A stretch of 64,000 bases of DNA from Caldicellulosiruptor diazotrophicus (GTDB lineage Bacteria > Bacillota > Thermoanaerobacteria > Caldicellulosiruptorales > Caldicellulosiruptoraceae), in assembly GCF_017347585.1 (NCBI RefSeq), contig NZ_AP024480.1, forward strand, positions 1,200,001-1,264,000. The letters are read 5' to 3'. Position 1 is the first letter of the stretch. Every line of letters starts with the position of its first letter. The translations under genes and the position numbers were made by a program. Below, one piece after another: positions 1 to 64,000 of the stretch. The notes under the pieces were generated by a model that saw only the letters and a list, made by a program, of their open reading frames with translations, was not told the origin of the DNA and made no database searches.

Positions 1-179
1 TCAAATGATGTTCGTGTCCTAGTGCTATTTTCATAAAACAGAGTTACAACTGAATACCCCTGCAAATGAGGAGTCTTTTTTGTTTCGCTCTTTAAAATTG
101 TCTTCATATCTTTTGCAAGATTCAGTATTTTTATTATGTCCTCTTTTGAAAGCTCTCTTAGCCCAAGCAAATGTTTCAA
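1..179 (-). CDS. pyrB: aspartate carbamoyltransferase, N-terminal part (runs off left edge)
   Basis: Catalytic subunit of aspartate transcarbamoylase, which joins carbamoyl phosphate to aspartate in pyrimidine synthesis. Only about the first 59 codons are in the window. The translation from a TTG start at 179 begins [15 protein letters not shown] and reaches [12 protein letters not shown], the carbamoyl-phosphate-binding motif of the carbamoyltransferase family. A GGAGG ribosome site lies at 188-192, eight bases before the TTG, which is why this start was chosen. It is the third gene of pyrR-uraA-pyrB, separated from uraA by a hairpin that may act as an attenuator. The rest of the gene lies beyond position 1. 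Confidence 0.95.
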
Positions 180-202
180 TTTATCCACCTCCAACTGTTT
201 AC

Positions 203-229
203 AAAAAAGGTAGGGAAAATACCCCTACC
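203..229 (-). terminator. intercistronic terminator or attenuator between uraA and pyrB
   Basis: On the minus strand a GGTAGGG/CCCTACC stem (plus-strand arms 209-215 and 223-229) is followed directly by six T residues. It lies between the uraA stop and the pyrB ribosome site. In other Firmicutes pyr operons this spot carries a PyrR-regulated attenuator. Here no PyrR-binding consensus is visible in the 50-base gap, so it may simply lower pyrB transcription, or an antiterminator arm could lie inside the uraA 3' end. Confidence 0.75.
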
Positions 230-230
230 C

Positions 231-1604
231 TTAATTATTTGGTTCTAAAACTTCTTTTGCCTTTGCAATTTTGAGTTCTTTTGACTCTGGCAAAAGAAGA
301 TTTAAAATTATTCCGACAAATGTAGCAAGAGCCATTCCTTCAAACTCGATGTTGAAAAATTTGAGTCTTGTTCCACCAACACCAATTATTAAAACCACAG
401 AAGCAATTACAAGATTGCGTGTTTGAGACAAGTCCACCTTGCTTTCAATCATCATTCTCAAACCAGATGAAGCAATAACACCAAACAGCAGGATGCTGAT
501 TCCCCCAATTACTGGTGAAGGAATTACCTGAATAAGAGCACCAAGCTTTTGGACAAACGAAAGCAAGATTGCCAGTATTGCTGCCCACAAGATTACCCAT
601 GTGCTGTACACCTTTGTTATTGCCATAACGCCGATATTTTCACCATATGTTGTATTAGGAGGACCTCCAAGAAAACCTGCAGCAATTGTTGCAAGCCCAT
701 CTCCTGCTAAAGACCTGTGAAGTCCTGGATTTTTTGTAAAATCTCTTCCCACAACATTGTTTGTCACAAGAAGATGTCCAATATGTTCTGTTATTGTAAC
801 TATGGCAATTGGAGCAATTGATAAAATAGCAGAGAGTGAAAATTTAGGAAATGTAAACTGAGGAAGCCCCAGCCACTTTGCATTCTTGATAACTTCATAG
901 TTCAAAAACGGAATATATTTGCCATTTGGATAGAACGAGTTAAGAAGATTTGTGTTCATACCAATCAAGTCAAGCACATATGCAAAAAGATATCCACTTA
1001 CAAGTCCAATCAAAACAGGTATGACTTTAAAAAATCCTTTAAAGTAAACAGAGCCAAACACGGCAACAAGTAATGTAAATATAGAAACCCAGCAAACAGG
1101 ACTTTTTAAGACATTTACAGCAACTTCCAAAATCTGGCCATCTTTTATAACCTCTTTAAAAAGTCCTGCTGATTTCACAGCTGCTGCTCTTGCAAGAGAA
1201 AGTCCAATAATCATCACAACGGGACCTACAACAACGGGTGGCAGTAGTCTGTCAATCCAGTTTGTTCCAAACAGGTAAACAAGAAATGCTACTATCAGAT
1301 ATACAACACCTGATGCAATGCATCCAGCAAGAGCATATTCTTTTCCTCCAAGCGAAGCAGAGACTGTGATAATAGGATTGATAAATGCAAAGGAAGATCC
1401 AAGATATGCAGGTATTTTGTTTTTTGTTACAAGAATATATATTATGGTCCCCACACCACTTGTAAAGAGAGCAACAGTTGGATTAAGTCCTACCAGAATA
1501 GGAACCAAGATTGTTGCGCCAACCATGGCAAAAAGATGTTGAAGACTCAAAGGCAAAGTTTTTAAAAATGGGAGCTTTTCTTCAACCTGAACAACTCTGT
1601 TCAT
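231..1604 (-). CDS. uraA: uracil permease (nucleobase:cation symporter 2 family)
   Basis: Integral membrane symporter importing uracil, about 457 residues with a dozen or more hydrophobic segments. The sequence has the NCS2 pattern: an N-terminal LPLSLQHLFAMVGATILVP segment, AFINPI in the substrate region, TITEHIGHL in the acidic transport motif and GGPPNTTYGENIGVMAITK. The open frame extends to 1658, but the ATG at 1604 has an AAAGGAGAAAG site just upstream, while the longer form would overlap pyrR, so the shorter start is preferred. It lies 28 bases after pyrR and before pyrB, and is probably controlled by the pyr leader attenuator. This is the pyrP-like gene of the operon. Confidence 0.95.
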   Translation of the reverse strand: MNRVVQVEEKLPFLKTLPLSLQHLFAMVGATILVPILVGLNPTVALFTSGVGTIIYILVTKNKIPAYLGSSFAFINPIITVSASLGGKEYALAGCIASGVVYLIVAFLVYLFGTNWIDRLLPPVVVGPVVMIIGLSLARAAAVKSAGLFKEVIKDGQILEVAVNVLKSPVCWVSIFTLLVAVFGSVYFKGFFKVIPVLIGLVSGYLFAYVLDLIGMNTNLLNSFYPNGKYIPFLNYEVIKNAKWLGLPQFTFPKFSLSAILSIAPIAIVTITEHIGHLLVTNNVVGRDFTKNPGLHRSLAGDGLATIAAGFLGGPPNTTYGENIGVMAITKVYSTWVILWAAILAILLSFVQKLGALIQVIPSPVIGGISILLFGVIASSGLRMMIESKVDLSQTRNLVIASVVLIIGVGGTRLKFFNIEFEGMALATFVGIILNLLLPESKELKIAKAKEVLEPNN

Positions 1605-1632
1605 TTTTAAAGCTTTCTCCTTTCTTTTAAAG

Positions 1633-2181
1633 TTATATTTCCCTATCAAGCTGTTCAATTATTACTCTGTTGTCGTTGTCAAACTCATCAACAAGAACGT
1701 GAACAATCTCTTTTCTTGAAGTTGGAACATTTTTTCCTACATAGTCAGCCCTAATTGGAAGTTCTCTGTGTCCTCTGTCAATCAACACTGCAAGCTGAAT
1801 CATTTTTGGTCTTCCCATGTCCATTAAAGCTTCAATTGCTGCTCTTACTGTTCTACCTGTAAAAAGAACATCGTCTACTAAAACTATCTTCTTGTTGTTT
1901 ATATCAAAATCAATCCTTGTAGAGTTAACCGTAGGGTGTTCTGATAGAAGGCTCAAATCATCCCTGTAAAATGTGATATCAAGAATGCCCAGAGGAAGCT
2001 TTACACCTTCTATTTTTTCTATGTTTTCTTGTAACCTTTTTGCCAGAGTTACACCTCTTCGCTGAATTCCAACAAGGCAAAGATTTTCAACACCCTTGTT
2101 CTTTTCAAGTATCTCGTGAGAAATCCTGACCAAAGCCCTTCGCATTTGATTTGCATCCATAATTTCTTTAATTTTTTCCAA
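1633..2181 (-). CDS. pyrR: bifunctional pyr operon regulator / uracil phosphoribosyltransferase
   Basis: RNA-binding attenuation protein that senses UMP and usually also has weak uracil phosphoribosyltransferase activity. The PRPP-binding motif [16 protein letters not shown] is clear, as are [12 protein letters not shown] near the N-terminus and DITFYRDDL, all typical of PyrR. I favour the TTG at 2181: it has GGAGG nine bases upstream (2191-2195) and the resulting 182-residue length and N-terminus match the family, whereas the open frame to 2205 would run through the ribosome site. Its own leader (about 2204-2303) carries the PyrR target and terminator, so it is expected to be autoregulated with uraA and pyrB. 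Confidence 0.95.
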
Positions 2182-2203
2182 AATACAGCACCTCCTTTGG
2201 CAC

Positions 2204-2241
2204 AAAAAAAGCTTCCTGCCTGTGAATGGGCAAGAAGCTTT
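2204..2241 (-). terminator. pyr leader attenuator terminator
   Basis: On the minus strand GCTTCTTGCCC pairs with the GGCAGGAAGC arm and is followed by seven T residues, just before the pyrR ribosome site. The CTTGCC in the 5' arm can alternatively pair with GGCAAG in the upstream PyrR-binding segment, which would give a mutually exclusive antiterminator. This is the standard layout of PyrR-controlled attenuation. Confidence 0.85.
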
Positions 2242-2277
2242 TTTTACATGCTAATACTCTCAACCTCTCTTATTTAA

Positions 2278-2303
2278 ACCTTGCCGCCTCACAGGGCCAG
2301 CTT
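2278..2303 (-). promoter_or_regulatory. PyrR-binding anti-antiterminator element
   Basis: The minus strand reads CCCTGTGAGGCGGCAAGG inside a short stem. This fits the known PyrR RNA site (a CCNGNGAGG-type loop followed by GCAAGG). It sits between the promoter at 2369-2398 and the leader terminator. When UMP is high, PyrR would hold this stem, block the antiterminator and favour termination. Confidence 0.8.
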
Positions 2304-2368
2304 AAAGGTCTTAAATTCTCATCAAGCCACCTATTTAATTTTTTATTTTTTCTTAGCTTTTCTTAGCT

Positions 2369-2398
2369 ATTATAACACCAAAATGTACAGTTTGTCTA
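2369..2398 (-). promoter_or_regulatory. sigma-A-type promoter of the pyr operon
   Basis: Minus-strand TAGACA (2393-2398) and TATAAT (2369-2374) are separated by 18 bases. The promoter lies just after the rluD stop codon and upstream of the pyr leader, giving an untranslated leader of roughly 180 bases. Confidence 0.75.
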
Positions 2399-2419
2399 TG
2401 GTTATCAATAGTATATATG

Positions 2420-3340
2420 CTATTTATTGTTTCTGTTCCTCAGCATATTTAGAATCTCTACAAAGTATTCTGGTAAGTCAGCCGAAAAATGCAGCGCTTT
2501 TAAAGTTATTGGATGAACAAACTCAATTTCACCTGCATGAAGAACCTGACCTTGAACTCCAAACTCATTTTTTGCTCTTCCATAAGTACTGTCTCCAAGT
2601 AAAGGATAACCTATATACGACATATGCACTCTTATCTGGTGAGTCCTTCCTGTTTTTAGTCTAAGTTTGACAAAACTGTATTTGTCAAACCTTTCTAAAA
2701 CCTCAAAGTAAGTAACTGCTTCTTTCCCATTGGGAACAACAGCCATTTTTAGCCTATTTACAGGATGCCTCCCAATCGGTGCATCAACTACACCACTGTC
2801 TTCTTTTAACACACCTTCACATAAAGCATAGTATATCCTCTTTATTTGATGAGATTTTAAAGCTTCAGAAAGTTTAATATGTGCTTCATTTGTTTTAGCA
2901 ACAACTAAAAGTCCCGATGTGTCTTTGTCAAGCCTGTGGACAATCCCGGGTCTTATAACCCCGTTTATACTGCTAAGTCTCCCACTGAACTTGTGCAAAA
3001 GTGCATTTACAAGAGTATTTTCAAAATTGCCTGCACCGGGATGTACAACCATCCCCCGCGGTTTGTTTATTACCGCTAAGTGTTCATCTTCATACACAAC
3101 TTCAATATCTATATCTTGAGCAACAAGGGATAGCTGTTTAGGCTCAGGAATGACAACTTTGATTATATCTCCACTTTTAACTTTATATGCAGGTTTTAAA
3201 ACTTGTCTTTGATTTACCAATACATTTCCTTCTTCTATTATCTTTTGTACAAAACTGCGGGTTTTAGAAAGAGCCTCAGAAAGATACCTATCCAGTCGTC
3301 CATCAAAATCTATTACTGTTAAGGTTTTTTCTTCAGAAAT
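2420..3340 (-). CDS. rluD: large-subunit rRNA pseudouridine synthase, RluA/RluD family (probable ATT start)
   Basis: Isomerises specific uridines of 23S rRNA. The catalytic-Asp motif GIVHRLDKDTSGLLVVAKT is present, as is the downstream RTHQIRVHM motif. The first ordinary start codon in frame is a TTG at 3220, but the frame is open upstream and encodes an S4 RNA-binding domain (GRLDRYLSEALSKTRSF, then VQKIIEEGNVLVNQRQ) that the family normally carries. No ATG, GTG or TTG occurs in that part. An ATT at 3340 has AAGGAGG nine bases before it and would give 306 residues, overlapping lspA by 22 bases. The domain call is firm; the start codon is inference. Confidence 0.9.
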   Translation of the reverse strand: MSEEKTLTVIDFDGRLDRYLSEALSKTRSFVQKIIEEGNVLVNQRQVLKPAYKVKSGDIIKVVIPEPKQLSLVAQDIDIEVVYEDEHLAVINKPRGMVVHPGAGNFENTLVNALLHKFSGRLSSINGVIRPGIVHRLDKDTSGLLVVAKTNEAHIKLSEALKSHQIKRIYYALCEGVLKEDSGVVDAPIGRHPVNRLKMAVVPNGKEAVTYFEVLERFDKYSFVKLRLKTGRTHQIRVHMSYIGYPLLGDSTYGRAKNEFGVQGQVLHAGEIEFVHPITLKALHFSADLPEYFVEILNMLRNRNNK

Positions 3341-3798
3341 AACTCTTCGCCTCCTTCTTTTAGTATCAAAAATATCAAAAGAAGCACGCCACAGGTTATA
3401 AAGAAATCAGCAATATTAAAAACAGGTATGACTTTTATATCTATAAAATCTACCACATAACCCTTAGCAATCCTATCAAAGAGATTCCCTATCGCTCCTC
3501 CCACTATCAGCGAAAAAGAAAATCTGTAAAAGTTGTTTGTTGACTTGAACATCATGTAACACAAAAATAAAATAAGGACGATTGAAACCATTATAAAAAA
3601 TCTTCTTTTTCCCTCTAAGATTGAAAAAGCCCCGCCTCTGTTTTGCACATAGGTAAGCGACAAAATTCCACCCAGTAAGTTGACAGAGCCATCTACAAAA
3701 ACGTTTTCAGCTTTTGCCTTTGTTAACTGGTCTAACACAAAAGTTAACACAATTATAATCCAGTAAACCAAATTCTTTCTCACCTTTTTAATTATCAA
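3319..3798 (-). CDS. lspA: lipoprotein signal peptidase II
   Basis: Membrane aspartyl protease that cleaves the signal peptide of lipid-modified prolipoproteins. The 159-residue length, four hydrophobic segments, and motifs DQLTKA, NRGGAFSI, GNLFDRIAKGYVVDFID and FNIADFFI are those of the family; the two catalytic Asp residues lie in the last two motifs. It overlaps the downstream rluD by about 22 bases, so the two are probably translationally coupled. A sigma-A-like promoter lies at 3825-3853. The lipoprotein at 10900 in this window is a plausible substrate. Confidence 0.97.
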   Translation of the reverse strand: MIIKKVRKNLVYWIIIVLTFVLDQLTKAKAENVFVDGSVNLLGGILSLTYVQNRGGAFSILEGKRRFFIMVSIVLILFLCYMMFKSTNNFYRFSFSLIVGGAIGNLFDRIAKGYVVDFIDIKVIPVFNIADFFITCGVLLLIFLILKEGGEELFLKKKP

Positions 3799-3824
3799 TG
3801 CGTATCTGTGAATATTCTTTTTTT

Positions 3825-3853
3825 ATTATAATATATCAACTACTGAAAAGCAA
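3825..3853 (-). promoter_or_regulatory. promoter of lspA-rluD
   Basis: Minus-strand TTGCTT (3848-3853), a 17-base spacer and TATAAT (3825-3830), about 27 bases before the lspA start. It is read by eye against the sigma-A consensus only. Confidence 0.6.
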
Positions 3854-3866
3854 AACACAAAAAGCT

Positions 3867-4496
3867 TTATAACCATTTTTTAGCATCGTCAGTTGAGATT
3901 TTATCCACATCTTCAACTGAATCATCAATGTCATTTATCTTTTTATAAAACTTCCTTCCGTCAGATACAAGCTCATCCTGCGGACCGTTGCTTGTTGAGT
4001 GCATCTCAAGGATACTCCACATATCTGTGCCATCATGTTCTTCTTCCCCTTGACTTGGAAACTTGTCATTGAAAGGTTTGCCCAGCACCTTTTCTTCGAT
4101 TGGTCTTTGGTCTGTTCGATAATTTTCTTGATTTTCAATATCTTTTTGGCATTCTATACAAAATTCTGTATAAGGTATTGCCAAAAGCCTTTCTATAGGA
4201 ATTTCTTTTTTGCAGGACATACAGTAGCCAAAGTTTCCCTTTTCAATTTTGGAGAGTGCTTTTTCAATCAGCTTAAGTTTCCTTTTCATGTCAGCTTTCA
4301 AGCTCATGTTCTTTTCCGCTTCAAATAGGTCTGATGCAATGTCAGCTGGATGATTGTCATAGTTTGATACCTCATTTGAATACATTGAGCTAAAGTTTGC
4401 AACCTGATTTTCTTTAGTATTTTTTAAATACTCTTCTACTTCGGATTTTTTTTCTAAAAGCAATTTTTTCAGCATTTCAATCTCAGCTGGCTGCAA
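3867..4496 (-). CDS. yteA: TraR/DksA zinc-finger protein, YteA-like
   Basis: A 209-residue protein with a coiled-coil N-terminus (residues about 1-85) followed by a C4 zinc finger of the DksA/TraR type (CMSCKKEIPIERLLAIPYTE, then FCIEC). The acidic C-terminal extension and the overall layout match the YteA family seen in spore-forming Firmicutes; its function is poorly defined, although DksA relatives bind RNA polymerase. The ATG at 4496 follows a GGAGAG-type ribosome site. It lies 28 bases downstream of the DUF5665 gene and so may be co-transcribed with it. Confidence 0.85.
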   Translation of the reverse strand: MQPAEIEMLKKLLLEKKSEVEEYLKNTKENQVANFSSMYSNEVSNYDNHPADIASDLFEAEKNMSLKADMKRKLKLIEKALSKIEKGNFGYCMSCKKEIPIERLLAIPYTEFCIECQKDIENQENYRTDQRPIEEKVLGKPFNDKFPSQGEEEHDGTDMWSILEMHSTSNGPQDELVSDGRKFYKKINDIDDSVEDVDKISTDDAKKWL

Positions 4497-4524
4497 TATA
4501 AATCTCTCCTTTTACTGAAGTTTT

Positions 4525-4803
4525 TTAATGCATATAAAACTTTACAAATTTCAATATTTCAGCAATATACCGACCTATTACAGGAAGGTTATACTTTACG
4601 ATAGCGTTAAGTATATATAAAAGAAGAGCACCCAAAATAGAAAAGCCAAAAGCTGTTCCAAATCCCCGTGCAGCACCCGATAAAAAGTTTGTAAAAATTA
4701 TCTTCTTCGGGTTTTTCAAATATTCTATATAGTAGCTAAAATTCATTCTTTCAAGCTTTAAGATAAAATCATTTAACTTTTCCTCAAATTCATCTCTTGA
4801 CAT
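4525..4803 (-). CDS. DUF5665-type small membrane protein
   Basis: A 92-residue protein with a charged N-terminus containing an amphipathic stretch (FEEKLNDFILKLERMNFSYY), then one long or two short hydrophobic segments around residues 45-72. The pattern YLKNPKKIIFTNFLSGAARG is what I recognise from DUF5665 proteins of Clostridia; no biochemical role is known. It starts about 100 bases from the divergent mtnP gene, so its promoter must lie in that same intergenic region. Confidence 0.7.
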   Translation of the reverse strand: MSRDEFEEKLNDFILKLERMNFSYYIEYLKNPKKIIFTNFLSGAARGFGTAFGFSILGALLLYILNAIVKYNLPVIGRYIAEILKFVKFYMH

Positions 4804-4831
4804 CGTCTCACCTTCTCAATAAATTATTTTG

Positions 4832-4860
4832 TTGATTTTTGCACATTTTATTTATATAAT
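4832..4860 (+). promoter_or_regulatory. promoter of mtnP-mtnA
   Basis: TTGATT (4832-4837), 17 bases, then TATAAT (4855-4860). A GGAGG ribosome site follows before the mtnP ATG at 4904. The leader is short, leaving no room for a SAM riboswitch. Confidence 0.7.
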
Positions 4861-4903
4861 TTTTTTGAAATGCAAAAGTTTTTATTCTTGGAGGTAAGAA
4901 GAG

Positions 4904-5677
4904 ATGGAATACAGAGCTGATATAGGAGTCTTTGGCGGTTCGGGTTTTTACTCTTTAGAAGACAATGTTGAAGAGATAGAACTTGAAACACCCTACGGAA
5001 AACCAAGCGACAAAATCTCTTTGGTTGAGATTGCAGGCAAAAAAGTAGCTTTCTTGCCAAGACACGGGAAAAATCATCAATATCCACCTCATTTAATTCC
5101 ATACAGAGCAAACATTTGGGCAATGAAGATGCTTGGAGTCAAAAAGATAATTGGACCAACAGCGTCAGGAAGCTTAAAGCCTAAGATAAAACCTGGTGAC
5201 TTTGTTGTGTGTGACCAGTTTGTTGACAGGACATGGGGAAGAAAAGACACATTCTTTGAAGGACCTGAAGTAAGGCATATATCTGCTGCAAAGCCGTACT
5301 GTGAATACCTGCGAAAGATTGCAATTGAGTCTGCAAAAGAGCTCGGAATTACCGTGCATGAAAAGGGAACAGTTGTTGTGATTCAAGGTCCGAGATTTTC
5401 CACAACTGCTGAGAGCAGATGGTTTTCAAGCATGGGCTGGGATATTATCAATATGACACAGTATCCTGAAGTAATTCTTGCAAAGGAGCTTGGGATTTGC
5501 TATGTCAACATCTCGTTAATTACTGATTATGATGCGGGTCTTGAAGGTAGAGATGATATAAAGCCTGTGACTGAAGAAGAAGTTTACAGAGTCTTTAGAG
5601 AAAACAATGACAAAGTAAAAAAGCTTATATACAGAATGATTGAAAAGATTGATGTAAATTTTGTCTGTGAGGAGTAA
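4904..5677 (+). CDS. mtnP: S-methyl-5'-thioadenosine phosphorylase
   Basis: Splits methylthioadenosine, the by-product of spermidine synthesis, into adenine and methylthioribose-1-phosphate. It is 257 residues long with DIGVFGGSGFYSL at the N-terminus (phosphate-binding), FLPRHGKNHQYPPHLIPYRA, GPTASGSLKPKIKPGDFVV and the GPRFSTTAESRWF nucleoside-site motif, all typical of the MTAP branch of purine nucleoside phosphorylases. It forms an operon with mtnA. The spermidine synthase at 51117 supplies its substrate in the same cell. Confidence 0.95.
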   Translation: MEYRADIGVFGGSGFYSLEDNVEEIELETPYGKPSDKISLVEIAGKKVAFLPRHGKNHQYPPHLIPYRANIWAMKMLGVKKIIGPTASGSLKPKIKPGDFVVCDQFVDRTWGRKDTFFEGPEVRHISAAKPYCEYLRKIAIESAKELGITVHEKGTVVVIQGPRFSTTAESRWFSSMGWDIINMTQYPEVILAKELGICYVNISLITDYDAGLEGRDDIKPVTEEEVYRVFRENNDKVKKLIYRMIEKIDVNFVCEE

Positions 5678-5684
5678 GAAGAAA

Positions 5685-6713
5685 ATGAAACACTTTGAGT
5701 TTGTAAATGATAAGCTCATTGTGCTCGACCAGAGAAAGCTGCCATTTGAAAAAGAGCATTTTGTTTGTAGCACATATCAGGATGCATATGTAGCAATAAA
5801 GGATATGATTATAAGAGGGGCACCGCTTATTGGAATTGTTGCTGCATATGGAGTTGTTTTAGGCTTTAAGGAGATAATTGAAAAGAATATGGAGTCCACT
5901 AAAATTTATGAGATTATAAACTATCTTGCGAGCTCAAGACCAACAGCTGTAAATCTTTTCTGGGCACTTGAGAGGATGAAAAAGATTTTTGAAAAGGCAA
6001 GAAATCTTTCTCAAAGTCAAATTTATAGTGTGCTGCTACAAGAGGCAAGGAAAATAGAGGATGAAGACAAAAGTATCAATAAAAAGATTGGCGAGCATGG
6101 AAATACACTTATAAAAGAGGGTGCAAATATCCTTACTCACTGCAATGCAGGAGCTTTAGCAACAGGTGGGTATGGAACTGCACTTGGTGTTATACGTGAA
6201 GCTCACTTTACCGGCAAGAATATTCATGTTTATGTAGATGAGACACGGCCGTATTTGCAGGGGGCAAGGCTCACAGCATTTGAACTTTCTGAAGATGGTA
6301 TTCCCAATACAGTTATTTGTGATAACATGGCAGGTTATCTTATGAAACTTGGAAAGATTGACTGTGTTATAGTAGGGGCTGACAGAATCGCTTTAAACGG
6401 AGATACAGCAAATAAGATTGGAACTTACTCTCTTTCTGTTTTGGCAAAACAGCATGGCATTCCATTTTACATTGCAGCACCAGTATCAACCATTGATTTT
6501 AATATAAAATCAGGCTTAGAAATTCCTATTGAAGAGAGAAGCGAAGATGAAATAAGATTTTTCAATGGTAAAAAGATTGTTCCGGATGAATCGAAGGTTT
6601 TTAATCCTGCATTTGATGTAACACCGGCCGAGAACATTACTGCTATAATTACAGATAAGGGTATTATTTTTCCACCGTTTGAGGAGAATATCTCAAAACT
6701 CAAAGAAAAGTAG
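5685..6713 (+). CDS. mtnA: S-methyl-5-thioribose-1-phosphate isomerase
   Basis: Converts methylthioribose-1-phosphate to methylthioribulose-1-phosphate. It belongs to the aIF-2B/eIF-2B alpha-like fold. Motifs seen are IRGAPLIGIVAAYG, LTHCNAGALATGGYGTALG (catalytic Cys), VYVDETRPYLQGARLTAFEL (catalytic Asp region) and VIVGADRIALNGDTANKIGTY. The frame is open to a TTG at 5661, but the ATG at 5685 has GAGGAG ten bases before it and avoids overlap with mtnP, giving 342 residues. A clear terminator follows. No later salvage genes are adjacent. Confidence 0.95.
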   Translation: MKHFEFVNDKLIVLDQRKLPFEKEHFVCSTYQDAYVAIKDMIIRGAPLIGIVAAYGVVLGFKEIIEKNMESTKIYEIINYLASSRPTAVNLFWALERMKKIFEKARNLSQSQIYSVLLQEARKIEDEDKSINKKIGEHGNTLIKEGANILTHCNAGALATGGYGTALGVIREAHFTGKNIHVYVDETRPYLQGARLTAFELSEDGIPNTVICDNMAGYLMKLGKIDCVIVGADRIALNGDTANKIGTYSLSVLAKQHGIPFYIAAPVSTIDFNIKSGLEIPIEERSEDEIRFFNGKKIVPDESKVFNPAFDVTPAENITAIITDKGIIFPPFEENISKLKEK

Positions 6714-6722
6714 TCTGTAAAA

Positions 6723-6763
6723 AACGGGGTATTGTAAGAATTGAGTACCCCGTTTATTTTTTG
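6723..6763 (+). terminator. Rho-independent terminator of mtnP-mtnA
   Basis: AACGGGGTA (6723-6731) pairs with TACCCCGTT (6746-6754) across a 14-base loop, followed by a T-rich run to 6763. It starts ten bases after the mtnA stop. Confidence 0.9.
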
Positions 6764-6815
6764 TAGTTATAAAGAATTAGTACTTGAAATAATGTTCTTG
6801 TTTTTTTGCTTACAA

Positions 6816-6844
6816 TTGCATTTCATCTACATATGTAGTATAAT
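6816..6844 (+). promoter_or_regulatory. promoter with BlaI-type operator before the gene at 6904
   Basis: TTGCAT (6816-6821), a 17-base spacer and TATAAT (6839-6844). The spacer contains the perfect 12-base palindrome CTACATATGTAG (6827-6838), that is TACA-NN-TGTA, the core of BlaI/MecI operators. A partial copy, TACAATTGCA, overlaps the -35 (6811-6820). A repressor bound here would block RNA polymerase. The same dyad occurs in three other promoters of this island. Confidence 0.7.
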
Positions 6845-6903
6845 ATTTATAAACTAAGTTTTCGAGGAATTAATATAAAGTAAAACTAAGGGGGATTAAC
6901 CAA

Positions 6904-7530
6904 ATGCAAAAAATATTTCGTAATTCAATGGTAATATTTTCTTTAATTCTCATTGGATCATTGGTATTATTAAGTATTAGTTTAAAAATCTCTCACATTA
7001 AGGCTGACACAATCTTAAATAAGCATAAGCTAGAAGACAATAGCTCCGAGAGAATTCATATTATAAAAAACAAAAAGAAATTTATAGCAGATATCATCTC
7101 AGTTTTACCCGTTGTTGAAGAAAAGAATATAAACAACTCAACTGTGGACAGCAACATAAGTAAAGTAAAAGCAGAAAGGCAAGTACATTATAAAATTATT
7201 AAAGCTGTGCTAAATGAAGCCAATCACAAAAGCATCCTTGGCCTTGCTTCAAACAAAGATATATATTCATTTGTATCTGAGAAAGTCCTAAAAATACTCT
7301 TTCCCAAACCTACACAAGATACTTATACCTGTTACTATAAGGTAGAACCTGCTGACCCCAAGCAAACCGTTATTTGGTACAAAAAAGGATATTTTTATTT
7401 TGTGTACTGCTTCACAGACTCTTACACCATAAATCCAGCTGACCCTTATGGTGATATTAAAAAAATGGTTCTCTTGGTTGAGAAAATTAAAAACAAATGG
7501 ATAATAAGCGATTTTTCAAGCAACAATTAA
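6904..7530 (+). CDS. secreted or membrane-anchored protein of unknown function
   Basis: Not recognised as a known family. The 208-residue product starts with one hydrophobic segment (residues about 8-27), so it is exported or anchored. The middle is basic and rich in Asn and Lys; the C-terminal third (about 130-205) has alternating aromatic and charged residues suggesting beta strands, and holds two PADP tetrapeptides. A strong AAGGGGGAT ribosome site precedes the ATG. It is the only plus-strand gene of the island and stands alone behind a promoter with a BlaI-type dyad, so it is inferred to belong to the same regulon as the peptidase genes. Confidence 0.75.
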   Translation: MQKIFRNSMVIFSLILIGSLVLLSISLKISHIKADTILNKHKLEDNSSERIHIIKNKKKFIADIISVLPVVEEKNINNSTVDSNISKVKAERQVHYKIIKAVLNEANHKSILGLASNKDIYSFVSEKVLKILFPKPTQDTYTCYYKVEPADPKQTVIWYKKGYFYFVYCFTDSYTINPADPYGDIKKMVLLVEKIKNKWIISDFSSNN

Positions 7531-7565
7531 TAATAGTGGCGACTAATAATAGTTGTTTGTCAGTT

Positions 7566-8773
7566 CTAATATATTCGAATAGTATCATAACTCACCAAAT
7601 TTCCTCTAACTTTAAGTAACTGAATTACTCTTTTGCTTTTTAGCTTGTATATTGAACACCCTTCTTGACTTGAAAAGTATCCGCCTTTATCAGTAAAGTA
7701 TATTCCATTTAAACCAACAACAGGCCAGTAGGTATTTATATTTTTTGGAATTTCGCTAATATATTCTAAACTTTCATTTTTAATATTTAATAGCACTAAT
7801 TTTGCTCTAAAAGGGTCTCTAATATTTGAATAGTCACCAAATTCTTTATATCCAGGACTTCCCTGTGAGAAAATAAATTTATCTTCTGAAAAAGAATTTA
7901 CAGGCGGAGAGCACAGCCCTGTATTTTTCGTAAACTCTGTTACATTCCCTGTTAATACGTCAGCAACTGAAACCCAAATATATGATGGATCAGCAGGAGT
8001 TGAAGTACTGATTGCAACATATCTGCTATCCCTGCTCCATGTAATAGAGTAAATAATTCTATATACATTATTGATTGGTAAATCTCCAAATCTTTCGGAA
8101 AGTAGCTTCTTCTTACTGTTTTTGTTCAAGTCAATTACAACCAGTGATGTAGCAGCATCATTTTCTTTGTTATCCATCTCACCACACGCAATATACTTTC
8201 CGTTTGGTGAAAGAACTGGCCAGCAAAATGAACCTCTTGCAACTTGTTTTAGTGAAAAAGTATATATTTTGTTTTTTGGAACATACTCTGATTTCAAAAG
8301 ATACAGTCTTTTTTCAGTGGCAATAACAAACTCACCTGTTTGTTTATTAGCGCTGATATATTTTATCATTTCTGGCATTGGGTTTCGATAAACTTCTTTT
8401 TTGGTTTTATAATCAACCAAAATTAACTCTTTCAAATCCTCACCACAATAAGCTACCTGATTTCTTCCCCATGCAAATAAGCGTACAGGAAAATAATCTA
8501 AACCTTTTATTTTATTGCGGCTCATTTTGACTTTGAAAAGCAAATCTTCTTTGCCACTACTGTGCCTGATTTTGCCATAAAATAAAGCAAAAAAATCTCC
8601 ATTTTCGGTTTTATCAAACCTTTCAATATAGCCTATATATGTTCTGAAGAATTTCTTATTAGAGCATTTATAACAAAAAAAATCATGCCTATAATTATTA
8701 AGCATATAGAGACATATACAAAGATATTAAACTTTACACTTATTTTACCACACATATTTAATTTCTCTTTCAT
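7566..8773 (-). pseudogene. membrane-anchored beta-propeller-like protein, frameshifted at a T8 tract
   Basis: The long open frame (7566-8705, 379 residues) encodes repeats such as FCWPVLSPNGKYIACGE and IYSITWSRDSRYVAIS, typical of TolB/WD40-like propeller blades. Its first 20 or so residues look artificial. An ATG at 8773 with a perfect GGAGG site (8781-8785) begins a different frame: a charged start, then a transmembrane segment (VSICLIIIGMIFF), which runs into a stop at 8651 or so. The two frames join if a run of eight A (8675-8682 on the plus strand) had nine, giving 402 residues. It lies 36 bases after the NlpC/P60 gene. It is a pseudogene, expressed by slippage, or a sequencing error. 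Confidence 0.75.
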
Positions 8774-8809
8774 GAATTTTCCTCCAAGAATACTATCATC
8801 AATTTTTAA

Positions 8810-10537
8810 TTAATAGGGTGAATATGCTTGATAACCATTACTAACTAACTCATTAAACGTATATCCCATAGATATAACTCTATCAGTATAGTTGCCATTA
8901 ACTATCGATATAGTACTTTCATAAACCACAAATTGACCAGATGAATTTGACGTGTAGAATAATCTAACATGCCCAGAACCACTACTATTTTTTAATAAAA
9001 TATCACCTTGCTATAATTCATAATAACTATTTAATTGTCTAGCTATGTTGGGGAATTCTGAAGTATGATAATGCCTTGATAACCCCCAACATCTGCATAC
9101 AAATCCAGAACAGTCAACACCCGTTGTTCCACCTATATAACCGGGTGCGTTTGTATTAACATTTCCAGCTGCATATCCTTGTTGAATTTCATTGTCAAAA
9201 CCAGATAATGAACTAAAACCGCCCCAGCAATAAGGAACTTGATAATAATTTGTATTATAATTAGTTATAAAGCAAGGTCTTTGCCAATATTGTCGATTGC
9301 TTGCACTCAAATTAGAACCATCATAATTTACTATGCTGCAGTACCACTGGTGCCATTGATAGCTCTGTGCTGTTGAAATCATTTGAGACCTTGGTACTGT
9401 TACAACAGAAGAAGTAATTTTTTTCTCTCCATCAATTGTAGCTAAGTTTTTCGCATGTTCATTTAAATTTCCTCCTGACGAATTTTTTAAATTATCATGA
9501 TTTCCTTCTAATTCTTTTATGAATTCATCAGCTGACTGCCAATAAGCTACTTTAAGTACATAGACATTTTCTTGAGATGGTATTAAAACATAAACATCAT
9601 TGCCTTCTATTAAAAAGCCCTTTTTAGGAATAGCACTATAAACATCTAAAGATATTTTAATGGCTCTATCTATCTCCCCAGTTTTTTTATTATAACCTAC
9701 AATTGCATAGCTTTTGCCATCTTCTAGTTTCCAATATACTATATTGCCAATTGTTCCTACATAACTATTTGTTCCTAAATGATATTGTGAAGGAAAAGAA
9801 ACAGTCACGACCTCTCCATTTGGTGTTATAACCTGACCACCTAAACGTTTCATACCTTGAATATTGAGTTTCCATATAGCTTTGTCACGTGCTAAAGAGC
9901 CTTTTTTCTCTTCAACAACTGTAACACTCTCTGGTTTTCCTGCATCCAAGCTATTTGTCTTGTCTGTTCCATTCCCAAATTTCAATGTTCTTGTTTCTTT
10001 CAAATCTGCATATACAACATATGGTCCATTTTCGTCAGAACCAAAACCTGAAATTGTTATACAACTACCTCTTTGCTGTGTATCCGGCAAGCTACTAATT
10101 CTAATTTTGCCATTTGTTATCATTACAAGATAGTTTCCATTATAACTTCCACCCAATAAATATAAATCTCCTTTCTCATCAACTGATATATCAGACACCC
10201 ATATTATACTTTCAGGAAGCTTAACTTCTTCAACATATTCACCGGAAATCTTGTTGTAAATTAAAAGTCTGTGATGCGCATTATCAACAACATATACTTT
10301 ATCACCTTTGACATCAAAAGCATCTGGTCCCCCTGTCCCAGTCATGTCAGAAACATATTCAATCCCTTTTTCAGACACTGGAATACTAACAACTTTTTCA
10401 AAGTTTGAAAACCATAGTTTGTCTTTTTCTTCTCCACTCCCAAGTGCTTTGCTTTTGCCAGTTGAAAAAGATAAAATCGATAATAGAACCAGACTGCAAA
10501 CTGTCAAATAAGTTATTATTTTTTTGAAATTTTTCAT
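8810..10537 (-). pseudogene. secreted propeller-NlpC/P60 peptidase interrupted by an in-frame TAG
   Basis: The open part (9011-10537, 508 residues) has a signal peptide (residues 1-26), NHL/propeller-like strands (about 55-340, e.g. VYVVDNAHHRLLIYN and GDLYLLGGSYNGNYL) and the start of an NlpC/P60-type domain with its catalytic Cys in GVDCSGFVCRCWG (Cys476). A TAG at codon 509 stops it. The same frame continues for 66 more codons (QGDILLKNSSGSGHVRLF and so on) and supplies the catalytic His (523) before a TAA at 8810. Restoring codon 509 gives a complete 575-residue enzyme that would cleave wall peptides. Its promoter carries BlaI-type dyads. Confidence 0.85.
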
Positions 10538-10689
10538 AGTAAATGCCCTCCTTTATTTTTATTTGCACACCCTCTTAAGCGCTCAAGAAGGTTAAAGCCT
10601 ATGTTATTTGAAACAATCAAAATTTTCAAAGTCTTCAAGTTTAACTCCTAATGGCAAGAATGTTTTTTACTCATATTTTGATATTACTT
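10538..10689 (-). other. leader of the NlpC/P60 gene
   Basis: About 150 bases between the promoter and the ATG. It contains the imperfect palindrome CTTGAGCGCTTAAG (10574-10587) near a GGAGG-type ribosome site. I see no coding sequence or known riboswitch in it. The following stretch up to 10899 is AT-rich and holds only the promoter and a weak hairpin. Confidence 0.4.
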
Positions 10690-10739
10690 TACATTTGTAG
10701 TCACACCTATATTATACATCTGAAAAATTAACTTGTAAA
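10690..10739 (-). promoter_or_regulatory. promoter with two BlaI-type dyads before the NlpC/P60 operon
   Basis: Minus-strand TTTACA (10734-10739), 17 bases and TATAAT (10711-10716). A perfect TACA-NN-TGTA dyad lies downstream at 10690-10699, and a one-mismatch copy (TTCAGATGTA) overlaps the -10 at 10714-10723. Centres are 24 bases apart, almost the same as at the blaI promoter (25). Confidence 0.7.
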
Positions 10740-10899
10740 GAAGTTTTAAAATATTTTTCAGATCATTTAGTTTGTAAAGCTATATATATAAAACCTCATA
10801 TATAATCCTTTAGTTTGATTTTTTTTTAAACATGAAACAAACTTTAAAAAGTATCCCTGAATATATTTTAAACTTTGGTAATTAATCTAAAAGTAAGAG

Positions 10900-11529
10900 T
10901 TATTTTAATTTAAACCCAACTACCTTACACTCATAACAGTCATAACCTATATCTTCGTATCTATTTACTATTTCTCCTTTTGCGTTATATAAGATTAAGT
11001 CTTTTAGCTTTTTATAACCGTCTACAATAACAATATATCCCTTATCACCTTTTACATTTTCTATTAGTTTTGTCCCATTTTCAAATTCAAATAGAATTTT
11101 GGTGTAATTAGTAGGCTTTCGTGCGCCTGTTGATGGTATCCAAGTGGAAGTATTTAAGTTACAAAAATAAATGCTTTTACCTTTGTATTTGACCCGATTT
11201 ACTCCAAATCCCATACTCATTGCTGGATCAGCAGGTGCATACCATAACGCTTTATTGTTTTCAACCAAACATAACAAATATTGGGGTGAATTATCGGTAG
11301 TCATATAAAATAAAAATAGATACCAATTACCATGTTTTTTATATTTAAGTACATTAAAATTCTTATTTTTAACCATATAAAAAGCATCTGACAATGCTGA
11401 AACAGCTATTTTTTGAGCTTTAGTGTATTCATCTTCTTTTTTTGTAAAATCCTTTCTTGTGCACCCGCTTATATTTAGCATCATTAGTGTGAATAATAAA
11501 ATATATGGAATAACTTTTTTTATCTTCAA
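10900..11529 (-). CDS. lipoprotein of unknown function
   Basis: A 209-residue protein with a lipoprotein signal peptide: basic start, hydrophobic core and the lipobox LNISGC (Cys 23). The mature part is rich in aromatic residues and beta-like strands and has no motif that I recognise; it includes one PADP tetrapeptide similar to those in the product of the gene at 6904. It lies 159 bases downstream of the amidase gene and could be the last gene of the blaI-M56-amidase operon, although a 71-base inverted-repeat element sits between them. It would be anchored on the outer face of the membrane beside the amidase. Confidence 0.8.
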   Translation of the reverse strand: MKIKKVIPYILLFTLMMLNISGCTRKDFTKKEDEYTKAQKIAVSALSDAFYMVKNKNFNVLKYKKHGNWYLFLFYMTTDNSPQYLLCLVENNKALWYAPADPAMSMGFGVNRVKYKGKSIYFCNLNTSTWIPSTGARKPTNYTKILFEFENGTKLIENVKGDKGYIVIVDGYKKLKDLILYNAKGEIVNRYEDIGYDCYECKVVGFKLK

Positions 11530-11573
11530 TGTATTCGCCTCCCATTTTAAAATTTCTTAATTTCTTAATAAAA

Positions 11574-11644
11574 GCACACCTTCAGAAAAACATTAATAAA
11601 CAGTGGAAAATATTCATAATCAAATTTCTATTCTGAAGGTGTGC
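11574..11644. repeat. 71-base element with 14-base perfect inverted ends
   Basis: GCACACCTTCAGAA (11574-11587) and its exact complement TTCTGAAGGTGTGC (11631-11644) flank 43 AT-rich bases. There is no T-tract, so it is not an ordinary terminator, and no clear target duplication. It could be a very short non-autonomous insertion element, or an RNA hairpin between the amidase and lipoprotein genes. Confidence 0.6.
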
Positions 11645-11688
11645 AATCTTTGAAGATAGTGGGAAATAAGATTGTATTTGTTGTATTC

Positions 11689-12852
11689 TTATTCTATTTC
11701 TCTAAAATAATATGGATTAAAAAATCTTTTATTACCTACATAATCAGAATAATAGCAATAACAATTTTCAGTATGTTGTGCAAATTTCCGTGTAATTTTG
11801 TCTACAAGAATTGCAGTATGATCAAATCTCCCATCGTTATAATAATCAATTTGCATTATTCCTCCATTATCTAATGAATTTACACTGTCTACTACAACTA
11901 CGCGTGGTCCAGGTGTATCAATGGACTTAAAGCTTGTCATATAAGTCCAGAAAGCTTCAACACTCTCCCAATTTCGTGAGCCTCCACCAGGACCTGCATA
12001 CCACCCTTCTTCATATGAACCAGGAACCATCATCACTTTGTTTAATATATCATTCATAGTATCATTTGCTCCAAATCCATACCATAAAACCTGAGATGCA
12101 AAGTTTGTGCAATCTCCTCCTCCAGCGGTTGCATCATAAAACTTGGTATTACGGTTAAATACATATTTGTTTGCATATTCAACAGCCCTTGATGTACTAT
12201 AATAATGATTTACTGCTGGCAAACTGAGAATTCCAACATTGTTTTTCAATTCAACATCACTGAAGTTTTTATATTCTTTTTTCAAATCAGGAGAAAATTC
12301 TTGATCAATCATTTCAGCTAATTCTTTCGGTTGAAATTCTCTTATTAATTTTTCTTTTGAAATTTCATAGAAACTTAGATCTTCATAATCATGTTCTGTA
12401 ATTTTCCAGCCATCTTCCATTTTTATTAACTTAAATATATTTTCGCAACCACAAATAAAAGGTGGATATGCATTCTGTCCATCTAATTTTATTTCTAATA
12501 TGACGCTTGCTTGATTACCGTTTATATCAATTGCTTTGTAATTGAACTTTAATGGAAATCGTCTCTTTTCGATGTAACAGTAACCTTTTTGATAAATATA
12601 CTTTCTTCTTGCTGTTAAATTTTTCAGAGCTATTACTTTGTTTTGATTTTGTATTTTAGTCATATCAAGGTAAGGTGTTATATCCTTATATTCCATTTGT
12701 AAATATGCATCGTACTGAGTATTGTAAAAAGATTCGATAATGTTTTTTATGTTATCTTCTTCAGAGTTTTTTAAAAAATATAAGTTTGCATAGGCAATGG
12801 AATTTGGTATTATTAGAATGAAGCATAATAAAATCAATACAATTTTTCTCAT
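11689..12852 (-). CDS. secreted amidase_6-type cysteine amidase with a sensor-like N-terminal domain
   Basis: A 387-residue exported protein: signal peptide (1-22), an N-terminal alpha/beta domain (about 34-190) and a C-terminal domain (about 210-387) with ATAGGGDCTNFASQ (Cys248) and GRFDHTAILVD (His345). This Cys/His layout is that of the putative amidase domain (amidase_6), related to papain-like wall hydrolases. The N-terminal domain is closely similar to residues 357-519 of the M56 protein encoded just upstream, sharing for example AYLQMEY and DITPYLDM. It is in the blaI-M56 operon. The substrate is probably peptidoglycan or a peptide; that part is inference. No damage is visible. Confidence 0.85.
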   Translation of the reverse strand: MRKIVLILLCFILIIPNSIAYANLYFLKNSEEDNIKNIIESFYNTQYDAYLQMEYKDITPYLDMTKIQNQNKVIALKNLTARRKYIYQKGYCYIEKRRFPLKFNYKAIDINGNQASVILEIKLDGQNAYPPFICGCENIFKLIKMEDGWKITEHDYEDLSFYEISKEKLIREFQPKELAEMIDQEFSPDLKKEYKNFSDVELKNNVGILSLPAVNHYYSTSRAVEYANKYVFNRNTKFYDATAGGGDCTNFASQVLWYGFGANDTMNDILNKVMMVPGSYEEGWYAGPGGGSRNWESVEAFWTYMTSFKSIDTPGPRVVVVDSVNSLDNGGIMQIDYYNDGRFDHTAILVDKITRKFAQHTENCYCYYSDYVGNKRFFNPYYFREIE

Positions 12853-12939
12853 TTAAAATATCCCACTTCTTTTAGTTCTATATGATTTTCAGATTAAATT
12901 AAATAATAAATTTTTTTGAAACTATTATTTTCTGTTTAA

Positions 12940-12972
12940 TCAGGAACTATTGAAAATAAGAATGTACGACAT
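12940..12972 (-). other. ten-codon open frame with a strong ribosome site
   Basis: In the 157-base gap after the M56 gene, a GGAGG site is followed at proper spacing by an ATG at 12972 and codons for MSYILIFNSS, then TGA. It may be a leader peptide, or the 5' stub of a gene lost by deletion. The rest of the gap shows nothing recognisable. Confidence 0.35.
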
Positions 12973-13010
12973 AACTTTTCGCCTCCATTTATCTAATATC
13001 ATACAAATTA

Positions 13011-14570
13011 TTACTTAATTCCAAACTCCCTATCTATTTGCTTTTTTATCTGCTCATAATCAGATTCTGGTAATTTTTGGTCAGTAGAGAATTCATAATG
13101 CATTAAGGCCCATTTGTCATAGATATGCTTTGTTAATTTCCATGTCCCATCCTGCTTTTCTAATTCAAAAATATTTTCTCCATATGAAATAAACGGCGGA
13201 TATGCTTCTTTTAGTTTTATCTCTAAGTCAATAACTACCTTGGCTTTGTTGCCATCAAGCTCTATGTTCTTATAATGAAGTTCATATGGAAAATGTCTCT
13301 TCTCAACATAACAGTACTTTTTTTCGTCTATATATTTTCTTCTGAATACTAACATTTTTAATGCAACAACTTTATTATGATTCTGTATCTTTGACATATC
13401 CAAGTACGGTGTTATATCTATATACTCCATTTGAAGATAAGCTTTGTACTGTGTTTCATAAAATCCTTCTATAGTTGATTTGATTGCCTCTATCTCATCG
13501 CTATCAAAACTCAAAATATCTTTTGCCCATATTTGAACAAATGCACTTAAGAATATTGTTGTTGATACTAACACCACAACAAAAACCTTAGCACCTTTGC
13601 TCATTTTCCTTACCTTCCAACTCATAATAAACCTAAATCTCTCAACAATGCTTTCTTTTCTACCTACCAGACCAAATGCCGCGCCGGCTCCACTGCCTAT
13701 ACTCACCAAAAGTGTGTTATAAAGTACCTCTGCATACCTTCTTTTGCCATCCTTCTTAAGCTTTCTTATTACTTCTTCGTCACATGAATATTCACATTCT
13801 CTATTTAGCTTTAAAACAGCAAAATATACCAAGGGGTTAAACCAATGAAGTGCATTTATTAATTTGCTTAGCCATTTAACAAGTACATCTTTTCTCTTGA
13901 AGTGTACAAGTTCATGTCTTATAATTAATCTTAAATCTTCTCTTACTATGTCCTTTGTAGGTATTACTAGGATCGGAGTAATTATTCCGATTAGCATAGG
14001 TGTTTGTATAATATCACTTTCTAATATCTTTATCTTTTTTGGAATTTTTCTTAAATTGCAATACCTTTCAATCATTCTCCTGCAATATTCATTTGAACAT
14101 TCTCGAGAACTTCTTGTAAGTATCATTTTAAACCAAATATACCTTATCAAAAACCATGCAAAAAATACTATGGCACCTACAAACCAAACATAACCAATAA
14201 ATTCTACAAATTTTTCAGGGTTAAAATAACTAATATTTTTATAAGGCAGGGCAGTTAAAGCCCCACCTTGTGCTGTATTTTCTGTTAGTTGTAAGTTCAA
14301 TGCATTGTTGTTATTTAATTTTGAGGTCATATGACTGCTGTTGCCTAATATAATACTCTGATTTAGTACTTTACTATCTTTCTTACAAAATTTAATCAAT
14401 ACATTCCATGGAATGGTAAAACAAAAAAGCCCTATCATCCAAATATAATACATTGCTCTTGCGCTCAAATGCTCTTTAAAGATTTTGCTCAAAATAGCAA
14501 ATATCAAAACAGCTATGCTACCACCTACTGTCATTACTAAAATCCATTTGAATATAACTTCTATATTCAT
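13011..14570 (-). CDS. M56-family (BlaR1/MecR1-like) membrane metallopeptidase with a non-penicillin-binding sensor tail
   Basis: A 519-residue protein with hydrophobic segments near residues 5-30, 38-60, 122-147 and 327-347. The cytoplasmic zinc site is HELVH (219-223), followed by LHWFNPLVYF and NRECEYSCDEE, the BlaR1 pattern. After the last transmembrane segment comes an extracytoplasmic domain (357-519) that is not the transpeptidase-like sensor of true BlaR1: no SxxK/KTG set is visible, and it resembles the N-terminal domain of the amidase at 11689. It is seven bases downstream of blaI. By analogy it would sense an outside signal and trigger cleavage of the repressor. The ligand is unknown. 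Confidence 0.9.
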   Translation of the reverse strand: MNIEVIFKWILVMTVGGSIAVLIFAILSKIFKEHLSARAMYYIWMIGLFCFTIPWNVLIKFCKKDSKVLNQSIILGNSSHMTSKLNNNNALNLQLTENTAQGGALTALPYKNISYFNPEKFVEFIGYVWFVGAIVFFAWFLIRYIWFKMILTRSSRECSNEYCRRMIERYCNLRKIPKKIKILESDIIQTPMLIGIITPILVIPTKDIVREDLRLIIRHELVHFKRKDVLVKWLSKLINALHWFNPLVYFAVLKLNRECEYSCDEEVIRKLKKDGKRRYAEVLYNTLLVSIGSGAGAAFGLVGRKESIVERFRFIMSWKVRKMSKGAKVFVVVLVSTTIFLSAFVQIWAKDILSFDSDEIEAIKSTIEGFYETQYKAYLQMEYIDITPYLDMSKIQNHNKVVALKMLVFRRKYIDEKKYCYVEKRHFPYELHYKNIELDGNKAKVVIDLEIKLKEAYPPFISYGENIFELEKQDGTWKLTKHIYDKWALMHYEFSTDQKLPESDYEQIKKQIDREFGIK

Positions 14571-14577
14571 CTCATCT

Positions 14578-14958
14578 CTACTCCTCTTTTCCTAATAACT
14601 TCTTAATCTCCTCAAGCTCTTCTTTTTTTAAGTTTCCACTTTCAACTAATGCTGCTATTAAATCTTTTACAGAGCCATTAAATAGCTTATTCAATACCCT
14701 TGCTGTTTCTATCTTTGCGTATTCCTCTTTGCTAATAGAAGGACTGTAGTGGTAAAGTTTATCCTTTTTCTCTTGCTTTATCGCTTTCTTTTTTACAAGC
14801 CTGTCAATCAAGGTGTAGATAGTTGATTTTTCCCATTTGATGTCTTTTTCTTTTAACCTTTGCACTATCTCTGGTGCACTCAGGGGCTTTCCTTCTTCCC
14901 ATAAAACTTTCATAACCTCTAACTCAGCTTCTGATGGCATTAATAAATCTTTGTTCAT
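14578..14958 (-). CDS. blaI: BlaI/MecI-family transcriptional repressor
   Basis: A 126-residue winged-helix repressor: MPSEAELEVMKVLWEEGKPL, APEIVQRL, then KWEKSTIYTLIDRLVKKKAI (recognition helix) and a C-terminal helical dimerisation part (RVLNKLFNGSVKDLIAALVE). The frame is open to 15099, but the ATG at 14958 has a GGAGAG site and fits family length. It is followed directly by the M56 gene. Its promoter carries two dyads of the TACA-NN-TGTA type, so autorepression is expected, and the same dyads at three other promoters suggest a small local regulon. A collapsed second copy lies at 17830. Confidence 0.93.
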   Translation of the reverse strand: MNKDLLMPSEAELEVMKVLWEEGKPLSAPEIVQRLKEKDIKWEKSTIYTLIDRLVKKKAIKQEKKDKLYHYSPSISKEEYAKIETARVLNKLFNGSVKDLIAALVESGNLKKEELEEIKKLLGKEE

Positions 14959-14975
14959 TTGCTTCACTCTCCTTT

Positions 14976-15026
14976 TACAATTGTGATTACACATATATTT
15001 TACAATAGTAAAAACCAATTTGTAAA
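14976..15026 (-). promoter_or_regulatory. blaI promoter with two operator dyads
   Basis: Minus-strand TTTACA (15021-15026), 18 bases and TAAAAT (14997-15002). Plus-strand dyads TACAATTGTG (14976-14985) and TACAATAGTA (15001-15010), each one base off TACA-NN-TGTA, lie over the start region and the -10. The whole block recurs almost unchanged at 17922-17972. Confidence 0.7.
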
Positions 15027-15159
15027 GAGGTTTTTGAAAGTTTTTAAGTTTTTTCAAAAGATTAAACTTAACTAATGTTTTATATTTTTTAGATGACACA
15101 TCTTAGTTGTATTGAAATTTAAAAAATTTTGTAAATGAATACCTTTCAAAATATCTTCG

Positions 15160-15280
15160 ATTTATCAAAGCAATATTAGAAAAAAAAACAGAGTATTTAT
15201 CTTGCTCATATGAAATACCCTAAGAAATTAAGGAAGTGTATTTTTTACACAAATGCCATTGAGAGTGTAAATAGAGGGGC
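15160..15280 (+). mobile_element. decayed fragment of an IS256-type transposase
   Basis: The plus-strand frame starting at 15210 encodes MKYPKKLRKCIFYTNAIESV followed by NRG, closely matching the conserved YP..IRK.IYTTNAIES.NR block near the C-terminus of IS256-family transposases. Upstream, related sequence continues in another frame (about 15160-15225). Nothing of the rest of the gene is left, so this is a relic, and a sign of past insertion beside blaI. Confidence 0.6.
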
Positions 15281-15308
15281 TGTCCATTCATCTTTTTGGA
15301 CAGCCCCT
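15275..15308. terminator. strong hairpin without a T-tract next to the IS relic
   Basis: AGGGGCTGTCC (15275-15285) and GGACAGCCCCT (15298-15308) form an 11-base perfect stem with a 12-base loop. No long T-run follows on either strand. The GGGGCTGTCC sequence resembles terminal repeats of several insertion sequences, so it may mark an IS end and may also stop transcripts arriving from the propeller gene at 15354. Confidence 0.5.
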
Positions 15309-15353
15309 ATTATCTTAACCAATTATCATTATCAATTTACAATTGCTGGTTAT

Positions 15354-16586
15354 TCAATTCAAAATTAAATACTCACTATATTTGTCGTTAGTATTGTCTT
15401 TCAAATAGTTTCTAATAAATAAATTAGTAGAAGGAGTTTCAGAATATAACATAACATAATTAGAATATCCTTTTTGAGGTTTTAAATAAGGAATTTTGTA
15501 ATATTTTAGTTCTTTTAATAAAAATATATAAATACCATCTTTCAAGTAATTACCATACCAAGATAAATATCCTCCAGAAATATATGGGTCTGCAAATGTA
15601 ACCACACTTGATTTTTTCATAGAATACAATTCAGGATATACTATTACTTTCCATTTAAATGGAGCTTTTGATATATCACATAAAACTATTTGATCTTGAG
15701 AAATTATTCCGTTTATATGTCGAAGAGCAATAACATAATTTTTATAAATCCTTGGCATTACAAGTTCGTTATTTGGAGAGATTTTTATTTTTTTCTTTTT
15801 TTCGATATTATATAAGTATATTTCTCCACTTTCTGTCCTCATTGTATGAGTTTCTATAATATTTGATATACACCAAACTATATTATCACCATAAATAGAT
15901 GGAGGGTATATTAATCTATTTTCTTTTTCAGGTATTTTTTCAATTATGGAATATTTTTTTGTTTTCATATCAAATAATTTTATAACTAAATAGATAATTC
16001 CCATTTTATCCTTTTCATAGTTTAAATAAACAACTTTGCCATTGTGAGCAAATATATCTCTCCACATAACACTTGCTTTAGCTCTTATATCATCATTAGC
16101 GGAAATACTTGCTTCATTACATTTATCAATCAAGCAGATTGTATTGGTATTAATATCATATCCATATAACTTCCAATTACAACTTAGATATAAATATCCC
16201 TTTTTTCTTTCTCCTTCCATCCAATAGAAATATCTTCCATCAAAGTTTTCAGAAATGCTCAAAAAGTTCTTTTCAGTAATTTTGTGTATCAACTTTGTAT
16301 GTCTTTTCTTTAAGTCTTTAATAAAATATGCATCTTCATTATTAGAAAGCCCAATAAATCTGTTTGAGTCAATAGCAATAATCAAATTTTCATCTTTTTT
16401 CTTTTTAAATGTTTTCAAAAGAATACTATTAAAATTTTCTTCTTTTTTAGGCAGATATTCAAAAAGATCTTTACTATATGCTATTTGCAACAATGGTTGA
16501 CTACCAATGAATCTAAGAAAAGAAAGTAAAATAAAAGCAGCTATTAAAATAAATATTTTTTTCGCAGTTTTTGATATGTTAAACAT
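15354..16586 (-). CDS. membrane-anchored propeller-like protein of unknown function
   Basis: A 410-residue product with one N-terminal transmembrane segment (residues about 10-28) and then repeated beta-strand patterns such as GRYFYWMEGERKKGYLYLSC, KVVYLNYEKDKMGIIYLV and NRLIYPPSIYGDNIVWCISN, which look like propeller blades of the TolB/DUF5050 kind. No catalytic motif is visible. It lies 45 bases downstream of the C39-like peptidase gene with its own GAGGAG site. The pair mirrors the NlpC/P60-plus-propeller pair at 7566-10537, suggesting that the anchored propeller partners the secreted peptidase; that role is inference. Confidence 0.75.
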   Translation of the reverse strand: MFNISKTAKKIFILIAAFILLSFLRFIGSQPLLQIAYSKDLFEYLPKKEENFNSILLKTFKKKKDENLIIAIDSNRFIGLSNNEDAYFIKDLKKRHTKLIHKITEKNFLSISENFDGRYFYWMEGERKKGYLYLSCNWKLYGYDINTNTICLIDKCNEASISANDDIRAKASVMWRDIFAHNGKVVYLNYEKDKMGIIYLVIKLFDMKTKKYSIIEKIPEKENRLIYPPSIYGDNIVWCISNIIETHTMRTESGEIYLYNIEKKKKIKISPNNELVMPRIYKNYVIALRHINGIISQDQIVLCDISKAPFKWKVIVYPELYSMKKSSVVTFADPYISGGYLSWYGNYLKDGIYIFLLKELKYYKIPYLKPQKGYSNYVMLYSETPSTNLFIRNYLKDNTNDKYSEYLILN

Positions 16587-16631
16587 TTTTAATTCTCCTC
16601 GTTTCTGTGATTTATTTGATCTAATTTAAAA

Positions 16632-17562
16632 TTACCAGACAATACCTCTGTCTTTGCATAACTTAACGAATTCGCTATAATTATCAGTCAATTTACAACC
16701 GTTATTGTATTTAGAGGAATCTGAATAATAAATTTGATGATTTACTGGGTCATAACCAATTAATGCAATATAATGCCAATATTCTTTTTGTCTATCATAA
16801 CCAGGTAGATGATAGCTACCTGCAACCATATGAATATCAGCAATAACACCATATCCAAATAGAATATCACTTGTTACGTAATTCCATAATTCTATTTCTG
16901 AAGGAGACCATTTTATTACATGCACAATACCTGACCAATCTCTCATAACTCTTTCCCAGCGGGAGTCAAATGGTGTACCATCCGTTGTTGTTCCCAAATC
17001 TTGAGCCAAATTATCTTGAGATACAGCAATCGACGGATTACTTCTTTTATAATATATGTTAGAAGCTTTAAGACAATTGTTGGCTGCAGCTGGTCCACAA
17101 TAATAATCATTCTTTTGCAACTCTGAAACAGGATTTAGCGATATAATTGTCGAATTTATTAATATTTGAGACATTGGCTTAAATTCTGAAAAACTACGGT
17201 TGTTTTGAATATAATCTTATTCTTTCCAAGAGAGAGGTTTCCATAAGTTTATTTCCTTCCATTTCATTAACAAAATCTTTTATTATGTTTTCTATCTTTG
17301 ATTGTGAATTAGCTGTTTCCACATTTGTTTTAACATTGTTTAACTCAGTGAGGAGCAAATTAATATATCTATATTATTTTATTTCAGATTTTTTATTAGA
17401 TATAATTAATAGTTCTTTATCGGGTAGCTCAGACTGTGAGTTGATATTTGAAAAATTGCTAGTGTCTTTTGTGGAATTCGATATTTCAGAAAAGCTTTTA
17501 TCTGATGAAAGATTAATGTTAAAAATTAACAGCAGAGATAATATAATGCAAAATTTTCCCAT
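16632..17562 (-). pseudogene. secreted C39-like cysteine peptidase, broken by a stop and a frameshift
   Basis: The intact piece (16632-17174, 180 residues) contains NDYYCGPAAANNCL with the catalytic Cys and EYWHYIALIGYDP with the His, the pattern of peptidase_C39-like domains. Upstream, an ATG at 17562 starts a signal peptide (FCIILSLLLIFNINLSS) and a Ser/Asn-rich linker that ends at a TAA at 17374. The same frame then reads on as a helical linker to a TAG at 17194. Moving to the catalytic frame needs one base skipped between 17194 and 17219. The original product would be about 309 residues and exported. The catalytic piece alone lacks a signal peptide. Confidence 0.75.
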
Positions 17563-17829
17563 TTTATCTCTTATTTTTATGAGAAAACACTCTTTTTTTT
17601 ATTTTTTTAATTCAAATTTCTAAACCCAAAATATACTCTTTCAGTGTTTTTTTTAGATGTTTAAGAAGTATCAAAGCTACAACAAAACATAGCTATCATC
17701 CCTCTTTTGCACATATATTTTCAAAACATAGTGATTTATGCTAAACATATTTACAATTCTTTTAATTTCAATTTCTTTTCTTTATTAAAATTTATTAATA
17801 AAAACAATTTTTATTGATAAAACCTTTTT
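17563..17829. other. AT-rich spacer, nothing recognised
   Basis: About 270 bases, very AT-rich, between the C39 pseudogene and the blaI relic. No coding frame, hairpin with a T-run or repeat stands out. It would be the long leader if the relic promoter drives the C39 operon. Confidence 0.5.
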
Positions 17830-17904
17830 TCAAACCCATTTGATGTCTTTTTTTAACCTCACCTCTAACTCAGCTTCTGATGGCTTTAATAAATCCTTTT
17901 TCAT
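17830..17904 (-). pseudogene. relic of a second blaI gene
   Basis: An ATG at 17904 with a GGGGAG site begins MKKDLLKPSEAELEV, nearly the same as the start of BlaI at 14958. It then jumps in frame to RLKKDIKWV and stops, so about 18 codons are missing inside and everything after KW is lost. DNA identity with the intact blaI is high on both sides of the deletion. It is a duplicated and collapsed copy; the 24-codon product cannot form the winged helix. Confidence 0.85.
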
Positions 17905-17921
17905 TTACTTCGCTCCCCTTT

Positions 17922-17972
17922 TACAATTGTGATTACACATATATTTTACAATAGTAAAAACCAATTTGTAAA
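17922..17972 (-). promoter_or_regulatory. duplicated blaI-type promoter and operators
   Basis: Minus-strand TTTACA (17967-17972), 18 bases and TAAAAT (17943-17948), with dyads TACAATTGTG (17922-17931) and TACAATAGTA (17947-17956). The block is almost identical to that at 14976-15026. It now points at the blaI relic and, about 340 bases further, the C39-propeller genes, so it could place them under BlaI control. Confidence 0.7.
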
Positions 17973-18076
17973 GAGGTTTTTGAAAAGTTTTTTAAAACTT
18001 TTGACGCAGAGTCATAAGAGAAATATGATTCATATTTGACAATCTATAACGATGCAGAAATCAGAATTAACACATA

Positions 18077-18148
18077 AAGAAGCTCCCTTTTCTTGGCATT
18101 TGTTTTTTATAATTTGTAAGCTATATAGCCAAGACAAGGGAGCTTCTT
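18077..18148 (-). terminator. long hairpin after aroB
   Basis: Arms 18077-18097 and 18128-18148 (AAGAAGCTCCCTT... with GCCAAG...) form a 21-base stem with one mismatch and a 30-base AT-rich loop, 26 bases past the aroB stop. On the minus strand it is followed by TTTATG, a weak T-run. It probably ends the ileS-aroB transcript and separates it from the island. Confidence 0.7.
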
Positions 18149-18173
18149 CTTGACTATGTCAGACTGAGGCATT

Positions 18174-19259
18174 TTAAGATAAAACAATTTTTTCGAACCT
18201 ATCAAGTGCCTCATATAAAATATCTTCATTAACTTCGTAACCTAAAACATAATCACATACATCTTTTAATAAAACCATTCTTATAGAAGCATTAATATTC
18301 TTCTTGTCATATTTCATAATTGAGATAATTTGGCTCTTCTCAAATCTTTGAGGAAGTTTTATACTATTCTTCTCAAAAATTCTTATTAAAAGATCTACGT
18401 TTGACAAATCAAAATTAAATATCATATTCGAAAGTATCATCTCAGCAATCATTCCCAAAATAACAAATATCCCATGAGAAAAATAGTAATTGTAATACGT
18501 CTCTAATGCATGGCCTACAGTATGGCCAAAATTCAGAACTTCTCTCAAAAGTGATTCCTTTTCATCCTTTTCAACAACTTTAACTTTACAGTTAATAGAT
18601 TTCTTTATCAACTGCATAGCAAGTATTTTATCTTGAAAAATCTTAAAAACGTCGTTTTCAAATTTATCTTTTTTAATCAATATACTCTTATCTAAAGTGA
18701 AACCATATTTTATTATTTCACCTAAACCAGATAAAATCTCTCTTCTTGGCAATGTTTCTAAAAACTTAGGACATATGATTATCATTTCAGGCTGATAAAA
18801 TGTTCCAATCTGGTTCTTATAAGATTTATAATCAATTCCTGTTTTTCCGCCAATACTACTATCAACCATTGAAAGAAGAGTTGTTGGAACGTGAATGAGC
18901 CTCACACCACGTTTATATGTAGATGCTACAAACCCTACTACATCACCAACAACCCCTCCACCAATTGCAACAAACAATGCTCTTCTGTCTACATTGCTAT
19001 CCAAAAGATAATCAATGGCTTTCAGGTAAGACTCTATTGACTTTGACTCCTCACCTTCATCAAAAAGGTAAAGGTAAGCAGGTTTAAGGCTATCAATAAA
19101 ACCTTTGTAGAGTCTGTAGACCATCTTGTCAGTAAATATTACAAGATTTGAGTAGTTAAAATATGCAATATGTTCTCCAATTTTTTCAACTTCCTCAACA
19201 AAAACAATAGGAATGTTTTTTTCTTCCCTTTTCAAATTTAAGTAAATCCTATCTTCCAT
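18174..19259 (-). CDS. aroB: 3-dehydroquinate synthase
   Basis: Second step of the shikimate pathway, converting DAHP to 3-dehydroquinate with NAD and a divalent metal. Seen are the NAD-binding GGGVVGDVVGFVASTYKRGV, PTTLLSMVDSSIGGKTGIDY (active site) and the metal-binding LNFGHTVGHALE. The ATG at 19259 (361 residues) is preferred to that at 19268, because AAAGG lies nine bases before the former and directly against the latter. It follows ileS after a terminator, and is the last housekeeping gene before the accessory island. No other shikimate gene is adjacent; aroH lies at 43787. Confidence 0.95.
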   Translation of the reverse strand: MEDRIYLNLKREEKNIPIVFVEEVEKIGEHIAYFNYSNLVIFTDKMVYRLYKGFIDSLKPAYLYLFDEGEESKSIESYLKAIDYLLDSNVDRRALFVAIGGGVVGDVVGFVASTYKRGVRLIHVPTTLLSMVDSSIGGKTGIDYKSYKNQIGTFYQPEMIIICPKFLETLPRREILSGLGEIIKYGFTLDKSILIKKDKFENDVFKIFQDKILAMQLIKKSINCKVKVVEKDEKESLLREVLNFGHTVGHALETYYNYYFSHGIFVILGMIAEMILSNMIFNFDLSNVDLLIRIFEKNSIKLPQRFEKSQIISIMKYDKKNINASIRMVLLKDVCDYVLGYEVNEDILYEALDRFEKIVLS

Positions 19260-19285
19260 CCTACCCATCCTTTTTGTAAATTTTA

Positions 19286-19326
19286 TAAAATAAAAGACAA
19301 GCCGGCACTTCTTATAATACCGGCTT
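19286..19326 (-). terminator. terminator after ileS
   Basis: On the minus strand AAGCCGG (plus 19320-19326) pairs with CCGGCTT (plus 19299-19305), followed by GTCTTTTATTTT. It lies 13 bases after the ileS stop and ends just before the aroB ribosome site. Confidence 0.8.
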
Positions 19327-19339
19327 TATCTTTTTTATG

Positions 19340-22114
19340 TTATTTGCCCTTTACGACCTCATAGCACCTTGGACATACATTTAAATTTTCTTCGTTCTTT
19401 CCAACCATTGTATCGAATTTCCAACATCGTTCACACTTTGAACCATCAGCCTTGTAAACTTCTACTTTAATCTGGTCGCTATCGCCTTCTTCAACCTCAA
19501 GTTGAGAAACAATCAGCACTTCCTGGATAATGTCTTTGTTTTCTTCTATGAATCTTTTTACATCACCTTTTGCAAAAATCTTTACTTTGCTGTCTAAAGA
19601 ACTTCCAATAAGCTTTTCATTTCTTGCAATCTCAAGCTGTTTTGCAACAATGTCCTTTATTTCAATTATTTTGTTCCACTTTTCTTTCAAGGTTTCATCT
19701 TTTAATATGCTTTCGTTAACCTTTGGCCAGCTTGTCAAAAATACTGATTCAGCGTCTTCTTCTTTAAAAATAATATTTTGCCAAATCTCCTCTGCTGTGA
19801 AAGACAAAATTGGTGCAATAAGTTTTGTGAGGGCAACCAGTATTTCGTACATGACTGTCTGTGCAGATCTTCTGTCAAGGCTTTCACTTTTTGATGCATA
19901 AAGTCTATCTTTGTTTATGTCAAGATACAAATTACTCATGTCAATTACACAGAAGTTATGAACAAGATGATATACCTGATTATAATCATATTCTTCGTAA
20001 GCTTTTGTCACCTTTTCAATCAACTTATATAGCCTTTGTAATGCCCACTTGTCAATTTCTTTCAGGTTTTCACATCCTACCTTATCTGTCTTTGGATTAA
20101 AGTCATAAAGATTGCCAAGCAAGAATCTTGCTGTGTTTCTTATCTTTCTATAAATTTCTGTTAGCTGTTTTATAATATCCTTTGAAATTCTCATATCGGT
20201 TGTGTAGTCAGCAGAGACACACCAAAGCCTTAAGATATCTGCTCCAAACTCATTGATGATATCAAACGGCGATATTACATTGCCTTCTGACTTTGACATT
20301 TTCTTCCCTTCGCCGTCAACAACAAACCCATGTGTCAGAACAATTCTATATGGTGCTCTTCCCTTTGTTGCAACAGCTGTCAGAAGGGATGACTGGAACC
20401 ATCCTCTGTACTGGTCGTTTCCTTCTAAGTACATATCACATGGCCACTCTAAATCTTCTCTGCTCTCTAAGACATAAGCATGAGAAGATCCTGAGTCAAA
20501 CCACACATCCATAATGTCAGTCTCTTTTTCAAACTCCATGCATCCACAAACAGGGCACTTTGTACCTTCTGGCAAAAGTTCTTTGACATCCTTAGAAAAC
20601 CAAGCATCAGAACCTTCTTTCTCAAATATCTTTGCTATATAATCAATTGTCTCATCTGTTATTAGCTCTTTCCTGCAATTTTTGCAATAGAAGATTGGAA
20701 TTGGCACACCCCAGATTCTCTGCCTTGAGATACACCAGTCTTGTCTGTCTGCAATCATATTGTAAATTCTATCTCTTCCCCACTCTGGCACCCATTTGAC
20801 ATCATCAACCGCCTTCAGTGCCTCTTCTCTAAACCCTTTAACAGATGCAAACCACTGCTCGGTTGCTCTGAATATAACAGGATTTTTACATCTCCAGCAG
20901 TGAGGATACTGGTGAGTTATCTTTTCAACACCTAAAAGATGACCTGAAGCTTCTAACTCCTTTGCAATTTCTTTGTTTGAGTCTTCATAAAAAAGCCCTG
21001 CAAACTTGCCAGCTTCTTTTGTCAAATATCCTTTATTGTCAACCGGAACAATTACAGGAATATTATATCTTTGACAGACCTCAAAGTCCTCTTCACCATG
21101 ACCAGGTGCTGTGTGAACACAGCCAGTTCCTGCTTCCAAAGTTACATGTTCGCCTAAAATTACTAAAGAAGTTCTACCTAAAAATGGATGTTTGCATTTT
21201 ACATATTCTAAATCCTTGCCTTTAAACCTTGCAATCTCACGATATTGGTCAATTTTATTTGTCTTCATTACTCTTTCTACAAGCTCAGATGCCACAATTA
21301 AGATTTCATTCCCAACGTCAACCAAGCTGTAATCAAAATCGGCGTTTAGTGCAATTGCTAAATTGCCTGGAAGGGTCCACGTTGTGGTTGTCCAAATTAC
21401 AATGTATACCTTTTTATCTCCTATGGGCAAATTTGAAAACAATCCTTTGTCATTTTCTACTTCAAACTTAACATAAATAGAGTATGTCCTGTCTTCCTGA
21501 TATTCAATCTCTGCTTCTGCCAATGCAGTTTCACACGACGGACACCAATAAACAGGTTTTAAACCTTTGTAGATGTATCCTTTTTTAGCCATTTCTCCAA
21601 ATACTCGAATTTGCCTTGCTTCGAATTTTGGATCTAAAGTCATATAAGGATTTTCCCATTCACCAAACACGCCAAGTCTTTTGAACTGTTGTCTTTGGAT
21701 GTCAATATAGCTGAGGGCAAACTCTTTACACTTTTTCCTAAACTCTACTGGATCCACTTCGTGTCTGTTTACACCAAACTTTTTGATAACCTGTTGTTCA
21801 ATTGGAAGACCGTGTGTGTCCCACCCAGGAATATATGGTGTGTAATAGCCCTGCAATGATTTGTACTTGTTTACAATGTCTTTTAAAACTTTGTTCAGGG
21901 CATGTCCTAAATGAATGTCGCCGTTTGCATAAGGTGGTCCGTCATGAAGAATAAACTTTTTATTATTTTTATTTTTTTCGAGCATCTTTTTGAAAACATC
22001 ATTTTCCTGCCAAAACATCAAAAATTGAGGTTCTCTTTGTGCCAAGTTTGCTCTCATTGGAAAATCAGTTTTTGGTAAGTTCAATGTTTGACTCCAGTCC
22101 ATCTTGTGTTTCAT
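19340..22114 (-). CDS. ileS: isoleucyl-tRNA synthetase
   Basis: Class I synthetase charging tRNA-Ile, 924 residues, complete. The HIGH signature appears in PPYANGDIHLGHALNKVLKD (near residue 60), the KMSKS loop in GKKMSKSEGNVISP (near 600), and an editing (CP1) domain lies between with TWTLPGNLAIALNADF. The C-terminal zinc site is CERCWKFDTMV...CPRCYEVV, the bacterial type. It lies 16 bases downstream of divIVA, so no T-box leader can sit immediately before it, unlike many Firmicutes ileS genes; it seems to depend on the divIVA operon promoter. Confidence 0.98.
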   Translation of the reverse strand: MKHKMDWSQTLNLPKTDFPMRANLAQREPQFLMFWQENDVFKKMLEKNKNNKKFILHDGPPYANGDIHLGHALNKVLKDIVNKYKSLQGYYTPYIPGWDTHGLPIEQQVIKKFGVNRHEVDPVEFRKKCKEFALSYIDIQRQQFKRLGVFGEWENPYMTLDPKFEARQIRVFGEMAKKGYIYKGLKPVYWCPSCETALAEAEIEYQEDRTYSIYVKFEVENDKGLFSNLPIGDKKVYIVIWTTTTWTLPGNLAIALNADFDYSLVDVGNEILIVASELVERVMKTNKIDQYREIARFKGKDLEYVKCKHPFLGRTSLVILGEHVTLEAGTGCVHTAPGHGEEDFEVCQRYNIPVIVPVDNKGYLTKEAGKFAGLFYEDSNKEIAKELEASGHLLGVEKITHQYPHCWRCKNPVIFRATEQWFASVKGFREEALKAVDDVKWVPEWGRDRIYNMIADRQDWCISRQRIWGVPIPIFYCKNCRKELITDETIDYIAKIFEKEGSDAWFSKDVKELLPEGTKCPVCGCMEFEKETDIMDVWFDSGSSHAYVLESREDLEWPCDMYLEGNDQYRGWFQSSLLTAVATKGRAPYRIVLTHGFVVDGEGKKMSKSEGNVISPFDIINEFGADILRLWCVSADYTTDMRISKDIIKQLTEIYRKIRNTARFLLGNLYDFNPKTDKVGCENLKEIDKWALQRLYKLIEKVTKAYEEYDYNQVYHLVHNFCVIDMSNLYLDINKDRLYASKSESLDRRSAQTVMYEILVALTKLIAPILSFTAEEIWQNIIFKEEDAESVFLTSWPKVNESILKDETLKEKWNKIIEIKDIVAKQLEIARNEKLIGSSLDSKVKIFAKGDVKRFIEENKDIIQEVLIVSQLEVEEGDSDQIKVEVYKADGSKCERCWKFDTMVGKNEENLNVCPRCYEVVKGK

Positions 22115-22130
22115 CCCCCTGCCAAAAATA

Positions 22131-22595
22131 TTAGTCGTTTTGTAGTTCTTTGTCTACCATTTCAAGTGCGCTAAGTTCAGTTTGTAGTAAATTCCTGAAC
22201 TTGTTAAGAAAAAGTTGATATCTCTTTTTAAGCTCACCATATTCATATGTTATTTGTAAAACTTTGCTATTTGCTTCTTCTATCATTTTAGAAGCCTTCA
22301 TCTCGGCTTCTTTGATTATTGTCTCAGCTTTTTGGTATGCCACCTTTTTAATCTCCTCTGCAGTTGACTGGGCAACAATTAATGTGTTTTGAAGAGTCTC
22401 CTCAATTGTCTTATAGTTTTGAATGTTTTCATTCAAAAGTGCAATCTTGTCTTTGAGCTCTAAGTTTTCCTTATACAAAGCCTCATAATCTTTCAAAACT
22501 TGGTCCAAAAACTCTTCTACATCTTCGATACTGTACCCACCAATATATACCCTTTTAAAGGTCTTAGATTCAATATCTTGAGGGGTTAACATCAA
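22131..22595 (-). CDS. divIVA: DivIVA-domain septum/pole-targeting protein
   Basis: A 154-residue coiled-coil protein. The N-terminal lipid-binding DivIVA domain is clear: MLTPQDIESKTFKRVYIGGY followed by SIEDVEEFLDQVLKDYEALY. The remainder is long heptad-rich helix (residues about 35-145). DivIVA marks curved membrane at septa and poles and recruits division proteins, fitting its place after ylmH, yggT and sepF. Two ATGs occur at 22595 and 22592; either could be used. Confidence 0.93.
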   Translation of the reverse strand: MMLTPQDIESKTFKRVYIGGYSIEDVEEFLDQVLKDYEALYKENLELKDKIALLNENIQNYKTIEETLQNTLIVAQSTAEEIKKVAYQKAETIIKEAEMKASKMIEEANSKVLQITYEYGELKKRYQLFLNKFRNLLQTELSALEMVDKELQND

Positions 22596-22616
22596 TATTT
22601 TACCTCCGCATAAAAA

Positions 22617-23399
22617 TTATGAAAATCTCAAAACTTCTATACTAATTCTTCCCTTTTTAGTTTGGGTCAATACCTTATCTATTTTCAATCGTCCATGGTG
22701 ACCAACAGAGATTAAGTCTCCTTCTTTTACAGGATATGAAGGTTTATCAATGTATATCCAGTTTACTGCCACTTTCATCTGTCTGATTAAATCTGTTGCT
22801 TCTTCTCTCGATATTCCAAAACCGTGGCTTATTACACTGTCAACTCTGAGTGATGCAACAGTAAAAACAATTCTTTTACTGTTGTTGTTAATAAACCAGT
22901 TTATATCGATTTGATTGTTTTCAATCAAACTACATTTTACATTCACTTTACCTATTTTATCTATATTTGTTACAATATATGTTGCAATTTCATCTTTTAC
23001 AAATACAAGCGCGCTATTTTCTTTTACAAGAATGTCACCTATCTTGTCTCTTTTGAGTCCGTTTCCAATAAGACTGCCCAAAATTTGTCTGTGAGAAAGA
23101 TTATTCTTAGCTTCAATTAAAATTTTTTGTATTGGGTATGTGAGATTTTCTACATATTCTTCAAAATCTCTGCTAAAAAGAGCTAATATATTTCTTTCGC
23201 TGCCTACATACCCGCCCCAACTTTTGTGTAGAATATGATTTTGATTTTTTAATAGGACCTCGACTGCGTACTTTATTGCAAACGGTGTAAGAAAGTCAGA
23301 ATATTCAATTCCCCAGCGTAACTTTTCTATCAAGTTTTTGAGTTTCAGCACTTCATATTTGTTTTCTTCAGGAATATAAGTCATAGCTTGCTGCCCCAT
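22617..23399 (-). CDS. ylmH: YlmH-like RNA-binding protein with S4 domain
   Basis: A 260-residue protein. The C-terminal part has an S4 RNA-binding domain (SHGFGISREEATDLIRQMKV, then VNWIYIDKPSYPVKEGDLIS and GRLKIDKV). The N-terminal two thirds match YlmH/PSII-YlmH proteins, including GFGISREEA and GSLIGNGLKRDKIGDI. YlmH has been linked to cell division and to rescue of stalled ribosomes in Firmicutes. It is within the yggS-sepF-yggT-ylmH-divIVA order, which is widely conserved. Confidence 0.92.
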   Translation of the reverse strand: MGQQAMTYIPEENKYEVLKLKNLIEKLRWGIEYSDFLTPFAIKYAVEVLLKNQNHILHKSWGGYVGSERNILALFSRDFEEYVENLTYPIQKILIEAKNNLSHRQILGSLIGNGLKRDKIGDILVKENSALVFVKDEIATYIVTNIDKIGKVNVKCSLIENNQIDINWFINNNSKRIVFTVASLRVDSVISHGFGISREEATDLIRQMKVAVNWIYIDKPSYPVKEGDLISVGHHGRLKIDKVLTQTKKGRISIEVLRFS

Positions 23400-23402
23400 T
23401 TT

Positions 23403-23678
23403 TTATATCAATATTATGAGAAGTAGCCGCAAAAGCCATCTAAAAACTTCTAAAAGAATTATAGCAATCATAGGTGAAAAGTCAATAAAACCTATCCGAA
23501 TGTACCGTAAAGCTACCCTTCTCACAGGGTCAAGAATGGGATTCACAATAGTACCTAATATCCTTCTGTATTTATTGTATGGGTCGACTATTACCCATGA
23601 CAAAATTGCATCAACTATTATACAAAATTCAACAAACGAAATTGCCTTGTCTGCAAGTCCAAATAAAAATCTTATCAT
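23403..23678 (-). CDS. YggT-family membrane protein
   Basis: A 91-residue protein with two hydrophobic segments (about 10-30 and 65-90) and the family motif between them: AILSWVIVDPYNKYRRILGT followed by NPILDPVRRVALRY. YggT proteins are of unknown biochemical function and are repeatedly found next to sepF in Gram-positive genomes. The gene is separated from ylmH by three bases and from sepF by 27. Confidence 0.93.
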   Translation of the reverse strand: MIRFLFGLADKAISFVEFCIIVDAILSWVIVDPYNKYRRILGTIVNPILDPVRRVALRYIRIGFIDFSPMIAIILLEVFRWLLRLLLIILI

Positions 23679-23705
23679 AAAACTCCCCCAAAAATTTTGT
23701 CTTGA

Positions 23706-24149
23706 TTATTTCAACCATGCAAATACACCTTTTGACCTGAACTCTTCTTTGAGCTGTTCATCAACCTCTAAATCAATGCTCCTTGGAACAACAACAAATA
23801 TCTTCTTACTTACTTTATGAATCTTTGCATCCAGAACATAAACAGACCCGCTTACAAAGTCAATTATTCTTTGAATATGCTCTTCTGCTACTTGTTCCAA
23901 ATTGAAAACGACTATCTTGTTTTCTCTCAGGGCATCGCAAACTTTAACAACCTCATCAAAAAGTTTGAGATTATAAACTGTAACTTCTGTCTGGTTTGCT
24001 TTTCCGATTGTTACTACCTTTGGAGTCTCATGCTTTGGTTTTGCATTTTCCTCTTTTGTTTTTGAAATGTCCTGAGGCTTGTCCTCCTCTTCAATCTCAA
24101 TGCCAATAAGGTTTAAAAATTTTCTTTGTAGGTTATCAAACATGACCAA
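23706..24149 (-). CDS. sepF: cell division protein SepF
   Basis: A 147-residue FtsZ-binding membrane anchor. It has a short amphipathic N-terminal helix (MVMFDNLQRKFLNLIG), an acidic and Lys-rich linker (about 17-55), and the C-terminal SepF core (VTVYNLKLFDEVVKVCDALR, VFNLEQVAEEHIQRIIDFVS and GSVYVLDAKIHKVSKKIFVV). The length is normal. Its neighbours yggS and yggT are the usual ones. Confidence 0.93.
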   Translation of the reverse strand: MVMFDNLQRKFLNLIGIEIEEEDKPQDISKTKEENAKPKHETPKVVTIGKANQTEVTVYNLKLFDEVVKVCDALRENKIVVFNLEQVAEEHIQRIIDFVSGSVYVLDAKIHKVSKKIFVVVPRSIDLEVDEQLKEEFRSKGVFAWLK

Positions 24150-24163
24150 AGAACCTCCCCTTA

Positions 24164-24880
24164 TTATTTTTTTGGTCTATCTCCAAAAATTTTGGTTCCT
24201 ATTCTAACTAAGGTAGCACCCTCTTCTATTGCTACTTCAAAGTCATTACTCATACCCATCGACAGCACTTCAATGTTAACATTATTATAATTTAATTTCT
24301 TGTATTTTTCAAAGATTTCTTTCATCTTTCTAAAATAACCTCTCAATTTCATGTCATCATCTTCAATTGGAGGTATAGTCATAAAACCCTTGAGAATAAT
24401 ATGCGGAGAATCTATGATTTTTTCAATTAAATAATCTACTTTTTCTGGATTAATTCCACCCTTTGACTCTTCACCACCTATGTTTATTTCTATAAGCACG
24501 CTGCACATTTTTTCTGCTTTTGCACATCTTCTTTCAAGTTCCTCAATTTGCTTAGGGCTGTCAATTGAATGAATGAGACTTACTTTATCGTAAATGTATT
24601 TAATCTTGTTTGTTTGAAGCCTTCCTATAAAATGCCATTCAAGATAAGGAAGTTCTTGAAACTTTGGTAAAAATTCTTGTACCCTGTTCTCACCAAAAAT
24701 TCTCAGACCATACTGGTTCGCAAGCTTTATAGTCTGGACATCTACCCCTTTGGTTGCACCAAGCAAACTGACCTCACTGGGATTTCTACCACTTCTGATG
24801 CAGGCCTTTTCTATTCTGTTCATTACATCTTCAATATTCTTTTTAAGCATCTCTTTGTCAACCATAATATCATCACCCAT
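24164..24880 (-). CDS. yggS: YggS-family pyridoxal-5'-phosphate-binding protein
   Basis: PLP-homeostasis protein with an alanine-racemase-like barrel, 238 residues. The cofactor lysine lies in LLGATKGVDVQTI, where most relatives have AVSKT; FGENRVQEF, WHFIGRLQTNKIKYI, GGEESKGGI and LSMGMSNDFEVAIEEGATLV are all typical. An internal ATG (MVDKEMLKKN) is an alternative start. It overlaps or abuts the endonuclease-Q-like gene upstream. Confidence 0.94.
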   Translation of the reverse strand: MGDDIMVDKEMLKKNIEDVMNRIEKACIRSGRNPSEVSLLGATKGVDVQTIKLANQYGLRIFGENRVQEFLPKFQELPYLEWHFIGRLQTNKIKYIYDKVSLIHSIDSPKQIEELERRCAKAEKMCSVLIEINIGGEESKGGINPEKVDYLIEKIIDSPHIILKGFMTIPPIEDDDMKLRGYFRKMKEIFEKYKKLNYNNVNIEVLSMGMSNDFEVAIEEGATLVRIGTKIFGDRPKK

Positions 24881-24882
24881 TT

Positions 24883-26028
24883 TTATTCAAATATGACCCT
24901 TCCAAAATGTCCTCCAGCACCAAATTTAATAGTGTAGTCTTGATTTATAAATCTTTCAAGTTTTTGAGCTATATTTTTGTCAATATTATAACTTCTAAAA
25001 GCACCATTATTTAGAGATTTAATAAAATTTATCTCATTGCCAAAAACATCGATTATTTTTCGGATTGTTTTCTGTCCAAATCCCTGTATAAGTTCAAAAG
25101 GGAAAGTGTAAAAATAAGGTGGTTTTTCAACAGGATTTTCTATTTTGCAAAGCCATGAAATCCTGTCCTCAACACCAATTACAATATCATTGCTTTTGCA
25201 AAATGGACATAATATTAAATCTTGGCTTTTCAAATTAAATGAACTGTTGCATTCTTTGCAATACGATTTGTGGTATTTTCCAAGTTTAGGATTTATGCCA
25301 TAGTTTGCAATTATTTTGTTTTCCTTTATACTTTTTATAACATCATTTGCGGAAAAATTTTCAACTTCAATTTCATTAAATTCTCTTGCAATATTTTTTA
25401 AAGAATGAGCATCCGAGTTAGAAAGAAGACTCCTTCTATGAACATCAAAAAGAGCATTTACCATGTAAGAGTCAGCAGAAAGACCAAGTTCAATTGAAAA
25501 AATTTCTGAATTTTCAAAAACTTCCTCAATATTTTTTGCTGCTGAATAAAAACCTTTGTATGGTGTAAATGCATGAGCAGGCACAGTTAAAATCTCAAAT
25601 GATGATACAATCTTTTCAAAATCATCAATTCGGCCTTTGAAAACTGGACAGCTAAAATCAATTTGATTAAAGTAGATTTTAATTATTTTTCTAAAGTCCT
25701 TTAATTTTTCATAGTCATCAAAAAAAAGAAGACAGTGAAAATCATTTGAACAAAACCTCAATTCAATTTCAGCTGCAGGTATTATCAAAAGCCCTTCAGA
25801 ATACAAGTTTCCATCTTTCAATTCAAGCTTCCCTTTATCTAATAGCTTATCAGTTTCATCAATTACATCCTTGCATAAAAAATCGACAACACCAATTACA
25901 TTGAGTCCTTTTTCATCTTTTGCTGTTTTTATAATGTTTTCAAGTGTAAGGGTTTTTGAAGAAGGTACCTTTATATACCTTCCATTAGAAAATCCAATGT
26001 GCACGTGCAAATCGGCATATACCCTCAT
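24883..26028 (-). CDS. endonuclease Q-like PHP-domain protein
   Basis: A 381-residue protein. The N-terminal PHP metal site begins with YADLHVHIGFSNG; further putative ligands lie in PAAEIELRF, VPAHAFTP and LLSNSDAHSL. A four-Cys zinc finger (CKECNSSFNL...CPFCKSNDI) follows at about residues 263-285, then a helix-hairpin-helix-like segment FELIQGFGQKTIRKIIDVFG. This layout is that of endonuclease Q and its bacterial relatives, which cut DNA 5' to deaminated bases such as hypoxanthine or uracil. That activity makes sense for a thermophile, in which deamination is fast; the function here is by family only. Confidence 0.85.
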   Translation of the reverse strand: MRVYADLHVHIGFSNGRYIKVPSSKTLTLENIIKTAKDEKGLNVIGVVDFLCKDVIDETDKLLDKGKLELKDGNLYSEGLLIIPAAEIELRFCSNDFHCLLFFDDYEKLKDFRKIIKIYFNQIDFSCPVFKGRIDDFEKIVSSFEILTVPAHAFTPYKGFYSAAKNIEEVFENSEIFSIELGLSADSYMVNALFDVHRRSLLSNSDAHSLKNIAREFNEIEVENFSANDVIKSIKENKIIANYGINPKLGKYHKSYCKECNSSFNLKSQDLILCPFCKSNDIVIGVEDRISWLCKIENPVEKPPYFYTFPFELIQGFGQKTIRKIIDVFGNEINFIKSLNNGAFRSYNIDKNIAQKLERFINQDYTIKFGAGGHFGRVIFE

Positions 26029-26576
26029 TTCTTCAAGCCTTGCTCCTGCAAATACATATTTGCAAAAAGAAGTCCTATTATTGTCTTTGCATCCTTAATC
26101 TCTCCTTTTTTTACCATCAGAATAGCATCAGTCATTTTAATTTTTAGTACTTCCACAAACTCATCAGCATCTGTATGAGCCTCTCCTCTGTAAAGATCTG
26201 TTGCAAGGTACACATGTATCACTTCGTTTGAAAATCCTGGCGTTGTATAAATCTCGGTAAGTTTTATAAATTCTCTTGCTTTATAACCTGTTTCTTCTTC
26301 AAGCTCTCTTTTGGCACATTCAAGTGGATCTTCACCTTTATCAAGTTTGCCTGCAGGAAGTTCTATTATTACCTTTTCAATTGGTTTTCGAAACTGTTTT
26401 ACAAGGATGACATTATTGTCATCATCAACAGGAACTACTACAGCTGCACCCGAGTGAAGTACAATAGCACGTTGAGAGATATTGCCATTTGGAAGTAAAA
26501 CTTTATCTACTTTTAATGATATAAATGAACCATCATATATCAATGTAGAATCTATAGTCTTTTCATAAAATTCCAT
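26025..26576 (-). CDS. nudF: NUDIX hydrolase, ADP-ribose pyrophosphatase type
   Basis: A 183-residue NUDIX enzyme with a complete Nudix box: GKLDKGEDPLECAKRELEEE then TGY. The upstream VVVPVDDDNNVILVKQFRKP and ELPAGKLDKGED match the ADP-ribose diphosphatase subfamily, which splits ADP-ribose to AMP and ribose-5-phosphate. It overlaps the endonuclease-Q-like gene by four bases (ATGA-type coupling). Confidence 0.92.
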   Translation of the reverse strand: MEFYEKTIDSTLIYDGSFISLKVDKVLLPNGNISQRAIVLHSGAAVVVPVDDDNNVILVKQFRKPIEKVIIELPAGKLDKGEDPLECAKRELEEETGYKAREFIKLTEIYTTPGFSNEVIHVYLATDLYRGEAHTDADEFVEVLKIKMTDAILMVKKGEIKDAKTIIGLLFANMYLQEQGLKK

Positions 26577-26585
26577 CTTTAATCT

Positions 26586-27638
26586 TCATCTCCTTTTAAG
26601 TTTTGTTGAGACATATTCTGCTGTAGCAAAGAGTTCTAAAAAGTATTCACAATCTTGCTCATAGCTTCTTCCCATTGTGAGCATAATTGATTTATATCTT
26701 TCAACTATCATTTTATCTATTTCTTTCACAACAACCACATTGTGCTTTGCATGGTAATTGTTTAATGTCTTATGGATTTTCGCAAAAAAGATTTTATCTT
26801 CAAAATCAAAAACTGGAATTTCTACAGAACAATTCACATAATTTAGTATTGTAAGAGAATGATGGCTTATAAATCTATGCCGCTGTCTTTTTTCATTTTT
26901 TGAAACTCTTACAGGAAACACTACTTTACCGCCAAATCTAACTATATCCTCAATAACATGTACAGCTTTATAACTTGTAAATCCAAATTTTGTTCCTGTC
27001 CCCACAATTCCAGGCAGAGGAGAAATAATAGCAACATCGCATCCCAAGCTTTGGGAAAAAATTAGAGAATTTATTTCGTTTATACATTCAAAATCACCAT
27101 TGAATGCTTCTTGACATGTTATTATGTAGTCCGCGAATTTGTTTTCCTTTAAAAACTCTAAATTGTGCGAAAGCTTTGCATTTAACATTCCCCAGTCATT
27201 TAATATAACAGAAATATTAATTTTTTTTACTTTTTCTTTAAGATAAACACATAGAGGCAAAAGCATGCTGTGAAGCTCACATACAATAACAATTATATCA
27301 TTAAAATTTGGAACTTTATCAAATAGGTCAGGATTTTTTTCTTCTTCTGTTAGTACAGAAAATTGCAATGGTGTATATCTGAGCTTCATGATATGACCTT
27401 TTGAATTATTTTTAAAAGTATCAAAAGGCAGAATATAATCATATCCGCCAGTTCCAAGCTGAAGCATTCTTGCTGTGGTATTAACTAAAATCTCCTGCCC
27501 TTCATTTACATCGTGATTTATATCTAAAAAATTTATAGCTATACCAACATCGCCGTCTTGATATTTTACTTCAACATACTGGCAAAACTCTGTGGTATTT
27601 ATTTTTCTTGTCACAATCCCTTTTTTTATTTCGAACAC
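26586..27638 (-). CDS. DUF3866 family protein
   Basis: A 350-residue soluble protein recognised as DUF3866 by its opening (GIVTRKINTTEFCQYVEVKY, DGDVGIAINFLDINHDVNEG, TTARMLQLGTGGYDYILP) and the segments VVCELHSMLLPL and GVVGTGTKFGFT. Function is unknown; it is a Firmicutes and Actinobacteria family often encoded beside nudF, as here. It lies nine bases from nudF and six from rnhA. Confidence 0.85.
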   Translation of the reverse strand: MFEIKKGIVTRKINTTEFCQYVEVKYQDGDVGIAINFLDINHDVNEGQEILVNTTARMLQLGTGGYDYILPFDTFKNNSKGHIMKLRYTPLQFSVLTEEEKNPDLFDKVPNFNDIIVIVCELHSMLLPLCVYLKEKVKKINISVILNDWGMLNAKLSHNLEFLKENKFADYIITCQEAFNGDFECINEINSLIFSQSLGCDVAIISPLPGIVGTGTKFGFTSYKAVHVIEDIVRFGGKVVFPVRVSKNEKRQRHRFISHHSLTILNYVNCSVEIPVFDFEDKIFFAKIHKTLNNYHAKHNVVVVKEIDKMIVERYKSIMLTMGRSYEQDCEYFLELFATAEYVSTKLKRR

Positions 27639-27644
27639 TTTATC

Positions 27645-28085
27645 TTATTGCTCCCCTTTTATCATACTTCTTGCAATTCTATCACAAAGATTATTTAGTT
27701 CATTGTCAGCATGACCCTTTACTTTTTCAAAAGTTACTTTGTGAATTTTCAGAAGTTCTATAAGCTCATTCCATAAATCGGTATTTTTAACCTCTTCCTT
27801 TTCAGATGTCTTCCATCCATTCTTTTGCCACTTTTCTATCCAATTTTGATTAACAGCATTTACAATATAAGCAGAGTCTGAATAGATTATCACTTTGCAC
27901 GGTTCCTTTAAAGCCTTTAGAGCTTCTACCACCGCTTTGAGCTCCATTCGATTATTGGTTGTTTGCATTTCAAAGCCTTTTAAGACCTTCTTGATTCCTT
28001 TATATATAAGAATAGCACACCATCCGCCTGGTCCAGGATTTCCGCTGCAAGCACCGTCGGTGTAAATTGTCACTTCTTTCATCAC
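27645..28085 (-). CDS. rnhA: ribonuclease HI
   Basis: Degrades RNA in RNA/DNA hybrids. The 146-residue protein has all catalytic parts: IYTDGACSGNPGPGGW (first Asp), MELKAVVEAL (Glu), YSDSAYIVNA (Asp) and VKGHADNELNNLCDRIA (His and last Asp). The length is normal for bacterial RNase HI and no binding-domain extension is present. It sits between proC and the DUF3866 gene in one operon. Confidence 0.97.
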   Translation of the reverse strand: MMKEVTIYTDGACSGNPGPGGWCAILIYKGIKKVLKGFEMQTTNNRMELKAVVEALKALKEPCKVIIYSDSAYIVNAVNQNWIEKWQKNGWKTSEKEEVKNTDLWNELIELLKIHKVTFEKVKGHADNELNNLCDRIARSMIKGEQ

Positions 28086-28094
28086 TTTTTACAC

Positions 28095-28877
28095 CTACAA
28101 TATATTTTTAGATCTTTCAAATGCCTTGAGTATTCCATCTATTATTGCTCCTTTTACCGCTCTTCTTTCAAACTCTACAAGTCCTTCAATTGTTGTACCC
28201 CCAGGGGATGTTACCATATCCTTTATCTGTTGTGTAGTTAACATATTATTTTTCATGTTAACAACAGTACCTTCAAATAATGTTAAGATTAAGTTTAAAC
28301 TTTCTTGTCTTGGAAATCCAAGTTTAACTGCTGCATCTACAAAGCTTTCAATAAAGTGAGCAACAAATGCTGGACCACTCCCAAATATGGCTGTTATTGC
28401 ATCCATATATTTCTCATAAGTAACTATAACTTCACCCATACTTTTAAAAAGGTTTATTATTTTTTCTTTCTCATCATTAGTCACTTCCTCAGAAAAACAT
28501 ATTCCCATAACGCCTTTCTGTACGCTTATATTTATATTCGGCATTACTCGCACTATCTTTTTGTCCCCTATAACCTCTTTAATTTTTGAAATCGAAATCC
28601 CCGCTACAATAGAAACTATTATCTTTTCAGAGATGCCATCTTTTATTTTCTCAAGTACATCAAAGATGTCTTTTGGCTTTACAGCAATTATGATTATGCT
28701 GCTGCTTTCTACAGTCTCAATTTCATTATTCATCCTAATGGCACCATAAACTTGGGAAAATCTATTAGCCTTGTCAGTGTCTATATCATAACAAAAAAGC
28801 TGAGCTCCAATAGATTGTTTAATTGAATGTGCGATTGAACTTGCCATGTTCCCACAGCCAATGATTCCTATCTTCAT
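28095..28877 (-). CDS. proC: pyrroline-5-carboxylate reductase
   Basis: Last step of proline synthesis. The 260-residue protein has the Rossmann start MKIGIIGCGNMASSIAHSI, IIIIAVKPKDI, VRVMPNINISVQKGV, and the C-terminal signature with TSPGGTTIEGLVEFERRAVK. Its start overlaps the stop of the spoVB-like gene by four bases, so the two are probably coupled. Confidence 0.96.
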   Translation of the reverse strand: MKIGIIGCGNMASSIAHSIKQSIGAQLFCYDIDTDKANRFSQVYGAIRMNNEIETVESSSIIIIAVKPKDIFDVLEKIKDGISEKIIVSIVAGISISKIKEVIGDKKIVRVMPNINISVQKGVMGICFSEEVTNDEKEKIINLFKSMGEVIVTYEKYMDAITAIFGSGPAFVAHFIESFVDAAVKLGFPRQESLNLILTLFEGTVVNMKNNMLTTQQIKDMVTSPGGTTIEGLVEFERRAVKGAIIDGILKAFERSKNIL

Positions 28878-30418
28878 TTTCTTTTCACCTCAAATATAAA
28901 TTCTTTTATTGTTGAAACTTTCAATATACCAAACATAAGGGTACACATGAAATATATACATGTACAACAAGTTATCATAACTACACCTTCGATAAAGACA
29001 GAGGTTTTGAGCACGCTAAGTACTGCTTTGCCTACAATAACCATTATAGCACTTGAAAGGACAATATAAAACATCTTTAACATATTAAAATGGGCAAAAC
29101 CAAAAGATTTTAACTTATCTAAGTTTATCACAAAGACCATAAAGTAGCATATGATATTAGCTAAGACAAGCCCTGATATGTTTAGATTGTATATCACGAC
29201 AAACACAAACATGCATATAATCTTTATAATCACACCTGTTAGTATACTTTTTACAGGTGCTATAAAATGTCCAGTTGCTTGCAGCACCGACGTTGTAAAC
29301 TGAACAAGAGAGATTAAGATGGTAAGAAAAGCAGAAATTTTTAGAACACTATCTCCTGTAGCAGCGTTGAAAAATACAATTTTAAATATGGTATCAGAGA
29401 AAAAGTAAAATGCTGCACAACAAGGAACTGTCACAAGAATGATGTACTCAAAAGCAGTGCAAATGAGTTCTCTTTTCTCTTTTTGCTGTTTAGTTGCTAC
29501 CACATATGAAACTATGCTAACAGCCATCGACACACTGAATGTAAGTGGTACGTGTATAAGAGTCATTGCCTTGCCTGAAAATATTCCAAAAAGCTGTGAA
29601 ATTATTTTATCGTCATATCTTCTCAGATGCATAAAATATGGAAAAAGCAAAGAGTCAACAATTGATATTATTGACATTAAAAAAGACGATAGTGAAAAAT
29701 AAATAGTAAGTAAAAGAATGTTTTTAGACTCGTAGATTATATCTCGAGAAACTTCTTTATTTTTGGCATCATTTTTTGAACTGTTTATAACCTCATCCTC
29801 TTGCAAAGCAAAAACAAGATACATTAAAGAAAATAAAGCACCTATACTGCTACCTGCAAGTGCCCCTGCAACTGAAAATTGCACCCCTTTTTTTAAAAGC
29901 AAAATACAAAACAAAAGTCCGAAACAAACTCGTCCTAAAGATTCTATTATCTGGGATATCGACACAATAGTCATCTTTTTGATACCGTTAAAATACCCTC
30001 TGTATGATGCTTGAACAGAAACAAGAAATAATGCAGGAGCCAAAGACAAATAAGGAACATAAGCCTCTTGTGGCCATTTAAAGATTTCTATTATTTTTTT
30101 AGATAAAACTACATATAAAAGAGAAAATAAGAAAGAAACAGATGATATAATAATCAAACCTGTGTAAAATGTTATTTTGCAAGCCCTGTAATTTTTTTCA
30201 GCATGATAATAGGAAATTTGTTTTGAAACTGCAAGCGAAAAACCTGTCATTGTAAAAGTCAAAACAGTAGTATAAATGGGATAAGGCAGCTGATACAACC
30301 CTATCCCATAGTCACCAACAATATTTATAAGAGGAAGTTTTAAAAATACACCAACAAACTTTGCAAAAAGTGAACCTACTGTCAAGATGATTGCTGAATA
30401 TATTAATCCTTTTTTCAT
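28874..30418 (-). CDS. SpoVB/MurJ-type polysaccharide flippase
   Basis: A 514-residue integral membrane protein with about 14 hydrophobic segments, of the MOP superfamily. KFVGVFLKLPLINIVGDYGI, GLYQLPYPIYTT, GFSLAVSKQISYY and ALFLVSVQASYRGYFNGIKK are motifs of the Firmicutes SpoVB group. Members move lipid-linked wall precursors across the membrane, in vegetative growth or spore cortex formation; which applies here cannot be told from sequence. It heads the operon running down to proC and beyond. Confidence 0.9.
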   Translation of the reverse strand: MKKGLIYSAIILTVGSLFAKFVGVFLKLPLINIVGDYGIGLYQLPYPIYTTVLTFTMTGFSLAVSKQISYYHAEKNYRACKITFYTGLIIISSVSFLFSLLYVVLSKKIIEIFKWPQEAYVPYLSLAPALFLVSVQASYRGYFNGIKKMTIVSISQIIESLGRVCFGLLFCILLLKKGVQFSVAGALAGSSIGALFSLMYLVFALQEDEVINSSKNDAKNKEVSRDIIYESKNILLLTIYFSLSSFLMSIISIVDSLLFPYFMHLRRYDDKIISQLFGIFSGKAMTLIHVPLTFSVSMAVSIVSYVVATKQQKEKRELICTAFEYIILVTVPCCAAFYFFSDTIFKIVFFNAATGDSVLKISAFLTILISLVQFTTSVLQATGHFIAPVKSILTGVIIKIICMFVFVVIYNLNISGLVLANIICYFMVFVINLDKLKSFGFAHFNMLKMFYIVLSSAIMVIVGKAVLSVLKTSVFIEGVVMITCCTCIYFMCTLMFGILKVSTIKEFIFEVKRK

Positions 30419-30490
30419 AAACTAAAGCTTTCTATATCAAAATAATTGCTCTATAAAAGTGTATGTAAATTATCCTTTTTTAAATTCTTT

Positions 30491-31294
30491 TTATTTTGCC
30501 TGGGAGGACTTTTTTATCTTAAGCCTTAACTTGTCGCTTATCATGGCTATAAATTCAGCGTTAGTAGGTTTTCCTTTATCCTGTGAGGTGGAATATCCAA
30601 AATATTTGTAAAGTGTTTCTGCCTTACCTCTTGTTGCTGAAATCTCTATTGCATGTCTTATTGCTCTTTCTACCCTGGTTGGTGCTGTGTTATATTTTTC
30701 TGCAATCATTGGATACAAAACCTTTGTAATCCCATTTAAAAGATCAGCATCCATAGTTGCTAATACAATTGCATCCCTTAAAAATTGATATCCTCTTACA
30801 TGTGCAGGAATACCAATTTCTTTAAGAATTTCCGTGACCTCTGTTTCCAAATCTACTTCATTTATAGATTTTTTCTCTACAGATTTCGAAAAATTTATAT
30901 CTACAGCTTCTGACTTCGAAGATGAGCTAAATAAAAGTTGTCTCACTCTTTCTATCATAATATTCAAATCAAAGGGTTTTACAAAGTAATACAACGCCCC
31001 CATGTTAATTGCTTTTTGTGAAATATTTTCCTGGCCGACTGCAGAGATAACAATTATGTTTGGACGTTTTTCCACACTCGATAGATTTTCTATTACACCA
31101 ATTCCATCAAGGTATGGCATTATGATATCAAGCATCAAAAGGTCTGGTCTTTTTTCTTCCACAACTTTCAAGGTTTCAACACCATCATATGAATTACCAA
31201 CTACCAAAAAATCTGGCTGGGAATTAAAAACTTCTGTTAAAAGCATGTTAAATTGTCTATTATCATCTGCAATCACTACCTTCAACTTTTCCAT
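30491..31294 (-). CDS. spo0A: sporulation master regulator Spo0A
   Basis: Phosphorelay-controlled response regulator, 267 residues from the ATG at 31294 (AGGGAG site five bases upstream; the frame runs on to 31336). The receiver has VVIADDNRQF (acidic pocket), LLMLDIIMPYLDGIGV (phospho-acceptor Asp), and ISAVGQ and YYFVKPFD (switch Thr/Ser position and Lys). The C-terminal DNA-binding domain has TRVERAIRHAIEISATRGK followed by YFGYS, the Spo0A signature. A sigma-H-like promoter lies upstream. Spo0A is also kept in some non-sporulating Clostridia, so its presence does not prove spore formation. Confidence 0.97.
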   Translation of the reverse strand: MEKLKVVIADDNRQFNMLLTEVFNSQPDFLVVGNSYDGVETLKVVEEKRPDLLMLDIIMPYLDGIGVIENLSSVEKRPNIIVISAVGQENISQKAINMGALYYFVKPFDLNIMIERVRQLLFSSSSKSEAVDINFSKSVEKKSINEVDLETEVTEILKEIGIPAHVRGYQFLRDAIVLATMDADLLNGITKVLYPMIAEKYNTAPTRVERAIRHAIEISATRGKAETLYKYFGYSTSQDKGKPTNAEFIAMISDKLRLKIKKSSQAK

Positions 31295-31330
31295 ATATCT
31301 CCCTCTTTTTGATGTGTTATATACATAAAA

Positions 31331-31357
31331 ATTCAACAGCTAGCCTAAACTTCCTTT
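31331..31357 (-). promoter_or_regulatory. sigma-H-like promoter of spo0A
   Basis: Minus strand AAAGGAAGT (31349-31357), 11 bases, then GTTGAAT (31331-31337). The sigma-H consensus is RNAGGAWWW-N11-12-RNNGAAT, so only one position deviates. A TGTTGAA one base off the 0A box (TGTCGAA) overlaps the -10. In Bacillus spo0A is likewise read from a sigma-H promoter. Confidence 0.6.
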
Positions 31358-31375
31358 TAGTATTTTTCAATAAAA

Positions 31376-32629
31376 TTATTTGATGCTTTTTGTAATATTT
31401 AGCATATTGTCAATAAAAACACCATACCCTTTTTCTGGTTCTTTCAAAAAAACATGGGTAATAGCTCCTATAAGTTTGTTATCCTGTATAATTGGAGAGC
31501 CACTCATTCCTTGAACAATACCAGATGTAATTTGGAGAAGCCTTTTATCAGTAACTTTTACAACAAATGCTTTCGTTGAATTCTTGTAAAGAGGGAGAAT
31601 TCTTTCTATTTTTATTTCAAACCTTTCAACATTTCCTGAAATCTCGCTTAAAATATATGCATTACCTCTATGGACATCTTGAAGACGTGCAACCTCTATG
31701 CTTTTGAGATTATTCCAAAAATTACTTTGAATTACTTTACCATAAATACCATATATAGAATTAGCAACTACATCTCCAACTACACAGTTTTCATTGATAT
31801 TGCCTACAACTTCGCCAATCTCACTTCTATTGTTTTTTCTTATGTCAACTACTTCAGCTGAATAAATTTGTCCTTCTTTTACATCAAGGAGAATACCTGT
31901 ATCTATGTCTGAAATACCATGACCAAGAGCACCAAATACTTTTTTGTTGTTATCTACAAAAGTAACTGTTCCGATGCCGCTTGTACCATCTCTGACCCAC
32001 AATCCTATTTTATAAACACCCTCGTTACTTAAAAGCGGTTTTACCTTATATTGTTTGTACACTCGACCTCTTTTGATTACAAAAGTCAAGCACTTACCAC
32101 CTGATGAGTTTATAATTCTAAAAAGTTGACTACAGTCTTTTACCTTTTGTCCATTTACATATATAATCTTATCGCCTATTTGGATACCTGCTTCTTTTGC
32201 AGGAACTCGTGAAGTGGAATTATTACTACTACTTACATAAGAATATCCAATCACAAGTATTCCATCTGTCATGAGCTTAATTCCAACAAATTTTCCAGAA
32301 ACCCAAACTCTATTTGATTCGAGAATAGAGATTTTTACTCTTTTGAGCGGTATTACCCCAATTTTTATTTCAAAAAATACTGATGTAATCTTCTTTGGGA
32401 TATAAATTTTATTTGTTTTGTAAAGAAATTTTGTTTGAGTTTTATTTTGAACATTTGAGGGACTTAGATTCAGGCTAATAAAAATAGGTGTTTTGATAGT
32501 AATAGCTTTGTCTGAGCTGTAACATGTTAGGCAATCAGGAGTAATATAAAGATAAATGACAAAAAAGATGGTAATTAAAATATAAAAAAGCAAAAGTCCA
32601 CATGCCAATTTTTTCAATTTAATTTGCAC
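31376..32629 (-). CDS. spoIVB: SpoIVB serine peptidase
   Basis: A 417-residue secreted or anchored peptidase: one N-terminal transmembrane segment (about 10-30), a PDZ domain (about 125-215, with AGIQIGDKIIYVNGQKV), and an SA-type protease domain with GALGHGISDIDTG (His) and GIVQGMSGSPII (catalytic Ser). In spore formers it is made in the forespore and triggers pro-sigma-K processing. It lies next to spo0A as in other Firmicutes. A TGAATA in the gap upstream resembles a sigma-G -35, but I see no good -10. Confidence 0.95.
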   Translation of the reverse strand: MQIKLKKLACGLLLFYILITIFFVIYLYITPDCLTCYSSDKAITIKTPIFISLNLSPSNVQNKTQTKFLYKTNKIYIPKKITSVFFEIKIGVIPLKRVKISILESNRVWVSGKFVGIKLMTDGILVIGYSYVSSSNNSTSRVPAKEAGIQIGDKIIYVNGQKVKDCSQLFRIINSSGGKCLTFVIKRGRVYKQYKVKPLLSNEGVYKIGLWVRDGTSGIGTVTFVDNNKKVFGALGHGISDIDTGILLDVKEGQIYSAEVVDIRKNNRSEIGEVVGNINENCVVGDVVANSIYGIYGKVIQSNFWNNLKSIEVARLQDVHRGNAYILSEISGNVERFEIKIERILPLYKNSTKAFVVKVTDKRLLQITSGIVQGMSGSPIIQDNKLIGAITHVFLKEPEKGYGVFIDNMLNITKSIK

Positions 32630-32692
32630 CTTAAATTAAAATTTCTAATAAATTATCCTCTCCACTATTCACTAAAAATATTCTTTGGTATC

Positions 32693-34348
32693 TCAAACAA
32701 ACTGAGATTTAAGCTGTTTTGCATGAAGGATTGAATTTTCTGTAACATTTTCTCCTGAAAACATTCTGGCAATTTCTCTTAGCTGTTCATTTCCTTCCAG
32801 CTTTTTAATATTTGAGATTGTCAAGTTATCTTTAACTTCTTTATATACATAATAGTGAGTATCTGCGGCAGCAGCAACTTGCGGCAGATGTGTAATACAG
32901 ATGATTTGGTGTTTTTTAGATAGCTCTTTTAAGAGCTTTGCAAGTTTGTTGGCAACAACTCCACTCAGCCCGCTGTCTATCTCATCAAAGATAATCAACT
33001 CTATATCGTCTTTTTCTGCCACAATAGACTTTATTGCAAGCATTATTCTCGAAAGTTCCCCGCCTGAAGCAATAGAAGAAAGAGGTCTTGGTTGCTGACC
33101 AACATTTGTTGATATCAAAAATTCTACTTCGTCAATTCCCTCTTCGTAAAGCTCTCTTTCCAGAAATTTAACATAAAAACTTACATTCTTCATTTCAAGC
33201 TGGGAAAGTATCTCTAATACCTTTTTTTCAAACTCCTCAGATTTTCTTCGCCTAATATCCGACATCTTCTCAGAAATTTCATCAAGTTTTTCTTTAGTTT
33301 TGTTCAAATACTCTTTTAAATCAAGAACTTGCTTACTATTATTTCTAATTTTCTCCCTCTCTTCTAATAATTTCTCTTTATACTCTAATATCTTTTCAAT
33401 TGTACTTCCATATTTTTTCTTTAATCTGTTTATTTTATCAAGTCTGTCCACTATTTGTTCTATCTCATCTTTATTCACTTCGTAGCTCTGACTTTTTTTG
33501 GATATAGACAACAAGATATCCTCGATTTCATAATACACGTTGTTAAGTCTTTCAGATATTGTCTCAAATTCTTTGTCATACCTTGAATTTTCGTTAGCAA
33601 GTCTGATACACATCTCAAGAGAGTCTATAATTGTATTATTAATAGTATCAAGCATTTTTTCACTGTTGTGCTTAAGTTTCCAGCTGTTTTGAATAATCTC
33701 TTTTCTTTTTTCAAGTTCTTTATCCTCAGATATTTGAGGATTCACATTTTCGATTTCATTTATTTGGTAATTTAATAAATCAAGCTGTCTTGCCCGTTCT
33801 TCTTCTCTTGTTATTATCTGCTCATAAAGCCTTTTTTTCTCTTGATAGTCACGGTACAAATCCTTATACTCAGTTTTTAACTCTTCAAGTTCTTTCCCGC
33901 AAAATCTATCTATGTATAAAAGTTGAATTTTTTTATCATTCAAAAGATGAGTTTCATTCTGTCCATGAATTTCAAAGAGGTGCTTAGTTATTTCTCTTAA
34001 AGATGAGAGCAATACAAACTGATTATTAACTCTACAGATGTTTTTGCCACTGCTGTACACCTCACGGCTAACAATCAAAAAATTGTCTTCAAGAGAAATT
34101 CCCATTTGAATTAGTGTATCAAGAACATTTTTTTTCTCAATTTCAAAAATTGCAGACACGCAGGCCTTTGAACATCCTGTTCTTATAATCTCTTTTTTAA
34201 ATTTTGTTCCCAAAAGTAACGATAAAGAGTCAATGATAATAGACTTGCCGGCACCAGTCTCACCTGTCAGTATAGTAAGACCTTTGTCAAACTCAATGTC
34301 AAGTCTATCAATTATAGCAATATTTTCGATAAATAATCTTTTTAACAT
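32693..34348 (-). CDS. recN: DNA repair protein RecN
   Basis: SMC-like ATPase acting early at double-strand breaks, 551 residues. Walker A is GLTILTGETGAGKSIIIDSL (near residue 33); a long coiled coil covers about 155-385; the ABC signature ASGGELSRIMLAIKSI and Walker B IIFDEIDSGLSGVVA are near 435-480. Order nadK-argR-recN-spoIVB-spo0A is the conserved Firmicutes arrangement. Length is typical. Confidence 0.97.
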   Translation of the reverse strand: MLKRLFIENIAIIDRLDIEFDKGLTILTGETGAGKSIIIDSLSLLLGTKFKKEIIRTGCSKACVSAIFEIEKKNVLDTLIQMGISLEDNFLIVSREVYSSGKNICRVNNQFVLLSSLREITKHLFEIHGQNETHLLNDKKIQLLYIDRFCGKELEELKTEYKDLYRDYQEKKRLYEQIITREEERARQLDLLNYQINEIENVNPQISEDKELEKRKEIIQNSWKLKHNSEKMLDTINNTIIDSLEMCIRLANENSRYDKEFETISERLNNVYYEIEDILLSISKKSQSYEVNKDEIEQIVDRLDKINRLKKKYGSTIEKILEYKEKLLEEREKIRNNSKQVLDLKEYLNKTKEKLDEISEKMSDIRRRKSEEFEKKVLEILSQLEMKNVSFYVKFLERELYEEGIDEVEFLISTNVGQQPRPLSSIASGGELSRIMLAIKSIVAEKDDIELIIFDEIDSGLSGVVANKLAKLLKELSKKHQIICITHLPQVAAAADTHYYVYKEVKDNLTISNIKKLEGNEQLREIARMFSGENVTENSILHAKQLKSQFV

Positions 34349-34353
34349 GATAT

Positions 34354-34812
34354 CTACTCACCTTGGCTTATGATAGCTTTTATCCTCTCAACTATTTTAT
34401 CAGCTGCTGCACTGCCTTTAGTTGCTATAAAAATGGTGTCATCGCCTGCAATTGTTCCCACAACCTCGGGCCAGCTCAATGAATCAATGGCAGCAGCAGC
34501 ACCCTGTGCAGCACCTGTAATTGTCTTTATAATAACAAGATTATCAGCAGTGTCATATTTGATTATCGATTCAGAAAAAACCTTTATAAGTTTTTCAGTA
34601 ATATTTGCTTCTGGACCTGATAAAACTGCATATTTGTACTTCCCTGTTTCAGTCAAAACCTTGGTAAGTCTTAGCTCTTTTATGTCTCTTGAGACTGTAG
34701 CCTGTGTCACATCATATCCGAGTGCCTTAAGTCTTTCAACAAGTTCTTCCTGTGTTTCTATATCTTCATTTTGAATTATTTCTAAAATTTTCTGTTGTCT
34801 TTCAGATTTCAT
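34354..34812 (-). CDS. argR: arginine repressor ArgR/AhrC
   Basis: A 152-residue arginine-responsive regulator. The winged-helix N-terminus reads RQQKILEIIQNEDIETQEEL, GYDVTQATVSRDIKELRL; the C-terminal hexamerisation and arginine-binding part has GAAQGAAAAIDSLSWPEVVG then GTIAGDDTIFIA. It is five bases from recN, so co-transcribed, and is placed as in Bacillus. No arginine genes lie in this window. Confidence 0.97.
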   Translation of the reverse strand: MKSERQQKILEIIQNEDIETQEELVERLKALGYDVTQATVSRDIKELRLTKVLTETGKYKYAVLSGPEANITEKLIKVFSESIIKYDTADNLVIIKTITGAAQGAAAAIDSLSWPEVVGTIAGDDTIFIATKGSAAADKIVERIKAIISQGE

Positions 34813-34840
34813 AGCAAAAACTCACCTCTATCTTTTACTG

Positions 34841-35638
34841 TTACTCTTTTATTTTTTCCCTTAAAATTTCGTAAAAGTTTCTTTGCTTAAGCCTTATAAG
34901 TTTTAATTTGTATTGAGAAATCTTACATTCAACAAATTCTTTTTGTGCAAGCTCATTTGCAAACCTGCCATCTACTACTACCTGAACATTTTCTACTGAT
35001 AAATTCTCCACTTTTATTGTCCTTGTGCTATCAAGTATAAGACTTCTTGAACTCAAAGAATGAGGACAAATAGGGGTGACTAAAATCACCCCCAGCTGTG
35101 GCTCTATTATAGGTCCACCTGCCGAAAGCGAATAAGCAGTTGACCCTGTAGCTGTTGCTACTATGATACCGTCACTTCTATACTCCTGAGCAAACACACC
35201 GTCAATGTAAAGACACAAATCCACTATATTAAAAGTATTTCTGATGATACACACATCGTTTAAAGCCAAAAAAACCTTCCCTTTTACCTTTGCTTCAATA
35301 ATGTGTCTCTCTTCAATAAAATATTCTTTCTTCAACAGATTGAAAATAGCCTTTTCAATATCATCTCCTACCTCTTCGGTAAGATACCCCAGCCTTCCAC
35401 AGTTAATGGCAAGGACTGGTGTGGCTTCTATCGAAGCCTTTTCAACTACATGCAGAAGTGTGCCATCTCCTCCTATTGTGATAAGGAGATCAAAGTTTTT
35501 TGTTTTTTTGTTTTCTTCATTTACCAGTAACCAATTAACTCTATTGTGGTTAAGGATTGATACAATGTTTTGTAAGATTTCGCTACTGCGTTCTTTCTGA
35601 AAATTCACAAAAATACCAATTTCCATTTGTAAAATCAA
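34841..35638 (-). CDS. nadK: NAD kinase
   Basis: Phosphorylates NAD to NADP. In 265 residues it shows LLITIGGDGTLLHVVEKA (the GGDG motif), INCGRLGYLTEEV, YRSDGIIVATATGSTAYSLS and GGPIIEPQL, all family hallmarks. The frame begins at 35638; MEIGIFVNFQ, five codons later, is an alternative start that fits the usual N-terminus. It heads the argR-recN-spoIVB-spo0A set. Confidence 0.96.
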   Translation of the reverse strand: MILQMEIGIFVNFQKERSSEILQNIVSILNHNRVNWLLVNEENKKTKNFDLLITIGGDGTLLHVVEKASIEATPVLAINCGRLGYLTEEVGDDIEKAIFNLLKKEYFIEERHIIEAKVKGKVFLALNDVCIIRNTFNIVDLCLYIDGVFAQEYRSDGIIVATATGSTAYSLSAGGPIIEPQLGVILVTPICPHSLSSRSLILDSTRTIKVENLSVENVQVVVDGRFANELAQKEFVECKISQYKLKLIRLKQRNFYEILREKIKE

Positions 35639-35668
35639 ACTCCTTCATAGCCACAGCAAATTATTCAT

Positions 35669-36013
35669 TTAACCAGCTGGCCATGAAAATTTTCTTCCAC
35701 CGAGCAAGTGAAAATGCAAATGGTCAATAGTCTGACCCCCATCAGGTCCACAGTTTACCACAATTCTATATCCTTTCTCGTCAATTCCAAACTTTTTTGC
35801 CAATTCTTTTGATACAACAAATACATGACCTATGAGTTCTTTGTGTTGCTGCTGGACAGCATTTAAATTTTCTATGTGTGTCTTAGGAACTATAAGGATG
35901 TGTACGGGTGCAGTGGGATTTATGTCTTTAAAAGCACAAACAATCTGGTCCTCATACACAATCTCAGATTGAATCTCCTTATTTAATATTTTACAAAAGA
36001 TACATTCGCTCAT
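35669..36013 (-). CDS. HIT-family nucleotide-binding hydrolase (HinT-like)
   Basis: A 114-residue histidine-triad protein of the HinT branch: CIFCKILNKEIQSEIVYEDQ at the start, DINPTAPVHILIVPKTHIEN in the middle and the triad in TIDHLHFHLLGG. HinT proteins hydrolyse adenosine phosphoramidates and are linked to aminoacyl-adenylate metabolism, which suits a position two bases after alaS. Confidence 0.95.
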   Translation of the reverse strand: MSECIFCKILNKEIQSEIVYEDQIVCAFKDINPTAPVHILIVPKTHIENLNAVQQQHKELIGHVFVVSKELAKKFGIDEKGYRIVVNCGPDGGQTIDHLHFHLLGGRKFSWPAG

Positions 36014-36015
36014 TT

Positions 36016-38661
36016 TTAAACACTCTCCTTTAATATATCTTTCAAGATATTCTCAGCTGTTTGCAGTGCCATGTCTATCTTCAATACATCATTTCCACCG
36101 CCTTGGGCAAAATCTGGTCTTCCCCCACCTTTTCCACCAAGAACTGTACATACTTCTTTTACTACTTTTCCACAATCGACTCCTTTTTTAACTGCCTCTT
36201 TTGAACATGACATGAGTACAGTGACCTTGCTACCCTGCTGTATGATATTGAGCACAATTGCTTTTGAATCTCTTTCTTTAATCTTGTCAGTAAGAAGTTT
36301 TACATAGTCCATATCGTCTGTCTCTTTTCTGTTTACAATCAGCTTGAACTCACCATAATCAACCGCTTTACTGTAAAGCCATGAAAGTTCATTTTCAACC
36401 ACCATAAGTTTATATTTCTCTACTTCGTTTTCAAGACTCTTTATTTTGTTTTCAAGCTGTTCTATTTTTGGTATTATCTCGGAATCATTGCTGACTTTCA
36501 CTTTGTTTCTTAACTGTTTTAACGTCTGCTGGGTATTTAAAATAAACTCATAGACCTTGTTTCCAGTAATTGCCTCAATCCTTCTAACACCTGCAGCTAC
36601 ACTTGACTCAGATATTATCTTGAACATTCCTATTTGACCAGTGTTATCAACATGTGTTCCACCACACAATTCCATGCTAAAATTATCTATTTTTATAACT
36701 CTTACCATATTTGAGTACTTTTCATCAAACAGGGCTGTTGCACCCATCTTCAAGGCACTGTCTAAATCTGTTACAATTTTTTCAACTGGGACAGCCTGTT
36801 GAATAACGTTATTGACCATCTTTTCAATTTTAATTATTTGCTCCTCGGATAACGGTTCATAATGAGCAAAGTCAAATCTGAGTCTGTCGGGGCCAACCTG
36901 CGAGCCACTTTGTTGTGCGTGTTGCCCTAATATTTTCCTCAGTGCACTGTGTAAAAGATGTGTTGCTGTATGATTCTTCATTGTTGCAAGTCTTAGCTCT
37001 TCGTCTACTTTAGCAACTACACTTGACAAAACAGATATCTCACCTTTTAAAACCTTTACCTTATGAAGAATTGTTCCTTTTGGGCCTTTCTTTACATCTA
37101 AAACCTTTGCTATAACCCCTTCACTTTCTAAAAAACCCTTATCTGCAACTTGCCCACCGCTTTCTGGATAAAAAGGAGTTTTATCTAAGATAACAAAACA
37201 TACATCTTCCTCTTTTGCATATGCTGTCTCTTCATTGCCCAGAAATATTTTTAGTATCTTCGCCTCTTGTTTTAAGGTATCATAACCAACAAAAATTGTT
37301 TCAATGTCCTCATCAATGACAATGTTTATATCCTTCCACCCAGCATTTTCAAGCTCTTTTTGAGCAGCTCTTGCTCTTTCTTTTTGTTGTTGCATAAGCT
37401 CATCAAATTTCTCTTGGTCAATAATAATCCCCTTATCTGCAGCTATCTCTTTGGTAAGGTCAAGAGGAAATCCGTAAGTGTCGTACATCTTAAATGCAAT
37501 TTCACCATTTAAAATGGTTTCCTTGTTCTTTTTAAGCTTCTCAATCTCACTTTCAAGTATCTCAAGCCCAACATCAATTGTCTGATTGAACCTGCTTTCC
37601 TCGTTATAGAGCACTTTCTTTATATACTCAGCTTTTTGAACAAGTTCTGGATATGGATTTTTGTAAGACTCTACAACCGTGTCTACAATAAGGTGCAGGA
37701 ACGCTTCTTTTTTACCAAGCAACCTACCGTGTCGTGCAGCACGCCTTATAAGCCTTCTTAAAACATATCCTCTTCCTTCGTTTGAAGGTAAAATACCATC
37801 ACCAATCATAAACACTGTACCACGAATATGGTCTGTAATGACACGTACTGATACGTCTTTTTCAATATCTTTTCCATACTCATAGCCTGTGACTTCACAT
37901 ACCTTGTCACGAATAGCCTTCACTATATCAATGTCAAAAAGAGAATCAACTTCTTGCATAATTGCAGCAATTCTCTCAAGACCCATACCTGTATCTATAT
38001 TTGGATTCTTTAACCTGTGGTATACACCATTTTCATCCTTGTCAAACTGAGTAAAAACAAGATTCCAGAACTCAACAAATCTGTCACAATCACATCCGAT
38101 ACCACAAGTGGGCTTGCCACAACCCTTTTCCTCGCCTCTATCAAAGTATATCTCAGAACATGGTCCGCAAGGTCCTGTTCCTATTTCCCAGAAGTTATCC
38201 TCCTTACCCATTCTTTTGATTCTATCTGGTTCTAAGCCTACCTCTTTGTGCCAAATCTCAAATGCCTCATCGTCTTCCTCATATATTGTAACCCATAACC
38301 TCTCTCTTGGAAGTTTCAAAACTTCTGTAACAAATTCCCATGCCCATATAATTGCTTCTCTCTTGAAGTAATCACCAAACGAAAAATTGCCCAGCATTTC
38401 AAAGAAAGTTGCATGTCTTGCTGTTTTACCCACTCTGTCTATATCTGGTGTTCTTATACATTTTTGGCATGTGGTAATCCTTCTGCGGGGAGGTTCTTCG
38501 ATTCCTAAAAAATATGGTTTTAGTGGGGCCATACCAGCGTTAATCAAAAGAAGACTTTTATCGTTTTTTGGAATAAGTGAAAAACTTGGTAGTCTCAAAT
38601 GTCCTTTTGATTCAAAAAATTGGAGAAATTTTTCTCTTATTTCATCAGTAGACATGTACAT
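36016..38661 (-). CDS. alaS: alanyl-tRNA synthetase
   Basis: Class II synthetase, 881 residues, complete. Domains in order: catalytic core (1-250; FFESKGHLRLPSFSLIPKND, HATFFEMLGNFSFGDYFK), tRNA-binding helices, the editing domain with HTATHLLHSALRKILG and the MELCGGTHVDNTGQIG zinc site, and the C-terminal DHHA1 domain ending GGKGGGRPDFAQGGG. ATGs at 38661 and 38655 are both possible. A strong promoter lies at 38730-38758. No T-box leader fits in the 100-base gap. Confidence 0.98.
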   Translation of the reverse strand: MYMSTDEIREKFLQFFESKGHLRLPSFSLIPKNDKSLLLINAGMAPLKPYFLGIEEPPRRRITTCQKCIRTPDIDRVGKTARHATFFEMLGNFSFGDYFKREAIIWAWEFVTEVLKLPRERLWVTIYEEDDEAFEIWHKEVGLEPDRIKRMGKEDNFWEIGTGPCGPCSEIYFDRGEEKGCGKPTCGIGCDCDRFVEFWNLVFTQFDKDENGVYHRLKNPNIDTGMGLERIAAIMQEVDSLFDIDIVKAIRDKVCEVTGYEYGKDIEKDVSVRVITDHIRGTVFMIGDGILPSNEGRGYVLRRLIRRAARHGRLLGKKEAFLHLIVDTVVESYKNPYPELVQKAEYIKKVLYNEESRFNQTIDVGLEILESEIEKLKKNKETILNGEIAFKMYDTYGFPLDLTKEIAADKGIIIDQEKFDELMQQQKERARAAQKELENAGWKDINIVIDEDIETIFVGYDTLKQEAKILKIFLGNEETAYAKEEDVCFVILDKTPFYPESGGQVADKGFLESEGVIAKVLDVKKGPKGTILHKVKVLKGEISVLSSVVAKVDEELRLATMKNHTATHLLHSALRKILGQHAQQSGSQVGPDRLRFDFAHYEPLSEEQIIKIEKMVNNVIQQAVPVEKIVTDLDSALKMGATALFDEKYSNMVRVIKIDNFSMELCGGTHVDNTGQIGMFKIISESSVAAGVRRIEAITGNKVYEFILNTQQTLKQLRNKVKVSNDSEIIPKIEQLENKIKSLENEVEKYKLMVVENELSWLYSKAVDYGEFKLIVNRKETDDMDYVKLLTDKIKERDSKAIVLNIIQQGSKVTVLMSCSKEAVKKGVDCGKVVKEVCTVLGGKGGGRPDFAQGGGNDVLKIDMALQTAENILKDILKESV

Positions 38662-38729
38662 CTTTCAATCAGCCCTTCTTTATGGTATTTTTTGAAAAAT
38701 GGTTTTTATATTTTTTCAATACAATCAAA

Positions 38730-38758
38730 ATTTTATTAAAGCCAAAATGCAAAGTCAA
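38730..38758 (-). promoter_or_regulatory. sigma-A promoter of alaS
   Basis: Minus-strand TTGACT (38753-38758), 17 bases and TAAAAT (38730-38735). It lies in the gap between the AI-2E permease stop and the alaS start, giving a leader of about 60 bases. Confidence 0.7.
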
Positions 38759-38764
38759 CAATAT

Positions 38765-39820
38765 TCACTCAATCTTTTCAGATTTTATTCTTTTCATAAT
38801 ATTAATAAATATAATTTTTATTACCGCAGCAATGGGAATAGCAAAGAACATGGCTACAAATCCAAATATTTTGTTCGCTAGTATGATAACAATAATAATT
38901 GTTAGAGGGTGAAGACCGACTTTTGAACCAATAACTCGTGGGGATATGATAAAACTGTCTACTTGCTGAAGAAGGACTAAAAAAATTATAACCATTATAG
39001 CCTTTATGTAGGAGTCAGAAAGAGCAATTATTACTGCTGGAATACTGCTAAATATTGGTCCAAAATAGGGAATCAAATTGCCGATACCAGTTATTACACC
39101 CAAAAGAGCTGCGTATCTTACAGAAAGTAGTGAAAATCCCAAAAAGCTCAACAGCCCAACTATAACAGCATCAAGAAGCTGACCTCGAATATACTGATGA
39201 AGAACCCTATTTATATCCGCAAATATATAAAGTCCTTCTTTTCTATATTTCTCGGGTAATAACCATTTTATCCACATGACTAACCTTTTCCAATCCCTCA
39301 GGATATAAAAAGATATAATAGGAATAAGAAGATAATACAAAATGTTAGAGGAAATACTCTTTACAATGTTTAAAAATATTGATAATGTTTGTTTGGAAAT
39401 TCCTTCGATATTGATAGAATTTGCATTTAGTATTTCCTTAATGTCAATATTTAGTTTATCCAGAAGCTTTGAATCAATCTCAAAAAACCACTTTTGAATA
39501 AGTGCTATATATTCAGGAACGTTTTGAATAAGCTGCTTAGTTTCGCTAACAAATAAAGGAATAAAATATACAAAGACCATAATGGTGATACCAAAGATTA
39601 TTACAAACGAAATAAGGATTGAAATATCTCTTGACCAAATCTTTGTTTCTAAAAAATCTACGCAAGGTTTTAATAGATAAGACAAAAATAGTGCAATCAA
39701 AAATGGAATCATAATCGGCCAAAATGCCTTCATATTCGCAAAAAAATAAATAACAATTGCAATTAGAGCTATGAACAATATATCTGTAAAATATCTTTTT
39801 ACCAATTTTATTATGTGCAC
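38765..39820 (-). CDS. AI-2E family transporter (UPF0118)
   Basis: A 351-residue membrane protein with seven or eight hydrophobic segments and the family motifs PFLIALFLSYLLKPCVDFLE, GITGIGNLIPYFGPIFSSIP and IISPRVIGSKVGLHPL. Members include the Escherichia coli AI-2 exporter TqsA and Na/H antiporters, so the substrate here is open. It appears to start at a GTG at 39820 behind a GAGGTG site. It is separated from the next upstream gene by a terminator. Confidence 0.9.
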   Translation of the reverse strand: MHIIKLVKRYFTDILFIALIAIVIYFFANMKAFWPIMIPFLIALFLSYLLKPCVDFLETKIWSRDISILISFVIIFGITIMVFVYFIPLFVSETKQLIQNVPEYIALIQKWFFEIDSKLLDKLNIDIKEILNANSINIEGISKQTLSIFLNIVKSISSNILYYLLIPIISFYILRDWKRLVMWIKWLLPEKYRKEGLYIFADINRVLHQYIRGQLLDAVIVGLLSFLGFSLLSVRYAALLGVITGIGNLIPYFGPIFSSIPAVIIALSDSYIKAIMVIIFLVLLQQVDSFIISPRVIGSKVGLHPLTIIIVIILANKIFGFVAMFFAIPIAAVIKIIFINIMKRIKSEKIE

Positions 39821-39864
39821 TTTTTAACACCTCAAATAGAATTATTCTTATCCCTTAAAATATT

Positions 39865-39892
39865 AAAAAAGTAGGGAAGAAAACCTTCCCTA
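39865..39892 (-). terminator. terminator downstream of ispH-rpsA, PRC-barrel and small gene
   Basis: On the minus strand TAGGGAAG pairs with CTTCCCTA (plus-strand arms 39885-39892 and 39872-39879) and is followed by CTTTTTT. The stop codon of the 53-residue gene lies in the first arm. Confidence 0.85.
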
Positions 39893-40051
39893 TCGCAAAA
39901 GCTTATTTACCATAGTCATCAGCTTTTTAGCAATCATTCTTTTTAAAAGTTTATTTTTCATGCTCCTTGGAGATGCCTGGGACAGCATGGCAGATATAAT
40001 CCCGCCTACTATGCTTCCTATCAATACATGTTTTGCAGAAATTCTTTTCAA
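39890..40051 (-). CDS. small basic protein with a hydrophobic segment
   Basis: A 53-codon frame from a TTG at 40051 behind a GAGGTG site. The product has a short hydrophobic, Gly-rich segment (VLIGSIVGGIISAMLS, residues 9-24) and a strongly basic C-terminus (MKNKLLKRMIAKKLMTMVNK). The shape recalls YtxH-like small membrane proteins, but I do not recognise the family. It starts 11 bases after the PRC-barrel gene and its stop lies inside the terminator stem, which fits a real last gene of the operon. Confidence 0.6.
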   Translation of the reverse strand: MKRISAKHVLIGSIVGGIISAMLSQASPRSMKNKLLKRMIAKKLMTMVNKLLR

Positions 40052-40062
40052 GATTTCACACC

Positions 40063-40509
40063 TCAGCTTAATATTTTATTTTCTCTTAATATTATTTCCT
40101 CAGGGCTCAATATTATTTTTTTATTTTTTATATAACTCCAAATACTCTCTGCAACCTGATATTCTAAAATTTTAAAGTTCTCTGGATCAAATATAATGTC
40201 AATTACAATCCCTATCAAAAACCCATTTTCGTCTATTACTTCTTTCAAAAAAATTTCTTGTGCTCTTAAAAATGGAAAGCTGTCAATGGAAGTATGGATG
40301 CTGCGGACAATCAAAAGTTGATTGTTTATAGACTCAATGTCCTCTGTCGGAACATATGCGCACGATGGTATTTTAAATGAGTTTTTGACTCGTACCTTAA
40401 ACCCAATCACCTTATCATCTCTGAGTAACATATCTTCTACTTTTCCAGTTATCTTATTATCTAAATTAAGGACGGGTTTGTTTTTCAAGATAGAAAATGA
40501 AATCTTCAT
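40063..40509 (-). CDS. PRC-barrel domain protein
   Basis: A 148-residue protein that looks like two PRC-barrel-like halves: an N-terminal one (ILKNKPVLNLDNKITGKVED, then DKVIGFKVRVKN) and a second with LKEVIDENGFLIGIVIDIIF and FKILEYQVAESIW. PRC barrels are small beta domains found in RNA-processing and photosynthetic proteins; the role of this clostridial type is unknown. It is 20 bases downstream of ispH-rpsA. Confidence 0.75.
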   Translation of the reverse strand: MKISFSILKNKPVLNLDNKITGKVEDMLLRDDKVIGFKVRVKNSFKIPSCAYVPTEDIESINNQLLIVRSIHTSIDSFPFLRAQEIFLKEVIDENGFLIGIVIDIIFDPENFKILEYQVAESIWSYIKNKKIILSPEEIILRENKILS

Positions 40510-40529
40510 AGGCTCTTAAAACATTAAAT

Positions 40530-42530
40530 TTATTGTTCTAACTTTATATTCTTCACAAAATCAGCAAGTGTTATTACAAAGTCTTCGCTATGTTCAGTAT
40601 CAATGTTTTCTTCTTCGTGCAAATCTTTTAAAGACAACGCAACTCTTCGCTTTTCTTCATCAATCTCTATAACCTTTGCTTTCAAGCTATCTCCAACTTT
40701 ATATACGTTATGTGGTCTTTGGTTGTATCCAAGTGGAATATTTGAAATGTGAGTAAAACCATCCACATCATGTTCTGTGATCCACACAACAAGTCCAAAA
40801 GGTAACACCTTTGTCACTTCACAATCAACAAGCATTCCTAAATATAAGTTCTTAATCCTTTTTGTCCACTCATCGTCTTGAGTCTTTTTTATGCTAAGAT
40901 AAATCTGTCTTTTATTCTTATCTATATCAAGAATCTTCACTTTGACTTTTTCGCCAATTTCAAATAATTTTTTAAGGTCTGCACCTTTTTTCAAATATCC
41001 AACTTCACTTGCAGGTACAAAACCCCGTAGATTCTCAAAATTTACTACAACGCCTTTTTGTTTTACCTCAAGAACAAAGCCCTCATACTCTTTGGAAAAA
41101 TCTAAAGACTCAATCTGTTTAATAAATCTCTCTTCTTCTTTTTGTTTTAACAAAGATTTCCGACTACCAAAGGCTATCTTTTTTTCCTTGTTGACATCTG
41201 TAATTTCTATTTCAAATATCTTTCCTATATCAGAAGTTTGAATATCTTCACCCCACTGAGAAATTGGCACATACACATTTGTTCCTCTAAAGTCACAAAC
41301 AATGCTTTTTTCTTTGATTGACTTTACAACCACTCTTAAAGGTTCTTTATTTTCATACCTCGAAAGCAGCTCTTCAAACCCGTGAAGTACATCTGCTCGA
41401 TACTTTGATAAAACCACATTTCCTTCTACATCTGACTCTTTTATCACAACCGCTTCAATTGTTTCACCTATCTTAAATAGGTCCTTCAAATTTACATTCC
41501 CATTTTTAATTACCTCGTCTTTGTAAATTATACCCTCTGCCTTGTAACCAATATCAACAAGTAGATAATCTTCCTCAATTTTTATTATCCTGCCTTTTAC
41601 AACTTCATCTTTTTGCACTGTTAAAAAACTTCTATCAATAAGTCTCTCGAAATCTTTCAAATTCATCTCATTAAATATTTCTTCCAGATGTTTTACCACC
41701 TTTTCAATCTGCTCTGGCGAAGTGGAAGCTCCTGCTGTTACCCCAATACTCTTTGCACTACTATCTAATTTAATTGAATCTAAATCTTTAACTTTTTCAA
41801 TAAAAAATGTGGGTTTTATCTCCTTCAGAAGCTGATACAATTTGTTGGTATTGGAACTTTTCTTATCACCGACCACCAACATTATGTCTACATGCTGTGC
41901 AAGTTCAGCTGCTTCCTTTTGCCTGTTTATTGTTGCTTTGCATATGGTATCAAATACTTTATAATTGGTATGAGACTCTAAAAATTCTTTTATACTGGTC
42001 CACTTCTTGCTATCAAACGTAGTCTGACAGACAACTGCAGTTTTGCCTTCAATTTGATTAATCGCTTCTTTTACTTTTTCAATACCATCTACAACAAAAC
42101 ATTTTCTATTATTGCTAACATGGCCAACAATTCCCTTTACTTCAGGATGGTTCATATCTCCAACAACAATTATATCATACCCGTTCTCTGAATGTTCCCT
42201 TACAATCTCATGAATCTTTTTAACATATGGGCATGTAAAATCATAAACCTTATCTGTCCTTTTTTTAATCTCGTTATACTCCTTCATTGAAACACCATGA
42301 GTACGTATAAAAATTATATCTTCCTTCCCAATTTGTTCAATATCCTCTATAACATCTACACCTAACTCTCTTAATTTATCTATAACATAACTATTATGTA
42401 TTAACATTCCATACACCTTTATAGATTTTCCCTTATTTGCTTTTGCCCATGCCAAAACGCCTTCTACTGCCCTTTGAACACCAAAACAAAATCCAGCGCT
42501 TTGCGCAACCTTAATAATCATTATTTTCAT
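40530..42530 (-). CDS. ispH: fusion of HMBPP reductase (IspH) and ribosomal protein S1
   Basis: A 666-residue two-part protein. Residues 1 to about 290 are IspH, the iron-sulfur enzyme making IPP and DMAPP at the end of the MEP pathway: AQSAGFCFGVQRAVEG, TCPYVKKIHEI and FDTICKATINRQ carry the cluster cysteines. Residues about 310-640 hold four S1 RNA-binding repeats (e.g. GRIIKIEEDYLLVDIGYKAE and GMLVDCEVTKVLPFGLVVWI). This fusion is known in Clostridia. The frame starts at 42530; MIIKVAQSAG four codons in is an alternative. It lies in the conserved aroH-cmk-plsC-ispH order. Confidence 0.96.
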   Translation of the reverse strand: MKIMIIKVAQSAGFCFGVQRAVEGVLAWAKANKGKSIKVYGMLIHNSYVIDKLRELGVDVIEDIEQIGKEDIIFIRTHGVSMKEYNEIKKRTDKVYDFTCPYVKKIHEIVREHSENGYDIIVVGDMNHPEVKGIVGHVSNNRKCFVVDGIEKVKEAINQIEGKTAVVCQTTFDSKKWTSIKEFLESHTNYKVFDTICKATINRQKEAAELAQHVDIMLVVGDKKSSNTNKLYQLLKEIKPTFFIEKVKDLDSIKLDSSAKSIGVTAGASTSPEQIEKVVKHLEEIFNEMNLKDFERLIDRSFLTVQKDEVVKGRIIKIEEDYLLVDIGYKAEGIIYKDEVIKNGNVNLKDLFKIGETIEAVVIKESDVEGNVVLSKYRADVLHGFEELLSRYENKEPLRVVVKSIKEKSIVCDFRGTNVYVPISQWGEDIQTSDIGKIFEIEITDVNKEKKIAFGSRKSLLKQKEEERFIKQIESLDFSKEYEGFVLEVKQKGVVVNFENLRGFVPASEVGYLKKGADLKKLFEIGEKVKVKILDIDKNKRQIYLSIKKTQDDEWTKRIKNLYLGMLVDCEVTKVLPFGLVVWITEHDVDGFTHISNIPLGYNQRPHNVYKVGDSLKAKVIEIDEEKRRVALSLKDLHEEENIDTEHSEDFVITLADFVKNIKLEQ

Positions 42531-42544
42531 TCCACCTCTTAACT

Positions 42545-43120
42545 TTATTTTAGAATTAGTTCTTTAATTTCATTCATAATTTTATCAACAATCTCTTGGT
42601 TATCAATTGTGTTATTTCTAAATTCTATAGGTTTCCCAATTCTTACTCTTATCTTACCAAAGGGGATAATTCTACCAGAAATACCAACTGGCAAAACTTT
42701 TGCACCTGTTGCCTTAACTATAGTTGCAACGCCTTTTTCACCTTTTAAGATAACTTCTTTTGTCCTGTTTCTTTTTCCTTCTGGAAAAATACCCAAAATA
42801 TTGCCCGATTTTATAACATCTATAGCTCTTTTTATTGCTCCAATATCGCTTTTGCCACGTTTAACAGGGAAAGCCCCAAAAGCTTTAATGATTGGAGCAA
42901 GCCACCATATTCTAAAAAGTTCGCTTTTAGCCATGAAATATACTTTTCTATCAAATATAAGTATAATCAAGACTGGATCAAGATAACTTCTATGGTTTGC
43001 ACAGATAATAAAAGGGTCTTCTGGTATATTTTCTTTACCTTCAACTCTTATAAAAAAAATACACTTCAAGAGGATGAAAGCAACTTTCCTAATAAAATTA
43101 AGAAAAAAATTATACTTCAT
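42545..43120 (-). CDS. plsC: 1-acyl-sn-glycerol-3-phosphate acyltransferase
   Basis: Adds the second acyl chain in phosphatidic acid synthesis. The 191-residue protein has the catalytic NHRSYLDPV (HX4D motif), VKRGKSDIGAIKRAID and GIFPEGKRNRTKE (acyl-acceptor binding), then ATGAKVLPVGISG. One hydrophobic N-terminal segment anchors it. It overlaps cmk by 11 bases. Confidence 0.93.
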   Translation of the reverse strand: MKYNFFLNFIRKVAFILLKCIFFIRVEGKENIPEDPFIICANHRSYLDPVLIILIFDRKVYFMAKSELFRIWWLAPIIKAFGAFPVKRGKSDIGAIKRAIDVIKSGNILGIFPEGKRNRTKEVILKGEKGVATIVKATGAKVLPVGISGRIIPFGKIRVRIGKPIEFRNNTIDNQEIVDKIMNEIKELILK

Positions 43121-43790
43121 CTTTGACCACCTTATGAAAAAGCTCTAAAACCTTTTGTAAAACCTCTTCAATTGAAAGAGAAGTAGAATCTATAACAATG
43201 GCATCATCAGCTACTCTCAAAGGCGCAAACTCTCTTGTCATATCATTTTGATCCCTTTTTTTTATCTCATCTAAAAGTTGATAATAGTCTACTTCATATC
43301 CTTTTTGCTTAAGTTCTAAAAATCTTCTTTTTGCTCTTTCCTCTGCCGTGGCTGTCAAAAAGATTTTTAGTTCAGCATTAGGCAAAACATGCGTTCCTAT
43401 ATCTCTTCCGTCCATTATAACCCCTTTTTGTTTTGCTAACTCTTGCTGCATCTTTACAAGTCTTTCTCGTACTTCCCTGATCTTTGAGACGTCAGATGCA
43501 TACATCGAAACCTCAGGCTGACGAATTTTTTCTGTGACATCTTCACCATCTAAAAAGACAAGTTGCCTGCCATCTACAAGTTTTATTAATATATCAGTTG
43601 AGTTTAATATCTCCACAATCTTTCTACTATCATGTGGAGAAACATTGTTTTTAAGTGCTTTTAGTCCGACAGCTCTGTACATTGCACCTGTGTCAATGTG
43701 AATATATCCAAGTTGGCTTGCTAAAAGTTTTGAAATTGTACTTTTTCCAGCACCTGCAGGACCATCTATTGCAATGTTAATCTTTTTCAT
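43110..43790 (-). CDS. cmk: cytidylate kinase
   Basis: Phosphorylates CMP and dCMP. The 226-residue protein starts INIAIDGPAGAGKSTISKLL (P-loop) and has HIDTGAMYRAVGLKAL, KGVIMDGRDIGTHVLPNAEL and a lid region KRDQNDMTREFAPLRVADDA. Length and motifs are those of bacterial CMK. It overlaps plsC at its end and aroH at its start, so the three are translationally coupled. Confidence 0.97.
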   Translation of the reverse strand: MKKINIAIDGPAGAGKSTISKLLASQLGYIHIDTGAMYRAVGLKALKNNVSPHDSRKIVEILNSTDILIKLVDGRQLVFLDGEDVTEKIRQPEVSMYASDVSKIREVRERLVKMQQELAKQKGVIMDGRDIGTHVLPNAELKIFLTATAEERAKRRFLELKQKGYEVDYYQLLDEIKKRDQNDMTREFAPLRVADDAIVIDSTSLSIEEVLQKVLELFHKVVKDEV

Positions 43791-44161
43791 AAATCTTCAC
43801 CTTTCCCAAAAGCTAAATCTTCTCTAAGTTTTGCTGCCTCTTTCAAATAAACGTGTTTAGGAGTAAAGCCATTATCTCTTTGTATAAGCATAAGAAGCCT
43901 AATACACCTATTTAACGCTCCTTCAATATCGAGCTCTTGAGCACAAATAAGAGGAATGTCCACAAATCCCATGAGTCTTGCTGCATATGCTGGAAAAGCT
44001 GATTTTAGGTCTTTGGTCATTGTAAACAAAATAAAAACAATCTCCTCTTTTTTAAGATTGTTTCTAAAAATTATCTCATTCAAAAGCTCCTGAGTACAAC
44101 TGATAATTTCGTCTTTGGAATCTCTCTCAACAGTAGTAGCACCTCTTATTGCAAAAACCAA
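43787..44161 (-). CDS. aroH: chorismate mutase, AroH type
   Basis: Converts chorismate to prephenate for tyrosine and phenylalanine. The 124-residue sequence is the monofunctional trimeric AroH class: FAIRGATTVERDSKDEII, FILFTMTKDLKSAFPAYAAR (active-site Arg), PLICAQELDIEGALNRCIRL and HVYLKEAAKLREDL. It is coupled to cmk by a four-base overlap. Confidence 0.96.
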   Translation of the reverse strand: MVFAIRGATTVERDSKDEIISCTQELLNEIIFRNNLKKEEIVFILFTMTKDLKSAFPAYAARLMGFVDIPLICAQELDIEGALNRCIRLLMLIQRDNGFTPKHVYLKEAAKLREDLAFGKGEDL

Positions 44162-44206
44162 AGTTATTCCCCCTAAAGTAATCTTTTATCTTTTGAATAA
44201 AGACTC

Positions 44207-44629
44207 TTATATAACCCTGTGACCAAGTCCTATTGCCACCTCATTTAAATGTAAAAGACCTATCCCAAAAAATATGGCAACTGCAACATGCTCTTCATAC
44301 CTTGCAATGCCAATCTTCCCACCTACATTAAGTCCAATTGCTTTTTGCATGATTTGAGATATTGCTTCTCTTGTGGCTCCTGCAACAGCGCCTTCCTCTT
44401 GATGTACCTCATTTATAACACCTTCTCTTTTTGCAGCAACAACTGATCTTTCAACAATTTTCATAACGGAGGTTATAAACTCTCCACCAAAATCTACTGC
44501 TGCACATCTAATACCTATTTTTGAAAAGTCCTCTTGAATCTTCTTTTCTTCTTGTCTATTCTGACTTAAAGCCATTAAAATAGCTACTCTTGAAACATCC
44601 TTGCTACCAAATTCTCTTCTTTCCACCAC
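44207..44629 (-). CDS. hutP: HutP-family histidine-dependent RNA-binding antiterminator
   Basis: A 140-residue protein matching HutP: SKDVSRVAILMALS, IRCAAVDFGGEFITSVMKIV, HQEEGAVAGATREAISQIM and the C-terminal GIARYEEHVAVAIFFGIGLL. Bacillus HutP binds hut leader RNA with L-histidine and Mg and prevents termination. No histidine-utilisation genes lie in this window, so the target here is unknown. It is 45 bases upstream of aroH. Confidence 0.9.
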   Translation of the reverse strand: MVERREFGSKDVSRVAILMALSQNRQEEKKIQEDFSKIGIRCAAVDFGGEFITSVMKIVERSVVAAKREGVINEVHQEEGAVAGATREAISQIMQKAIGLNVGGKIGIARYEEHVAVAIFFGIGLLHLNEVAIGLGHRVI

Positions 44630-44651
44630 TTTATATACCCCACTTTTTATT

Positions 44652-45281
44652 TTAAATTATTGGACGAACTTGTTCTGATGTTAAATGAGACATATCATTA
44701 AGAAGACTTAGCATCCTCCTTTCCCCTTTTATATCAACAATGCTCAAACTAGCATTACCAATCCAACATTTTTTATAAAAATCAAGAGGGAGGGTTAAAA
44801 GATATATGATTGAAAGTTTTACTATCCCACCGTGAGTAACAATTGCAATGTTATTATAATCTTTCTGCAAAAGCTCATCATAGAAACTTTTAACTCTTTT
44901 CATAACGACATTGAGGTTGCCTTCACCAGGAAAAATGGCTTTATCGGGATTGTCTTTCCACATCAAGTATGTGTGATAGTATTTTTTTTCGAGTTCATTA
45001 AAGCTCAATCCCTCCCATTCGCCAAAATTTATTTCATTGAGTTTTTCAGAGGTTTCAAACATAGCATAAGGATGATAAGATTTTATATAACTTGCTGTAG
45101 TATAGGCTCTTTTTAATGTACTTGAAAATATTATATCAATCTTCTCATTTTTAAGCCTCTCAGCAATCTTTTTTGCCTGTTCAATTCCAATTGAATTGAG
45201 ATCTGTGTCAATTGAACCTTGAACAAGGTTAAACCTATTCCAGTCTGTCTCGCCATGTCTTACTAAATAAATTCTTCTCAA
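44652..45281 (-). CDS. histidine phosphatase (phosphoglycerate mutase-like)
   Basis: A 209-residue member of the branch-1 histidine phosphatases. The catalytic RHG motif is in IYLVRHGETDWNRFNLVQGS, the second Arg in FSSTLKRAYTTASYI, the acid in NEINFGEWEGLSF and the second His in AIVTHGGIVKLS. Substrate cannot be given; relatives act as cobalamin-pathway phosphatases or broad phosphatases. It is six bases after the RpiR-like gene. Confidence 0.9.
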   Translation of the reverse strand: MRRIYLVRHGETDWNRFNLVQGSIDTDLNSIGIEQAKKIAERLKNEKIDIIFSSTLKRAYTTASYIKSYHPYAMFETSEKLNEINFGEWEGLSFNELEKKYYHTYLMWKDNPDKAIFPGEGNLNVVMKRVKSFYDELLQKDYNNIAIVTHGGIVKLSIIYLLTLPLDFYKKCWIGNASLSIVDIKGERRMLSLLNDMSHLTSEQVRPII

Positions 45282-45287
45282 GCTGCA

Positions 45288-46150
45288 TCACCTGTTTTCC
45301 TTTTCATAAACCTGAAACTCATCCCATATTTCTTCAAGTTTTTCAAGTGTTTTTGCAACCTCTTCTTTTTTCCTAAGACCTGTTGCAACAATTAATGCAT
45401 TGATTACACTCAAAGGGGCCACCAACGAATCAGCAAATGATACCATATCACTTCTGCAAATAAGTACATAGTCACTGTACTTGCACAGAGGTGATATTTT
45501 GCTATCTGTAAGCGAAACAATCTTAGCACCCTGTTTTTTTGCATACTGCAAAACCTTTAAAGTACGTTTTGAATACCTCGGAAAACTAATACCAACTATT
45601 AAATCATCACTTGTAATTCTAAATACCTGTTCGAAAATATCACTGATGCCACTTGTTGTAATAACCTTAACGTTATCCAAAATCATGTTCAAATAAAAAC
45701 CCAAAAAATCAGCAAGTGCTGCTGAACTTCTAATTCCAATGATGTATATCCTTTTTGCATTTACTATCTCATCCACAACCTGGTTGAAAATGTTTTCGTC
45801 TATCTGCTCTAAGGTCTGTTTTATCTTGTCCATGTCTGAGAGGAGAACACTTTTTAAAACCTCTTTTTCGTTTATTCTACTTGCAGAAAGTTCTACCCTT
45901 TGCACCGACGTAAGCTTGCTTTTCATAAGCTCTTGCAAAGCCCGTTGGAATTCAGGGTAACCTTCAAAACCAAGCCTTTCAGCAAATCTTACAACTGTTG
46001 ACTCACTCACGCCCACGAATTGCCAAGTGCAAGTGCTGTCATATATGCTGCTTTTTCCCCATGTTCTAAAATGAACTGGGCAATTTTCTTCTGCCCTTTA
46101 CTAAATTCTGGCATAAGTTCAATTATCCTGGCTTCTAAATCGTGGGTCAT
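45288..46150 (-). pseudogene. RpiR/MurR-type transcriptional regulator, frameshifted in the HTH
   Basis: The downstream frame (45288-46016, 242 residues) starts in the middle of the HTH_6 domain (VGVSESTVVRFAERLGFEGY) and has a full SIS sugar-phosphate domain (AKRIYIIGIRSSAALADFLG, DDLIVGISFPRYSKRTLKVL). An ATG at 46150 with a GGAGAA site encodes the missing N-terminus (FSKGQKKIAQFILEHGEKAA, then YMTALALGN) in another frame. The two join if one base is added near 46015-46022, giving 287 residues, the normal family length. Either a real frameshift that destroys the DNA-binding domain, or a one-base sequence error. Confidence 0.85.
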
Positions 46151-46163
46151 CTTGCATTTCTCC

Positions 46164-46328
46164 TTATGTTTGGTATATGCTTATAACAATCTTATTGTGA
46201 CTTCTTGAAAGCCCCACAATAATATTTTTGTCTTTTAAGCTTTTGTTAAGAAAGTCTATTATCTTATAGATTGGAACATTCTCTTCAAATTCCATTGAAG
46301 AGATAAGTTCAAGTCTTTCATTTTCCAT
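46164..46328 (-). CDS. YpmA-like (DUF4264) small protein
   Basis: A 54-residue frame from the ATG at 46328. The product opens MENERLELISSMEF, has YKIIDFLNKSLKDKNIIVGL and ends KIVISIYQT, closely following the DUF4264/YpmA pattern of an N-terminal strand, a helix with VDFLN, and a final beta hairpin. Function unknown. It ends 13 bases before the RpiR-like start and shares a promoter region with a perfect 18-base palindrome. Confidence 0.75.
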   Translation of the reverse strand: MENERLELISSMEFEENVPIYKIIDFLNKSLKDKNIIVGLSRSHNKIVISIYQT

Positions 46329-46373
46329 TTTTAAATCCCACATCCTATTCTTTTTTTGTTATTCTTCTTATTA

Positions 46374-46408
46374 ATTATATCACAATGCTTATGCTCTTAT
46401 AAGAGCAT
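46374..46408 (-). promoter_or_regulatory. promoter overlapped by an 18-base palindrome
   Basis: Minus-strand TATAAT (46374-46379) with a weak -35 TTATAA (46397-46402) 17 bases away. The -35 lies in the middle of the perfect palindrome ATGCTCTTATAAGAGCAT (46391-46408). This would be a good repressor site, perhaps for the RpiR-like protein encoded two genes downstream. Confidence 0.55.
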
Positions 46409-46416
46409 TTTATAAA

Positions 46417-46451
46417 GAAAAAAGGAAGAACACTATTTTTGTTCTTCCTTT
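46417..46451 (-). terminator. terminator of the carboxyltransferase operon
   Basis: On the minus strand AAAGGAAGAAC and GTTCTTCCTTT (plus arms 46441-46451 and 46421-46431) form an 11-base perfect stem followed by TTTTTTC. It begins at the oadA stop codon. Confidence 0.9.
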
Positions 46452-47842
46452 TACACAGGATAGACCTTGTTACCTTGAACAAGATCAACGTCAATCTTGT
46501 ACTTTTTTGCATACCTGAACTTGAAGAAATTCTCTGCAAGTTGAGGGAATAAACAGTAAGTTATCACATCAGTATCATTTTCAATATATTCCTTAATCTT
46601 TTCTTTTGCATTTTCAAGCTCTGGAGGAATTAAATCTGCTGGTCGACATGTTATCTCGTTTTCATCTTTCAATATTTTTCGTTTTACATCCTCATTCACA
46701 GGAGCTGGAGGTTTTCCGTACTCACCTTTAAAATATGCTTTTGTTTCTTTTGTGACAAGCTTGTATCTCTCACCTGCTAAAACGTTCAAAACAGCTTGTG
46801 TTCCAACAATTTGACTTGTGGGTGTTACAAGTGGCGGATATCCAAAATCTTTTCGAACCTCGGGTACTTCTTTTAAAACTTCATCTAATTTATCTTCCTG
46901 TCCTTGTTCCTTTAATTGAGAAATAAGATTTGATAGCATACCACCAGGTATTTGATAATGAAGAGCATTTATATCAACACTTAATACTTTCGGGTCAAGC
47001 AGTCCTTTTTTGATATACTCTTCTCTGAGTACTTTAAAATATTCACTTGCCCTGTTTATCATTTCTAAATCGAGTTTCGGAGCGTATTCTGTGTTTTCAA
47101 GTGCATACACAATTGTTTCAGTTGGCGGCTGGGAAGTGCCCAGTGCAAGCGGAGATAGAGCCGTGTCAATACCATCCACACCTGCTTCGATAGCTTTCAA
47201 ATATGTCATTGACCCAAATCCTGTGGTGTAGTGTGTGTGAAGATGAATAGGAAGTTTTACCTGCTCTTTTAACGCTTTTACAAGTTTATAAGCATCAAAT
47301 GGAGAGAGAAGCCCAGCCATGTCTTTTATACAAATTGAGTCTGCCCCAAGTTCTTCTATTTGTTTTGCTAAATTCACATAGTTTTCAATAGTATGATAAG
47401 GAGAGATAGTGTATGATATGGCAACCTGGGCATGTCCTTTTTCTTTTTTTGTTGCTTTTAGAGCTATTTCAATATTCCGAATGTCGTTGAGCGCATCAAA
47501 TATTCTTATAACATCAATGCCATAGTATATAGCCTTTTTTACAAACTCTTCAACAACATCATCAGCGTAGTGCCTGTAACCAACAAGATTTTGTCCTCTA
47601 AGAAGCATCTGGAGCTTAGTTTTTTTAAAAGCGGCTTTCAGCTTTTTTAATCTTTCCCATGGGTCTTCATTGAAAAACCTCAAACACGCATCAAATGTAG
47701 CCCCGCCCCAGCACTCAACCGAATAGTAGCCAACTTGGTCAAGCACAGGAGCAATCTCAATCATCTGTTCAGTTGTCATGCGGGTTGCAATAAGTGACTG
47801 ATGAGCATCTCTGAGTATTGTTTCTGTTATTTTTACCCCCAT
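46451..47842 (-). CDS. oadA: carboxyltransferase acting on pyruvate/oxaloacetate (OadA/PycB, transcarboxylase 5S-like)
   Basis: A 463-residue TIM-barrel subunit that moves CO2 between biotin and pyruvate. Motifs: ITETILRDAHQSLIATRMTT, ECWGGATFDACLRFFNEDPW, LLRGQNLVGYRHYADDVVEE, ICIKDMAGLLSPFDAYKLVK (metal and biotin site) and HLHTHYTTGFGSMTYLKAIE (metal His pair). The post-barrel domain carries VTPTSQIVGTQAVLNVLAGE. There is no fused biotin domain at the C-terminus; that is a separate gene (47871). It is the last gene of mmdA-(small)-biotin carrier-oadA. Confidence 0.95.
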   Translation of the reverse strand: MGVKITETILRDAHQSLIATRMTTEQMIEIAPVLDQVGYYSVECWGGATFDACLRFFNEDPWERLKKLKAAFKKTKLQMLLRGQNLVGYRHYADDVVEEFVKKAIYYGIDVIRIFDALNDIRNIEIALKATKKEKGHAQVAISYTISPYHTIENYVNLAKQIEELGADSICIKDMAGLLSPFDAYKLVKALKEQVKLPIHLHTHYTTGFGSMTYLKAIEAGVDGIDTALSPLALGTSQPPTETIVYALENTEYAPKLDLEMINRASEYFKVLREEYIKKGLLDPKVLSVDINALHYQIPGGMLSNLISQLKEQGQEDKLDEVLKEVPEVRKDFGYPPLVTPTSQIVGTQAVLNVLAGERYKLVTKETKAYFKGEYGKPPAPVNEDVKRKILKDENEITCRPADLIPPELENAKEKIKEYIENDTDVITYCLFPQLAENFFKFRYAKKYKIDVDLVQGNKVYPV

Positions 47843-47870
47843 TATTTTTAAAACCTCCAGAAAATTTTTC

Positions 47871-48272
47871 TTACTCTATTTCAAACAACAAATCTCCTTT
47901 TGCTACCTTCTGTCCTTCCTTTACATGTATTTTTTTTATTTTTCCATTTACCGGTGCAGTTATTTCATTTTCCATTTTCATGGCTTCAAGAATCAAAACA
48001 GGTTCACTTGCATCCACAACATCGCCTTCACTTTTCAGCAGCCTTACAATAGTACCCGGAAGCTGGGCAACAACCGAATTTTTATCAGAAGAAGGTACAG
48101 AACTTTGTTTTACTTTATCCTCATATCTTTCCTGTTTTGGTTCAAAATGGCTAATCTTAGGCCTTGGTACAACAGGAGTAGCATTTTCAACTCTTATCTC
48201 TTCCACTTCTACAACAAATTCTTGGCTATTTATCTTTACCTTGAACTTTCTCATCACAAGCTTTACCTCCAT
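47871..48272 (-). CDS. biotin carboxyl carrier protein
   Basis: The biotin attachment motif EAMKMENEI is present in the C-terminal 70 residues (AQLPGTIVRLLKSEGDVVDA, then EPVLILEAMKMENEITAPVN), after a Pro/Lys-rich linker and an N-terminal segment. The frame begins at 48272 (133 residues), but that ATG overlaps the GGAGG ribosome site; GTG at 48257 or ATG at 48254 (MRKFKVKINSQEF) is more likely. It corresponds to the 1.3S subunit of transcarboxylase or the carrier of decarboxylases. Confidence 0.93.
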   Translation of the reverse strand: MEVKLVMRKFKVKINSQEFVVEVEEIRVENATPVVPRPKISHFEPKQERYEDKVKQSSVPSSDKNSVVAQLPGTIVRLLKSEGDVVDASEPVLILEAMKMENEITAPVNGKIKKIHVKEGQKVAKGDLLFEIE

Positions 48273-48454
48273 CTATAAAACATCTGTGACTGATTGAGTA
48301 TCATTTCTCTTGCACCTTTGACCCACTTGTTTTGCTGTTTAGTTATGTTGGTAATTTTATATTGACCTTCACCTATTACAATGTGCAGACATGCACAAAT
48401 ACAAGCAAGCTCTTCTTTGGTAATAGTTGAAATAGTGCTGACCTGAGCATACAT
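48263..48454 (-). CDS. small AccE-like subunit of the carboxylase complex
   Basis: A 63-residue protein with ITKEELACICACLHIVIGEG and, after a short polar stretch, NKWVKGAREMI. The EELA...A...W...R spacing recalls the epsilon subunit of actinobacterial acyl-CoA carboxylases and small helical subunits found in clostridial decarboxylase operons. Which one it is cannot be settled by eye. It is encoded between mmdA and the biotin carrier, overlapping the latter's open frame slightly, so a structural role in the complex is likely. Confidence 0.65.
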   Translation of the reverse strand: MYAQVSTISTITKEELACICACLHIVIGEGQYKITNITKQQNKWVKGAREMILNQSQMFYRWR

Positions 48455-48491
48455 TTTAAAACACTCTCCTTTATTTCAATAAAAATACATT

Positions 48492-50036
48492 TTACAATGG
48501 AATATTACCATGCTTTTTTGGTGGTCTTTGTTCTCTTTTTGTAATAGAAATTTTGAGCGCTTCAATAATTTTATTACGAGTAAACTGAGGTTCAATCACA
48601 TCGTCAACATACCCTCGAGAAGCTGCAATGTATGGATTTGCAAACTTTTGAGTATACTCTTCTATCCTTCTTTTTCTTTCTTCTTCGGGATTTTTAGCGC
48701 TTTGTATCTCTTTTCTAAATATAATATTTGCAGCGCCATCTGGTCCCATAACAGCTATCTCGGCAGTTGGCCATGCAAACACAAAGTCTGCACCAATGTG
48801 TTTGCTGCTCATTGCAATGTAAGCCCCACCATATGCTTTTCTCAAAATTACATTTATCTTTGGAACTGTTGCCTCTGAGTATGCATACAAAACCTTAGCT
48901 CCATGACGAATTATTCCATTGTGCTCTTGGTTAACACCTGGCAAAAATCCAGGCACGTCTGTAAATGTTATTATGGGAATATTAAAAGCATCACAAAATC
49001 TTACAAATCGTGCTATCTTGTCAGACGAATCATAATCAAGTACTCCAGCGTTCACTTTAGGTTGATTTGCAACTATTCCTACACTATAGCCCCCTATTCT
49101 GCCAAATCCTACTACAGCATTTTGAGCAAAATAAGGTTGTACTTCTAAAAATTCTTGGTTGTCTACTACTTTGTAAATTATTTCTTTTACATCATAAGCT
49201 TTGTTTGGCTCTTGCGGGATTATACCTTCGAGTTCAGGGACAAGTCTCTTTTCTGAATCAGATGATATTATAAAAGGTGGGTCTTCCATATTATTTGAGG
49301 GTATAAATGACAATAAATACTTTATCATGTCAAGTAGGTGATACTCATCCTCTGCAATAAAATGAGCAACTCCACTTTTTGAACTGTGAGTGTAAGCACC
49401 ACCAAGCTCTTCAAATGATATCTCTTCTCCAGTTACCGCTTTTATAACCTGAGGTCCTGTAACAAACATTTGGCTGGTTTTGTCCACCATAAAAATAAAA
49501 TCCATAATAGCAGGAGAGTATACAGCTCCACCTGCACAAGGTCCCATGATAGCTGCAATTTGTGGAATTACACCTGATGCCATGGTATTTCTATAGAAGA
49601 TTTCACCATACCCAGCTAATGCATCAACACCTTCTTGAATTCTTGCACCACCAGAATCATTTATACCTATCACCGGGCAACCATATTTTAATGCTAAGTC
49701 CATGACTTTACAAATCTTCTTTGCATGCATCTCCCCAAGTGAACCGCCTATTGAAGTAAAATCTTGAGCATAAACAAAAACTTTTCTGCCATTGATTGTT
49801 CCATAACCTGTTACAACACCATCACAGGGGACAAATGTATCATTCATATCAAATTCTTGACATCTGTGTTCAACAAACATATCTATTTCATTGAAACTAC
49901 CAGGATCAAGTAAATATTCTATCCTCTCTCTGCAGGTAAGTTTTTTGCTATCATGCTGTTTCTTTATTTTATCTTCTCCACCAAGCTTTAGTATCCTTTC
50001 TCTTTTTTGTTTTAGCTCTTTGAGCTTGTCTGTCAT
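48492..50036 (-). CDS. mmdA: acyl-CoA carboxyltransferase subunit (MmdA/PccB, transcarboxylase 12S-like)
   Basis: A 514-residue crotonase-fold carboxyltransferase that exchanges CO2 between biotin and an acyl-CoA, most likely methylmalonyl/propionyl-CoA. Motifs: DPGSFNEIDMFVEHRCQEF, YAQDFTSIGGSLGEMHAKKI, GINDSGGARIQEGVDALAGY, GPCAGGAVYSPAIMDFIFMV and, in the second half, FTDVPGFLPGVNQEHNGIIR and AYGGAYIAMSSKHIGADF. A GAGGAGG site precedes the ATG. It is the first gene of the operon, with a TATAAT and a 17-base dyad upstream. Confidence 0.95.
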   Translation of the reverse strand: MTDKLKELKQKRERILKLGGEDKIKKQHDSKKLTCRERIEYLLDPGSFNEIDMFVEHRCQEFDMNDTFVPCDGVVTGYGTINGRKVFVYAQDFTSIGGSLGEMHAKKICKVMDLALKYGCPVIGINDSGGARIQEGVDALAGYGEIFYRNTMASGVIPQIAAIMGPCAGGAVYSPAIMDFIFMVDKTSQMFVTGPQVIKAVTGEEISFEELGGAYTHSSKSGVAHFIAEDEYHLLDMIKYLLSFIPSNNMEDPPFIISSDSEKRLVPELEGIIPQEPNKAYDVKEIIYKVVDNQEFLEVQPYFAQNAVVGFGRIGGYSVGIVANQPKVNAGVLDYDSSDKIARFVRFCDAFNIPIITFTDVPGFLPGVNQEHNGIIRHGAKVLYAYSEATVPKINVILRKAYGGAYIAMSSKHIGADFVFAWPTAEIAVMGPDGAANIIFRKEIQSAKNPEEERKRRIEEYTQKFANPYIAASRGYVDDVIEPQFTRNKIIEALKISITKREQRPPKKHGNIPL

Positions 50037-50072
50037 TAAAAATCCTCCTCAAAGGTGATTTATCATGTAGTA

Positions 50073-50098
50073 TTAATATCTGGTATTAATATATTATA
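50073..50098 (-). promoter_or_regulatory. -10 element and FapR-like dyad before mmdA
   Basis: Minus-strand TATAAT at 50093-50098 (no convincing -35), followed directly by TTAATACCAGATATTAA (50073-50089), a near-palindrome that also reads as two ATATTAATAC repeats. It agrees with the FapR operator core TTAGTACCTAGTACTAA at 12 of 17 positions. A repressor here would lie on the start site. Identification as FapR is tentative. Confidence 0.4.
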
Positions 50099-50159
50099 CT
50101 AGTTTCTATTTTATAACATCTAAGCATTTTTAGCAAGAAAAATTTGAAAAATAAAATAA

Positions 50160-50203
50160 GGGTGTGGACTTTAAGAAGCTACTATTTTAAGAGGCCCACA
50201 CCC
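50160..50203 (-). terminator. terminator after speE-speB
   Basis: GGGTGTGG (50160-50167) and CCACACCC (50196-50203) form an eight-base stem around a 28-base loop. On the minus strand it is followed by TTATTTTATTTTT. It lies about 35 bases past the speB stop. Confidence 0.8.
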
Positions 50204-50238
50204 TTTTATTATTTAAAACGCATATATCTTTAAACTTT

Positions 50239-51099
50239 TTATCCATCAATCATTAATATAAGCTCTCTAACTATCTTTGCAGCAAGTAGTGCTGTTCTAT
50301 CAGAGATATCATAATATGGAGAAACTTCAACTATATCTACCCCTATTATGTTAAGATCTTTTAATTTAAATAAAGTATCAAAAAGGTCTGAAGGTAAAAT
50401 TCCACCTGGTTCAGGTGTTCCTGTACCAGGAGCAAAAGCTGGGTCAAAAACATCTATATCTATTGATAAGTATACCTTTTTGCCTTTTAAATTTTTCATT
50501 ACTTCATCAATCTTATCCCATTTGTCAACAAAATAGAGATTGCTATTCTTTTTCGCAAATTCAATTTCTTCTTTAGACCCAGACCTTATACCGAATTGGT
50601 ATACATTCTTAAAACCTATTACCTCACCCACTCTTCTCATGACAGTGGCATGTGAAAACTTTTCACCAAGATACTCCTCTCTCATATCAGCATGAGCATC
50701 AAAGTGAAGCACATAAAATTCCTCTTTATTTGAGTTTGCTGCCGCCTTTACGATAGGAAAGGTAATTAAATGTTCACCGCCTAGAAAAATAGGTACTTTT
50801 TTCTCTTCAAACAGCTTATAAGCAAACTGATATATAGTTTCAATACTTCTTTCAATATTTCCGAAAGGAAGTTCCAAATCACCCATATCACAAAAAGTCT
50901 TGTCATACAGGCTTTTATCTTGATAAACAGAATACTCTTCAAGTTCTAATGAGACTTCCCTTATCTTTATAGGAGCAAAACGTGAACCTGGTTTAAAGCT
51001 TACTGTAAAATCCATAGGAATTCCTGCTAAAACTATGAGGCTATCTTCGTACTTCTCTGAAGCACATAGGAAAAAGGGTTTGTAGAGATTAAAGCCCAT
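50239..51099 (-). CDS. speB: agmatinase
   Basis: Manganese enzyme splitting agmatine to putrescine and urea. The 286-residue sequence carries the ureohydrolase metal motifs GGEHLITFPIV, HFDAHADMREEYLGEKFSHA and SIDIDVFDPAFAPGTGTPEP followed by GG. It lies 17 bases downstream of speE, so putrescine supply and spermidine synthesis are co-expressed. Confidence 0.95.
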   Translation of the reverse strand: MGFNLYKPFFLCASEKYEDSLIVLAGIPMDFTVSFKPGSRFAPIKIREVSLELEEYSVYQDKSLYDKTFCDMGDLELPFGNIERSIETIYQFAYKLFEEKKVPIFLGGEHLITFPIVKAAANSNKEEFYVLHFDAHADMREEYLGEKFSHATVMRRVGEVIGFKNVYQFGIRSGSKEEIEFAKKNSNLYFVDKWDKIDEVMKNLKGKKVYLSIDIDVFDPAFAPGTGTPEPGGILPSDLFDTLFKLKDLNIIGVDIVEVSPYYDISDRTALLAAKIVRELILMIDG

Positions 51100-51116
51100 T
51101 CATTTTAACTCCTTTT

Positions 51117-51953
51117 TTACTTTATAATTTCCTGTACAAAAGTTGGGAGTGCAAATAGAGCTTTGTGTAATTCTGGATTATAATACTTTGTATCAATCCT
51201 TTTTATCTTTGAAATATCAACCTCAAGCGGATCATACTTCTTTGAACCAAGAGTAAAACTCCAAAGTCCACTCGGATATGTTGGAATAAACCCAAGATAA
51301 AGTCTTGTTATAGGGAAAATGGACTTCACTGCGTGAAATACATTCTTTATCAGGTCCTGATCATAAAAAGGTGACTCAGTCTGCGCAACAAAAAGTCCAT
51401 CTTCTTTTAAGCATTCAAACACTGCCTTATAAAAACTATCTTGGAAAAGTCCTACTGCAGGACCAACAGGGTCTGTTGAATCTACAATTATAACATCAAA
51501 CATATTTTTGTTCTCTGACACAAATTTTATTCCGTCAGTTATAACAACCTCTGCCCTTTCATCATCAAGTGCACAACTTATCTCAGGAAGGTATTTTTTG
51601 CTTGCTTCTATAACTTCTCTATCAATCTCGATTAAATATGCCTTTTCAACCTCGTCATGTTTGAGAATTTCTCTGATAACGCCTCCGTCTCCGCCACCTA
51701 TAACAGCAACTTTTTTGGGATTTGGATGGGTGAATAAAGGAACATGAGAAATTAACTCATGGTAACAAAACTCATCTGCAATTGTTGTCTGAACAGCACC
51801 GTCTAATACAAGCATTCTTCCAAACTGTTTTGTTTCAAGTATTGCTAAGTCTTGGTATTGAGTCTTTGCAGTATAAATAGTTTTTGTTATTTTGCATGTA
51901 AATCCCAAGTCAGGAGTCTGCTGCTCAGTAAACCAAAGTTCCATCTCAGCCAA
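51117..51953 (-). CDS. speE: spermidine synthase
   Basis: Transfers an aminopropyl group from decarboxylated SAM to putrescine. The 278-residue protein shows [56 protein letters not shown] (SAM site) and [20 protein letters not shown] (catalytic Asp). A GGAGG site lies ten bases before the TTG at 51953; the ATG three codons later is an alternative. Its by-product methylthioadenosine is handled by MtnP at 4904. Confidence 0.96.
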
Positions 51954-51996
51954 TTTCTATTTACCTCCTTGCCGAAAACTTTAAACAACAGTGAAT

Positions 51997-52025
51997 ATAT
52001 TACAATATCCAATAAACAAATTCAA
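51997..52025 (-). promoter_or_regulatory. promoter of speE-speB
   Basis: Minus-strand TTGAAT (52020-52025), 17 bases and TAATAT (51997-52002), about 45 bases before the speE start. Confidence 0.65.
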
Positions 52026-52029
52026 GTTT

Positions 52030-52851
52030 TTAATTTTTTCGCCCTAACATATCTATAAAATTTAAAAACGTATTTTTTTCAATAATCCTTGAAAATGAAA
52101 TGTGTTCAGATAAAATATTGAGTCCAAAGACAGCTATAAATACCATCCATATCAAAACTGAATTGTATGTCTCTGAATAACTATTTGTCAAAAACAAAAA
52201 GAACAAATACCCTATTACGTTAGAACCTGCATCTCCAAGCATGTATAATTCCCTCAAATCACCTATAAAAAACGGAATGGTCAAAGTTAAAAACAAAATT
52301 GCTGTACTATCTAAATGAATAAAAAAGCTTAGTAAAACAACAAATATCCATAACACTTTTATGCATCTGCCAGGTCGAATGTCAAATAAGTTAAAGAGAT
52401 TAACACAAAGAGAACCAAAAATAGCATCAAAAACTGCCTGTGCTACTTCTTTGTGTAAAATCATACTTGAGATAAAAATCACAGAAGGTATTGATATCAT
52501 CTTTAAAAGTCCAGTTGAAAATTCTCCGTTTTTTATAAATCTTATAATATGTCCTTTGAAACCCTTACTTTTATTGTCTCCAAAAATGTCATCCAAAAAA
52601 CCTATAAAAGATATGCACCACATCGAAACAGCCAAAATTAACCATTTTATCCCTAAGGTATAAAAAAATATCTTCAATAAATATATAACCCAGACCAGTG
52701 ACAAAACAATTCCCATACAGCAAGGAATTTTCTCGCCTCTAAAATTCTCTTTCAATAAAATGTTGTATTTCTTAAGATATAAAGTGAAAAAAAACAGCAT
52801 TACTATTTCAAGTCCACAAAAAATCAAATAATCCTTTACCAGATTTTTCAT
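52030..52851 (-). CDS. MraY-like glycosyl-1-phosphate transferase family membrane protein
   Basis: About 273 residues with eight or more hydrophobic segments. FIGFLDDIFGDNKSKGFKGH matches the DD motif region of MraY/WecA enzymes, NLFDIRPGRCIK the NLxDxxPG motif and YMLGDAGSNVIGYLFFLFL the LGDxGS motif. Such enzymes move a phospho-sugar from a nucleotide to undecaprenyl phosphate; the substrate here is unknown. The ATG at 52851 overlaps the stop of the glycosyltransferase gene (ATGA). It is the last gene of the SteA-SteB-GT2 group. Confidence 0.8.
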   Translation of the reverse strand: MKNLVKDYLIFCGLEIVMLFFFTLYLKKYNILLKENFRGEKIPCCMGIVLSLVWVIYLLKIFFYTLGIKWLILAVSMWCISFIGFLDDIFGDNKSKGFKGHIIRFIKNGEFSTGLLKMISIPSVIFISSMILHKEVAQAVFDAIFGSLCVNLFNLFDIRPGRCIKVLWIFVVLLSFFIHLDSTAILFLTLTIPFFIGDLRELYMLGDAGSNVIGYLFFLFLTNSYSETYNSVLIWMVFIAVFGLNILSEHISFSRIIEKNTFLNFIDMLGRKN

Positions 52852-53516
52852 GCCCTCCATTTCGTAATAAAAACCAAAAAAATATCCTTCATCTGTCGAA
52901 TTTTATGTAATAAATCTTTTAAACTTTTCCCTTTTTCATTGTGTGAAAAATCAAACTCAATCTCTCTAATCTCATAACCCATCTTAATAAAATCAATTAA
53001 CATTGAAATATCTACTCCGTACCTATTGGGAATACATTTAATATCTTTTAAAAGAGAAAATGGAATTATCCTCTGCCCACTAAGACAATGATCAATCTTT
53101 TTTTTGGTATAAATTCTAACAACAAACTTGGCAAATCTTTTAACAATTCCAAAACCCTTTTTACTCACTTTTATAGGATAACCAATTATTATTTGTTTAT
53201 CATTTAGGATAAAAACTTTTTCGCAAAATGCTTGCAGGTCTTCCTTATTTACCAGTATGTCGCCATCTAAAAGTATCAATTTATCAAAATTGTTGTTTTT
53301 AAGATATTCAAATGCTGTTTTAAGAGCCGCACCCTTACCTTTGTTTATATTATGCCTTAGTATAGTGCACTTATCACACTTTAGCGAAATTTTCTTCTTA
53401 GAGCCATCATCGACAACAATTATATTCTTTACAAACCATATATTAGACAAATCTATAATTAACTTTTCAAGAGATTGTGGAGGATTATATACAGGAATTA
53501 CCACGACTATATTCAA
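52848..53516 (-). CDS. family 2 glycosyltransferase
   Basis: A GT-A fold glycosyltransferase, about 222 residues from a TTG at 53516 (GAGGAAG site; the frame runs on to 53600, into the SteB-like gene). NIVVVIPVYNPPQSLEKLI is the usual start, IIVVDDGS the first nucleotide-binding Asp, ILRHNINKGKGAALKTAFEY and LILLDGDILVN (the DxD-like motif) follow, and HCLSGQRIIPFSLLKDI lies in the acceptor half. Dolichol-phosphate-mannose-synthase-like in shape, without C-terminal membrane helices. It is coupled to the MraY-like gene. Confidence 0.85.
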   Translation of the reverse strand: MNIVVVIPVYNPPQSLEKLIIDLSNIWFVKNIIVVDDGSKKKISLKCDKCTILRHNINKGKGAALKTAFEYLKNNNFDKLILLDGDILVNKEDLQAFCEKVFILNDKQIIIGYPIKVSKKGFGIVKRFAKFVVRIYTKKKIDHCLSGQRIIPFSLLKDIKCIPNRYGVDISMLIDFIKMGYEIREIEFDFSHNEKGKSLKDLLHKIRQMKDIFLVFITKWRA

Positions 53517-53556
53517 TTGTCTTCTTCCTCTCGCAAGTAGTTTGAAAACACAAATT

Positions 53557-54501
53557 CTATTGCATAGCATTTGAAGACTGTAACCTCTTAAATTGTTCAA
53601 GTAAACTTTCTCTTCTCTTTTTCAATGAATTTTCAGAAACATCAATACTTGTAAAAGCATTGGGCATTAAAAAGTTTGCTTCTTTTTTAGTACCATAATT
53701 GCCATTTCCACCTCTTATGAGCTCTACAAGAGAAACTTTACCTGTCAGTTCATCAACATTATCAACTGTATCCAAGCCCATACTTTTATACTTTTCACAA
53801 TAGTTTATCTCACTGTATGATTGCTCAACACCAATAACATTAAGGTCGTTTATATTTCTCAACTTTTCAATAACTTTTCTATCAACCGCGTTAAAAGTAT
53901 CATTTTGAAGTGTATTCCCACCAGCTATTAAAATTGTATCAGCAATCTCTCCTGATAGTCTATTTGTTTCTATATATCTGTTTTCTATTAGTTTAACAAG
54001 GGTACTATTTTCAATATTAAATGTGGTGTACAGAGCTAAACTGGCTATCATGTCTTCATGAGGATTATATTCTGAAATAGCATTTGTTTTGTTATTTAAA
54101 ACATCAATAAAAGATTTTTTTACTTTTACAATCCTTGCTAACTTTATTTGGTTTTTTCTCAAAAAATCTATAAGGTCATTATATGAATAATCTGTTGACG
54201 TTACAATTAGACTTACAACTGCATTACTTTTGCATGTTTTAAGGTACGCGTTCACAAGAGTGTCATTTATTTTTCCCAACTGATTTATCTGTGTTTTGTA
54301 CTCATCAATCTCTTTTAAAAGCCTATCATTTTCTTTTTTCAACTCAACTAAATTCTTATCTATGAGAATCAACTGCTGCTGAAACTGTTTCTGAACAAAT
54401 TTTTCACTATTTACAGAAAATCCAATAAGAATTCCAACCCCAAGAGCAACAAAAATTGAAGCAATAGTAATGACAAAATACTTTATACTAATTCCATTCA
54501 T
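53557..54501 (-). CDS. steB: SteB/MctB-like membrane-anchored coiled-coil protein
   Basis: A 314-residue protein with one N-terminal transmembrane segment (FVITIASIFVALGVGILIGF), a coiled coil (about 35-75) and an extracytoplasmic domain. Databases label the family copper transporter MctB (DUF3186), but in Corynebacterium SteB works with SteA at the division ring. It directly follows the SteA-like gene, which supports that reading over a copper role. An ATG at 54501 has AACTACCTC-type spacing from steA. Confidence 0.8.
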   Translation of the reverse strand: MNGISIKYFVITIASIFVALGVGILIGFSVNSEKFVQKQFQQQLILIDKNLVELKKENDRLLKEIDEYKTQINQLGKINDTLVNAYLKTCKSNAVVSLIVTSTDYSYNDLIDFLRKNQIKLARIVKVKKSFIDVLNNKTNAISEYNPHEDMIASLALYTTFNIENSTLVKLIENRYIETNRLSGEIADTILIAGGNTLQNDTFNAVDRKVIEKLRNINDLNVIGVEQSYSEINYCEKYKSMGLDTVDNVDELTGKVSLVELIRGGNGNYGTKKEANFLMPNAFTSIDVSENSLKKRRESLLEQFKRLQSSNAMQ

Positions 54502-54507
54502 TCTTAA

Positions 54508-55623
54508 CTACCTCAAAATTACTCTAAGTTTTAGTTGAATCAAATAGAAAAAGTACTGAAAAGGTGGAGTTACCATGAGGATTGCAAGTATAGGAATAAG
54601 CGCAGAAAATAACAAAACGCCGATGTACTTAAAACTTACCTTTTCAGTATAAAGTTTAGACACACCTCTTGCATCCACAAGCTTTGAACCTATTTTTAGC
54701 CTGACCAGAAAAGTGCTTGACATTCCTTTTCGACCTTTTTCTAAAAAATCAAGCATACTACTGTGAGAACCAACTGAAACTATCAGTTCTGCTCCCTTTT
54801 CATAAGCCAAAAGAAGAGCGACATCTTCACTTGTACCAGGACATGCTATTGTTTTTGCCTCAAGTCCTAAAGTCTGTATCTTTCTTAGTCCTGGTGCATA
54901 TCCATTTGGATATGAATGAACAATTATTTCATCACATTTAAAAAGACTCTCTTCAGATACACTGTCCATGTCACCAATTATAATGTTTGGTCTTATCTTT
55001 TCCTCAAGCAATGCGTCAGCAGCACCATCAACTGCAATTACAACTGGTTTTACCTCTGTAATATAACCTTTTATTGCTTTAATATCTTTTTTAAAACTGC
55101 TTCCTCTTGTCACAACAAGTACATGTCTTCCAGCTATTTTTGTTGAAATGTCAGGTATTTCAAATTGTCCCAAGATAAATCCCTTTTCTTTTTTTGCATA
55201 TTCTAATGTATTTTCTATAAAATCTTCTAAAAGATTTTCCATTTCTTTAAAACTCTTCTGATAAAAGGATTCAAATTCTTCTTTAGAAAGATAATTTGCA
55301 ATGCACAGATAATTGCCGTTTAAAAATATCTTATCATCTTTGATTTCTATTATGTCCCCTTCTCTTATTCGATTAAATACATCTTCACCTAAATCATCAA
55401 TTATAATCACATCGTGTGAAAGAAGAATCTTTGTACCAACGGCTGGAAATTTACCAGTAAAAGACTTTGCACAGTTTATTATTACCTTAACTTTTTTTTC
55501 TAAGAGAGAATATGCAGCTACCTCATCAATATCTTCGTGTAATATGACGGGTATTTCACCTGGTCTTAATCTTTTAACCAAATTTTTGGTTCTTCTATCT
55601 ATCCTTACCTTGCCTTTTATCAT
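54508..55623 (-). CDS. steA: SteA-like cytokinetic ring protein
   Basis: A 371-residue protein: an N-terminal domain ([37 protein letters not shown]), a central thiamine-pyrophosphokinase-like Rossmann domain ([40 protein letters not shown]) and two C-terminal hydrophobic segments (about 325-370). This is the SteA family known from Corynebacterium as a division-ring protein that binds SteB. It overlaps mgsA by four bases. Confidence 0.85.
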
Positions 55624-56048
55624 CGCTTATCACTCTTATTTTTTTGCAATTTTGGGTTTACAATCTCACGCCAAGATAAGTCTCCTCTGTCGAGAGCTTT
55701 TATCAATAGTTCGGCTGTTGCAATGTTAGTTGCAAGAGGAATATTGTGAACGTCACAAAGACGCAAAAGCGCATTTACATCTGGTTCATGGGGTTGAGCT
55801 GTAAGCGGGTCTCTTAAAAATATTACCATGTCAATTTGATTGTATGCAATCAACGATCCTATTTGTTGGTCACCACCAAGTGGACCTGGAAGAAATCTAT
55901 GAACTTCAAGCCCTGTTGCTTCCTGAATTAATCTTCCAGTGGTTCCTGTCGCATATAATGTATGTTTTGACAGTATAAACTTATAAGCTATTGCAAATTG
56001 AACCATGAGTTCTTTTTTCTTATCGTGGGCAATAAGTGCTATATTCAT
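55620..56048 (-). CDS. mgsA: methylglyoxal synthase
   Basis: Converts dihydroxyacetone phosphate to methylglyoxal, a glycolytic bypass. About 142 residues from the ATG at 56048 (GAGGTG site overlapping the rodA stop). [37 protein letters not shown] (phosphate site), [15 protein letters not shown] (catalytic Asp region), [20 protein letters not shown] are family hallmarks. Its place behind rodA and before steA is odd for a metabolic gene but the coupling is tight. Confidence 0.96.
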
Positions 56049-56058
56049 TCTCTTCACC

Positions 56059-57168
56059 TCAAAACATAGTTTTTATATTTTCCTTATAGATATTTTGCAC
56101 TATTCCAAGTGATGCCATGGAAGTAAGCATTGAGCTTCCACCATAACTCACAAATGGCAAGGGAATTCCTGTTACTGGCATTATCCCAAGAGTCATTGCA
56201 ATATTTACAAACATTTGAAAACCAAACATTCCTGCAACTCCAGCAACAATATAAGAACCAAGCTTATCTTTACAAGTCGAAGCTATTCTAATAAGATTCA
56301 TTATAAGTAGGGCATATACCACAATTATAATTATACATCCTACAAATCCAAGTTCTTCACCTGCTACGCCAAATATAAAATCTGATTCTTTAACTGGAAG
56401 ATAATCAAGTCTGTTAATTGTTCCCATAAATAAACCTTTACCAAATAATCTTCCTGACCCTATTGCTATCTGCGAGTATATTACCTGCCACCCCTTCCCC
56501 ATCGGGTCAAGCTGAGGATTTAAAAATATTCTTATTCTATCTTTTTGATATTCATGGAGAACAAACTCCCATGCAATAGGAATAAACACCAAAAGAGCAC
56601 CAATTGCTGCATAGAAATATCTAAGGTTTAATCCTGCAACAAATAAAATTGTAGCAATTATAGCAACAAAAACTGAAGCTGTTCCTAAATCAGGTTGCTT
56701 TAAAACAAGAATTATAGGAGCTCCAGCGAAAATTAGTACCTTAGCCAATGTTTTAAGTTTATTAATGTTTCCCTGCAAAGTTACAACTTTTGCAAAAAAT
56801 ATTACCATAAGCAATTTAGAAATTTCAGATGGCTGAAACGAAAAAGGTCCAATTTTTATCCATCTCTGACCACCGAGTACATTTATACCTTTTATATCTA
56901 CGTATAAAAGCAGAATAAACATTATCATATAAATAATAACATAAAAGTTTGCAATTATTCTATAGTCAATTAACGAAAAAATGAAGTACAAGCTCAATCC
57001 TAAAAAAAACCATATGAATTGCGAAATGACCAATTTATATTTTCCTGTCTCCAGAACATTAGTTGCACTTGCAATTAGAATAAATCCTGTAAGACAAAGA
57101 ATTATCATTAAAATGGTTATGACAACGTTGAACCTTTTTTTTATTGTTTGTTCGTTTTGGACCATCAT
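56059..57168 (-). CDS. rodA: rod-shape SEDS peptidoglycan glycosyltransferase RodA
   Basis: A 369-residue membrane protein with about ten hydrophobic segments. SEDS motifs: [83 protein letters not shown] and [15 protein letters not shown]. Together with PBP2 (58975) it would polymerise wall glycan for elongation. It is at the end of the mre-min operon. Confidence 0.94.
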
Positions 57169-57169
57169 T

Positions 57170-57472
57170 TCAGTCGTCAGCCTCGTTGTTTAAAATCTCG
57201 GTTTTCTTTACAGATTTTATAGGAATATTGGCAATAAGTGCAGGAACAAATTCCCCTTTCTGCTCAGACGGTGTTCTAGTTATTTGAATTTCTAAAAGTT
57301 TGTCATCAATCACTATGTATTTTTGTATAGCCTTTAAAATTTCATTTTTTATCAATTCTAAAAGTTCTGGTGACACATTTGCTCTGTCGTGAATAATAAC
57401 AAGTTTTAACCTCTCTTTTGCAATATCCTTTGAAGATTGCTTGTTAAAAAACTTGTTAAAAAATTCAAACAT
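57170..57472 (-). CDS. minE: cell division topological specificity factor MinE
   Basis: A 100-residue protein with the anti-MinCD segment SKDIAKERLKLVIIHDRANV near the N-terminus and KNEILKAIQKYIVIDDKLLE then IQITR in the dimerisation half. It drives MinD ATP hydrolysis and so Min oscillation. Presence of MinE together with DivIVA (22131) in one genome is typical of Clostridia. It is 11 bases from minD. Confidence 0.93.
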   Translation of the reverse strand: MFEFFNKFFNKQSSKDIAKERLKLVIIHDRANVSPELLELIKNEILKAIQKYIVIDDKLLEIQITRTPSEQKGEFVPALIANIPIKSVKKTEILNNEADD

Positions 57473-57483
57473 TCTTATTCCTC

Positions 57484-58284
57484 CTAAGAATTATTTAACC
57501 CTAAAAACCTTTTAAGTTTACCTAAAAAACCCAGATTCTCTTCTTCGCTCAAAATTGGAATATTCTCTCCCAAAATCCTTCTTGCTATGTTCCTATACTC
57601 TTGTCCTGCTCTCGATTTTTCATCCATCACAACAGGTTCTCCTTTGTTAGTAGATATTATAATCTTTTCATCGTCAGGTATTATCCCAAGAAGTTCTATC
57701 GAAAGAATCTCAAGAATATCATCAATATCCATCATATCTCCACGCTTGACCATATCAAATCTTATCCTGTTAATAATAAGTTTCGGATTGTGCAGTTCAT
57801 ATGCCTCTAAAAGACCAATTATCCTGTCGGCATCACGTACAGCTGAAACTTCCGGAGTTGTTACCACAATTGCCTTCTGCGCACCTGCAATTGCATTTTT
57901 AAAACCTTGTTCAATCCCTGCAGGACAGTCAATTAATATATAATCAAAATCTTCTTTCAACTGTTCACACAAAGCCTTCATTTGCTCAGGTGAGACAGCA
58001 GTTTTGTCCTTAGACTGAGCAGCAGGAAGCAAGTAAAGTCCATCAAACCTTTTATCCTTAATTAAAGCCTGTTTTGGTTTGCATCTTCCTTCTACAACAT
58101 CTACAATGTCAAATACAATTCTGTTTTCAAGTCCCATAACAACATCTAAATTCCTAAGACCTATATCAGCATCAATCAAAAGCACTCTTTTCCCTAAAAC
58201 ACTTAAATATGTTCCTACATTTGCAGTTGTTGTTGTTTTTCCAACTCCACCTTTACCAGAAGTAATTACATAAACCTCTCCCAT
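57484..58284 (-). CDS. minD: septum site-determining ATPase MinD
   Basis: A 266-residue ParA-family ATPase. Deviant Walker A: VITSGKGGVGKTTTTANVGT; then LIDADIGLRNLDVVMGLENR, DYILIDCPAGIEQGFKNAIA, VVTTPEVSAVRDADRIIGLL. The C-terminal amphipathic membrane helix (LGFLGKLKRFLGL) is present. It recruits MinC to the membrane. Flanked by minC and minE. Confidence 0.97.
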   Translation of the reverse strand: MGEVYVITSGKGGVGKTTTTANVGTYLSVLGKRVLLIDADIGLRNLDVVMGLENRIVFDIVDVVEGRCKPKQALIKDKRFDGLYLLPAAQSKDKTAVSPEQMKALCEQLKEDFDYILIDCPAGIEQGFKNAIAGAQKAIVVTTPEVSAVRDADRIIGLLEAYELHNPKLIINRIRFDMVKRGDMMDIDDILEILSIELLGIIPDDEKIIISTNKGEPVVMDEKSRAGQEYRNIARRILGENIPILSEEENLGFLGKLKRFLGLNNS

Positions 58285-58311
58285 TTTCTAAAACTCTCCT
58301 TTTTGATTATT

Positions 58312-58959
58312 TTAAAATTGTGTAACAGGCTTAACAACTATTGAATCATTTTCTATATATGCTATTTCTGCAACTGACTTTTCGTGTTTGTTTCCTTCAT
58401 CGGGCGCTCTTGCAATTATATTGGCAATCCTGATTTGAACAGGGTCCATCTCAAGCGCAAAAACAACAGCATCTTTGTTACCTGAAATGCCAGCATGTGC
58501 AATTCCTCTGAGTGCTCCCAAGACAATTATATTGTTTTTGGATATTACCTCAGCTCCTGGATTAACATCTCCTATAATTATTATATCAGACTCTGAGGTT
58601 ATAACTTGTCCTGAACGCAGAGTACCTTTATGTACCTTCGCATTGAGCTTTTCTTCTTTTATATTTTCAACTCGTTCTTCTGAAGTTGAAATAAGATTAT
58701 GAAAACTAATCTCATCCCATGGGAATATTATATCATGCACTCCTCCAAATGTCTTCATTATTTCAATTAGTTTTTGTAACTCATAACTATTAAGTCTTCT
58801 TCCAATAAACTGTATAGGTATTTCATACCCTGAAAAGAAATTTTTTCCGTTTATAACTTTTTGCTTAAAATGGTCACAGATTATATCAAAATCACAGCTA
58901 CTGTCCAAAATTACTGCAATTCCTTTTCCAAATCCCTTTAAAATAACAGGTTCACTCAA
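58312..58959 (-). CDS. minC: septum formation inhibitor MinC
   Basis: A 215-residue FtsZ antagonist. The N-terminal domain (1 to about 105) is variable; the C-terminal beta-helix (about 110-210) has GTLRSGQVITSESDIIIIGD, VNPGAEVISKNNIIVLGALR and GIAHAGISGNKDAVVFALEM, the MinC signature that binds MinD. Co-transcribed with minD and minE downstream of mrdA. Confidence 0.95.
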   Translation of the reverse strand: MSEPVILKGFGKGIAVILDSSCDFDIICDHFKQKVINGKNFFSGYEIPIQFIGRRLNSYELQKLIEIMKTFGGVHDIIFPWDEISFHNLISTSEERVENIKEEKLNAKVHKGTLRSGQVITSESDIIIIGDVNPGAEVISKNNIIVLGALRGIAHAGISGNKDAVVFALEMDPVQIRIANIIARAPDEGNKHEKSVAEIAYIENDSIVVKPVTQF

Positions 58960-58974
58960 AAAAATCCTCCCCCT

Positions 58975-61080
58975 TTATTGCTCCCTATTCTCTTGTTGCT
59001 GAGGTAAATTAAAATAAGCATCTATTATATCCCTTGCAACATATGCTGCATATGAACCGTGTCCACCGTTTTCCAAAATTATAGCAAAGGCAATCTGGGG
59101 GTCATCATACGGCGCAAAACCAACAAACCAAGCATGTGCAGCCGATGAGTTTGAATACTGCGAAGTTCCTGTTTTTCCTGCTACAGTAAACGGCAAATCT
59201 TTGAACGCTTGTCTTGCTGTTCCACCCTCTTCGCTTGTAACACTCTTCATTCCTTCAAAGACAGCTTTTTTAGTTGATTCATACATCTTCACCCTGCTAA
59301 GTACTTTTGGTACAGACTTATAAATAACTTTCCCATTTGCATCTACAATCTTGTCTATAAGATTCACCTGATATCTTGTCCCACCATTTGCAACAGTTGC
59401 AATAAAACTTGCCATCTGTATAGGTGTAAATGCGTTTATAGACTGACCAATAGCTGCTAAAACGGTATCACCTGGATACCACGGTTGACCAAATATTTTC
59501 TTTTTATTCTTTTCATTTGCAAGTATACCATTCGACTCACCATCAAGCTGGATGCCAGTCTTGCCACCAAGCCCAAACAGTGTAGCGTATTTATCAATTC
59601 TTCCTATTCCAAGTCGCCTACCTGTTTCATAAAAAAATACATTACAAGAGACCTTTAAGGCATCTACAACATTTACCCAGCCATGTGTTGTACGGTATCT
59701 ATTCCATATCCAGCAGGCGGGTGTAAATCCTGATTTTGCATAGTACAAATATTTACCTGTATCTAATATTTTTTCATCCGGTTTGATGACACCTTCTTGA
59801 AGACCTGCAATTGCTGTCAGTATCTTAAAAGTTGAACCAGGAGGATAAACCCCAGCAATTGCCCTGTTGAACATTGGTCTTGTTGGATCATTAATTAGCT
59901 TATTCCATTCATTTGCAGTAATACCTTTTATAAATACATTAGGATTGTATGAAGGATAACTTGTTAGAGCAAGAACATTACCTGTTTTGACATCAATTAC
60001 TACAGCCGCACCGCTGTTTGCTTTTGGGAATCTCTCACCATAATCACCATTTCTTATCTTCTCCAAAACTTTTTTAAGCGATTCATAAGCAACTTTTTGA
60101 AGTTTAGAATCTATTGTCAAATAGACATTTGCACCCTTCATTGGTTGTTTTTCTATTTTGACATCATTTATTCTTCCAAACTTGTCAACTTCAATAAGCT
60201 GAAGTCCATCCTTGCCACGTAGATAATTTTCGCACTTTTTTTCTATTCCCTCAACTCCAATTAAACTATCCTGTGAATATCCTTTGTCTTTTAGAATTGC
60301 ATATTGCTCTTGAGTTATTTTACCTATTCTTCCTACTACAAACGCATTGTATATTGCATCTTTGTAAACTCTTACTGCCTTTGTATCTATGTTAACAAAC
60401 GAAAAATCTCTGCGCCTTTCTTCAATCTCAGCAATTGTTTTCATTGAAATATCAATTGCAATTGTAACAGGTTGATACATTTGATAATAATTATAAAATA
60501 ACATATCTTCAATTGCCATGACTTGAAGAGTTGTTTGTTGGTCAAGATTTTCTGGAATATAAAACTTCTTTTTTAATAATTCAAAAGCTTGCTTGGCAGA
60601 AAAGTTCAAAGGAATGTCTCTATCTTTCTTCCATTGGGTTTCAACCTTTTTTGCAAGTTTCTTGTCTGTAATACCAAAATTAAATCTGATGGGATTTATG
60701 TCAATTTTAAATTGATTTATAATTTTGTCTCCATTTTTATTTAAAATATTCACGATTTCTATTATCTTTTTTGTAAATTCTCTTTTTTGACTTTCAGTTC
60801 TAAGTTGCTGAGTTTTCATGATCTGAAGAACATAAGCAGGTCTATTATCAGCAAGTGGTCTACCATTTCTATCATAAATAATGCCCCTTGGTGCTTCTAA
60901 ATTTGCTTTTTGCATTAATTTCTTTTCTGAAAGCTCATAGTAATAATCTCCCTTTATAATCTGCAAATAACTCAATCGCACAACTAAAATTACCACAAGG
61001 CAGATAAAAAATATGTATAAAAATGTCCATCTGTTAAATATATTCTTTTCTCTTAACTTTTCTATATATAACATCTTCAT
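58975..61080 (-). CDS. mrdA: penicillin-binding protein 2 (elongation transpeptidase)
   Basis: A 701-residue class B PBP. One transmembrane segment (about 18-40), a pedestal domain (about 55-310, starting KANLEAPRGIIYDRNGRPLA) and a transpeptidase domain with the Ser motif AGVYPPGSTFKIL, the SCN motif in LKVSCNVFFYETG and KTGTSQYSNSS. Partner of RodA and the MreBCD system. It overlaps mreD by four bases. Confidence 0.96.
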   Translation of the reverse strand: MKMLYIEKLREKNIFNRWTFLYIFFICLVVILVVRLSYLQIIKGDYYYELSEKKLMQKANLEAPRGIIYDRNGRPLADNRPAYVLQIMKTQQLRTESQKREFTKKIIEIVNILNKNGDKIINQFKIDINPIRFNFGITDKKLAKKVETQWKKDRDIPLNFSAKQAFELLKKKFYIPENLDQQTTLQVMAIEDMLFYNYYQMYQPVTIAIDISMKTIAEIEERRRDFSFVNIDTKAVRVYKDAIYNAFVVGRIGKITQEQYAILKDKGYSQDSLIGVEGIEKKCENYLRGKDGLQLIEVDKFGRINDVKIEKQPMKGANVYLTIDSKLQKVAYESLKKVLEKIRNGDYGERFPKANSGAAVVIDVKTGNVLALTSYPSYNPNVFIKGITANEWNKLINDPTRPMFNRAIAGVYPPGSTFKILTAIAGLQEGVIKPDEKILDTGKYLYYAKSGFTPACWIWNRYRTTHGWVNVVDALKVSCNVFFYETGRRLGIGRIDKYATLFGLGGKTGIQLDGESNGILANEKNKKKIFGQPWYPGDTVLAAIGQSINAFTPIQMASFIATVANGGTRYQVNLIDKIVDANGKVIYKSVPKVLSRVKMYESTKKAVFEGMKSVTSEEGGTARQAFKDLPFTVAGKTGTSQYSNSSAAHAWFVGFAPYDDPQIAFAIILENGGHGSYAAYVARDIIDAYFNLPQQQENREQ

Positions 61081-61613
61081 TCTTCTCTCAAATTTCTCCC
61101 CTTTTTAAGTTTCAGTAAGTATTTGCTCTCTCTCGACACCATAAAATAAATGAATATCCCAAATACTGAGCTCAGAATAAATTGAACCATAGAATTACTC
61201 AATAATACTGAAGGAACTGGTATTTTATTAAAAGCAATACTTACTGCAGTATATTCCAAAAAATTTAAAGAAAAGATGTAGATTAAAAGAAATAAGAGAA
61301 ATATCTCAACTCTTTGCAGATAAATCTTTTCCTTAAGTCTGTTGGAAATTATTGCAAGTACAACTATTAAAAAGAGATTCAAGAAAAAACTATTTGTAAA
61401 TAAAAAACAAAATACAAAAATAATAAACAGATTAACTATTATTGCATCTAAAAAATCAAAAAATATAACATAACTAATAATAAGCGGTAAAAATAGTAAT
61501 ACAGTGTTCCCTTTAATTTGAATGACTTCTTGCAATATTGTTTGAAAAAAAATTACAACAATAATGTTTATTCCATGTAAAATCAACTTATTCTTTAGCA
61601 ACTTATTTAACAC
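61077..61613 (-). CDS. mreD: rod shape-determining protein MreD
   Basis: A 178-residue, very hydrophobic protein with five or six membrane segments, poorly conserved as usual for MreD; assigned mostly from its place between mreC and mrdA and from the segment SVLLSNSMVQFILSSVFGIF near the end. It overlaps mreC by 11 bases and mrdA by four. Confidence 0.88.
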   Translation of the reverse strand: MLNKLLKNKLILHGINIIVVIFFQTILQEVIQIKGNTVLLFLPLIISYVIFFDFLDAIIVNLFIIFVFCFLFTNSFFLNLFLIVVLAIISNRLKEKIYLQRVEIFLLFLLIYIFSLNFLEYTAVSIAFNKIPVPSVLLSNSMVQFILSSVFGIFIYFMVSRESKYLLKLKKGRNLREE

Positions 61614-62454
61614 CTACCGATAAATTTATATCTTTTACTTGCTTTATTACCATAACATATTCCACGTTTTCGATGTCAGCTAAAGGCTCTATTAAAATGT
61701 TTTTGGTAAGTTCAAACCTGTCGTTTTTTATCTGCACAACCCTGCCAATTGCAATTCCTTTTGGAAATATCTCACCCATTCCAGAAGTCATTACAATATC
61801 ATTAACTTTAATCTTAGAATCTTTCGAGATATATCTCAACTCACATAACCTTTTTGATAAAAGATTGACACTCCCTCTTACAACACCAATTTCTCGTGTT
61901 CTGACAACCATAGCAGATGCTGAAAAGTCAGGGTCAAGAACAGTTATCACCCTCGCCCAGTTTGAGCCAGCATCTGCAACATATCCTATCAATCCCTGAT
62001 TATTGATAACAACCATGTTTTTCTTTACACCATCTTTTTCACCTTTATCTATGATAAAAAAACTAAGCCAAGCTTCTTGAGACCTCTGAACAACTCTGGC
62101 AATTTCAAAACTTGTAGTCAATCCAATTTGCTCTTTTAGCTTCAAAAGTTCTTTTAATTTTATATTCTCACTTTTTACTTCTTCAATGGTAATTTTATCA
62201 ATCTTTAATTTATTCATCTCTTCTTTTAATCGTTTATTCTCAGCAATAATTTGGTTGAGATGAAATATTCCATTTATATACTCTCTTATATCTCTTATAA
62301 TCCTAACTATTTGGGAATTAACAGGGATATATCCGTCTTTCAATTTTCTTGAGATAATATTTGAATCGTAGTTTTTTAGGGATATTACAGTTGCAGCTAT
62401 ACTAAATAAAAATGCAAATAAAACCACAACGGTTAATAAAATATTTCTTTTCAA
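61603..62454 (-). CDS. mreC: rod shape-determining protein MreC
   Basis: A 283-residue protein: N-terminal transmembrane segment (about 5-27), a coiled coil (about 65-95) and the MreC beta domain with VVINNQGLIGYVADAGSNWA, RVITVLDPDFSASAMVVRTR and VMTSGMGEIFPKGIAIGRVV. It links MreB filaments to the wall-synthesis enzymes outside. Seventeen bases downstream of mreB. Confidence 0.95.
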   Translation of the reverse strand: MKRNILLTVVVLFAFLFSIAATVISLKNYDSNIISRKLKDGYIPVNSQIVRIIRDIREYINGIFHLNQIIAENKRLKEEMNKLKIDKITIEEVKSENIKLKELLKLKEQIGLTTSFEIARVVQRSQEAWLSFFIIDKGEKDGVKKNMVVINNQGLIGYVADAGSNWARVITVLDPDFSASAMVVRTREIGVVRGSVNLLSKRLCELRYISKDSKIKVNDIVMTSGMGEIFPKGIAIGRVVQIKNDRFELTKNILIEPLADIENVEYVMVIKQVKDINLSVGVK

Positions 62455-62470
62455 AACATTTCATCCTCCA

Positions 62471-63502
62471 CTACCTTGAACTCCTGTTAATCATTACCTT
62501 TTGCAAGGTTTCAATTTCTTCTAATGCCTTTCCCGCCCCCAGAGCAACGCAATCAAGAGGTCTTTCAGCTATGTGAACAGGAAGACCAGTTTCTTTACTT
62601 ATAAGTTTGTCAAGTCCCTTTAAAAGCGCACCACCACCTGTCAGCATAATCCCTCTTTCCATAATGTCTGCTGCAAGCTCTGGCGGAGTCTTTTCAAGAG
62701 TTTGTTTTATCGCATCAACTATTGCCATAACAGGTTCTTTTAAAGCATCCCTTATTTCTGTTGATGAAACCTTTATAGTCTTTGGAAGACCAGTTATAAG
62801 GTCTCTTCCTTTTATTTCATACCACTCTTCTTTTTCAAGAGGATACGCAGAGCCGATGTTTATTTTTATTTCTTCTGCAGTTCTGTCACCTATCATTAAG
62901 TTATATTCCTTCTTTATATAATTTGAAATTGCCTCATCAAACTCATCCCCAGCAATTCTTAAGGATTTACTGGTGACAATTCCACCCAAGGATATCACTG
63001 CAACCTCTGAAGTGCCACCACCAATATCTACTACCATACTTCCTGACGGTTCATCAACTGGAAGTCCTGCCCCAATGGCCGCTGCCATGGGTTCTTCCAT
63101 TATATAAACCTCTTTTGCCCCTGCTTTGTAAGCTGACTCTTCCACAGCTCTTCTCTCAACTTCTGTCACACCTGATGGAACACATATAACAACTCTTGGT
63201 CTTAAACCAAGAAATGATTTTTTGTATGCTTTTTCCATAAAATACTTTAACATAACTTGAGTTGTATAAAAATCAGCAATAACGCCATCCTTTAATGGTC
63301 TTATTGCCACAATGTTGCCTGGTGTGCGGCCAATCATCTCTTTTGCTTCATTCCCAACTGCCAAAATCTTCCCAGTGTCCTTTTGAACAGCTACAACAGA
63401 TGGTTCATTTACAACAATACCTTTTCCACGCAAATGTACAAGTGTGTTTGCAGTTCCTAAGTCAATTCCCAAATCTCTGTAGAGTGACTTTAAAAGTCCC
63501 AT
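62471..63502 (-). CDS. mreB: rod shape-determining actin-like protein MreB
   Basis: Actin-like ATPase, 343 residues. [20 protein letters not shown] (phosphate 1), [54 protein letters not shown] (phosphate 2) and [17 protein letters not shown] (adenosine) are all seen. The ATG at 63502 overlaps the maf stop by one base and has an AAAGGAGAG site, so it is preferred to a GTG one codon upstream. Confidence 0.98.
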
Positions 63503-64000
63503 CACAACTCTCCTTTCATTAAGTCATATCCAAGTTTTTGTAGCATGATGTTTAGTTTGTACAATGGAAGACCAACTACATTGTAAAAACAGCCCTCTAT
63601 CCTTTCAACAATTAAGCTTCCAAAACCTTGGATTGCATATGCCCCTGCTTTATCAAAAGGCTCTTTTGTTGAGATATATCTTAAAATCTCTTCATCGGAC
63701 ATATGCTTTATATAAACGTTACTTTTTTCGTATTCCACCAAAATTCTCTCGCTTGGTCCATCAATTATACATACACCGGTGTAAACAGTATGCCACTTAC
63801 CGCTTATTTTTCTGAGCATCCAGAAAGCTTCATCTTCATTTGAGGGCTTTCCAAGAATGACTTCTTCAACATACACCACAGTGTCAGCTGCAATAACCAA
63901 GCTGCACTTTTTATCCTCTCCAAGTTTTTCAAAAATCTTTTGAGCTTTCTTTTTAGCAAGCTGCATTACATTTTCTTCAACCGAAAGACTTTGATCTATA
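63502..64000 (-). CDS. maf: Maf nucleotide pyrophosphatase (5' end beyond window)
   Basis: House-cleaning nucleoside triphosphate pyrophosphatase of the Maf/YhdE type. The frame is open to the right edge and reads [19 protein letters not shown], then [20 protein letters not shown] and [20 protein letters not shown], with [20 protein letters not shown] near the end. The first 30 or so residues, with the SSSPRR motif, lie beyond position 64000. The maf-mreB neighbourhood is common in Firmicutes. Confidence 0.95.

Follow-up and report, generated by a model that had tools for sequence, protein, structure and literature searches.

What keeps the promoter of a repressor gene in place once most of the gene behind it has gone? 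The question is raised by positions 17972-17830 on the minus strand of the window (the whole stretch of 64,000 nucleotides of DNA from the thermophile Caldicellulosiruptor diazotrophicus analysed here), where a BlaI-type promoter with two operators is followed by a 24-codon in-frame stub of blaI (Table 1). In a 132-base alignment (E 1e-54), promoter and head of the stub agree to 95% with those of an intact blaI gene (15045-14915), and the 51-base promoter/operator core of the stub (P1) is the same, letter for letter, as that of the intact blaI promoter (P2). This bears out the first-pass annotation of this DNA, which had described a second blaI promoter nearly identical to the intact one. Its account of a gene cut to 24 codons by an in-frame internal deletion and loss of the 3' part was also accurate: the stub reads BlaI codons 1-15 and continues with RLK-KDIKW, with 19 codons gone in all, and the remainder of the 126-aa blaI gene is absent. 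With 24 codons only, the stub lacks the complete DNA-binding and dimer domains of a functional BlaI. When the own 2.6-Mb genome was searched with the block, two strong copies were recovered, the next match having an E value of 7e-4; a third promoter of the same type, P3, is 77% similar.

Table 1. Features of the BlaI cluster in the window (positions count from the first letter of the window).
Feature	Position	Strand	Remarks
Long hairpin between aroB and stub promoter	18076..18149	-	18050-18175 (-) folded, z -6.5 vs shuffles
P1 -35 hexamer TTTACA	17972-17967	-	unchanged in 9/9 copies upstream of the 410-aa gene
Operator 1 (OP1) TACTATTGTA	17956-17947	-	overlaps P1 -10; identical in 8/9 copies
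P1 -10 hexamer TAAAAT	17948-17943	-	spacing 18; unchanged in 9/9 copies
Operator 2 (OP2) CACAATTGTA	17931-17922	-	directly 3' of the expected transcript start
Collapsed blaI, 24 codons + stop, peptide MKKDLLKPSEAELEVRLKKDIKWV	17904-17830	-	ATG at 17904, stop ends 17830
Peptidase_C39_2 gene	16632..17562	-	signal-peptide ORF 17562-17374 and C39-domain ORF 17174-16632, out of register
410-aa membrane-anchored protein	15354..16586	-	first fully intact gene behind the stub promoter
Hairpin 3' of the 410-aa gene	15275..15308	-	15260-15325 (-) folded, z -5.35
P2, intact blaI promoter/operator core	14976..15026	-	identical to the stub core
Intact blaI, 126 aa	14958-14578	-	PF03965, E 4.7e-32; BlaI/MecI structures match
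M56 (BlaR1-type) sensor protease, 519 aa	13011..14570	-	PF05569, E 8.5e-55
P3, same-type third promoter/operator	10690..10739	-	upstream of the 508-aa gene 10537-9011

The same annotation had the promoter pointing at genes for a C39 peptidase and a propeller protein. The adjoining gene for a secreted C39-type peptidase has a broken front part, however, so that the nearest downstream gene to be fully intact is that of the 410-aa protein, ~1.3 kb from the stub in the window. The front part is broken differently in each of the genomes G000, G002 and G005, and in these three the C39 domain is open, without insertions, with a nonsynonymous to synonymous ratio of 0.08-0.11; its ORF may have an internal translation start, or may be freshly dead. 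In G006, G009, G010 and G011 the C39 gene is mostly deleted. The 410-aa gene has a dN/dS of 0.14-0.43 (21 pairs), and where it occurs at the cluster it is open in seven genomes and broken in two (G006 and G010). Its product is probably a beta-propeller, judging from a predicted model of low confidence (mean pLDDT 58.1, pTM 0.63, 182 of 410 residues below 50) for which a Foldseek search of solved structures placed TolB and other propellers first (E 1.2e-7, TM-scores ~0.3-0.4); a sequence search against solved structures gave no significant match (best E 0.11), and neither Pfam nor NCBIfam contained a match. A scan of 16400-18200 revealed no terminator-like site. The long hairpin on the aroB side likely insulates the unit from aroB, and the hairpin 3' of the 410-aa gene is the probable end of the unit; the former drew no T-tailed terminator flag within the part scanned, nor did the latter in the terminator scan.

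We compared 12 Caldicellulosiruptor genomes, the own genome and eleven sisters. One sister, G002, has a plasmid segment that agrees with NC_012036.1 of C. bescii DSM 6725 at 100% over 3000 bases, which places the set in Caldicellulosiruptor. Strong copies of the block number 24 and occur in every genome but one; 12 of them, including two in G003, precede an intact blaI, and the other 12 do not. The two junctions of the window recur in six of the 12 genomes (G000, G002, G005, G006, G009 and G010), the stubs of G009 and G010 having one further small deletion. Among the 12 other copies, G011 carries a shorter blaI head, G004 and G007 each have a blaI head fused into the 410-aa gene, and G003 and G004 each have a bare promoter that faces an opposite-strand gene. 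A separate collapse is seen in G009 (L043, 1325339-1325447), where the sequence passes from the blaI promoter and start towards the final 139 residues of M56 and the promoter elements are retained. In total, a collapsed head or a bare promoter is present in 10 of the 12 genomes; G001 has intact blaI only, and a genome search of G008 detected neither such a BlaI (at E 1e-6) nor the block. Since the junctions are shared across genomes, the collapse is neither recent nor private to the window, which removes the option of recent decay that had been considered initially. The complete second blaI-M56 copy that was to be looked for in sister genomes does exist: G003 has two complete pairs. A mobile repeat, considered as a source of the copies, was rejected, as the 24 strong copies among the matches listed all lie at this cluster.

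The distance over which the block is separated from the 410-aa gene differs widely. Measured from block start to the start of the 410-aa gene, it amounts to ~1.4 kb in G000, G002 and G005 and to ~0.5 kb in G006 and G010. G009 has the longest interval, 2.5 kb, and G011 one of 0.37 kb, while the interval is zero in both G004 and G007. In the last two genomes the blaI head runs in frame into the 410-aa ORF, one frame shifted from blaI; the two fusions are probably one event, and the head would provide either extra N-terminal residues or, should translation begin at the old start, which G004 still has, an upstream region. A transposase-like gene, which we take to be IS110-like, separates P1 from the 410-aa gene in G009.

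In the promoter itself, changes are unevenly distributed. Of the 51 core positions, 30 belong to elements (-35, OP1, -10 and OP2) and 21 lie between them. The change count was confined to the nine copies that precede the 410-aa gene, setting aside the other 15 of the 24, and was made on the species topology cut to these nine genomes with gaps treated as a state. In the nine copies, the 30 element positions have 5 changes and the other 21 positions 22 (permutation p 0.002), and 4 of the 30 element positions are variable compared with 10 of the 21 others (Fisher 0.0087). For the six copies of the same collapse, the corresponding values are 2 of 30 and 6 of 21 (Fisher 0.043). A similar pattern is found in the 12 intact blaI promoters (4 of 30 against 8 of 21, Fisher 0.044), so that in this respect the stub promoter looks like a working one. 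OP2 occurs among the nine copies as CACAATTGTA (n=2), TACAATTGTA (n=5), TACATTTGTA (n=1) and TACATTGGTA (n=1). Both the -35 and the -10 hexamer are mutated in the two orphan copies that face opposite-strand genes (G003 and G004); as these share the same mutated letters, they probably go back to one event.

The coding part of the stub presents another picture. Its length varies from 15 to 24 codons among the seven unfused heads, amino-acid changes are present, and GGAG is missing before three of the seven compared with none of the 12 intact genes. Over codons 1-14, only 5 sites are variable among the heads (1, 1 and 3 by codon position, against 0, 1 and 9 in the intact genes), which are too few to prove that the stub drifts freely. 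The comparison leans towards transcription signals having been kept and translation signals let go, the numbers being small. Free drift of the remnant in relatives was one half of the outcome that the first-pass annotation regarded as refuting its reading; the coding stub does drift in length, but the promoter elements drift much less.

Taken on these sequence comparisons, it is probable that the BlaI-type switch of the stub now controls the neighbouring cell-surface genes, in line with the earlier suggestion that only the control region was retained: changes avoid the elements, a promoter of this type lies upstream of the 410-aa gene in all nine genomes having that gene at the cluster, and two species show an in-frame capture. 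Several observations speak against such control. The link to the downstream gene is damaged in three of the nine genomes despite an intact P1 (G006 and G010 have a broken gene, G009 the transposase gene), and the ~1.3 kb from stub to 410-aa gene in the window belong to a region with other promoter-like matches. The scanned region has 17 such matches compared with 11.1 (sd 3.1) in shuffles, and one on the same strand (16794-16767, 10 of 12) equals P1 in score. The damaged links would also suit a neutral relic, that is, a promoter left behind by the deletions and slowly decaying with a recombining patch, as would the decay of the stub ORF, of the ribosome site in three of seven heads and of the C39 front part. 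Furthermore, divergence in the six-genome set is 0.069 for the whole core, 0.075 for the spacer and 0.068 for the stub, the core being in effect no lower than the spacer (in G000, G002 and G005 it is 0.013 for the core and 0.068 for the spacer). We nevertheless consider a relic unlikely, because the changes avoid the -35, the -10 and the operators, both hexamers are kept in nine of nine copies before the 410-aa gene but in neither orphan, and an in-frame capture is seen in two species.

Alternatively, the likeness of the cores might reflect recombination between P1 and the promoter of intact blaI rather than selection acting on P1. The P1 and P2 cores are indeed identical in G000 and G005, where copying from P2 is possible, and the occurrence of the same upstream flank on intact blaI and on stubs speaks for exchange at the block. 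In seven of the nine genomes, however, the two cores differ at 4-11 positions, which recent copying from P2 fails to explain, and the changes on P1 taken alone fall mostly between the elements; this reading therefore has little probability. The stub might also act as a decoy, a spare site that would sequester BlaI and thereby define the threshold at which the switch responds, as was proposed at the outset under the heading of titration. The orphan of G003, in which both operators are exactly preserved although the -35 and -10 are lost, fits this idea; that of G004, with one change in each operator, does not, and a decoy would have no need of the -35 and -10 that are unchanged in the nine other copies, so we regard a decoy as very improbable. 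It is more improbable still that the 24-codon ORF regulates the downstream genes as a leader peptide or attenuator: a start codon, a stop and, before four of the seven unfused copies, GGAG are present, but the variation in length and amino acids and the missing GGAG of the other three copies argue otherwise, and the stub RNA of the window's copy has no special fold (z 0.25).

If P1 is a BlaI-controlled switch, it would belong to a regulon. The composite pattern TTTACA-N14-18-TGTA-N15-18-ACANNTGTA has three matches in the own genome (2.6 Mb), namely P1, P2 and P3 (the last before the 508-aa gene). In the 12 genomes it has 21 matches, all at the cluster by coordinates and none in G008, compared with 2 for a control pattern read backwards. 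In favour of the capture, none of the three genomes without a 410-aa gene at the cluster retains a stub promoter that is intact: it is absent from G001 and G008, and G003 has the mutated orphan only. Against it, the 410-aa relative of G001 sits elsewhere, without a pattern match. The available text of one report gives TACANNTGTA as the operator core of BlaI, MecI and CopY, and the sequences TACATATGTA and TACAAATGTA carried by P3 in G004 and G007 fit it; according to the same source, the ten operator bases alone do not predict binding (PMC7253601).

On the basis of these data we propose that a second blaI once stood here and was truncated by deletions that exit the gene at its GAGG-rich codons 13-15, and that P1 and both operators were retained as a BlaI-controlled switch of the eroding secreted C39 gene and the 410-aa gene. 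By analogy with the family, dimers of the intact BlaI (14958-14578) would occupy OP1 and OP2, thereby blocking the polymerase. A cell-surface signal would then lead, via the M56 protease, to the loss of BlaI and to joint induction of the C39 and 410-aa genes from P1, of blaI, M56 and the amidase gene from P2, and of the 508-aa and 379-aa genes from P3.

Like the BlaI/BlaR1 (MecI/MecR1) systems of staphylococci and bacilli, the cluster encodes a BlaI-family repressor (PF03965), with winged-helix and dimer domains and matches to BlaI/MecI structures (query positions 19-135), followed directly by an M56 sensor protease (PF05569). The two TACA/TGTA-type dyads per promoter described for those systems, as far as the accessible parts of the reports go (PMC7253601, PMC4549145), have counterparts at P1, P2 and P3 by sequence match. 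The cluster differs from them in having an extra promoter made from a collapsed blaI, and in that no beta-lactamase or penicillin-binding protein of the blaZ/mecA type was identified among the eight proteins scanned, seven of which were also included in a second (NCBIfam) scan. The sensor scores far under the cut-offs of the BlaR1/MecR1 NCBIfam models (133 of 400, 66 of 1200 and 41 of 1200 bits). Also different is the outer domain of the sensor (13011-13580 (-)), which shares 52% identity across 160 residues with the N-terminal domain of the adjoining, co-encoded Amidase_6 protein (12852-12295 (-)). This likeness recalls BlaR1, whose sensor resembles the enzyme that it induces. The BlaI/M56 switch in Caldicellulosiruptor appears to serve cell-surface proteins, not beta-lactam resistance.

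The CopY/CopR repressors are homologous and likewise use the core TACANNTGTA and two operators, but they are described, in the portion of the source available, as copper-responsive and regulated by metal binding (PMC7253601), whereas here a protease sensor adjoins the repressor; no copper genes were identified among the eight cluster proteins scanned. For C. thermocellum, the accessible text of another report assigns BlaI_0696 and BlaI_1845 small regulons that include their own operons, with targets that have two pairs of inverted repeats, as P1-P3 do; the operators (GTCTAT / GACTAT) have other letters than those found here, and that portion of the report does not mention a repressor-gene remnant as a target promoter (PMC8457756). 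A literature search with limited terms had no paper on the cluster, or on regulon growth of this kind, among the matches listed. The same stub is present in C. bescii (G002), its promoter core at 1437044-1437094 (+) and the 410-aa gene beginning at 1438407, and 5' RNA-seq and RNA-seq data for that species are deposited as GSE163475, as stated in the part of the source that could be consulted (PMC8579813).

Concerning the origin of the collapsed heads, those of the six genomes sharing the window's junctions, of G011 and of G004/G007 all exit blaI at or beside TTAGAGG (codons 13-15), and the right side of the G004 junction resembles the GAGG ribosome-binding site before the 410-aa gene in sisters. 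From these letters, it is likely that short GAGG repeats caused the deletions, and some collapsed heads may descend from one another. The identical upstream flank that joins intact blaI in some species and stubs in others indicates that exchange at the block has happened. In addition, dS between G000 and G005 is 0.088 for the 410-aa gene against 0.30 for aroB, a low value which indicates that the region was partly exchanged between species, so that the copies are not independent.

It is tempting, though on balance rather doubtful, to extend this to a general route by which the genus builds local regulons through the collapse of duplicated regulator genes. A self-regulated blaI promoter would be duplicated, deletions reusing one in-frame GAGG-rich point would remove the gene, and the left-over switch would approach the adjacent surface-protein gene stepwise in different species, from 1.4 kb through 0.4 kb to in-frame fusion. 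The capture proposed for P1 would in itself be a case of a target gene entering the regulon of a repressor without evolving an operator, through inheritance of the complete promoter left by a collapsed repressor gene, with intermediates across sister species.

Several minor observations concern the surroundings of the cluster. A contig scan with aroB led to two distant loci, which are unrelated. Two more BlaI-family genes, 48-52% identical, lie outside the cluster in each of G003 (C1:595275, 2303080) and G011 (C1:1307137, 830992). Behind P3, a short ORF (MSKKIFLPLG..) was considered as a second collapsed first gene; the 123-aa ORF of G010 looked like a patchwork, and we make no claim for it. 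The 508-aa protein (10537-9011 (-)) stops in frame inside a DCSGF-type domain, presumably NlpC/P60-like, and beyond this stop the frame remains open as far as the end that the protein has in G001 and G004 (574 aa there). G005 (L040) and G010 (L044) have a diverged, opposite-strand 508-aa-like gene with TACAATTGTA upstream in a different operator layout. Finally, a single 677-aa frame in G007 (L042) contains the N-terminal part of M56 together with the front of the 508-aa protein, apparently by fusion.
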